Below are positions 1 to 35,106 of a DNA stretch of 35,106 nucleotides, piece after piece; the first letter of the stretch is position 1, and the number at the start of each line of letters is the position of its first letter. Made by a program: the position numbers and the translations under genes. The stretch is taken from the NCBI GenBank assembly GCA_944392515.1, contig CALXWV010000012.1, positions 1 through 35,106 of the forward strand, given 5' to 3'. Source of the stretch: an uncultured Clostridia bacterium (GTDB lineage: Bacteria; Bacillota; Clostridia; TANB77; CAG-508). The notes beneath the pieces were generated by a model, which searched no databases, was not told where the DNA came from, and saw only the letters and a program-made list of their open reading frames with translations.

Positions 1-120
1 ATGATACTTGATTTTTTTGAAAAAATCTGTTAATCTGTATATAGTTTGATTGATTTTATATCAATCGTCAAGAGAGCTAGTGACGAGTTGTAAATATCTA
101 CGTCATTGGCACCACTTATA

Positions 121-1461
121 TTAATTATTTTTTTCTTTTAAAAATCTTTTTATTAAAAATGTTAAAAAGTATGGAAATGTATAAAATTTTTCGTTAAATC
201 CTATATTTTTATTACATAACTTTATTCCATATTTAATATCTTTAAACGAATTACTATTTATTAAATTATTTAATGATATCGTTGCATTATCATTCGCTTT
301 TACTTCAATAGGAATTAAAGAATTTTTATCTCTTATCATAAAATCCATTTCTATTTTTTTGCTATCATTTTTATAAAAAAATAAATCATACCCTTCTTTT
401 ACTAGCATATCACTTACAATATTTTCATACAAGGCACCTTTATAGGTACTCATATTTTCATTATTTCTTAAATCATCTTGTACTTCTTCATCTAGTGACC
501 CAATTAATAAGCCAGTGTCAGCAAAATACAATCTATAATTATCTGGATTATAGTTAGCTTTTAATGGTAGGCATGCTTGTTCCATTGCATAAGAAACATT
601 TACTATACCCGCATTTTCTAGCCATTCAACTATTCCAATATATTCTCTATTTCTTGCTCCATCTGCTATTTTTGATATTTGAAATTTTTTATTTTCATTT
701 CCTAAGAATACTGCTATTTTTCTATAACAATTTAATATCTTTGTTTTATCTAGTCCACCTGCATATTTTGTTATATCTTCTTCATAATCTAATAAGATTT
801 GTTGTTGCATTTTTAATATTCCACTAAAATTTTTATTTTCCACGAAGTGGCTTACAATAGCAGGCATTCCACCTACTATCATATAATCTTTAAAGTTTGA
901 CATCATCATATCATATTGCATATTACTTAATGGTTTTAAATTTATCATATTATTATATAAATCTTCAATTTGCTCATTACTGTATCCCTTCGCCCATAAA
1001 AATTCTTCAAAATCTAAAGACTTCATAATATAATCTTCTTTATTACCGACACTATTAGATTCAATTTCTTTGTAATTAATGCCCATTAAAGACCCAGAGC
1101 AAATAACATCATATCTTCCATCTTCTCTAAAAGATTTTAATGAGGTTGCTGTACTTACACAATCCTGCATTTCATCGAAGAAAATTAGTGTATCTTTTTC
1201 ATTTAGTTCAATATTAGGCATTTTTAAAGTAATATTTTTTATTATATTATCTACTTCAAAACCATCTTCAAATATTGTTTTAAATTGTGGTTGAAGTGCA
1301 AAGTTTATTTCAATAAATGTTTTATAATTATTTTTTCCAAAATTTCTGATTGCATTAGTTTTTCCAATTTGTCTAGCACCTTTTATTATTAGTGGTAACT
1401 TATCTTTATTTTTTTTCCATTCAATAAGGTAATTATCAATTTTTCTTTTTAATCTTTTCAT
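121..1461 (-). CDS. AAA-family ATPase with DUF4143 C-terminal region
   Basis: A 446-residue cytoplasmic ATP-binding protein of the widespread bacterial and archaeal AAA/DUF4143 family, whose cellular role is not established. Walker A is GARQIGKT (residues 28-35) and Walker B is LIFFDEMQD (about 92-100). It is followed by a sensor-type CSGS stretch. Residues about 260-295 look like a winged helix (ISKIADGARNREYIGIVEWL). Near residue 373-392 an EMDF...IEVKAND arrangement resembles the PD-(D/E)XK nuclease-like core typical of the C-terminus of this family. The start is supported by GAGAGGTG just upstream of the ATG. The gene stands alone: a terminator separates it from the upstream gene, and three phased repeats occupy its promoter region. 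The length is normal for the family. The family call is firm and the function unknown. Confidence 0.9.
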   Translation of the reverse strand: MKRLKRKIDNYLIEWKKNKDKLPLIIKGARQIGKTNAIRNFGKNNYKTFIEINFALQPQFKTIFEDGFEVDNIIKNITLKMPNIELNEKDTLIFFDEMQDCVSTATSLKSFREDGRYDVICSGSLMGINYKEIESNSVGNKEDYIMKSLDFEEFLWAKGYSNEQIEDLYNNMINLKPLSNMQYDMMMSNFKDYMIVGGMPAIVSHFVENKNFSGILKMQQQILLDYEEDITKYAGGLDKTKILNCYRKIAVFLGNENKKFQISKIADGARNREYIGIVEWLENAGIVNVSYAMEQACLPLKANYNPDNYRLYFADTGLLIGSLDEEVQDDLRNNENMSTYKGALYENIVSDMLVKEGYDLFFYKNDSKKIEMDFMIRDKNSLIPIEVKANDNATISLNNLINSNSFKDIKYGIKLCNKNIGFNEKFYTFPYFLTFLIKRFLKEKNN

Positions 1462-1482
1462 ATTTTCACCTCTCAGAATTAG

Positions 1483-1565
1483 TTTATCACATTTTTAGAA
1501 AGTTTTCAATATAATTTTATCACATTTTTAGAAAAATTTTGCTTGCGTTTTATCACATTTTTAGA
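1483..1565. repeat. Three 17-bp direct repeats at exact 33-bp period
   Basis: TTTATCACATTTTTAGA occurs at 1483-1499, 1516-1532 and 1549-1565, identical in all three copies and starting exactly 33 bases apart. The block fills the gap between the upstream terminator and the ribosome binding site of the minus-strand ATPase. A weak promoter can be drawn on the minus strand: -35 TTGAAA at 1504-1509, a 17-base spacer, and -10 TAAACT at 1481-1486, which overlaps the repeat nearest the gene. Phased identical sites over a promoter suggest an operator array. No binding protein is known; the ATPase's own winged helix is one candidate. Confidence 0.85.
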
Positions 1566-1586
1566 TTTTGTCGCTATTTTTATTAT

Positions 1587-1620
1587 AAAAAGCAAGCTTG
1601 ATATTTCAAACTTGCTTTTT
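1587..1620 (-). terminator. Rho-independent terminator of the 1624-3012 gene
   Basis: A 15-bp stem with one mismatch (1587-1601 with 1606-1620) and a four-base loop. On the minus strand it is followed by a T-rich tail. It begins four bases past the stop codon of the minus-strand membrane protein gene and insulates the ATPase downstream. Confidence 0.85.
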
Positions 1621-1623
1621 ATT

Positions 1624-3012
1624 TTACTCATCTATTTCTGTTTTTACCCATTCAATTGAATTAGCTATATTTTCAACTACATTTTCTATTTCATTTTCAT
1701 CTTTCATATTAAAACTATATATATCTACAGTTGCAACCATATCGTTATTTAAAATATAATACATATACTCTATTTGTTCTGGCTCAGTATTATAAGTTGC
1801 TTTTAGTTTTAATACATCATATCCTTTTTCAGTTTTAGATATTTCTTGTTCTATTTCTGGCTTATCTTCTGCGCTATTAATGTATTCAACCATGTAATCT
1901 CTTATTTTTTCAATTGAATCATACTCAGTTGTATCTACTTGAAAATAACTTACATTTAATCCTGCTGGATATGTAGTATAATCTATATTATTTACATCTA
2001 CTTCATTTGTATTTTCTATTGGAAAATTACTTATATATTTATAATAATTCCAACCTGATGTATAGTAATTAGTATATTCAGTCCAAGTTGTATTTATATC
2101 AAATTTAATTACACCATCTGTTACTTCTGTTGTTTCATTCTTTTTATATTGACCTGTAATAATTATTGCTGTTGATGCAATTATAGCTATTATTACAACA
2201 AAAATTGCAATTAAATTTGACTTATTTATTTTCTTTTTAGGTTTTACTTCTTTATTTTCATTCTCTTGCTCATAATAAAATTTACCTTTTTCTTTTTTTA
2301 CAATTTCTACTGATTTTAATATATCTAGTAATTTTTTATCTATACCTTTTTCTTCTAATTCTGCTTCTAATTCAATTTTTTCTATTGTATGCCCTTTTGA
2401 AACTGCATTATATTTTTCAAATATAGGTTTTATTTGTTCTATTGCTTGCTCTTTTACTTTTTCAAATTCTTCTAGAGTTTGCTCTTTATTATTTATTGTT
2501 CCCTCTGCTAACTCCTGCTTTATTTTTGCTGTAATTACTCCTCCACCTATTACAGTAAATACTACAGCAATTATTGTATCTCTTATAATTCCAGCTTCAA
2601 ATTCACTATTTTGATATAAATATTTAATTGTATTTACACTAACATTTAATCCTTCTGTATGTATAAGTATGATTGGTATAATTAATAAACTTGTTATAGC
2701 AACTATAATTATTGAAATTAACATTATAATAATTGGAAGCTTTTTTGTTACTTTCCCTTTGCAAAGCTTATATCCATAATATGCTCCTCCTGCAATAAAT
2801 ATTGCTAAAATTGCAATCATCATATTTCCATAGATATATGCTAATATCCAAGGTACTGCTCCTATAAATCCACCTATAACTGCACCAATTATTCCTGTAA
2901 TATAATTTACATTACTTATTTTTTGCAACTCTTTTATACTTTCTGCATTACTCTCTACCTTAATTTTCTCTTTTCTCTTAGATTTATTTTCATCTACCTT
3001 TTTATTTTCCAT
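1624..3012 (-). CDS. Polytopic membrane protein of unknown function
   Basis: I do not recognise this 462-residue protein. It has a charged N-terminal tail (1-35) and four hydrophobic segments at about 37-61, 63-84, 93-117 and 141-164. A charged, helical cytoplasmic stretch (165-265) follows, then a fifth membrane segment at about 266-288, and a soluble C-terminal domain of about 170 residues rich in Tyr, Thr and Glu that would lie outside the cell. The start is supported by AGGAGGAGTGT directly before the ATG. The upstream acyl-CoA synthetase gene ends nine bases away and its stop overlaps this ribosome binding site, so the two are almost certainly translated from one message. A terminator follows. 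The topology is inferred from hydrophobicity only. A role in the cell envelope is possible but not shown. Confidence 0.75.
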   Translation of the reverse strand: MENKKVDENKSKRKEKIKVESNAESIKELQKISNVNYITGIIGAVIGGFIGAVPWILAYIYGNMMIAILAIFIAGGAYYGYKLCKGKVTKKLPIIIMLISIIIVAITSLLIIPIILIHTEGLNVSVNTIKYLYQNSEFEAGIIRDTIIAVVFTVIGGGVITAKIKQELAEGTINNKEQTLEEFEKVKEQAIEQIKPIFEKYNAVSKGHTIEKIELEAELEEKGIDKKLLDILKSVEIVKKEKGKFYYEQENENKEVKPKKKINKSNLIAIFVVIIAIIASTAIIITGQYKKNETTEVTDGVIKFDINTTWTEYTNYYTSGWNYYKYISNFPIENTNEVDVNNIDYTTYPAGLNVSYFQVDTTEYDSIEKIRDYMVEYINSAEDKPEIEQEISKTEKGYDVLKLKATYNTEPEQIEYMYYILNNDMVATVDIYSFNMKDENEIENVVENIANSIEWVKTEIDE

Positions 3013-3021
3013 ACACTCCTC

Positions 3022-4710
3022 CTATTTTCCTATTTTTTGTAACTCTTTTTCGGTTTTCTTTATTTCTTCATTTCTTTTAACTTTTTGAGTTGTTGTTTTT
3101 ATCATAGGTTCATCTGTAACTATTATTTTCTTAATATGTTTAAAAGTTGGTAAAGTTTTGTTTATTTCTTTAATATCTTTCCATATTATTTTTTCATAAT
3201 CTTCTTTTTTAGTATCAGGATAATCTTTTTCCATAACTTCTTTGTTATATACTATTTTTGCCATAAGAAGAGTATCTGTATTTGATTCATTTCTAGCAAA
3301 TACCATACATTCTGCTACATAATCTAATTTAGAAATTAAAAATTCTAGTTCTTGAGGATATACATTTTTTCCATTTCTTAAAACTATAATGTCATTTTTT
3401 CTTCCAGTTATAAATATAAATCCTTCCTCATCTTTATATCCGAAATCTCCTGTTCTAAACCAACCATCTTTAAATGCTTCTTTAGTTTTCTTTTCATCAT
3501 TATAGTAGCCTAGCATTATATTTGGTCCTTTTGCTAATATTTCTCCTATTCCTTCTTTATCTGGATTATCTATTTTTATTTCAACATTATCTAGTGGATA
3601 ACCGATTGAACCTGGTTTATGCTTATTTTCAGCTTCGGCGGTAAGAACTGGAGAAGTTTCTGTAAGTCCATATCCTTGTATTGAATTAATTCCAAAATTG
3701 TTAAGTCCAATTATTGTATCTTTATCAAGTGATGCTGCTCCATATAGAACCATTCTAAGTTTTCCACCAAAGTTATCTATTATTTGTTTAAATACAATTT
3801 TTCTAATATCTATATGTATTTTTAAAAGTGCATTAGATATTTTAGTTAAATTATTTATTAATTTAGTTTTTCCTTGGTCAGCTATTGCTTTTGTTATCTT
3901 TTTATACATTGTCTCTAATACAAGTGGAACTGCAACAAATATTGATACTTCATATTCTTTTAAATTAGATTGTATATATCTTAAACCATCACAAAATGCA
4001 ATAGTAGCTCCACTGTAAAATCCATAAAGTATAGTTATACTACATTCGAATGTATGATGGATTGGTAAGAAAGATAGTAATGTATCATCTTGTCTTATTT
4101 TAAAATGTGTTTGATATGCATAAAGATTTGACAAAATATTATTTTGTGAAAGCATTACTATTTTTGCGGCACTTGTTGTTCCTGAAGTAAATAACATAAT
4201 TGACATTTCATCATTATTTAATGTTATATAATCATATAATTTATTCTTTTCTTTTATTAGTTTTCTTCCTTTTTCTAATAATTCTCCAAAACTAATTGCT
4301 TCATTTTCTTCGTCTTTTTTGTCTATGCATATTAAAGTATTAAGGTTTATTTCAGGATTATCTTTTAATTTTTCAAATAGTTCTTCATGCTTTTTTTCAT
4401 ATATAACTGCATCTACTTCACTTCTTTTTATTAATGATGTTATTTCTTTATCTGGAAGTGCTTTGTCTAGTGGTGCTATTATCATACCTCCACATGTAAC
4501 TGCTAAATAACTTAATACCCATTCATATCTGTTTTCTCCAATTAGTGCAACTCTTTTTCCTTTAAATCCCATATCTAACAATGCTGTAGCAAGTGCCTTG
4601 ACATCTTTTACAACCTCTTTATACTTTTTCTCCACATATTTTGCAGGTTTTTCTTCAAGATTTTTCTTATACTTATATGCAATATTATCTGCATAATTTT
4701 TTCCGAGCAT
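3022..4710 (-). CDS. AMP-forming acyl-CoA synthetase / acyl ligase, probably 5' frameshifted
   Basis: An ANL-superfamily adenylating enzyme that would activate a carboxylic acid, probably a fatty acid, as acyl-AMP and then acyl-CoA. Visible motifs: P-loop FTSGTTSAAKIVMLS (about residue 173-187; the usual G-x-P-K-G is changed to SAAKI), GYGLTETSP (about 346), RTGDFGY and GRKNDIIVLRNGKNVYP (about 420-450), and the A10-type lysine in QKVKRNE (about 545). The annotated ATG lacks a good ribosome binding site. The natural start is probably the ATG at 4763-4765, preceded by AAAGGATG and encoding the usual N-terminal helix, but one surplus A in the six-A run 4697-4702 puts it out of frame. It shares a divergent control region with the NRPS at 5065, so it may supply the acyl group for that pathway; general fatty-acid activation is equally possible. 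Confidence 0.85.
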   Translation of the reverse strand: MLGKNYADNIAYKYKKNLEEKPAKYVEKKYKEVVKDVKALATALLDMGFKGKRVALIGENRYEWVLSYLAVTCGGMIIAPLDKALPDKEITSLIKRSEVDAVIYEKKHEELFEKLKDNPEINLNTLICIDKKDEENEAISFGELLEKGRKLIKEKNKLYDYITLNNDEMSIMLFTSGTTSAAKIVMLSQNNILSNLYAYQTHFKIRQDDTLLSFLPIHHTFECSITILYGFYSGATIAFCDGLRYIQSNLKEYEVSIFVAVPLVLETMYKKITKAIADQGKTKLINNLTKISNALLKIHIDIRKIVFKQIIDNFGGKLRMVLYGAASLDKDTIIGLNNFGINSIQGYGLTETSPVLTAEAENKHKPGSIGYPLDNVEIKIDNPDKEGIGEILAKGPNIMLGYYNDEKKTKEAFKDGWFRTGDFGYKDEEGFIFITGRKNDIIVLRNGKNVYPQELEFLISKLDYVAECMVFARNESNTDTLLMAKIVYNKEVMEKDYPDTKKEDYEKIIWKDIKEINKTLPTFKHIKKIIVTDEPMIKTTTQKVKRNEEIKKTEKELQKIGK

Positions 4711-4765
4711 ATTCTAATAGCTCTCTATAATCTTTTAATTTAGGAATTAATTCTTTATTTTCCAT
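4685..4765 (-). pseudogene. Out-of-frame N-terminal piece of the acyl-CoA synthetase
   Basis: Reading from the ATG at 4765 gives 26 codons, starting MENKELIPKLKDYRELLEYA, before a stop at 4685-4687. This matches the helix that normally opens such enzymes. Removing one A from the six-A run (minus strand, 4697-4702) joins it in frame to NYADNIAYKYKKN of the main reading frame. Its SD-like AAAGGATG lies about 12 bases upstream of the ATG. So the real gene probably spans 3022-4765 with a one-base insertion or a sequencing error. Confidence 0.75.
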
Positions 4766-4863
4766 AATTTTAACACATCCTTTCAACCTTTTTTGCTATT
4801 TTCATAGCGTTGATTATTATTTTTTACTTTCTTAAAGCTGTTATTCCGTAGTATTTCGCCTAC

Positions 4864-4892
4864 ATAATATACTATAAAAAGAATTTAGTCAA
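4864..4892 (-). promoter_or_regulatory. Promoter for the acyl-CoA synthetase operon
   Basis: On the minus strand, -35 TTGACT (4887-4892), a 17-base spacer and -10 TATTAT (4864-4869). The implied leader is about 90 bases to the ATG at 4765. It lies about 100 bases from the divergent NRPS promoter. Confidence 0.6.
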
Positions 4893-4995
4893 TTGTATTT
4901 TGCTTTTTTCCATATTGTGTAATTTTTTATGGTTTATATTTTTTATTTCTAACAGCTTTCTCAACATTTTTTTACAAAAGTTTACTCTTTCTATA

Positions 4996-5023
4996 TTGCA
5001 TTTTCAGATTTTATGTGTATAAT
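4996..5023 (+). promoter_or_regulatory. Promoter for the NRPS operon
   Basis: -10 TATAAT (5018-5023), -35-like TTGCAT (4996-5001) and a 16-base spacer. Start of transcription would be near 5030, about 35 bases before the ATG at 5065, which has AGAGGATG as its ribosome binding site. Confidence 0.6.
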
Positions 5024-5064
5024 ATATGTAGATAAAATGGACTCATTTTGAGAGGATGTAGAAA

Positions 5065-8000
5065 ATGAATAAAATGTTGGAATTAAGTAGTCAGCAGAAA
5101 AATATTTGGAATACTGAGATGTTTTACAGTAACACAAATATTAACAATATTGGAGGTTATTTATTAATAAATGAACCTGTTAATATTGACCTCTTAGAAA
5201 AAGCAGCAAACCAATATATAAAAACAAATGAGGCATCTAGACTTCATTTTGATTTAAAAAATGGAGAACCTATTCAATTCGTTACTAATTATTCTCCATT
5301 TAAATTACCAATAATCTCTGTAAAAGACCTTAAAGGCTTAAGTAAATTAACTACAGAGCTTGTTTCAAAACCCTTTGAAATAATTAATTCAAATTTATAT
5401 AATTTTACTTTATTTAAATTGCCTGATGGCAAAGGTGGTATTGTCCCTGTTTTCCATCATTTAATTGGCGACGCTTGGAGTATGGGACTATTTATTACAA
5501 GATTTATTAATATCTATTCTGACTTGTTAAAAGGAACCACTCACTTTGAGGAAACTCCAAATTATGCAGATTACATTACTTCTTGTGAAGAATACAAAAA
5601 AAGTAACAGATATGTTAAAGATAAAGAATTCTGGGAGAAAACTTTTGATAAGTTACCTGAATTAACATTCATTTCTCGTAGTAAAGATGTATCTAGCTCA
5701 AAATCTCGTCGTAAAGTTTGTTCTTTTGATAACTCTCTTTATGACAGAATATTAAGCTACTGTCAAAATCAGAAATGTTCTATTTATACATTCTTTATGG
5801 CAATTTTTTCTATTTATTTAGCGAAGATTAATTCTACATCTTCTGCTATTTTAGGTAGCCCTGTATTAAATAGAAGTAATTTTAAAGAAAAAAATACATC
5901 TGGAATGTTCGTAAGTACAGTTCCATTCAAAATAGATTTAGATTCAAATATTAATTTCAAAGATTTTTTAGAAAAGGTTGCTTTACAGCAAGCTTCTATC
6001 TTTAGACACCAAAAATATCCTTATTTACAATTATTAGAAAATATAAAAGAAAAATATAATATAAGTGAAAACTTATATGATTTTGTGCTATCTTATCAAA
6101 ATGCTAGAGATAATAAAGAAACTTCAAGTATAGATTATAAAACTACTTGGGAGCCTATTTCTCATATTTCAGAATCTATTGAAGCACATTTTTATGATAT
6201 GGATGGAAATAATGGAGCTAATATTTTATATGATTATCAAATAGATAAATTTAGTGACAAAGATATTGAAATGCTACATAAAAGAATTTGCAATATTGCA
6301 AATCAAGCTATGCAAAATGCCTGTATAAAAGATATTTCTATTTTGTGTGAAGATGACGAGAAAATAATTAATACTTTTAATAATACTCCTTTTAATTACG
6401 ATAAAAATGAGAGTTTAGTTAGCATTTTTGAAAAAATTGTAAAGAAAAATGCTACAAAAAAAGCATATATTTTTAAAGGTCAAAAATTAACCTATAAAGA
6501 ATTAGATGAAAAATCTAATATAATAGCAAATTATTTAATAGGTAAAGGCGTAACTAAAAATGATGTTATAGGCATAATGTTTAATCGTTCTTTAAATCTT
6601 CCTATTTCTATTTGGGGAATTTTAAAAACAGGTGCTAGTTATATGCTAATTGACCCAAGCCTTCCAGAAGATAGAATAAATTATATGCTTACAAATGCAA
6701 AAGCTAAATATGTTTTGACTAATTTATATTTAAATTATGATTGTATAAACATAGATGAAATACTATCTAATAATACAAATATTACTTTACCTAAAGTTGA
6801 TTCTTCTAATGAAGATAGATTTTGCGTTATTTATACATCTGGTTCCACAGGCACTCCTAAAGGAGTTGAGCTAAAGAGAATTGGCGTAATAAACATGGTA
6901 AACAGCTATAAAAATATAATTCACACAAGCGAATGTAATGTATTTATTAGTACAAGTACAGTAGCCTTTGATATGTTTATAGTTGAAAATTTTGTATCTA
7001 TTCTCGATGGAAAAACTGTTGTTTTAGCTGATGAGGATGAGCAAAAAATACCTGTTTTTACAAGTAAACTTATAACAAATTATAATGTAGATTTTATATT
7101 AAGCACTCCTTCTAAAATATCACTTTTATTAGAAGAACCTAAATGTTTAAAAAATGTAAAAGTAATACAACTTGGTGGTGAAGTCTTTAAAGAGTCTTTA
7201 TATATAAAATTAAGAAAAGCTACATCTGCTAGAATATATAATGGATATGGACCTTCTGAATGTACAGCTTGTGCTTCAAATAAACTTGTAGAAAGCTCAA
7301 ATAATATTTGTATTGGAAAACCATTCTTAAATACTAAAATATTTATAATGAATAATGATAATAATATTTTACCAATCAAAACTCAAGGTGAAATTGTAAT
7401 TCAAGGTGATGGTGTTGGTAAAGGATATGTTAATAAATTTGATTTTAACGGAATTTATCATACTGGTGATTTAGGTATGATTTCTGAAAATGGAGAACTT
7501 ATTTACTTTGGAAGAAAAGATAATCAAATTAAACTACATGGTCTTCGTATTGAACTAGACGAAATTACAAGTAAAATAATGCAAATAAATGGTTTTACAA
7601 ATGCTATTACTGTTATAAAACAAGTTGGTGGTATTGACTCAATTTGTGCATATATTCAAAGTAAAGAAGTCTTTGATGAAACTGAAATTAAAGAGACACT
7701 CGCTAAAAGCTTACCAAAATATATGGTTCCATCACATATTGTAAGATTAGATACATTTCCTATTACTTTGAATGGTAAAATAGATACTAAAAAACTTCCA
7801 GACATAATTATAAAAGAAGATGATTTTGTTCCTTGTACTACAGTAACAGAAAAGAAATTAGAGAAAATATGCAAGGAAATATTTAATAAAGAAAAATTAA
7901 GTTCTAAAGCTAATTTCTTTGATTTAGGTGCAGATTCTCTAGCTATTATTAGATTTGTGTCTGAAATATATAGCAAATTTAACATAAAAGTATCTATACA

Positions 8001-11000
8001 AGATATTTATACATATCCATTTATTAATAGCTTAGCAAAATATATAGATAAATTATTAACTTCAAATGGTGTTTCAAATAAATCTAATAATATTATTAAA
8101 AAGCATAAAGAAGCAAGTTCTTACCCTGTTTCTTCAGCTCAAAGACGTATTTTCTATACTGTTAATATGGAAAAAGAAAATACAGCATATAACACACCAT
8201 TTGGAATAATCTTTTATAATAAACCTGATATAAAAAAATTAGAAGAAGCATTTAGAAAAGTTCTAAATAGTCATGATGCTTTTAAAACCTATTTTGTTTT
8301 AGAGAACAATGATGTGGTTCAAAAATTAGTACCAAAAGTAGATTTCACTTTAAAAACTTGTAATTATAAGAATGATAACTTTATAACTGCTTTTGATTTA
8401 TCTAAAGCTCCTCTTCTTCATGCTGAACTAGATCATTATGATAATAAATATTTATTACAACTAGATATACATCATATAATTTGTGATGGTTCATCAATTG
8501 CTATTTTTATGAAAGAATTATGTAATTTATATAACGGAAATGAAGTAAAACACTCTAAAATAGATTATATTGATTATGCTGTATCAGAAAAAATAAATGA
8601 GGACGATGAAAAATACTGGCTAAATCAATTTAAAGATGAGGTTCCTATACTTAATATGCCAACAGAGTTTGAAAGATCTTCTATTAAATCATATGATGGA
8701 AATAATGTATATTTAACCTTAGATAATTCATCTGATATATCTAACTTATGTAAAAAATATAATGTGACTCCATATATGTTCTTGCTATCATGTTTTTACA
8801 TATTACTTTATAAATATACAATGCAAAATGACCTTGTTATAGGAACACCTGTAATAGGAAGAAATAATCCTGATTTAAGTAATGTTATAGGTATGTTTGT
8901 TAATACTTTAGCAATTAGACAAAATATACAATCTACTAATAAATTTTCAGATTTTCTAAACTTAGTAAAAAATAATTGTTTAAATGCTTACAATCATCAA
9001 TCATATCCTTTTGATGAATTAGTAAAAAAGTTAAATGTAGTAAGATCTTCAAGCCATAGCCCTGTTTTTGATGTATTATTTACTTATGAAAGTGAAGGAG
9101 TCCCTGAATTTCATTTTGATAATAGCAAAGTAGATTATTACGTTCCTCAAAATAATACTTCAAAATTTGACTTTTCTTTGGAAATAACTCCAAAGAATAA
9201 CGGGTTTAAATTAAGATTAGAATATTGTACAAAACTTTTTAGTAAACGATTTATGGAAAACTTATTAGATTGTTATAACAACATAATAAAGTCTGTTATA
9301 AGCAATAATGATATTCAGATATCTCAAATTCAAATGCTATCTAATATTCCTAATATATATCCTACTTTAGACTATCCTAAAGAAGATAGAATTATAGATA
9401 TGTTTGAAAGACAAGTTTCTAAAACTCCTGATAGAATTGCTTTAGTATTTGGAGAAGAAAAATATACATATAAAGAATTACAAGAAAAAGTAAATAAACT
9501 TGCCTACCATTTGCATAGTTTAGGAGATAATGAAGTTATTGGTATTTTAATGGATAGAAGTGCTAATATTATAATTTCTATGCTTGCAATATTAAAATCT
9601 GGAGCAGGATATTTGCCTATCGATCCAACATATCCTGAAGAAAGAATTAAATATATTATAGAAGATAGCAAAGTAAATATAATTTTAACAGAAAATAAAT
9701 ATAAGGATATCATTCCTGTTAAGGCTGTTTTAGTTGATGATGAAAATATTTATAAAAAATATAAATCATTTGAAACTTCACAAACTCCTGATAGTTTAGC
9801 ATATTTAATTTATACATCTGGTTCTACAGGAAAGCCTAAGGGAGTTATGATTAAACAATCTAATGTAGTAAACTTTATTTATGGAACTCTTCATGATATG
9901 CCATTAAAAGATTTAACAATTGTTTCAATTACAACTATGTGTTTTGATATTTTTGTTTTTGAAAGTTTACTTCCTTTATGTTCAGGAATGAAGGTTATAA
10001 TGGCAAGTAATGAAGAACAGAATAACCCTATTTTATTAAATGACTTATGCTTAAAAAATAAAGTAGATGTAATTCAAACAACTCCATCTAAATTTAAAGT
10101 ACTAATGACAGATAAATTACCTTATTTGAAAAATCTTAAGGTTATATCTCTTATTGGAGAACCTTTTCCTTTAGATTTATTAAAAAATATAAAATCTGTT
10201 TCAAATACTAGAATATATAACATGTATGGTCCAACAGAAACAACAGTTGGCTCTACTTTAAAAGAACTAACTAAAACTAATAATATAACTATTGGTGTTC
10301 CATTACCTAATACTCATGCTTTAGTTTTAGATAATGATATGAACTTTGTTCCATATAATGTACCCGGTACTCTTTATATTGGAGGAGACGGTGTAACTAT
10401 TGGTTACAAAAATAGGCCTGAATTAACAGCTGAAAAATATGTTATATATAATGGCGAAAGAATATATAATACAGGAGATTTAGCTAAGCTTCTACCAAAT
10501 GGAGAATTAGAATGTTTAGGAAGGGCAGATTTTCAAGTAAAGGTTCATGGTTTAAGAATAGAACTTGGAGAAATTGAAAGTGATATTTGTAGTTATAGGG
10601 GGGTAAAATCTGCTGTTGTAACAGTAAAAAACGTACAAGGTAGAGACATCCTTTGTGGATATTTTGTTGCAGATGGTAGAGTATCTCTTTCACTTTTAAA
10701 AAAAGCTTTAGCTAAAAAGCTACCAAACTATATGGTACCAAATTATTTAGTACAATTAGACACCTTTAGTTATACTCCAAATGGAAAGATTGATAGAAAA
10801 GTTTTACCAGAACCAATTTTTAAAGCAAAAGAAATAGTACCTCCTAAAAATGAACTAGAGAATAGAATTCTTAATATATGGAGAAAAATACTATCTCTAG
10901 AAGAAATAAGCACAAATGATAATTTCTTTGAAATTGGAGGAGATTCTTTAAGTGCTCTTAGAATGCAAATAGAGTTAATGAAAAATAATTACAATGTTAA

Positions 11001-12288
11001 TTATGGAGATCTATTTAAAAATAATACTATTCGTGATTTAGCTAATTTTATACAAAATAATTTAAAGCAAAAATACGAAATAAAATATACTAAAAAAGAT
11101 TTTAGAAGCATAAATAAATTACTAAAGAAAAATTCTACTTTTAGAAGTATGAAGCTTAAACAAAAAATGCTTAAAAATGTTTTATTAGTTGGTGCAACAG
11201 GATTTCTTGGAATACATGTATTAGCAGAACTATTAAAAATTGATGATATAAAAATATATTGCTTAATTCGTAGAGATCCTAGTACATCTCCAGAAAATAA
11301 ATTAAAACGTAAATTCCAGTATTATTTTGGAAGTGATTTAAGTAATTTATTTGGTAAAAGATTATTTGTTATAGCAGGAGATATAACTATAGATAGTTTT
11401 AATACATCAGAAGATATATATAATTTCTTAGGTAAAGAAGTTCAAACTGTTGTAAATTGTGCAGCTTCTGTTAAACATTATGGATACTATGGCGAATTTG
11501 AAAAAATAAACGTTATTGGTGTTAAAAATTTAGTTAAGTTCTGTGAAGAATTTAATAAAGAGTTTTATCAAACTTCTACTATTAGTGTTTCAGGAAATAC
11601 TATGACATCTCTACCTAGTAGTTATACTCCAAAAAAAGAAGTTCATTTTGGTGAAAATAATTTATTTATAAATCAGCCTCTAGACAATGTGTATGTAAGA
11701 AGCAAATTTGAAGCTGAAAAATATGTGTTAGAAGAAATTTACCAAAAGAAGTTAAAAGGATTAATTCTTAGAATAGGTAATATTACTAATAGATATACTG
11801 ATGGAAAATTTCAAGAAAATAGTAATGATAACGCATTTTTAAATAGACTAAAAGCTTTTCTATTTTTGAAAGAGTTACCTAAATCTATGTTAAATAATTA
11901 CATTGAATTTAGTCCTGTTGATAAAATTGCTGAATCAATTGTATTATGTATGAGATATTATACTTATCCAATGACAGTTCTTCATTTATACAATTCTAAT
12001 CATTTATATATTAATGTTTTTCTTGAATATTTAAATGATTTAGGCTATTCAATTAATGTAGTTGATGATAAAATTTTTAAAAATCATTTAAATAATTTAT
12101 TATTTAATAGTAATGATTCTGATAAAGTAAGCATTTTGCTTAATGATTTAGATAAAAATAAAAATTTAGTTTACAAAACTAATTTAAAAATAACAAATAA
12201 ATTTACTTTAAAATTTTTAAATAAAACGGATTTTAGTTGGCCTTTGGTTACAAAAGATTATATAAGAAAAATACTAAAAAACTTATGA
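5065..12288 (+). CDS. Two-module nonribosomal peptide synthetase with terminal reductase (C-A-T-C-A-T-R)
   Basis: A 2407-residue assembly line. C1 spans about 1-430 (HHLIGDA at 131-137, last G of HHxxxDG changed to A). A1 spans about 448-905 (YTSGSTG from 590, GYGPSE from 727, GRKDNQIKLHG near 815). T1 carries Ser958 in LGADSL. C2 spans about 1017-1435 (HHIICDG from 1136). A2 spans about 1439-1900 (YTSGSTG from 1583, YGPTE from 1721). T2 carries Ser1961 in IGGDSL. The C-terminal reductase spans about 2035-2400 (GATGFLG at 2043-2049, Tyr2210 and Lys2214 of YxxxK). It should join two amino acids and release them reductively as an aldehyde. My hand-read specificity residues are D-M-V-L-Q-G-G-A-C-K for A1 and D-I-F-Q-S-I-M-V-G-K for A2; I cannot assign substrates. 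The N-terminal C domain suggests N-acylation of the first residue. No phosphopantetheinyl transferase or exporter is nearby. The stop overlaps the kinase gene's ribosome binding site. Confidence 0.95.
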   Translation: MNKMLELSSQQKNIWNTEMFYSNTNINNIGGYLLINEPVNIDLLEKAANQYIKTNEASRLHFDLKNGEPIQFVTNYSPFKLPIISVKDLKGLSKLTTELVSKPFEIINSNLYNFTLFKLPDGKGGIVPVFHHLIGDAWSMGLFITRFINIYSDLLKGTTHFEETPNYADYITSCEEYKKSNRYVKDKEFWEKTFDKLPELTFISRSKDVSSSKSRRKVCSFDNSLYDRILSYCQNQKCSIYTFFMAIFSIYLAKINSTSSAILGSPVLNRSNFKEKNTSGMFVSTVPFKIDLDSNINFKDFLEKVALQQASIFRHQKYPYLQLLENIKEKYNISENLYDFVLSYQNARDNKETSSIDYKTTWEPISHISESIEAHFYDMDGNNGANILYDYQIDKFSDKDIEMLHKRICNIANQAMQNACIKDISILCEDDEKIINTFNNTPFNYDKNESLVSIFEKIVKKNATKKAYIFKGQKLTYKELDEKSNIIANYLIGKGVTKNDVIGIMFNRSLNLPISIWGILKTGASYMLIDPSLPEDRINYMLTNAKAKYVLTNLYLNYDCINIDEILSNNTNITLPKVDSSNEDRFCVIYTSGSTGTPKGVELKRIGVINMVNSYKNIIHTSECNVFISTSTVAFDMFIVENFVSILDGKTVVLADEDEQKIPVFTSKLITNYNVDFILSTPSKISLLLEEPKCLKNVKVIQLGGEVFKESLYIKLRKATSARIYNGYGPSECTACASNKLVESSNNICIGKPFLNTKIFIMNNDNNILPIKTQGEIVIQGDGVGKGYVNKFDFNGIYHTGDLGMISENGELIYFGRKDNQIKLHGLRIELDEITSKIMQINGFTNAITVIKQVGGIDSICAYIQSKEVFDETEIKETLAKSLPKYMVPSHIVRLDTFPITLNGKIDTKKLPDIIIKEDDFVPCTTVTEKKLEKICKEIFNKEKLSSKANFFDLGADSLAIIRFVSEIYSKFNIKVSIQDIYTYPFINSLAKYIDKLLTSNGVSNKSNNIIKKHKEASSYPVSSAQRRIFYTVNMEKENTAYNTPFGIIFYNKPDIKKLEEAFRKVLNSHDAFKTYFVLENNDVVQKLVPKVDFTLKTCNYKNDNFITAFDLSKAPLLHAELDHYDNKYLLQLDIHHIICDGSSIAIFMKELCNLYNGNEVKHSKIDYIDYAVSEKINEDDEKYWLNQFKDEVPILNMPTEFERSSIKSYDGNNVYLTLDNSSDISNLCKKYNVTPYMFLLSCFYILLYKYTMQNDLVIGTPVIGRNNPDLSNVIGMFVNTLAIRQNIQSTNKFSDFLNLVKNNCLNAYNHQSYPFDELVKKLNVVRSSSHSPVFDVLFTYESEGVPEFHFDNSKVDYYVPQNNTSKFDFSLEITPKNNGFKLRLEYCTKLFSKRFMENLLDCYNNIIKSVISNNDIQISQIQMLSNIPNIYPTLDYPKEDRIIDMFERQVSKTPDRIALVFGEEKYTYKELQEKVNKLAYHLHSLGDNEVIGILMDRSANIIISMLAILKSGAGYLPIDPTYPEERIKYIIEDSKVNIILTENKYKDIIPVKAVLVDDENIYKKYKSFETSQTPDSLAYLIYTSGSTGKPKGVMIKQSNVVNFIYGTLHDMPLKDLTIVSITTMCFDIFVFESLLPLCSGMKVIMASNEEQNNPILLNDLCLKNKVDVIQTTPSKFKVLMTDKLPYLKNLKVISLIGEPFPLDLLKNIKSVSNTRIYNMYGPTETTVGSTLKELTKTNNITIGVPLPNTHALVLDNDMNFVPYNVPGTLYIGGDGVTIGYKNRPELTAEKYVIYNGERIYNTGDLAKLLPNGELECLGRADFQVKVHGLRIELGEIESDICSYRGVKSAVVTVKNVQGRDILCGYFVADGRVSLSLLKKALAKKLPNYMVPNYLVQLDTFSYTPNGKIDRKVLPEPIFKAKEIVPPKNELENRILNIWRKILSLEEISTNDNFFEIGGDSLSALRMQIELMKNNYNVNYGDLFKNNTIRDLANFIQNNLKQKYEIKYTKKDFRSINKLLKKNSTFRSMKLKQKMLKNVLLVGATGFLGIHVLAELLKIDDIKIYCLIRRDPSTSPENKLKRKFQYYFGSDLSNLFGKRLFVIAGDITIDSFNTSEDIYNFLGKEVQTVVNCAASVKHYGYYGEFEKINVIGVKNLVKFCEEFNKEFYQTSTISVSGNTMTSLPSSYTPKKEVHFGENNLFINQPLDNVYVRSKFEAEKYVLEEIYQKKLKGLILRIGNITNRYTDGKFQENSNDNAFLNRLKAFLFLKELPKSMLNNYIEFSPVDKIAESIVLCMRYYTYPMTVLHLYNSNHLYINVFLEYLNDLGYSINVVDDKIFKNHLNNLLFNSNDSDKVSILLNDLDKNKNLVYKTNLKITNKFTLKFLNKTDFSWPLVTKDYIRKILKNL

Positions 12289-12298
12289 GGAGGATAAA

Positions 12299-14110
12299 AT
12301 GTTATTTGGAAGTTACTTTATTGCATTATTAGTTACAGTCATATTAGAACTAATTGTGTTCTACTACATTAGAAAAAGAGGAAACAAACGAAGCCAGTTA
12401 GTTTTAGCTTTTGAGCTTACTATGACTTGTATGATGCTATGGTGTATTGGCTTAATGATACAAATTTTAGTTATTAATTATATATCTCCTAGTTTAGCAG
12501 TTTATGTTGATTATTTTATTTATATATTAATTGTACTTACTCCAGTTGCACTATTTTTTGTATCATACATATTTACTAAAAAGGAAATTCATTTTAAGAA
12601 ATGGTACTTATTATTATTTGTAATTCCTTTAATAACAATGCTTGTGCTTTGGACTAATGACTTTCATCATTTATTTTATAAATATTATTCTGTTAATACT
12701 GCTGAAACAACTTTTGGGTCATATTTCTATATACATTCAATATATACTTATGCTTTATTTGCAGTAGATATAATTATGCTATTGAGAGCATCAATAAAAC
12801 AATCTTCAATGCTCTCTAAGCAATCTTTACTTATATTAATGGGTTCTTTAGTTCCAATAGCTGTTAATATAATGTGTATGACATTACTTAGTGCTAATAT
12901 ATATATAACACCAATTTTCTTTATAGTTACTATATTGTTTTTTGGAGTTGCAATCCTTAGATACAACTTTTTAAATATAGCTCCAATTGCTCTAAAAAAA
13001 GTTGTAGACCAAATGTCGGACTTATATCTAGTGCTAAATCAAGATTGCATAGTTTCAGACTGTAATAAACCTTTTGAAAAAATTTTTAAGATAACTAAGA
13101 ATAATTTAATTGGGAAAAATTTATTTGATTTAAAAATTTCAAAAAATATAGTAGCTAAAAAGGGTAGTTTAAAAACATGTATAAATAATGCTCAAAAAAA
13201 TGAAAAAGTATTTAAATTGGAAATTGCTCTTAAAGACTCAGAAAAGCACTATAATGTTGAAATAAGTGGTATTTATGATGATGGAAATTGTATAGGTATT
13301 TTAATATTATTTAAAGATATAACTCAGCATTTAATAGATATGGATAATTTGGAAAAGAATCAAAATACTTTAATGGAAAGAGAGCGTTTAGCTTCTCTTG
13401 GACAAATGATTGGTGGTATTGCACATAATTTAAAGACACCTATAATGTCAATAGCAGGTGCTACAGATGGATTAGAAGATTTAATTACTGAATATAAAGA
13501 ATCTATTGATGACCCTGAAGTAACTAGAGAAGATCACCATGCAATAGCAAATGATATGAGTAGTTGGATAGCAAAAATAAGGACTTATGACTCATATATG
13601 TCAGATGTTATAACCGCTGTTAAAGGTCAAGCAGTAAATATGAATGATGAAAAACCTATTTTATTTACTGTTAAAGAATTATTTAATAGAGTTAATATTT
13701 TAATGAAACATGAATTAAAAAATGCTTTAGTTACTTTAAATATTGAATATAAAATAAATGAAAATACTAAGATATTAGGTAATATTAATAGCTTGGTTCA
13801 AGTATTAAATAACCTAATTTCTAATGCTATACAAGCATATAATGGAAAGCCTAATGAAAATATCGATTTAGTTATTGATAATAAAGATGAAAAAATATTA
13901 ATTTCTGTAATTGACCATGGTTGTGGAATTTCTAAAGAAGTACAAGATAAATTATTTAATCAAATGATTACTACAAAAGGTCAAAAAGGGACAGGACTGG
14001 GATTATTTATGTCTTATTCTACTATAAAAGGACACTTTAAGGGAGAAATGAATTTTGAGTCTGAAGTTGGCAAAGGTACTAGATTTAATATTCTATTGCC
14101 TAAAGAATAA
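12299..14110 (+). CDS. Seven-TM sensor histidine kinase with PAS domain
   Basis: A 603-residue membrane kinase. Seven hydrophobic helices fill residues 1 to about 225, resembling the 7TM sensor region seen at the N-terminus of some histidine kinases. A PAS domain follows at about 235-345. The H-box is GGIAHNLKTP with phosphorylatable His376. The ATPase domain has the N-box NNLISNAIQAY, the G1 box DHGCGIS and the G2 box GTGLGL (564-569). AGGAGG lies directly before the ATG and overlaps the NRPS stop codon (10 bases between the genes), so translation is probably coupled to the synthetase. The response regulator follows after 32 bases and is the expected partner. The ligand is unknown. Because the gene is locked to the NRPS, the product or the state of the membrane it acts on is a reasonable guess. 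Confidence 0.92.
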   Translation: MLFGSYFIALLVTVILELIVFYYIRKRGNKRSQLVLAFELTMTCMMLWCIGLMIQILVINYISPSLAVYVDYFIYILIVLTPVALFFVSYIFTKKEIHFKKWYLLLFVIPLITMLVLWTNDFHHLFYKYYSVNTAETTFGSYFYIHSIYTYALFAVDIIMLLRASIKQSSMLSKQSLLILMGSLVPIAVNIMCMTLLSANIYITPIFFIVTILFFGVAILRYNFLNIAPIALKKVVDQMSDLYLVLNQDCIVSDCNKPFEKIFKITKNNLIGKNLFDLKISKNIVAKKGSLKTCINNAQKNEKVFKLEIALKDSEKHYNVEISGIYDDGNCIGILILFKDITQHLIDMDNLEKNQNTLMERERLASLGQMIGGIAHNLKTPIMSIAGATDGLEDLITEYKESIDDPEVTREDHHAIANDMSSWIAKIRTYDSYMSDVITAVKGQAVNMNDEKPILFTVKELFNRVNILMKHELKNALVTLNIEYKINENTKILGNINSLVQVLNNLISNAIQAYNGKPNENIDLVIDNKDEKILISVIDHGCGISKEVQDKLFNQMITTKGQKGTGLGLFMSYSTIKGHFKGEMNFESEVGKGTRFNILLPKE

Positions 14111-14142
14111 AAAAGATAAATTAATAGACATAGGAGGTTTAT

Positions 14143-15195
14143 ATGAGAAAATATATGCAAGAAGTTGTAACTTCACCTTTTAAACTTATTGCTGTTGATG
14201 ATGACCCAGGAATATTAGACTCATTAACAGTAGTTTTAAAGAGAGATGGATATGACTTAAAAACTTTTACAAATCCGCTTGATGCCTTAGAAGAAATGAA
14301 AAAAAATAAATATGATTTACTTTTACTTGACTTTATAATGTCTCCTCTTCATGGAGATCAAGTTGTAGAAGAAATAAGAAAATTTGATAAGGACTTATAT
14401 ATCTTGTTACTTACAGGTCACAAAGATTTAGCTCCACCACTTGATACAATAAAACAATTAGATATTCAAGGTTACTGTGAAAAAAGTGATAACTTTGACC
14501 AATTACTTTTATTAATTGAGTCAGGAATTAAATCTATAGAACAAAGACATACAATAAGTGAAATAAATGAAAAACTTACTGATGCTAATAAAAAATTAGA
14601 AAAAACTTATATGGATATAATTCAAACAATTAGAGCTACTGTTGAAGCAAAAGATTCATATACTCGAGGTCATTCTGATAGAGTTTCAGCTTATTCAGTT
14701 TTAATTGGTAAGTATCTAGGATTAAGCGATAGTGAACTTGAAGATTTAAAAGTCGGTGGCTTATTCCATGATGTAGGAAAAATTGGTATTCCTGATACCA
14801 TTCTTTTAAAAAACGGAAAGCTCACTGATGAAGAGTATGCTGAAATAAAAAAACACCCTATGATAGGAGTTAATATTTTAGGAGATTGTGATGTATTTAA
14901 AAATATTATACCTTTTGTAAAATATCATCATGAAAGATTTGATGGAAAAGGTTACCCAGAAGGTCTATCTGGAGAAAATATTCCTTTTATGGCAAGAATA
15001 GCTGCAGTTGCAGACTCATTTGATGCTATGTCATCTAGAAGAGTTTATAGAGACAGCTTACCTAAAGAAGTGGTTAGAGATGAAATTATGAAAAATCTAG
15101 GTACACAATTTGACCCACATATAGGCTCTGTATTTTTAGATATAATTGATAATCACTATGATGAAATAGAAAAAATAAAAAATGAATATAAATAA
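14143..15195 (+). CDS. Response regulator with HD-GYP (c-di-GMP phosphodiesterase-type) output
   Basis: 350 residues. The receiver domain (about 13-135) has the acidic patch D19-D20-D21 and phosphoacceptor D63 in LLLLDF. A helical linker (135-165) leads to an HD-GYP domain with the HD pair H209-D210 in FHDVGKIGIP, H262-H263 in YHHERFDGKGYP, and an intact G270-Y271-P272. HD-GYP domains with these residues usually hydrolyse cyclic di-GMP to GMP, so phosphorylation by the upstream kinase would be expected to change c-di-GMP level rather than bind DNA. AGGAGG six bases before the ATG fixes the start. It is the last gene of the NRPS-kinase-regulator operon, and a terminator starts nine bases after the stop. 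Confidence 0.93.
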   Translation: MRKYMQEVVTSPFKLIAVDDDPGILDSLTVVLKRDGYDLKTFTNPLDALEEMKKNKYDLLLLDFIMSPLHGDQVVEEIRKFDKDLYILLLTGHKDLAPPLDTIKQLDIQGYCEKSDNFDQLLLLIESGIKSIEQRHTISEINEKLTDANKKLEKTYMDIIQTIRATVEAKDSYTRGHSDRVSAYSVLIGKYLGLSDSELEDLKVGGLFHDVGKIGIPDTILLKNGKLTDEEYAEIKKHPMIGVNILGDCDVFKNIIPFVKYHHERFDGKGYPEGLSGENIPFMARIAAVADSFDAMSSRRVYRDSLPKEVVRDEIMKNLGTQFDPHIGSVFLDIIDNHYDEIEKIKNEYK

Positions 15196-15203
15196 AAAGA
15201 AAG

Positions 15204-15239
15204 AAGTAGGCATTTCAGCAGAAAGATGCTTACTTTTTT
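15204..15239 (+). terminator. Terminator of the NRPS operon
   Basis: A 10-bp stem (15204-15213 with 15226-15235, one G-T wobble) followed by a run of T. It lies nine bases after the response regulator stop codon. Confidence 0.8.
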
Positions 15240-15256
15240 ATGTTTAAATGTAAAAT

Positions 15257-15285
15257 TTGCATTTCTTTACATAATGTGATATAAT
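15257..15285 (+). promoter_or_regulatory. Promoter of the small high-GC gene
   Basis: -35-like TTGCAT (15257-15262), a 17-base spacer, and -10 TATAAT (15280-15285) with the extended-10 TG. It is a strong-looking promoter giving a leader of about 30 bases. Confidence 0.7.
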
Positions 15286-15319
15286 AATAGGTACCAATAT
15301 TAATATTGAGGTGATTAAT

Positions 15320-15553
15320 ATGACACATCAGAATGAACAGGTTCAATTCGTCGGCACTGGCATAAGTGGTTGTCCTTTCGTAAAAGGAAATAGCCAAAAG
15401 TTAGAATGTGGGACATTCTACTTTGTTAAGGCTACTAAAGAGGAGGCTGGTATGCTGATTTTGTCAGTGTCAGACTGCCTTGGAAAAACTCTTGGTTGGT
15501 ACCCCGCACAGTGGTTCAACCCCACTTATCGCCCTCTCATGCCGACGAACTAA
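15320..15553 (+). CDS. Small hypothetical protein of foreign composition
   Basis: 77 residues from the ATG at 15320. A GTG nine bases upstream is in frame, but it lies inside the GAGGTG ribosome binding site (15308-15313), so the ATG is preferred. I do not recognise a named family. The pattern, a short beta-rich chain with FYFVKATKEEAGMLILSV and ending in GWYPAQWFNP, recalls small SH3-like proteins of Firmicutes; this is a weak impression. No signal peptide or membrane segment is seen, and there are three cysteines. By my count the reading frame (with its short upstream extension) is about 44% GC, far above its neighbours, and it uses C- and G-ending codons that they avoid. With its own promoter and a GC-rich terminator it behaves as a self-contained cassette, probably acquired or highly expressed. 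Confidence 0.8.
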   Translation: MTHQNEQVQFVGTGISGCPFVKGNSQKLECGTFYFVKATKEEAGMLILSVSDCLGKTLGWYPAQWFNPTYRPLMPTN

Positions 15554-15564
15554 TCTCACACCTC

Positions 15565-15595
15565 GCTCCCCCGTTCTTTCGGGGGAGCCCCTTTT
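15565..15595 (+). terminator. GC-rich terminator of the small gene
   Basis: A perfect 9-bp stem (15565-15573 with 15580-15588, GCTCCCCCG arm), a six-base loop, then CC and a T run. It is the most GC-rich structure in the window and very strong. Confidence 0.92.
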
Positions 15596-15615
15596 TATTA
15601 TGTTGTTATTATTCA

Positions 15616-15666
15616 AAAAAACAAACAAAAAGCTAAACTACTAAAACATTTATCTAGTAATTTAGC
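15616..15666 (-). terminator. Terminator of the ABC-F gene
   Basis: A 12-bp stem with one wobble (15632-15643 with 15655-15666). On the minus strand it is followed by a long, interrupted T tract (15616-15631). It lies just past the stop of the minus-strand ABC-F gene. Confidence 0.8.
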
Positions 15667-15689
15667 CAATTTAATTATATTATTTATTT

Positions 15690-17270
15690 TTATTCAATAC
15701 CTAAGTATTCATTATATGTTATTTCTCTATCCACAAATCCGTCTTTCTTAATATCAAATATTCTATTTGCAACAGTCTGTGTTAATTGGTGGTCATGTGA
15801 TGTAAATATTAAGTTTCCTGTAAACTTCTTCATTCCATCATTTAATGATGTAATTGCTTCCATATCTAAATGGTTTGTTGGTTCATCAAAAATTAAGAAG
15901 TTAGCTCCAGATAGCATTATTTTAGAAAGTACACATCTTACTTTTTCTCCACCAGATAATACATTTACAGGTTTTAATGCTTCTTCTCCTGAAAATAGCA
16001 TTCTCCCTAAAAAGCTTCTTACATATGTTTCATCAGGATCTTTTGAATAACCTCTTAACCAATCTGTTATTGATTCATTTGAGTTAAATAGATAATTATT
16101 ATCCTTTGGGAAATAACTACTTGTAATTGTTGTTCCCCATTTTATTTCTCCTGAATCTGGTTCTAACTCACCTGCTAAAATTTGAAATAATACTGTAATT
16201 GCATTTTCGTTTTCAGCTAGTACTGCTATTTTATCTTTACTCTTTACTTTAAATGAAATATTATCTAGTATTTTTTCTCCATTTATAGTTTTAGTTAAAT
16301 TTTTTACTTCTAATATTTCATTACCAGGTTCTCTATCTGGTTTAAAATCTATATATGGATATTTTCTATTTGAAGGTTTTATTTCATCTAATTGAATTTT
16401 CTCTAATGATTTCTTTCTTGATGTTGCTTGTTTAGATTTTGATGCATTAGCACTAAATCTTGCAATAAATTCTTGTAATTCTTTTATTTTTTCTTCCTTT
16501 TTCTTATTTTGCTCTCTCATTTGTTTTTGAATTAATTGACTTGATTCATACCAGAAATCATAGTTACCAGGATATACTTTTATTTCACCATAATCTACAT
16601 CACATATGTGAGTACATACTTTATTTAAGAAATATCTATCATGTGATACAACTATTACAGTATTTTCAAAATTAATTAAAAATTCTTCAAGCCAAGATAT
16701 TGTTTTTAAATCCAAATCGTTTGTTGGCTCATCTAATAGTAATATATCTGGATTACCAAATAAAGCTTGAGCTAATAAAACTTTAACTTTTTCTTTTGCT
16801 TCTATTTCACTCATCATTTTATAATGTTTTTCTGGTGAAATTCCTAAATTATTCAATAATTGTTCTGCATCAGATTCTGCATTCCAACCATCTAGTTCAG
16901 CAAATCTTTCTTCTAATTTTGCTGCTTTCATTCCATCTTCTTCATTAAAATCTGGTTTCGCATAAATAGCGTCTTTTTCTGTTTTTATCTGGTATAATTC
17001 TTTATTTCCCATTATAACAGTATCAATTACTGTATATTCTTCAAAAGCAAAGTGGTTCTGATTAAGTACTGATATTCTTTCATTTTTTTCTTTACTTACG
17101 TCACCTTTACTTGGTTCTAATTCACCAGATAAAACTTTTAAAAATGTTGATTTTCCAGTTCCATTAGCTCCTATAATACCATAGCAGCATCCTTTATTAA
17201 ACTTAATGTTTACATCTTCATATAAAGATCTTTTACCAAATCTTACTGATACATTATTAACTGTTAGCAT
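15690..17270 (-). CDS. ABC-F family ribosome-associated ATPase, YkpA/YbiT-like
   Basis: 526 residues with two ABC cassettes and no membrane segments, as in ABC-F proteins that act on the ribosome (translation factors or antibiotic protection). Cassette 1 has Walker A GANGTGKS (34-41) and Walker B LLLDEPTNDLDL, but its signature is SEIEAKEK (about 153-160) instead of LSGGEK. Cassette 2 has an intact signature LSGGEKVR and FDEPTNHLDM, but its Walker A region reads VLAENENAIT (about 350-360) with neither the glycines nor the catalytic lysine. In head-to-tail pairing both degenerate elements fall in the same composite site, leaving one working ATP site (Walker A1 plus signature 2). A charged linker lies at about 230-310. 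It has its own promoter and an unusual leader with a short uORF. Whether it confers drug resistance cannot be read from sequence. Confidence 0.9.
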   Translation of the reverse strand: MLTVNNVSVRFGKRSLYEDVNIKFNKGCCYGIIGANGTGKSTFLKVLSGELEPSKGDVSKEKNERISVLNQNHFAFEEYTVIDTVIMGNKELYQIKTEKDAIYAKPDFNEEDGMKAAKLEERFAELDGWNAESDAEQLLNNLGISPEKHYKMMSEIEAKEKVKVLLAQALFGNPDILLLDEPTNDLDLKTISWLEEFLINFENTVIVVSHDRYFLNKVCTHICDVDYGEIKVYPGNYDFWYESSQLIQKQMREQNKKKEEKIKELQEFIARFSANASKSKQATSRKKSLEKIQLDEIKPSNRKYPYIDFKPDREPGNEILEVKNLTKTINGEKILDNISFKVKSKDKIAVLAENENAITVLFQILAGELEPDSGEIKWGTTITSSYFPKDNNYLFNSNESITDWLRGYSKDPDETYVRSFLGRMLFSGEEALKPVNVLSGGEKVRCVLSKIMLSGANFLIFDEPTNHLDMEAITSLNDGMKKFTGNLIFTSHDHQLTQTVANRIFDIKKDGFVDREITYNEYLGIE

Positions 17271-17310
17271 TTTTCTTTATATTGCATAAAAATTATGCAA
17301 CTCTCCTTTT
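17264..17310 (-). promoter_or_regulatory. Leader of the ABC-F gene: distant SD, hairpin and overlapping 7-codon uORF
   Basis: The SD AAAAGGAGAG (17301-17310) is 32 bases from the ABC-F ATG, too far for normal initiation. Between them an 8-bp perfect inverted repeat TTGCATAA/TTATGCAA (17282-17300) and a short ORF starting at 17287 (MQYKEKC, stop at 17264-17266) are seen. The uORF stop TAA overlaps the ABC-F start codon (ATGCTAA). This is the layout of a translationally coupled or attenuated leader, as known for several ABC-F and antibiotic-resistance genes. Confidence 0.6.
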
Positions 17311-17361
17311 CTTTATTTAGGCTTTTTAGGCTACCTATAAACCTTTTTAACTTTGAGCCTT

Positions 17362-17390
17362 ATTATACCAAATTATGTATAATTAGGCAA
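17362..17390 (-). promoter_or_regulatory. Promoter of the ABC-F gene
   Basis: On the minus strand, -35 TTGCCT (17385-17390), a 17-base spacer and -10 TATAAT (17362-17367). The leader is about 85 bases. It contains one AGGCT and two AGCCT segments that could pair alternatively. Confidence 0.75.
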
Positions 17391-17405
17391 GTGTTATGTT
17401 CCTCT

Positions 17406-18359
17406 TTATTTTCCTAGCATACCCTTTTTGTTTAATAAAGCTATTGTTCCTGCAGTAACTACAAAAGCTATTGCACATAATATCCAGAAACCATATTTTG
17501 CAATTTCAAAAGGTACTTCAACATTCATTCCCCAAAGAGAAGCTATTAATGTTGGAATTGATATTATAATTGTTATAGATGTTAAAAGTTTCATTACTTC
17601 ATTTAAGTTATTAGATATAATAGATGAATAAGCATCCATAGTACTATCTAAAATATCTTTATATATTTTACTCATCTCAATAGCCTGTTTATTTTCGATA
17701 ATAGCATCTTCTAGTATATCTTCATCATCTTCATATAGCTTGATATTTTTTATTTTTATTGTTCTTTCCATTACTGCTTCATTAGCTCTTAATGATGTTA
17801 TAAAATATACCAAAGATTTCTCTAAATCTAAAAGCTTTAATAATTCTCTATTTTTCATTGAATCTTTTAATCTATTTTCTGCAACATCTGTTTCTCTATT
17901 TATTAATTTTAAATATGTCAAATAACTAGATGAATTTTTAAACATTGTTTGAAGTATAAATCTACTCTTTTTATATGTAGAAAAACCCTTAACTTTATTA
18001 TCTCTAAAATCTTTTAATACATCTAATTTTTTTAATGATACAGTAATTATATAATCATCTCTTACAACTATCATACCAAATGGCATTGTTGTATAAATTT
18101 CATGATTTTCTTCTGCTTCTTTTATAGGAACGTCCATTATGAATAAAACTGTATCATCATCTTCTTCATAATCTATTCTGGCTTTTTCCTCACTATCTAG
18201 AGAATATCTTATAAAATCCTCTTGTATATTTAATTTACTACATACTGTTTTTATTTCATCTTCACTTGGATTTATCATATCAATCCATGAACCTTCTTTG
18301 TATTCATTTATTTCTTTAAAATTATTTGTATTTATGTCTGTATTATATATTTTTATCAT
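17406..18359 (-). CDS. CorA-family magnesium/divalent cation transporter
   Basis: 317 residues with the CorA layout: a long acidic cytoplasmic N-terminal domain with a helical stalk, then two C-terminal membrane helices (about 253-275 and 288-308). The signature GMN is intact in LWGMNVEVPFE near residue 277, at the end of TM1, where it forms the pore filter. The usual MPE loop is replaced by VPFE. The protein ends with a short basic tail. The start is supported by AAGGGGGAT upstream. It lies 43 bases after the DUF2974 hydrolase gene on the same strand and is probably the last gene of that run. It would assemble as a pentamer in the membrane and import Mg2+; an exporter or zinc role exists in some relatives and cannot be excluded. 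Confidence 0.92.
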   Translation of the reverse strand: MIKIYNTDINTNNFKEINEYKEGSWIDMINPSEDEIKTVCSKLNIQEDFIRYSLDSEEKARIDYEEDDDTVLFIMDVPIKEAEENHEIYTTMPFGMIVVRDDYIITVSLKKLDVLKDFRDNKVKGFSTYKKSRFILQTMFKNSSSYLTYLKLINRETDVAENRLKDSMKNRELLKLLDLEKSLVYFITSLRANEAVMERTIKIKNIKLYEDDEDILEDAIIENKQAIEMSKIYKDILDSTMDAYSSIISNNLNEVMKLLTSITIIISIPTLIASLWGMNVEVPFEIAKYGFWILCAIAFVVTAGTIALLNKKGMLGK

Positions 18360-18402
18360 AATACTTATCCCCCTTATGCAATATTTTAATTATCTTTTTA
18401 TT

Positions 18403-19476
18403 TTAAATTATTTTTTCTTTTATACAGTCTTTAGCAGCTGTAAAGAAACTTAAAAGCATTTGTCCTATTATTTTTTTGTCTTCACTACTAATATCTTTAT
18501 ATGATTTTAATATTATTCCTATATTTTTAGTCCATGAAGCTGTAAATTCTTTAAATGTTTTAGCCTTTGTTTTAGTAACTATTTCATACATTATATTTAT
18601 AAATTGTTCTCGTTGTTTAGGGCTAGTTGCTTTCAAATAGTTTCTTACAGTTTCATTTATCATATCACTTCCATTTGTTACTTTATCTAATTTTTCTAAT
18701 TCTATTCCGTTTACTACCCATGAAAAAATATCATGTTGCATAACTGAGATTTGTGTACTTCTAACAATTATATATTGTTCTTCATGTTCCAATAATCTAC
18801 CTATTATTGAAGACTGTGGTATATATGTATTTATCTTATTTAATATTCTTATATATTTTTCATTTTCTATTACTGTTTTGTCTACTCCTGGTCCATCAAA
18901 ATTTGTTATATCTATTATTTTATCTTGAATTTTTTTATTGCAAAATACTCCTGCATAAACTGCCAGATTTCCGCCTTTTGAATGACCTCCTAAATGCATT
19001 TTTAGGTTATATTTAGCAGATATCTTTCTAATATATTTAATTGCCTCTAATTGAGAAGGAATATGCAACATAAAACTTAAGTTAAAATCTTCTTTCCATC
19101 CAACTAAAGTATTATCTGTACCTCCATAAGATAAATAAAGTTCTCCATTTTCTAGATGAATTGTAATTGCCACAAATTGTTTTTCTTTCTTTTCATCTCT
19201 AGAAAAATAATAGTCAGTCACTATTAAATTTTTATATCTATTGCAAGTTCCAACTAATTCTATCAATTCTTTATCCTGCTTCATATTATATTCATTTATG
19301 TTTACTGAATTCATTTTTTTATAAATAGATTCAAAAGTTTCTTTTTCTTCTAACTTTATACTCTCAAACGGCAAATAAGATAACCTAGAAAAAATTAGGT
19401 TATCTATTTCATTAAGCTTAACTTTTTGAAATGTATTATTTCCTAGTTCTCTTATGTAGTCTAATATATTTGCCAT
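18403..19476 (-). CDS. DUF2974 (Mbeg1-like) alpha/beta-hydrolase
   Basis: 357 residues. The lipase-type nucleophile elbow is GGHSKGGNLAVY with Ser at about residue 165, followed by NFDGPGVD, the combination characteristic of the DUF2974/Mbeg1-like family found widely in Firmicutes. An early Asp in SYGGTDNTLVGWKEDF resembles the oxyanion region of class-3 lipases. No signal peptide is seen, so it is predicted to be cytoplasmic or membrane-peripheral. Its substrate is unknown; the fold suggests ester or lipid hydrolysis. The ribosome binding site GAGAGG overlaps the end of the upstream HTH-TPR gene (six bases between the genes), so the pair is translationally coupled. Confidence 0.85.
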   Translation of the reverse strand: MANILDYIRELGNNTFQKVKLNEIDNLIFSRLSYLPFESIKLEEKETFESIYKKMNSVNINEYNMKQDKELIELVGTCNRYKNLIVTDYYFSRDEKKEKQFVAITIHLENGELYLSYGGTDNTLVGWKEDFNLSFMLHIPSQLEAIKYIRKISAKYNLKMHLGGHSKGGNLAVYAGVFCNKKIQDKIIDITNFDGPGVDKTVIENEKYIRILNKINTYIPQSSIIGRLLEHEEQYIIVRSTQISVMQHDIFSWVVNGIELEKLDKVTNGSDMINETVRNYLKATSPKQREQFINIMYEIVTKTKAKTFKEFTASWTKNIGIILKSYKDISSEDKKIIGQMLLSFFTAAKDCIKEKII

Positions 19477-19482
19477 AGTTTT

Positions 19483-21585
19483 TTACCTCTCTGTTTCTAT
19501 TCTTGGTTCTCCATCTGGATAATCTGGATTTAATTTTGCTTTTGTTAATTGTTGTATAGCTAATAGACTTTTACTATCTATTTGTAAATCAAATGGATAA
19601 TTATTAATTTGTTTTGCTAATTCTATCATTTGATTTAATAATGTTTTAGCACCACTATTAAAGTCTAAGTTAAATTTTTTGGATAATGTATTCCATTTTG
19701 ACTCATCAAATATTGGTGTTTTGGCCTTTGCCATTATTTTTAATTGTTTCGCTAAAGCTTCATCTGCATTTTCTTTCTTTTTTAAATACATATCTATGTA
19801 TCCGATTGCAAGTTTATCTTGATTTTGTTTTTTGCATCTAGCTACCACTGAGAAAAGTTTTTCTCTATCTTGCAATGTTTTTGCGTAATTTTCAAATTTT
19901 TCTTCGCTCATTTCTAATATTTCTTGTAGTGAAACTTTTGGCTTTTCTTCAATATGCGGTACATATGCATTATTTTCTTCTTGTGGTTGTAAGCTACTAA
20001 CTTCTTCTATTAAAGATGATTGAACCTCCTTACTTACTGCTTGTTCTTGAGTTTCAACTACTTGATTGTCCTTTTTCGCCTTTTCAAGTGCTATTTTATC
20101 ATTAATTTTCTTTATGCTCATTAACCAAATAGCTTTACTATTTGGATATTTAATAAGCATCTTATTTGCAAAAGTCTTTGCTCTTTCTAATTCACCTTTT
20201 TCTATTAATATTTCTAGCCTTTGTGAAGAAAACCATTCTCCACTTTTAGGATATTTTTTTTCACTATCAATAGCATCTTTTTCTGCTTCATCAAACTTTC
20301 CAAATTTAATCAATGCTTTTATTCTTTGAGAAGCAAATTTATCTCCTACTTTTACTCCATATTTATCCTCTAATTCTCTTGTTTTTTCTATTGCCTCTTG
20401 ATATTGTTTTGCACTTATCAATGCCTCAATTAATTGTGAATCATATTGTTGACTAAATTGAGGACTTTGTTTTTTTAATATTTCTATAGCTTTAGTCGCT
20501 TCTTCTATTCCTTTAGTTTCTACTAATATAGAAATAATTTGGCTTTCATACGTATGATTTTCAAAAGGATACTTTCTAATAGCTTCTCTTGCTTCGTTTA
20601 CTGCTTGTTCATATTCTTTATTTTTCATTAATGCTGTTATTCTTTGAGATACTAGTACTGATGCATTTTTATAATCTCTAATAGAATTAAGTTTACTCTC
20701 ATAAGTTCTTGAAATTTCTATTGCTTCATCATAGCGCTCTAAACCTATTAAGGCACTTATTTTAATACTTCCCAAAAATTTTATACCATATTTTTCAATT
20801 AATTCATCTACTTCTTCTAGCACTTTATCGTATTCTTCAAAGTTCAATTGTGCATTCAATCTTAAAGATGCAAAAGTTTTGGCAAATGTAGGATTATCTT
20901 CTTCATATTTTTTAGTTAAATTTTTTACTTGTTGAATATCATAAAAATTAACTAAAGCCTTTATTTTTTGAATTCTATAATATGGTATATTCAATGGGTA
21001 TTTTTTTTCTAATTTTGCTTCTAATTCTAATGCAGTTTCATTCATTTGTAATCCTATCATCGCCTGCAATTTTTGGTTTTCTATAGATGCTACTAATTTT
21101 GGATATTTATTTGCATAATATTCTGTTGTATATTTCTTACATAAACTTAAAGCATCTGTATATAATTTTTGATTTATTAATGATTTTATTTTTCTAATAA
21201 TATTTACCAGGAATACTATATTTTTATCTACATATACTGGTTTACCTGATTTATAAGTTCTTTTTCCATCAATAGACCTATTATGTATGTCAGATTTTTG
21301 GCTTGTTTCTCCTTTATCTTCTTCACTAGTTGATGTAATATCTTCATCAGATTGATCTCCTTTATCCTCACTTATTTTATCTTGTTCAATTGGTGGTTCA
21401 GTACTTTTACTAGCACTACTTTTCTCCTCGTTAGAAACTTCTCTAGCTTTCTTCTTCCAAGAATAAATAGTTGGAATTGATATTGTTAGCTCATATTCCT
21501 CAGCTAAAACACTTTGAACACTTTTAGCATTTTTACCTTGTGATAATAAATCTAATGCTTTTTCTTTTATTTCTTTACTATACAT
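19483..21585 (-). CDS. HTH-TPR repeat protein of unknown function
   Basis: 700 residues. The N-terminus (1-50, LSQGKNAKSVQSVLAEEY then IPTIYSWKKKARE) is a homeodomain-like helix-turn-helix of the type seen in transposases and resolvases. A polar linker rich in Ser, Glu and Asp (55-115) follows. Then comes a long array of degenerate 34-36-residue TPR-like helical repeats (about 125-490; several contain a SQRI-x-ALI-x-x-x-x-Y/F-E/D-x-A pattern and end in KYP). A second polar linker and a helical C-terminal domain (about 540-700) complete it. There is no signal or membrane segment. The DNA-binding and peptide- or protein-binding parts together suggest a regulator, but I know of no described protein of this architecture. 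It heads a probable operon with a DUF2974 hydrolase and a CorA transporter and has its own promoter. Confidence 0.8.
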   Translation of the reverse strand: MYSKEIKEKALDLLSQGKNAKSVQSVLAEEYELTISIPTIYSWKKKAREVSNEEKSSASKSTEPPIEQDKISEDKGDQSDEDITSTSEEDKGETSQKSDIHNRSIDGKRTYKSGKPVYVDKNIVFLVNIIRKIKSLINQKLYTDALSLCKKYTTEYYANKYPKLVASIENQKLQAMIGLQMNETALELEAKLEKKYPLNIPYYRIQKIKALVNFYDIQQVKNLTKKYEEDNPTFAKTFASLRLNAQLNFEEYDKVLEEVDELIEKYGIKFLGSIKISALIGLERYDEAIEISRTYESKLNSIRDYKNASVLVSQRITALMKNKEYEQAVNEAREAIRKYPFENHTYESQIISILVETKGIEEATKAIEILKKQSPQFSQQYDSQLIEALISAKQYQEAIEKTRELEDKYGVKVGDKFASQRIKALIKFGKFDEAEKDAIDSEKKYPKSGEWFSSQRLEILIEKGELERAKTFANKMLIKYPNSKAIWLMSIKKINDKIALEKAKKDNQVVETQEQAVSKEVQSSLIEEVSSLQPQEENNAYVPHIEEKPKVSLQEILEMSEEKFENYAKTLQDREKLFSVVARCKKQNQDKLAIGYIDMYLKKKENADEALAKQLKIMAKAKTPIFDESKWNTLSKKFNLDFNSGAKTLLNQMIELAKQINNYPFDLQIDSKSLLAIQQLTKAKLNPDYPDGEPRIETER

Positions 21586-21615
21586 TATAAATCTCCTTAT
21601 TATACTACTTTATAT

Positions 21616-21644
21616 ATTATACTATATTGTGCTAATTATGTAAA
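21616..21644 (-). promoter_or_regulatory. Promoter of the HTH-TPR operon
   Basis: On the minus strand, -35 TTTACA (21639-21644), a 17-base spacer and -10 TATAAT (21616-21621). AAGGAGA follows before the ATG at 21585. Confidence 0.7.
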
Positions 21645-21821
21645 TCCTTTATTTAATATTTTTCTGTTACTTAGTAAAACTTTCTTTTTTATTTTTAGTT
21701 TTAGCTTCTTATTGCTAAGTTAAATTTTTCAATATAATAGTTGTTTTTAAGAATTTCTATTGAAATATTTATTTTTAAAATATAAAATAATATAAAAATA
21801 TATTTTTAAGAAAGTACTATT

Positions 21822-22322
21822 ATGGATACAGAAGATTTAAAGAATAAAGAACATATTGAAAAAGTTTATTGTGATAAAGCAATTAATATCTTTAAATATT
21901 GTATTGGAATATTTATTTTTAGTTTTTGCACATATGCAATTGCTTTATTTTTTGGTAATTTTGATTTTGGTTTAATATTTGAAATAATTTCTTTTATATT
22001 TACTATTCTAGCACTAAATAAAATTAAGCTTAAAGATTTTCCTAAATCAAAAAACTATACTATAATTGCAATGATTCCTTTAGGTTGGCTTATTATTTAT
22101 GATTTAATAAATCTGTTTGTAAATATTAAAGAAGTAATTAATGAAGTAATTTTTTATTATGCTTCTTCTGATCAGTTCTTTTATTATATTGAACCTTATC
22201 TTTTTGATGTAACAATTGTTGCTATAATTATTTTATTGTTTTTGGCTTATAAATCTATAAGAAGAGCTGATGGTACAGATAAAAATAATGATCCTACTGA
22301 TGCATTTTATGAAAAATTATAA
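21822..22322 (+). CDS. Small membrane protein, unknown
   Basis: 166 residues with an acidic N-terminal tail and four predicted membrane helices (about 24-45, 49-66, 84-104 and 124-146), followed by a charged C-terminal tail. I recognise no family. The start is only weakly supported: AAGAAAG about eight bases upstream. It is transcribed divergently from the HTH-TPR gene and convergently with the next gene, sharing a bidirectional terminator with it. The function is unknown. Confidence 0.7.
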   Translation: MDTEDLKNKEHIEKVYCDKAINIFKYCIGIFIFSFCTYAIALFFGNFDFGLIFEIISFIFTILALNKIKLKDFPKSKNYTIIAMIPLGWLIIYDLINLFVNIKEVINEVIFYYASSDQFFYYIEPYLFDVTIVAIIILLFLAYKSIRRADGTDKNNDPTDAFYEKL

Positions 22323-22327
22323 ATACT

Positions 22328-22353
22328 AAAAGACCTTATTATTAAGGTCTTTT
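22328..22353. terminator. Bidirectional terminator
   Basis: A perfect 11-bp stem (22328-22338 with 22343-22353, AAAAGACCTTA arm) and a four-base loop. The A-rich and T-rich flanks let it serve both convergent genes. Confidence 0.88.
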
Positions 22354-22366
22354 AATATTAAAAAAT

Positions 22367-23101
22367 TTAGAATTTAACATTTTGTTTTTCATCAAATAAT
22401 ACTTCATCTTCCTTTTTTAGTTTATCTTTTCTTTTTTCAATATGCTCGATTCTAAATGAAAAATATAATATAAATATTACTGCTAAAAATTGAAGAAATA
22501 TATATATCATTGTTTTTATAGTAAAATTAGTATAAGCATCTTTATTTTTAGTAATATATGCTTGTTTAGGAGATGATACATTTATTCCTGAAAGTCCAAT
22601 TGTTATTCTTTTTGAATCTTCATCATTATTTTTTCCCTCATATTCATCATAATATGAAGCAAATATATTTTCGCTATTATATTTATTATCTAAATAAAAT
22701 TTAACTCCCCAAAGTATTAAAATTGATATTAATGATAATATAGCTATAATTCTTAAATACTTAACAAGATTTTCTTTATTACTTTTTGTTAAAAATACCG
22801 CTAAAATTGTTAAAATAATAGGTACTAATAAAAAAATAAGCTGCGCTGTTAAGAAATTATTTTTTACATTAGCAATAGGATCTTCAAATGGTAATTTGTA
22901 TGCAAAAAGATATGCACAAAAACCTGTCACCAATATTATAAACGTAGTTATCAATGAAATTGCAACAAATGACTTGTCGTAATTTACTATAATAAATCTT
23001 CCATTCCAATAGTTTGAATAATGTGGTGCACTATATCCACTCGATTTATTATCTTCTTGTCCTATATTAATATTAGGAACTTCTCCTCTATTTCTAAACA
23101 T
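22367..23101 (-). CDS. Membrane protein, unknown
   Basis: 244 residues. A polar N-terminus (1-40) is followed by four predicted membrane helices (about 45-68, 84-103, 114-133 and 196-217). A loop of about 60 residues rich in Asp, Asn and Tyr lies between helices three and four, and a strongly charged cytoplasmic tail ends the protein. No family is recognised. AAAGGAG lies eight bases before the ATG, and a promoter is visible upstream. It resembles the poorly characterised small membrane proteins common in gut Clostridia. Confidence 0.72.
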   Translation of the reverse strand: MFRNRGEVPNINIGQEDNKSSGYSAPHYSNYWNGRFIIVNYDKSFVAISLITTFIILVTGFCAYLFAYKLPFEDPIANVKNNFLTAQLIFLLVPIILTILAVFLTKSNKENLVKYLRIIAILSLISILILWGVKFYLDNKYNSENIFASYYDEYEGKNNDEDSKRITIGLSGINVSSPKQAYITKNKDAYTNFTIKTMIYIFLQFLAVIFILYFSFRIEHIEKRKDKLKKEDEVLFDEKQNVKF

Positions 23102-23147
23102 AAAATACTCCTTTTCCTATTCTATACATAATTTTATTTTCGTTTAA

Positions 23148-23175
23148 ATTATATCATTTTGCAAATTATTTTCAA
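23148..23175 (-). promoter_or_regulatory. Promoter of the 22367-23101 gene
   Basis: On the minus strand, -35 TTGAAA (23170-23175), a 16-base spacer and -10 TATAAT (23148-23153). Confidence 0.65.
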
Positions 23176-23206
23176 CTTTATTTGCAAAATTTATTATTCG
23201 TTTTGG

Positions 23207-23235
23207 TTGACAAAATTAGATATAAGTATTATAAT
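23207..23235 (+). promoter_or_regulatory. Promoter of tRNA-Lys(CTT)
   Basis: Consensus TTGACA (23207-23212), a 17-base spacer and TATAAT (23230-23235), the strongest promoter in the window. It ends 22 bases before the tRNA. Confidence 0.9.
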
Positions 23236-23257
23236 AAATTATGTTGATAATTTTTAT

Positions 23258-23333
23258 GCACCTCTAGCTCAGTTGGTAGAGCAGCTGACTCTTAATCAGA
23301 AGGTCCGGGGTTCGACCCCCCGGAGGTGCACCA
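23258..23333 (+). tRNA. tRNA-Lys(CTT)
   Basis: 76 bases with encoded CCA. The acceptor stem GCACCTC/GAGGTGC, D-arm, anticodon loop CTCTTAA (anticodon CTT, reading AAG) and T-arm CGGGG-TTCGACC-CCCCG are all present. The top pair of the anticodon stem is a G-A mismatch (27-43). It is a single-gene transcription unit with consensus promoter and terminator. Confidence 0.95.
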
Positions 23334-23342
23334 AAAATTTAG

Positions 23343-23380
23343 TCCTTCAATTCACTTTACTGTGTTTTGAAGGATTTTTT
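23343..23380 (+). terminator. Terminator of tRNA-Lys(CTT)
   Basis: An 8-bp stem (23343-23350 with 23367-23374) with an inner 3-bp CAC/GTG helix, followed by six T. It also lies just past the stop of the opposing VanW gene. Confidence 0.8.
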
Positions 23381-23384
23381 ATAT

Positions 23385-24941
23385 CTATTTATTTTCTTTT
23401 ATTATAGTTGGTAAATCATTATATGTGTCTTTTGAAACTAATGCTTTTGAAATAACTATTCCATTTCTTGAAAGAGTTTTATATGTCTCACTTGTACATC
23501 CATCTGCACCTTTTTGAGAAACTACCTGCTCTCCTTTTTCTAAAGAATTATCTTCTTCATATATAGTCTCCATTGGTATTACACTTGTTTCTTGTGATTC
23601 TATTGTTACATCATAATCATCATCTTGCTTTATCCCATAAATATCTACTTTTACCACTCCATCTTTTGCTGAAGCTACTATTTTTATAGGATATTTTCTG
23701 TTATTTTTAAATTTAAAATCTACTGATCCCCATGATACTGTAGCATCTCTTCCTGCAGGTAAGTATGAAGTTTCAAAATAATGACTTCTTCTTTCTACAA
23801 CTTCTAAATTAGAAAGTAATACTGAATTGTATAATGTTGAGGAAAGTTGACATATTCCTCCTCCTACATCTAGTACAACTTTTCCATTAGCATAGGCTTT
23901 AGCTTCTTTAAATCCAGCTGCTATTGTTCTTTGACCTATTGTTTGATTATATGAAAAAGTTTCTCCTGGATTTACAATTGTCTCATTTATTTTTTCTGCA
24001 GCCAGCATCAAATTATTATTTCTGTTTATATTACTTGCATCATAATTTGTTGTACAGGTTCCTAATAGATTAGGAAATGCATCTTCACCTAAGTCTGATA
24101 CTTTAATTTCAGCTTTTGTTATAGTTAAAGGTATTTCATATTCTTCTTTATCTTCTGCTAGTATAGATTTTGCTTCATTTAGTGATATTGCAAGCGCTAT
24201 CCCATCTTTATCTGCATGAACTTCAAGTGGATTTTCGCTTAAATATGCATTTTGTGGCTCACATGTAATTTCATCTGCAATTTTAGCTATATCTATCCCT
24301 TCTGGTGATTTTTCTGTTACTGGTATTTCTATGGTATAATCTTCATTAGAAAAATCTTTTATTTCTTCTATTATTTTTTCTTTTAATTCATCTTTATTAA
24401 TAATAACTCCACTTTTTCCTTTTGTTATTATTAATTTATCTCCATCAATATAATAATCATTATCTACCACTACATTAGGTAATTTTGATTCTACATCTTC
24501 TATAACTTTATCTATACTGTTTTCATCTATTGTAAAATTAACTTCTATATCTTTTGGTATAAAATATCTTAGTAAAATATTATAATTATTTGTTATAATA
24601 TTACCTCTTCTTCCAATGGCATAAGCCTCTGTTACAGCATCTCCCACATTGCAAGTTATTCCAAGTTGGTCAAAAGAAATTATAGTTTCATAATCTCCTT
24701 GCTTTAATTTTATCCCAGCTAATTTTTTTTCATTATATATTTTATTTAATTCAGTATTTACCTCTTCTTGCTCTTTTCCATACACAGATAATCCCTGTAC
24801 TTTTATATTAGGATATATTTTATTATTTCCTATATTTATTAAACTAAAAACAACTGAAATAAATATTACAAATGCTACAATACATAAAATTATTATAATT
24901 TTTTTACTATAATTTAATTTTGCTTTTTTAATATTTTTCAT
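23385..24941 (-). CDS. VanW-family cell-wall protein with peptidoglycan-binding-type domain
   Basis: 518 residues. A basic N-terminus and one membrane anchor (about 13-35) put the rest outside the cell. Residues about 45-250 match the repeat type known as PG_binding_4 that usually precedes VanW domains. The VanW domain follows (about 285-425), with NPGETFSYNQTIGQRT, GGGICQLSSTLYNSVL (about 357-372) and RSHYFETSYLPAGRDATV. A beta-rich tail closes the protein. Such YoaR-type proteins are common in Clostridia and are thought to act in the cell wall; the biochemical function is not known, and no van resistance genes are nearby, so it should not be read as a resistance gene. AAGGAAA lies upstream of the ATG. 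Confidence 0.92.
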   Translation of the reverse strand: MKNIKKAKLNYSKKIIIILCIVAFVIFISVVFSLINIGNNKIYPNIKVQGLSVYGKEQEEVNTELNKIYNEKKLAGIKLKQGDYETIISFDQLGITCNVGDAVTEAYAIGRRGNIITNNYNILLRYFIPKDIEVNFTIDENSIDKVIEDVESKLPNVVVDNDYYIDGDKLIITKGKSGVIINKDELKEKIIEEIKDFSNEDYTIEIPVTEKSPEGIDIAKIADEITCEPQNAYLSENPLEVHADKDGIALAISLNEAKSILAEDKEEYEIPLTITKAEIKVSDLGEDAFPNLLGTCTTNYDASNINRNNNLMLAAEKINETIVNPGETFSYNQTIGQRTIAAGFKEAKAYANGKVVLDVGGGICQLSSTLYNSVLLSNLEVVERRSHYFETSYLPAGRDATVSWGSVDFKFKNNRKYPIKIVASAKDGVVKVDIYGIKQDDDYDVTIESQETSVIPMETIYEEDNSLEKGEQVVSQKGADGCTSETYKTLSRNGIVISKALVSKDTYNDLPTIIKENK

Positions 24942-25113
24942 TATATAATTTCCTTATTTTTTTATTTCTATATAATATTCTATTTTGATTTTTCTTATTT
25001 ATTCTATGTTAATTAGTAAAAATCATGTCATTTATTTTATATTTTGTTGATTATTTATCTATATAAAATAATATCATAATGCAATTTTTTTTACAATATT
25101 TTATTTTATTTAC

Positions 25114-25142
25114 TAGACATTTTTTGCAGAATTTTGTATAAT
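25114..25142 (+). promoter_or_regulatory. Promoter of the XRE/S24 regulator
   Basis: -35 TAGACA (25114-25119), a 17-base spacer and -10 TATAAT (25137-25142). This promoter overlaps the first codons of the longest open frame, which is one reason to place the real start downstream at 25209. Confidence 0.7.
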
Positions 25143-25208
25143 TATGTCGAATTTAAGATACATTTTTTAAGGATAAATGTTTTATATATAAAGGAAAGGA
25201 TTGATTTT

Positions 25209-25787
25209 ATGATAGGAGATATGCTTTCTAAAATAAGAGAAGATAAAAATCTTTCAAAAACTAATATTGCTAAAGAAACCAATATTAATGTTGGCCATTT
25301 AACACATATTGAAAAGGGTGAAAGAAATCCCAGTCACAAAGCTTTAAAATCTCTTTGTGATGCTTTAAATGTTCCTTATCAACCAATAATGTATACTTAT
25401 GATAAAAAGTTAACTCAAGAACAATTAGATTATGAAGTTGTTAATCATATTAAATATGATTCTGTTCCAATGTTTGATAACCTTGTCGGTTTTGCAAATG
25501 TACCTAAAGAATACTCATCTGCCTCTATTTGTTTAAGAGTAGAAGATGATTCTATGTCTCCAAAATTTAAACAGAATGATTATGTTTTTATTGAACTAAA
25601 TACTCCATTAAATAATAAAGATTTTGGTCTTTTTGAATATAAAGGGGAATATTTAATAAGAAAATTCATTGTTAGAAAAAATGACTTAGTATTAAGAGCA
25701 GAAGTTGATGATATTCCAGATATAATTATTACTTCAAAAGACAACTTTTATATAATTGGAAAAGTACTTGGAAAGCTAGAGAAATAA
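25209..25787 (+). CDS. XRE-type transcriptional regulator with S24 (LexA-like) domain
   Basis: 192 residues from the ATG at 25209, which has AAAGGATT seven bases upstream. An in-frame TTG at 25134 lies in the promoter and is rejected. Residues 2-58 form an XRE/Cro-type helix-turn-helix (LSKTNIAKETNINVGHLTHIEKGERNP). Residues about 88-190 form an S24 peptidase-like domain with Ser115 in EDDSMSPKFKQNDYVFIE. The partner lysine position falls at LIRKFI (Arg151-Lys152), where the usual order is Lys-Arg, so self-cleavage may be lost or shifted by one residue. Such proteins repress SOS-type, phage or stress genes and are inactivated by cleavage. No phage genes adjoin it here, so the target is unknown; self-regulation is likely. 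Confidence 0.9.
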   Translation: MIGDMLSKIREDKNLSKTNIAKETNINVGHLTHIEKGERNPSHKALKSLCDALNVPYQPIMYTYDKKLTQEQLDYEVVNHIKYDSVPMFDNLVGFANVPKEYSSASICLRVEDDSMSPKFKQNDYVFIELNTPLNNKDFGLFEYKGEYLIRKFIVRKNDLVLRAEVDDIPDIIITSKDNFYIIGKVLGKLEK

Positions 25788-25793
25788 ACAATT

Positions 25794-25829
25794 AGTGTAA
25801 TATTCTTTCAGAAATATTACACTTTTTTT
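25794..25829 (+). terminator. Terminator of the XRE/S24 gene
   Basis: A perfect 11-bp stem (25794-25804 with 25813-25823) and a T tract. It lies six bases after the stop codon. Confidence 0.9.
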
Positions 25830-25857
25830 ACATTTATAATACAAATTTATTAATCTA

Positions 25858-25886
25858 TTGAAAATTTTGTCAAATAATAATATAAT
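25858..25886 (+). promoter_or_regulatory. Promoter of the CBM protein gene
   Basis: -35 TTGAAA (25858-25863), a 17-base spacer and -10 TATAAT (25881-25886). The ATG at 25915 has AGGAGAAAG before it. Confidence 0.75.
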
Positions 25887-25914
25887 TAATACAGTTTAAT
25901 CATAGGAGAAAGTT

Positions 25915-26382
25915 ATGGAATTAGTTAAAAATATATTTTTTAATACTGATAAGTTAATACAAAATTCAAATGTTAAAATATCTTATACAGGTAAACTTTT
26001 TCAGAATGGATCTGAAGAAGTATTTATTCATTATGGATTTGGTGATAATTGGGATAACGTTTCTGATGTTCCTATGATCAAAACAGAATTAGGATTTCAA
26101 GTTGAATTACAATTAAATAATAGTGATAAATTAAATTTATGTTTCAGAAACTCTAATAATGATTGGGATAATAACGAAGGTCAAAATTATACATTTAAAG
26201 TTGAAGAAGCTCCTGTTTCACTTGCTGTTGTTGAAAATAATTCTTTAGAAACACCTAGAAGATTAAGAAAGAGTTATTTATGGAGTAAAAAGATTAAACT
26301 TGCTGTTTATAAAATTATTAAATATTTGCCAAAAATTATAACTGGAAATTATAAAAAGAAATCAGAAGACGTTAATCAATAA
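25915..26382 (+). CDS. Carbohydrate-binding (CBM25-like) protein with basic C-terminal tail
   Basis: 155 residues. Residues about 18-100 match the starch-binding-type beta-sandwich seen in small clostridial proteins: NVKISYTGKL, then VFIHYGFGDNWDN, then LNLCFRNSNNDWDNNEGQNYTF, with Trp and Asn/Asp in the usual binding positions. There is no signal peptide, membrane anchor or catalytic domain, so it probably binds glycogen or another internal glucan. Residues about 118-150 are strongly basic and could form an amphipathic helix that contacts membrane, RNA or polymer. It is a single-gene unit with its own promoter and terminator. It could be a glycogen-particle protein; I infer this from the domain only. 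Confidence 0.8.
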   Translation: MELVKNIFFNTDKLIQNSNVKISYTGKLFQNGSEEVFIHYGFGDNWDNVSDVPMIKTELGFQVELQLNNSDKLNLCFRNSNNDWDNNEGQNYTFKVEEAPVSLAVVENNSLETPRRLRKSYLWSKKIKLAVYKIIKYLPKIITGNYKKKSEDVNQ

Positions 26383-26395
26383 ATTTTAATCAAAG

Positions 26396-26423
26396 AACCC
26401 ATAGTTTAGCTATGAGTTTTTTT
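26396..26423 (+). terminator. Terminator of the CBM protein gene
   Basis: A 9-bp stem with one mismatch (26396-26404 with 26410-26418), a five-base loop, then a T run. Confidence 0.8.
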
Positions 26424-26427
26424 ATTT

Positions 26428-26458
26428 AAAAAAAGAAAGCTTTTTTAATGCTTTCTTT
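26428..26458 (-). terminator. Terminator of the SDR gene
   Basis: A 9-bp perfect stem AAAGAAAGC/GCTTTCTTT (26432-26440 with 26450-26458). On the minus strand it is followed by four more T. It overlaps the last bases of the SDR stop codon. Confidence 0.75.
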
Positions 26459-27200
26459 ATATATTCCAACCACCATTTACTTGTATAACTTGTCCAGTAA
26501 TATATTCTGCATTTGCTAAAAATAGTACGCAATCTGCTACATCCTCTACATTTCCAATATGCTCTAGTGGTATTTCTGAAATTATTTGCTCTTTTTCTTC
26601 TTTTGTAAGAAACTTATTCATATCAGTGTCTATTATTCCAGGAGCTATACTATTTACTTGTATATTAGATGGTCCAAGTTCTTTTGCCAATGATTTAGTC
26701 ATTGCGTCTAATCCTGCTTTACTAACTGAGTAAGCCATTTCACATGATGCTCCAATTATTCCCCATATAGAGCTTATATTTATTATCTTTCCTGATTTAT
26801 TATTTATCATATATTTTGATACTTCTTTTGATGTATAAAATGCTGAGTATAAATTTGTTTTTAATACTTTGTCAAATTCCTCTATCTTTGTATCATTTAT
26901 TGTTTTTACTAAGTCAATTCCAGCATTATTTACTAACAAATCTATTTTTCCAAATTTATTTATAGTAAAATCTATTAGTCCTTTTACTTCATCATAATTT
27001 GATATGTCAGCCTCATAAGAATAAATGTTATCAAATTTATTTTCTATTTCTTTTGCTTCTTTTTCTGATTTATTATAATTTAATACAACAATATATCCAT
27101 TTTGAGCCAATTTTTTTACTATTGAAGCTCCTATTCCTCTTGATCCACCTGTTACTATTGCAACTTTACTCTCTATATTTTTTTCTTGATTTTCTACCAT
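26457..27200 (-). CDS. SDR-family oxidoreductase, 3-oxoacyl-ACP reductase (FabG)-like
   Basis: 247 residues, the standard length for a classical short-chain dehydrogenase. The NAD(P)-binding motif is TGGSRGIG (about 18-25), the structural motif is LVNNAGID (about 88-95), and the catalytic set is Ser in INISSIWG with YSVSK (Tyr about 155, Lys about 159). It ends in GQVIQVNGGW, typical of FabG-like enzymes. It would reduce a ketone with NADPH or NADH, perhaps in fatty-acid synthesis. However, it lies outside any fab cluster, so another substrate is possible. Its ATG is inside the upstream HNH gene (35-base overlap), with AAAGGAG as a good internal ribosome binding site, so the two are co-transcribed. 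Confidence 0.88.
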   Translation of the reverse strand: MVENQEKNIESKVAIVTGGSRGIGASIVKKLAQNGYIVVLNYNKSEKEAKEIENKFDNIYSYEADISNYDEVKGLIDFTINKFGKIDLLVNNAGIDLVKTINDTKIEEFDKVLKTNLYSAFYTSKEVSKYMINNKSGKIINISSIWGIIGASCEMAYSVSKAGLDAMTKSLAKELGPSNIQVNSIAPGIIDTDMNKFLTKEEKEQIISEIPLEHIGNVEDVADCVLFLANAEYITGQVIQVNGGWNI

Positions 27201-27552
27201 TTCTATTTGCTCCTTTATATGTACTAGTTAAAGAATGACAATTTGGGCATAACAAGATTAAATTTTCCTCCTTATTGTTTAAATAATTACCATCAATATG
27301 CTCAATTTCTAAAGGAATGTTTCCTGTATATGGATTAATTTCGTTCCAACCACATCTTGCACACTTATTATTATATTTTTTATATAAATAGTCTTTTATA
27401 TATAATGAAGTTTGATAAGCTCCTCTTAATCCATTAACTTCATTATTTTTCCATTTTTTAATATATGTTATATATTGATATTCTTTTTGACATTTATTAT
27501 TACAAAATTTCTTCTTTCGAGAGATTTTTCTACCACAATTTAAACAATTCAT
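27166..27552 (-). CDS. Small HNH endonuclease with N-terminal zinc ribbon
   Basis: 128 residues. The N-terminus has CxxC and CxxxC pairs (NCLNCGRK, FCNNKCQKE) forming a zinc ribbon. The C-terminal half is an HNH nuclease fold: CARCGW, then LEIEHIDGNYLNNKEENLILLCPNCHSLT, with the catalytic His-Ile-Asp, the central Asn and a zinc-binding CPNC. Proteins like this occur in phages, as free-standing homing-type nucleases and as orphans. AAAGGAAAC lies before the ATG. Its 3' end overlaps the SDR gene. It lies about 120 bases downstream of, and on the same strand as, the intron-split tRNA-Thr, which raises the question of a link to that intron; nothing in the sequence proves it. Confidence 0.88.
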   Translation of the reverse strand: MNCLNCGRKISRKKKFCNNKCQKEYQYITYIKKWKNNEVNGLRGAYQTSLYIKDYLYKKYNNKCARCGWNEINPYTGNIPLEIEHIDGNYLNNKEENLILLCPNCHSLTSTYKGANRNGRKSRKKYRE

Positions 27553-27611
27553 AAAAGTTTCCTTTCCTCTTTTTATGTAATATAAAAATTATGATGTCAT
27601 TATATTTAATT

Positions 27612-27644
27612 ATATAAAAAAATAAAAGCCAATAACAATAGCTT
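27612..27644 (-). terminator. Probable terminator of the tRNA operon
   Basis: On the minus strand a 6-bp stem with one wobble (AAGCTA with TGGCTT, 27639-27644 with 27626-27631) and a seven-base loop, followed by TTATTTTTTT. It is 26 bases past the tRNA-Thr 3' end. Confidence 0.5.
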
Positions 27645-27669
27645 AACTAAAATTATCGACCTTTAATAA

Positions 27670-27971
27670 TGGAGCCACTTGTCCGATTTGAACGGACGAC
27701 CTACTGATTCATACCACTACAATTTTCATTGCCATATAATGTTTGTGGTCTGGACTTTCTCTTTGCCATAGATAAACCTTAGGCACATCGTATAAAGTCT
27801 CTACACTCGAAATTGCTTTCTAGCTCGGGATTAACATATATTTCTATTTAGTCTTCCCCGAATTAGCGATGTCCACTTTGCAAGTTTCCTCACAAAGGTG
27901 CAAGATAGTTCAAAGTAATTAATATTACCTATCCCACAAGTCAGTTGCTCTACCAGCTGAGCTAAAGTGGC
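27670..27971 (-). tRNA. tRNA-Thr(TGT) interrupted by a group I intron
   Basis: The 5' exon is 27936-27971 and the 3' exon 27670-27709; joined they give a normal 76-base tRNA. Its parts are acceptor stem GCCACTT/AAGTGGC, D-arm GCTC..GAGC, anticodon stem ACTGA/TCAGT with loop CTTGTAA (anticodon TGT, reading ACA), T-arm GTCCG-TTCAAAT-CGGAC, discriminator T and encoded CCA. The interruption falls between positions 36 and 37, directly after the anticodon. It is the last gene of a three-tRNA operon, only five bases after tRNA-Glu. Without splicing it cannot fold its anticodon arm. Confidence 0.93.
27710..27935 (-). ncRNA. Group I (IC3-type) self-splicing intron in tRNA-Thr
   Basis: 226 nt with no open frame. 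The 5' exon ends in T and the intron ends in G, as required for group I splicing. Core helices that can be drawn (plus-strand positions): P3 ACATCG/CGATGT (27867-27872 with 27785-27790); P4 TCGGG/CCCGA (27857-27861 with 27825-27829); P7 GACT/AGTC (in 27796-27802 and 27752-27756); P8 TGCC/GGCA (27782-27785 with 27764-27767); and a closing ACCAC/GTGGT helix near the 3' end. P2 CTTTG/CAAAG is also visible. The conserved stretches AATTCGGGGAA, GTGTAGAGACT, CCTAAGG and AGTCCAG are close to those of the known tRNA introns of cyanobacteria (Leu) and Azoarcus (Ile). A four-pair P1 (exon TTGT with GTAA) is possible. Confidence 0.93.
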
Positions 27972-27976
27972 GTATT

Positions 27977-28051
27977 TGGTGACCCCGACGGGAATCGAAC
28001 CCATGTCTCCGCCGTGAAAGGGCGATGTCTTAACCGCTTGACCACGGGGCC
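27977..28051 (-). tRNA. tRNA-Glu(TTC)
   Basis: 75 bases with encoded CCA. Acceptor GGCCCCG/CGGGGTC, anticodon stem TCGCC/GGCGG region with loop CTTTCAC (anticodon TTC), and T-loop TTCGATT. It is five bases upstream of the split tRNA-Thr. Confidence 0.95.
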
Positions 28052-28093
28052 AATAATAATTATTAGGATTTATTTGCATAAATCCTAAATGAA

Positions 28094-28169
28094 TGGTGAG
28101 CCATCGGGGAATCGAACCCCGGACAACTTGATTAAAAGTCAAGTGCTCTACCAACTGAGCTAATGACTC
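28094..28169 (-). tRNA. tRNA-Lys(TTT)
   Basis: 76 bases with encoded CCA. Acceptor GAGTCAT/ATGGCTC, anticodon stem CTTGA/TCAAG with loop CTTTTAA (anticodon TTT), and T-arm CGGGG-TTCGATT-CCCCG. It is the first gene of the minus-strand tRNA operon. Confidence 0.96.
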
Positions 28170-28210
28170 ATAACTCTAGTTGCAACTAATATCTAGTTGA
28201 CACATACATT

Positions 28211-28239
28211 ATTGTACTACAACATATTGTATTTGTCAA
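28211..28239 (-). promoter_or_regulatory. Promoter of the Lys-Glu-Thr tRNA operon
   Basis: On the minus strand, consensus -35 TTGACA (28234-28239), a 17-base spacer and -10 TACAAT (28211-28216). The -35 lies in one arm of a 10-bp perfect inverted repeat CTAGTTGACA/TGTCAACTAG (28193-28202 and 28234-28243) that brackets the promoter. The first IS element begins 35 bases upstream. Confidence 0.85.
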
Positions 28240-28273
28240 CTAGTTTATTAAATTTTTTCTTATTTTTTTAACG

Positions 28274-29847
28274 AAGTTAATTGAAAAAGTAAATTCTATT
28301 TAATATTAAATAACTAGAATTTAGTAGTAAACTAACAGTTAGTGTAAGATTAAATCAAATTTGTGGTATAATATAATTGTGGATACTTCTTGAGAAAGAA
28401 GGTATTCTATGGGTTTAAAAGGTAAACATCTTTCTTTAGAAGATAGGAAAATTATTGAACAAAACATTTGCAAAAGATTAAGAAAATTTGAAACTGCTAA
28501 AGAGCTTAACAAATGTCAATCTACAATAGGAAAAGAAATTAAAAACAACAGAAAACGTAGATATTCTAAAACTAATGAATCTCCTTGGATGTGTAAGCAT
28601 TTTAATGAATGTAAAGTTTGTGTTAGTAAATGTAAGGACTTTGAAGAAGTTCCTTGCCTTCAAAGAGATAGATTTGTTGGTGCTTGTAATAATTGTGAAA
28701 ATATCTCTAAATGTAAAAAGGCTAAATATTTTTACTACGCAAATGTTGCTCAAAAGAATTATGAATATTCTTTAAGAGACTATAGACAAGGTGTTAATTT
28801 AAATACAACAGAACTTTTTTGAACTAGCTCATATCATTTGTCCTTTAATTAAGCAAGGACAATCAATTTATACAATTTTAGAAAACCATAAAGAAATTAA
28901 ACAATGTGTAAAGACTATTTATACATATATTGAAATGGGTTTATTCAAAGATTGGGGTGTTACTAATCTAGAATTGAGAAGAAAAGCTAGAAGAAAAATA
29001 TCTGGTAAAATTAAACTTAAGAAAAAATCTGAAAGTGCCGATTACACTGGAAGAAAGTATGAAGACTATTTAGAATTCATTAAGAACAATTAGAGCTCTC
29101 CTACAACTGAAATGGATACTGCATACAATAACCTAGACGGTCCATATATTCAAACATTCATATTTGAAAATACAGGCTTTATGATTGGATTGTTAAAACA
29201 ACATAAGACAATAGAAGAAATGTCTGATTCTCTTAATTATTTCCAGAATATTCTATCTGAGGATATATATAACAAGTTATTTGGATTACTTCTTACAGAT
29301 AGAGGGTCAGAATTTGCTAAGCCTAAACTCTTTGAAATCAATTCTGAGACTGGTGAAATTAGAAGTAATATATTTTACTGTGATGCTCAAATGCCTAGCC
29401 AGAAACCTCATGTAGAGAATAACCACATATTCATACGTGACATTATTCCAAAGAAGAAAAGTCTTAAAGCCTTGACTCAGGACAAGCTAAATCTAATGTT
29501 CTCACATATTAATTCAGTACCTAGAAAGGCATTAGGTGGAAAAACTCCATATGAAGTTTTCGAATTTTTCTATGGTAAAGATACAATAGATAAATTAAAC
29601 ATACAAAAAATTGAAAAAGATAAGGTCACACTACAACCTTATCTTCTAAAATAAAGCAAACATCTTTAATTTAATAACAAGAAGTATCCACATAACTGAA
29701 TATGCCACTGTTGTGACACAAATGAAGTGAATAGAAATTAGTCTTACACTCCAAAAAATTAATTTGAATTCACTCGCTTAAATGCTCCCTTTTTTCTTGT
29801 CTATATTTTCATTTTACACTAATTTTAATAAAAAAGCAACTTTTATT
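28274..29847 (+). mobile_element. IS30-type insertion sequence, copy 1 (inactive)
   Basis: This block is shared with copy 2 (33460-35023): the 135 bases before the transposase start are identical in both, and similarity runs to about 29847. Inside are a 15-bp inverted repeat flanking the gene (TGTGGATACTTCTTG at 28378-28392, its complement at 29678-29692) and TTAGTGTAA-type sequences near both ends. The left end has a hairpin AAATTCTA/TAGAATTT. The exact right edge is uncertain; an outer inverted repeat may extend it to about 29892. No target duplication could be identified. Confidence 0.8.
28409..29654 (+). pseudogene. IS30-family transposase, frameshifted and with nonsense codon
   Basis: Compared with the intact copy at 33595, this gene has one extra base: it has six T at 28815-28820 where copy 2 has TCTTT. 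This gives a stop at 28820-28822 after 137 codons. A CAG-to-TAG change at 29091-29093 interrupts the restored frame a second time. The last part (29112-29654, 180 codons) keeps the three catalytic residues of the DDE domain but lacks the DNA-binding N-terminus. Two independent lesions make a sequencing error an unlikely full explanation, so the copy is dead. It might still move with help from copy 2 in trans. Confidence 0.9.
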
Positions 29848-30016
29848 TAACATTTTTATTTAGATAGATTAAAAATTACTTTTTATATAATTGTACTTCT
29901 ATCATAATCATTAGAATGATCTTCAAAAAATATATTTTATAAGAAATCAAATTAAATAGATACTCAAAATATTTTATTATATTGCTTATACAATTTATAA
30001 ATTATTTTTAATCAAA
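29655..30016. other. Gene-free stretch: IS right end and flank
   Basis: The first two-thirds is the non-coding right end of IS copy 1, with the right arm of the inner repeat (29678-29692) and an ATTTTACACTAA sequence near 29811-29822. From about 29848 to 30016 it is plain AT-rich DNA. A motif AAATTACTTTTT at 29873-29884 also occurs near the right end of copy 2. I see no gene in it and no clear terminator for the minus-strand gene ending at 30017. Confidence 0.7.
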
Positions 30017-31043
30017 TCATACAGTAATGCTTAAACGGACAGCAGCATCATCTCGCAAATTGGTGTTATATGCTATACCACCAATGCCTTCTCCGGTAAA
30101 ATATAAAACTAAGTATACGTTTCGAGAATTACATTGAGAAGAAGTCCAGTATTGGAAGTTAAGACCATAATCAGCATAATTAAAATTTATACCCAAAGCT
30201 GATCCAAATGCTGCCCATTCTGCTTTTGATGGTACAAACCATCCTTTATTTATTTCATTTTCTATTATTCCCCACAAATCTAAATAATCACCACTATTGT
30301 GTTCTCCCCATGGTAAACTTGAATCATTCCATTTTGCCATTACATATTCTGTAAATTCTCTTCCAAAGCCAAAATCATTAAAATTTGGTGATACAGTATT
30401 ATCCAAATTTCCTGATGCTGCTTGATACCAACAATAATACGTCCCATAATTTATGTCTTCTAGTGCCATCACATAGAATCTATCCTTCCCACTTGTTCCC
30501 TTCATTGGTGATATTACTTTTTTTGTGCCAAAGTGATTATTATATTCTTCTTGAATAATATAATAGTCTTTTAAATCTGTTTCAATAGGTATTTCATATT
30601 TTCCATTTTTTACTCCGCCATTCTCCGCTTCCTCCAATTGCTAAATCAGCATATATTACTCCATCAACAATTCCATCTCCTTCTATATCCGCATAATAAC
30701 CAACATACGAATCTGTTTTTGAAATTGGTTCTGCTCTTGTTCCTGTTATTTTTTTGCCTTTTACATATGCAGTTTTTCCTAATGCTATATCTTCTGATGT
30801 TGCTGTTGCATCTGATGTGTCTAAGTCTTCTAATGTTCCTGTTACTCCACCTAAAGTTATTCCTGCTTTAATATATTCTGGTAATAAGTTTCCATTACTA
30901 GAACCATTATTTGCTGAATTAAATTTACCTGTTAGAATATTTACTTTAATAGCATTAGTTCCTATTAGTATTCCTATAATAACTATAATTAAAGCAATTG
31001 CTATTAATATTATTATTTTCTGTTTTTTAAATGTTTTTTTCAT
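30017..31043 (-). pseudogene. Membrane-anchored surface protein with C-type-lectin-like (DUF1566-type) C-terminus, split by a frameshift
   Basis: Two overlapping frames form one gene. The first starts at the ATG at 31043 (AGAGGAGAAT upstream) and encodes a basic N-terminus, a membrane anchor (about 8-30), a Gly/Asn-rich linker and YVGYYADIEGDGIVDGVIYA, then IGGSGEW. It runs out of frame at a six-A run (plus strand 30606-30611) and stops at 30594. The second frame resumes with NGKYEIPIETDLK and continues through FYVMALEDINYG, GWFVPSKAEWAAF and YWTSSQ to AAVRLSITV. Removing one A restores a single protein of about 340 residues, a layout I associate with gut-clostridial cell-surface or phage-type proteins. 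The lectin-like end suggests ligand binding. It could be a real pseudogene, a phase-variable gene or a sequencing error. Confidence 0.75.
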
Positions 31044-31164
31044 ATTCTCCTCTCTTTCTTTAGTTATTTTATATATAATTTTTTCAATAGTCAATATTTT
31101 TATGCAAGAAATTTTATATTTTTTATTTTAATTTTATTCTTATTTTTTCTTAACTGTTTTTTAT

Positions 31165-33318
31165 TTATTCTATCCCTTTCATAGATAGTTTTACTTTTTG
31201 TCTTTCTTTGTCTATTCCTATTACTTTAACTTTTACTATATCTCCAATAGATACTACATCACTTGGCTTTTTTACAAATTTATCACTTAGTTCAGATATA
31301 TGTACTAATCCATCATGTTTTACTCCAACATCTACAAATGCACCAAAATCTGTAATATTTCTAACTGTTCCGTTTAGAATCATACCTTCTTTTAAATCTT
31401 CGAATTTTAATACATCACTTCTTAATATTGGCTTTGGCATATCTTCTCTTGGGTCTCTTCCTGGTTTAGATAGTTCTTTTACAATGTCTTCTAAAGTCAT
31501 TTCTCCTACATTTAATTTATTAGATATATCCTTAATATTTATTTTGCTTAATCTTTCCTTTATTTGATTTAACTTTTCTTTATCTAATAAATCTTGTTTA
31601 GTAAAGCCTATTATTTTTAATAAATTTTCTGCTATTTCATAACTTTCAGGATGAACTGCAGTTATCTCTAGTGGATTAGTTCCACCTATTACTCTAATAA
31701 ATCCTGCACATTGTTCATAAGCTACTTTTCCTAGTTTAGGTACTTTTAATAATTCTTTTCTTTCTTTTATACTTCCATGTTCATCTCTATATTTCACAAT
31801 ATTTTTGGCAATTGTTTTATTTATACCTGATACATAAGAAAGTAGTGATGGAGTTGCAGTATTTACATCAACGCCAACTGTATTTACTGCATCTTCTACA
31901 ACGCCCTCTAAACTTTCAGACAATTTCTTTTGGTCTACATCATGTTGGTATTGTCCTATTCCAATTGCTTTAGGATCAATTTTAACAAATTCAGCAAGGG
32001 GGTCTTGAAGTCTTCTTGCAATAGATATTGCACCTCTAAGTGATACATTTAAGTCTGGATATTCTTCTGTTGCAAGTTTAGATGCAGAATATACTGATGC
32101 TCCCGCTTCACTTACAATTGTATAATATACATCTTTATTTAAAGTTTCTTTAACTTTTTTTATGGTATTAGCTACAAAGTTTTCAGATTCTCTTGATGCA
32201 GTTCCATTACCGATTGCTATCATCTGAATATTGTTCTTTACAATAAGCTTTATAAGTTCTTTTTCAGAGCCTTCTATATCATTTTGTGGTTCTGTTGGAT
32301 ATATAACTCCTGTATCTAATACTTTACCTGTTTCATCTATTACAGCTAGTTTACATCCAGTTCTATATGCAGGGTCAAAGCCTAAAACTATTAAGCCTTT
32401 TAGTGGGGCACCTAATAATAATTGTTTAGCATTTTTTCCAAATACTTCTATAGCCTGCTTGTCTGCTTTTTCTGTTAAATCTGCTCTTATTTCTCTATCT
32501 ACTGATGGTTCTATTAGTCTTTTAAAACTATCTTCTATTGTTTCTTTTAAAATATTTTCATATTTTTCATTTCTAATTATTCTCTTACCTATGTACTCTA
32601 ATATTTTATCTACTGGCTTTTCTATTGTAACTTTTAAAAATTCTTCTTTTTCTCCTCTATTTATTGCTAGTATTCTATGACTTGGAATAGTACTTAATTT
32701 TTCTTTGAAGTCATTATACATTGCATATGTAGGATTTTCTTCTTTAGAATTTTTAGTAACTATATATCCTTCTCTATAATATATTTTCTTAATTTGTTTT
32801 CTAAATTCAGGATCATCTGAAATTTCTTCTGCTATAATATCTTTTGCACCTTGTATGGCATCTTCAAGTGTTTTTACATTTTCATTTAAATATTTTTTTG
32901 CTATTTCTTCTATTGGTTTAGTTTCTTTTTGCTCTTTAATTATTAAAGCTAAAGGTTCTAATCCATTTGCTTTTGCAACTGTTGCTCTAGTCTTTTTCTT
33001 TTGCTTAAATGGTCTATATATATCTTCAACCTCTGCCAAAGTTTTTGCTATTTCTAGATTTTTTACTATCTCATCTGTTAATTTTCCTTGGTTTTCTATA
33101 GAAGTTTTAACCTCCCCTTTTCTTGCTTCTAAGTTTCTTAAGTATTTCAATCTTTCATCTAGGTTTCTTAATACCTCATCACTAAGTCCTCCTGTTACTT
33201 CTTTTCTATATCTTGCAATAAAAGGTATTGTGTTTCCCATGTCTATTAGCTCTATTGTTTTTTCTACTTGATATTTTTTTATATTAAGCTCATTTGCTAT
33301 TATATCTACTATATTCAT
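31165..33318 (-). CDS. tex: Tex / YhgF-type RNA-binding protein (S1 domain)
   Basis: 717 residues, normal for the family. An N-terminal helical Tex region (1 to about 190, NTIPFIARYRKEVTGGLSDE) is followed by a YqgF/RNase H-like domain (about 320-430, LGFDPAYRTGCKLAVID). Helix-hairpin-helix repeats come next (about 480-560, VDVNTATPSLLSYVSGI and LLKVPKLGKVAYEQCAGF). A C-terminal S1 domain (about 645-715, GTVRNITDFGAFVDVGVKHDGLVHISEL) ends the protein. Tex is a conserved cytoplasmic nucleic-acid-binding factor linked to transcription and translation. AAAGGAT lies upstream of the ATG. It stands alone on the minus strand between the split surface-protein gene and IS copy 2. It is almost certainly chromosomal core, so the flanking IS elements have landed around it. 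Confidence 0.95.
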   Translation of the reverse strand: MNIVDIIANELNIKKYQVEKTIELIDMGNTIPFIARYRKEVTGGLSDEVLRNLDERLKYLRNLEARKGEVKTSIENQGKLTDEIVKNLEIAKTLAEVEDIYRPFKQKKKTRATVAKANGLEPLALIIKEQKETKPIEEIAKKYLNENVKTLEDAIQGAKDIIAEEISDDPEFRKQIKKIYYREGYIVTKNSKEENPTYAMYNDFKEKLSTIPSHRILAINRGEKEEFLKVTIEKPVDKILEYIGKRIIRNEKYENILKETIEDSFKRLIEPSVDREIRADLTEKADKQAIEVFGKNAKQLLLGAPLKGLIVLGFDPAYRTGCKLAVIDETGKVLDTGVIYPTEPQNDIEGSEKELIKLIVKNNIQMIAIGNGTASRESENFVANTIKKVKETLNKDVYYTIVSEAGASVYSASKLATEEYPDLNVSLRGAISIARRLQDPLAEFVKIDPKAIGIGQYQHDVDQKKLSESLEGVVEDAVNTVGVDVNTATPSLLSYVSGINKTIAKNIVKYRDEHGSIKERKELLKVPKLGKVAYEQCAGFIRVIGGTNPLEITAVHPESYEIAENLLKIIGFTKQDLLDKEKLNQIKERLSKINIKDISNKLNVGEMTLEDIVKELSKPGRDPREDMPKPILRSDVLKFEDLKEGMILNGTVRNITDFGAFVDVGVKHDGLVHISELSDKFVKKPSDVVSIGDIVKVKVIGIDKERQKVKLSMKGIE

Positions 33319-33433
33319 AAATATATCCTTTCTCTAAGTTTAATCTTTTTATTTTTAATTAAAATTAATTTAATAAATTATTTAATATCTTTGCTAATTC
33401 TAGCATAGCTAAATTTTATTTGCAAGAAAAAAA

Positions 33434-33451
33434 GATGCTTTATTTAGCATC
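33434..33451 (-). terminator. Orphan minus-strand terminator next to IS copy 2
   Basis: A 6-bp stem GATGCT/AGCATC (33434-33439 with 33446-33451). On the minus strand it is followed by seven T. It points away from the IS and would end a minus-strand transcript coming from the right, where IS copy 2 now sits nine bases away. The gene it served is no longer adjacent. Confidence 0.65.
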
Positions 33452-33459
33452 AAATAAAA

Positions 33460-35023
33460 AAGTTAATTGAAAAAGTAAATTCTATTTAATATTAAATAAC
33501 TAGAATTTAGTAGTAAACTAACAGTTAGTGTAAGATTAAATCAAATTTGTGGTATAATATAATTGTGGATACTTCTTGAGAAAGAAGGTATTCTATGGGT
33601 TTAAAAGGTAAACATCTTTCTTTAGAAGATAGGAAAATTATTGAACAAAACATTTGCAAAAGATTAAGAAAATTTGAAACTGCTAAAGAGCTTAACAAAT
33701 GTCAATCTACAATAGGAAAAGAAATTAAAAACAACAGAAAACGTAGATATTCTAAAACTAATGAATCTCCTTGGATGTGTAAGCATTTTAATGAATGTAA
33801 AGTTTGTGTTAGTAAATGTAAGGACTTTGAAGAAGTTCCTTGCCTTCAAAGAGATAGATTTGTTGGTGCTTGTAATAATTGTGAAAATATCTCTAAATGT
33901 AAAAAAGCTAAATATTTTTACTACGCAAATGTTGCTCAAAAGAATTATGAATATTCTTTAAAAGACTCTAGACAAGGTGTTAATTTAAATACAACAGAAC
34001 TCTTTGAACTAGCTCATATCATTTGTCCTTTAATTAAGCAGGGGCAATCCATTTACACAATTTTAGAAAACCATAAAGAAATTAAACAATGTGAAAAGAC
34101 TATTTATACATACATTGAAATGGGCTTATTTAAAGATTGGGGTGTTACCAATCTTGAATTAAGAAGAAAAGTTAGAAGAAAAATATCTGGCAAGGCTAAA
34201 ATTAAGAAAAGAGCTGAAAGTGCCGATTACACTGGAAGAAAGTATGAAGACTATTTAGAATTCGTTAAGAACAATCAGAGCTCTCCTACAACTGAAATGG
34301 ATACAGTATACAATAACCCAGATGGTCCATATATTCAAACATTCATTTTTGAAAATACAGGATTTATGATTGGATTATTAAAACAACATAAGACAGCAGA
34401 AGAAATGTCTGATTCTCTTAATTATTTCCAGGATATTTTATCTGAGGATATGTATAACAAGTTATTTGGATTAATTCTTACAGATAGAGGATCAGAATTT
34501 GCTAAGCCTAAACTTTTTGAAATCAATTCTGAGACTGGTGAAATTAGAAGTAATATATTTTACTGTGATGCTCAAATGCCTAGTCAAAAACCTCATGTAG
34601 AGAATAACCACATATTCATACGTGACATTATTCCAAAGAAGAAAAATCTTAAGGACTTAACTCAGGACAAGCTAAATCTAATGTTCTCACATATTAATTC
34701 AGTACCTAGAAAAGCATTAGGTGGAAAAACTCCATATGAAGCTTTTGAATTTTTCTATGGCAAAGATACAATAGATAAATTAAATATACAAAAGATTGAA
34801 AAAGACAAGGTCACCCTACAACCTTATCTTTTAAAATAATCCAAATTATATAACAAGAAGTATCCACATAACTGAATATGCCACTGTTGTGACACAAAGG
34901 AAGTGAATAGAAATTAGTCTTACATTAAAAAAAATTAATTTGAATTCACTCGCTTAAGTGCGCCCTTTTTTCTTGTCTATATTTTCATTTTACACTAATT
35001 TTAAGAAAAAAGCAACTTCTATT
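33460..35023 (+). mobile_element. IS30-type insertion sequence, copy 2 (intact)
   Basis: Same element as copy 1 and in the same orientation. The inner 15-bp inverted repeat is at 33564-33578 and 34854-34868. A likely outer terminal repeat pairs TAATTGAAAAAGTAAATTC (from about 33464) with TAGAAATTACTTTTTCTAAT (from 35063), so the element may run to about 35084. This gives roughly 1.6 kb, long for IS30. No target-site duplication is evident. The left junction lies nine bases from a terminator hairpin, the kind of site IS30 elements are known to choose. Confidence 0.82.
33595..34839 (+). CDS. IS30-family transposase
   Basis: 414 residues, intact. The N-terminus (about 7-50, LSLEDRKIIEQNICKRL...TAKELNKCQSTIGKEIKNN) is an IS30-type helix-turn-helix. 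Residues about 62-108 hold a dense cluster of ten cysteines (MCKHFNECKVCVSKC... ACNNCENISKC) that probably binds zinc; such a cluster is not a general feature of classical IS30 transposase. The catalytic DDE residues are Asp236 (EMDTVYN), Asp297 (LTDRGSEF) and Glu336 (KPHVENNHIFIRD), the last in the IS30-typical HVENNH motif. A hairpin ATACTTCTT/AAGAAG-GTAT lies just before the ATG and TATAAT about 40 bases upstream. It is the only functional copy in the window and could move both elements. Confidence 0.94.
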   Translation: MGLKGKHLSLEDRKIIEQNICKRLRKFETAKELNKCQSTIGKEIKNNRKRRYSKTNESPWMCKHFNECKVCVSKCKDFEEVPCLQRDRFVGACNNCENISKCKKAKYFYYANVAQKNYEYSLKDSRQGVNLNTTELFELAHIICPLIKQGQSIYTILENHKEIKQCEKTIYTYIEMGLFKDWGVTNLELRRKVRRKISGKAKIKKRAESADYTGRKYEDYLEFVKNNQSSPTTEMDTVYNNPDGPYIQTFIFENTGFMIGLLKQHKTAEEMSDSLNYFQDILSEDMYNKLFGLILTDRGSEFAKPKLFEINSETGEIRSNIFYCDAQMPSQKPHVENNHIFIRDIIPKKKNLKDLTQDKLNLMFSHINSVPRKALGGKTPYEAFEFFYGKDTIDKLNIQKIEKDKVTLQPYLLK

Positions 35024-35106
35024 CACCGATTATTTGCTTTCAAATAGCTTTTTCTCGGTAACTAGAAATTACTTTTTCTAATTATATTTTACTTTTACAG
35101 TTCACC

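Follow-up and report, generated by a model that had tools for sequence, protein, structure and literature searches.

The window considered here, a stretch of 35,106 nt from an uncultured Clostridia bacterium, contains a tRNA-Thr(UGU) gene that is interrupted in its anticodon loop, which raises the questions of what the insert is, whether a working tRNA is made across it, and whether it travels alone. The split gene is the final member of a Lys-Glu-Thr tRNA cluster on the minus strand, in which tRNA-Lys(UUU) (28094..28169) and tRNA-Glu(UUC) (27977..28051) are called by default ARAGORN, and a promoter-like site, TTGACA-17-TACAAT, lies upstream of the cluster at 28211..28239 on the same strand as a consensus match only. 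No call is made by default ARAGORN at the split locus; when introns are allowed, the program returns a 76-nt tRNA-Thr(tgt) with an intron after position 36. Re-reading of the sequence gives a 5′ exon (27936..27971) that ends at U36 of the anticodon (27938-27936, UGU), an intron of 226 nt (27710..27935) with a terminal G at 27710, and a 3′ exon (27670..27709) that starts at A37 and encodes CCA, all on the minus strand. The joined exons form a canonical tRNA-Thr(UGU), and the exact 76-nt string is found uninterrupted in genomes of the same genus (listed as L029, L030 and L031, and under the genome labels G008, G016 and G025). A preliminary description of this DNA had placed at 27670-27971 a tRNA-Thr(UGU) split after the anticodon, with an insert that follows a U and ends in G, contains no ORF and leaves exons that join perfectly, in a Clostridia-like host; each of these points holds, the insertion point included.

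The insert carries the complete set of pairings around a group I core, all on the minus strand. An internal guide, UUGCA (27899..27903), was located by sequence and by the match of the corresponding guides to the host exon in related introns: its GCA pairs with U34 G35 U36 in P1, which sets a U36·G pair at the splice site, and its UU can pair with A37 A38 in P10. The remaining helices are placed from covariation and sequence. P2 (27876..27897) is closed by a GAAA loop, L2 (27888-27885); P3 (27872-27867 with 27790-27785, spanning 27785..27872) encloses P4 (27861-27857 with 27829-27825), P5 and P6; P7 (27799-27795 with 27757-27753, spanning 27753..27799), with strands GACUU/AAGUC, surrounds a P8 that holds the 11-nt tetraloop receptor CCUAAG/UAUGG (27783-27778, 27770-27766); and P9 (27713..27749) contains inner hairpins and a GAAA loop, L9 (27727-27724). 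The U·G in P1, the terminal G at 27710 and the UU facing A37A38 are hallmarks of group I introns, and the same rule is followed by the introns of other hosts described below. In an alignment of 24 related introns, paired cells amount to 95.4%, compared to 29-39% when the partners are slid, and double-sided changes are seen in 27 of 54 pairs; P7 is nearly invariant and contributes no covariation. The group I identity first proposed from P3, P4, P7 and P8 is thereby supported far above the slid controls, and U36 and the terminal G were confirmed on re-reading.

The combination of a GAAA L2 with the 11-nt P8 receptor is present in most Thr, Asn and Lys introns and in the sole Leu intron; the Tyr introns of Clostridia mostly have GUGA or GCAA in L2 and no such P8 receptor. 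In the window, the two elements form the tertiary-contact pattern expected of a tRNA group I intron, and from what is known of GNRA receptors they would be expected to dock. Docking of the P2 loop in P8 and of L9 in P5 marks the IC3 subgroup of tRNA introns, of which the present intron would be a candidate member. We are nearly certain that a working tRNA gene is here interrupted by a group I intron, which almost certainly self-splices.

The Rfam covariance search that had been proposed earlier gave a divided result, as RF00028 matches at 27717-27921 on the minus strand with an E-value of 5.7e-7 in a 461-base search, but its 33.7 bits fall short of the gathering score of 50 bits, and an Rfam scan at the gathering score lists nothing at the tRNA-Thr intron. 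On a small sample of the order RF00028 was uninformative, and the Rfam group I intron model is known to miss subtypes (PMC6125680). Because the score lies below the gathering score, routine annotation would miss this intron, and as standard annotation misses the ribozyme, the genomes that carry it seem to lack tRNA-Thr, -Tyr or -Asn.

A covariance model was built from the related introns themselves and run on genomes of the order, phylum and class. Of 385 genomes from the order, 130 contain the family, compared to only 5 of 398 phylum genomes and 10 of 391 class genomes, counts that include the window's genome and members of the order. The Thr-type intron accounts for about 60 of the 385, taken as the listed matches of about 184 bits or more, all of which are Thr where the exons were read. 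Intact and split tRNA-Thr genes were both found among related genomes, as an earlier proposal to look there had anticipated. Reading of the exons gives as hosts tRNA-Thr(UGU), interrupted after U36, and Tyr(GUA), Asn(GUU) and Lys(CUU), interrupted after U35, together with one Leu(UAA); the same reading led us to discard the isotypes Ile, Thr, Asp, Phe and Leu that ARAGORN assigned to several Asn introns, together with the boundary it gave for the Lys intron. The guides fit each host, with GCA/UGU for Thr, GCAG/CUGU for Tyr, UUA-GCAG/CUGU^UAA for Asn and UUA-GGAG/CUCU^UAA for Lys. A further group I intron of the family lies in the window's genome itself, between U35 and A36 of a tRNA-Tyr(GUA) gene (G000:C54, 282-590, minus strand; L002). 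The named carrier contigs belong to gut MAGs with labels such as Clostridia, Clostridiales, Bacilli and Mollicutes; from two of them, UBA7001 and UBA1234, we take the order to be GTDB TANB77 and the Bacilli carriers to be RF39-like. In the Bacilli the tRNA-Thr gene sits in another cluster, Val-Thr-Tyr-Gln-Lys. Side observations on hosts include the related intron in tRNA-Leu(UAA) at L194, within the order, and, in other Clostridia, related introns in putative Leu(CAA), Arg(UCU) and Ala genes at L219, L220 and L230, with isotypes as given by ARAGORN.

Directly downstream of the split tRNA, between it and a FabG-like gene, lies the gene for a free-standing HNH endonuclease of 128 aa (27166..27552, minus strand), proposed as the mobility partner of the intron from its translation, its Pfam HNH match (PF01844, 23.9 bits, cut-off 21.4) and its linkage; the ORF also matches PHROG HNH families. 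Neither this gene nor the tRNA-Tyr intron figured in the preliminary description. A promoter-like site upstream of it (27609..27638, minus strand) is again a consensus match only. The HNH gene is found in 47 of the 385 genomes of the order, one copy each, and the Thr-type intron is present in 44 of these 47 carriers compared to 16 of the 338 other genomes (Fisher p about 1e-40, kinship ignored). A kinship-aware test on the fabG tree yields 3-5 supported independent pairs, with the same direction in 2-3 and the opposite in none, and is underpowered and not significant. The free-standing HNH is linked to, and inherited with, the ORF-less intron, with G162 as the exception: there a full-length HNH with its motif intact adjoins an uninterrupted tRNA-Thr. 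This one genome overturned the stricter proposal that the HNH never occurs without the intron: the arrival of the HNH need not entail that of the intron. In G165, an HNH carrier outside the 44, an intron end coincides with the contig end, and in G276 only an HNH remnant adjoins an intact tRNA. Conversely, about a quarter of intron-bearing genomes have no HNH. Among 70 named Clostridia loci with sufficient downstream sequence, the HNH is full in 38, broken in 6, a remnant in 10 and absent in 16, and at 20 intronless loci (9 in the genus, 11 in other genera of the family) no HNH was found beyond a scar. In family f4 the HNH adjoins the same tRNA on the opposite strand.

The Bacilli offer a second arrangement of the same gene. 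A homologous HNH is found in 20 of 38 Bacilli loci, and wherever the context was read the gene occupies the P5 loop of the tRNA-Thr intron and brings the length of the intron to about 620 nt; some of these copies are frame-broken (L107). Double covariance matches in Bacilli had been considered as tandem introns, a reading rejected because the HNH gene in P5 divides a single intron into two matching parts. HNHs from inside the intron group apart from the free-standing ones. A further Bacilli tRNA-Thr intron (L087, 51-356, minus strand), of 336 nt and with no detectable HNH, is perhaps a decayed form of the endonuclease-bearing intron.

The closest viral relatives of the HNH are 58-60% identical and are located in tRNA arrays, and they fall outside both bacterial groups with moderate support (82/84). 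In 36 distinct viral loci with a tRNA no more than 200 nt downstream, the first tRNA downstream of the HNH is tRNA-Thr(UGU) in 13, against an expectation of 4.5 given the tRNA content of these loci (p 1.5e-5). The tRNA-Thr(UGU) is uninterrupted in the loci inspected, and many viral HNHs in arrays adjoin tRNAs other than Thr. Enrichment beside an uninterrupted gene suggests that this HNH lineage may target tRNA-Thr(UGU) regardless of introns. As separate observations on IMG/VR sequences, L276 (4050-4315) and L277 (c9354-9653) hold tRNA genes with a CUA anticodon that are split by introns matching the same covariance model; these are possibly amber suppressors of recoded phages, in which case suppression would need splicing. 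In a viral array at L278 (c3674-4332), a tRNA-Tyr(GUA) gene is interrupted by 581 nt, in which the model finds two separate matching segments.

The FabG-like short-chain dehydrogenase gene (26457..27200, minus strand) records what happens when the HNH is lost, as the HNH 3′ end runs into the start of this gene, which, by sequence comparison, retains an HNH scar in relatives without the HNH. Codons matching the last 15-18 HNH residues (KGANKNGRKSRKK) are kept in the intronless G008, G016 and G025, where they number 15-16, and in the intron-bearing, HNH-less G015, and the scar now spans the ribosome-binding site and start of fabG; nearly the same DNA stands at this position in G003 and G026, which bear the intron and have no HNH. 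The ending is regarded as native to the HNH because the Bacilli copies share it, and as fabG of other genera begins without the scar sequence, the HNH was evidently lost in place. In the fabG tree, intronless G025 is nested within intron-bearing genomes (100/99), and G008 and G016 are nested among them as well (93/90). From this tree we count a minimum of two or three precise intron losses, in lineages that have no HNH today; they may have come about through RNA or through exchange for an intronless allele. As an aside, across the HNH/FabG overlap (27166-27200, minus strand) the FabG N-terminus appears about 10 residues longer than in other genera.

A linked endonuclease of homing type, repeated clean losses within the genus and the moves to other tRNAs described below together point to a mobile element, and the earlier framing as a lone ORF-less intron that might be vertically kept is not supported. 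In the mechanism that we propose, the guide would hold the anticodon UGU in P1, guanosine would cut after U36, and the freed 5′ exon would join A37 with the aid of P10 to yield an intact tRNA-Thr(UGU). The adjoining HNH would be the present or recent mobility partner of the ORF-less intron: it would cut tRNA-Thr(UGU) genes that have no intron, close to where the intron inserts, and repair from the occupied chromosome would copy intron and HNH together, as in collaborative homing. Collaborative homing is the most economical account of this neighbourhood. The whole account, a self-splicing intron with the HNH as a chromosomal collaborative homing unit, is considered likely. The sequences themselves show the intron and its fold, the linkage, the alternative arrangements, the losses with scars and the related introns in other tRNAs; that the intron splices, that the HNH cuts DNA and in which order the stages evolved are inferences. 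The narrower claim that the HNH is the homing partner of the tRNA-Thr intron is considered fairly likely. A longer series may also be proposed, tentatively and with rather less confidence, in which the unit was assembled at one tRNA gene: a phage HNH beside an intact tRNA-Thr(UGU), then a chromosomal HNH and an ORF-less intron moving together, then an HNH inside P5, and finally losses after which the next gene keeps a start derived from the HNH, with hops of the intron between Thr and Tyr through their shared UGU^AA.

The best-surviving competitor accepts a real, spliced group I intron and takes the HNH for a mere neighbour that parks beside tRNA-Thr for its own spread, the intron being vertical and occasionally lost unaided. 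It draws on the viral relatives that adjoin tRNA-Thr without introns, on the HNH of G162, on the several genomes with an intron and no HNH, and on a kinship-corrected linkage short of significance. Such independence is nevertheless hard to reconcile with the Thr-type intron in 44 of 47 carriers, with Bacilli that carry the same HNH inside the same intron, and with an HNH that stays beside the intron in two orientations in different families, and we judge it unlikely.

Movement between tRNAs bears on a further alternative. In Bacilli L104, L107, L114, L162, L167 and L168, the core of the Tyr intron shares 89-96% identity with that of the Thr intron in its cluster, compared to 68.5% for the Tyr and Thr cores of the window's genome. 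The Tyr introns of Bacilli branch from within the Thr introns at two points of the tree and separately from the Clostridia Tyr introns, with a bootstrap that is not fully settled; where it was read, the guide of the Bacilli Tyr introns is still Thr-like (UUGCAC). The two targets share the sequence UGU^AA at sites that differ by one tRNA position, which would fit guide-directed better than position-directed insertion, gene conversion being the other option. These same features (the near-identical Thr and Tyr pairs, the shared target, the Thr-like guide of the Tyr copy and the double nesting) are what may be cited for an intron that spreads mainly by reverse splicing into tRNAs in which AA follows UGU, with reverse transcription and recombination as later steps and the HNH confined to local homing or irrelevant. 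Reverse splicing is a proposed route (PMC3984707). Against it stand the remark in this review that direct experimental evidence is lacking, and the want of direct evidence for a reverse transcriptase step. Gene conversion between adjacent introns, or ectopic cutting by the HNH, would look alike, and we judge spread mainly by this route unlikely as well.

Two observations bear on whether the split gene is needed. ACA, put forward earlier as a frequent Thr codon, is the commonest one in the larger ORFs of the window, at 254 of 474. The search for a second tRNA-Thr(UGU), likewise suggested at the outset, found none in the window's genome, which is 77% complete, and none in near-complete intron-bearing relatives (e.g., G028 and G011) by a search that readily finds intact genes; the split tRNA-Thr(UGU) is probably the sole decoder of ACA. 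A decayed or unspliced copy, with another tRNA-Thr(UGU) doing the work, could appeal to the incompleteness of the window's genome, but the exons match the intact gene of relatives exactly, compensatory changes keep the fold across many species, and the near-complete relatives have no second gene, which makes this reading very improbable. Removal by proteins such as an archaeal-type tRNA endonuclease, rather than by the insert's own RNA, would suit a site adjoining the 37/38 position of enzymatically spliced tRNA introns (PMC4033280), but a full group I core with covariation, a U·G in P1 and a terminal G, in a bacterial genome, leave it with practically no credence.

Bacterial tRNA group I introns have been reviewed from Cyanobacteria and alpha/beta-proteobacteria (PMC4033280) and are known in fMet and Ile2 (PMC8450103), and short insertions in cyanobacterial Arg, Gly and Lys genes have been reported as group I introns (PMC5733544). 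The cyanobacterial and plastid tRNA-Leu(UAA) introns and the bacterial fMet, Ile and Arg introns resemble the present one in being small and ORF-less, in their place in the anticodon loop, and in the U before and G at the end; here, in contrast, the host is tRNA-Thr(UGU), the cut follows U36, and the carriers are uncultured Clostridia and Bacilli. The open-access literature yielded no previous account of a group I intron in a bacterial tRNA-Thr(UGU) gene, Clostridia or Bacilli included, which is not proof of absence. The expectation that the intron may be undescribed agrees with this, although it is not one odd gene, given the wide occurrence of the Thr form in the order. The Synechocystis tRNA-fMet intron reportedly comes with its own endonuclease (work attributed to Biniszkiewicz 1994 and to Bonocora and Shub 2001, cited in PMC8450103 and PMC3984707). 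It is alike in joining a tRNA intron with an endonuclease that targets the tRNA gene, a target that is presumed here, and differs in that the present tRNA is another one, the endonuclease is of HNH type, and in the window it lies outside the intron. Small group I introns also occur in tmRNA, a tRNA-like gene, where they are widespread, occupy several neighbouring subsites and seldom have endonuclease genes, but they sit in the T-loop instead of the anticodon loop (PMC11915505).

Collaborative (trans) homing, in which a free-standing endonuclease targets the insertion site of an intron, has been described in two phage systems (PMC3984707, section 12), and also for the terminase of phage ICP1 (PMC10448857). 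In the present case, by contrast, bacterial chromosomes and an essential tRNA gene are involved, and free-standing and in-intron forms of one HNH lineage occupy different clades. The best reading would be a chromosomal collaborative homing unit, a kind so far described from phages in the open-access literature. SegB of T4/T6 is a homing endonuclease gene of phage tRNA regions that cuts within tRNA genes; it is grouped with GIY-YIG enzymes and has no isotype preference (PMC13096335), whereas the HNH family here is enriched beside tRNA-Thr(UGU).

How ORF-less introns gain endonucleases and mobility is a long-standing question. The collaborative homing model predicts a later composite mobile intron (PMC3984707), and a phage survey suggests endonuclease turnover instead (PMC10448857). 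As one tRNA gene shows both arrangements of a single HNH lineage across dozens of gut genomes, among them close relatives that differ by gain or loss, the model becomes directly testable, and the set can separate the composite-intron route from turnover by experiment. The precise intron losses with a scar are rare evidence for a cycle of gain and loss at a chromosomal gene, and in many uncultured gut bacteria a ribozyme overlooked by standard annotation is probably required to make an essential tRNA. Elsewhere in the window, a single ORF of 2407 aa occupies 5065-12288 on the plus strand.
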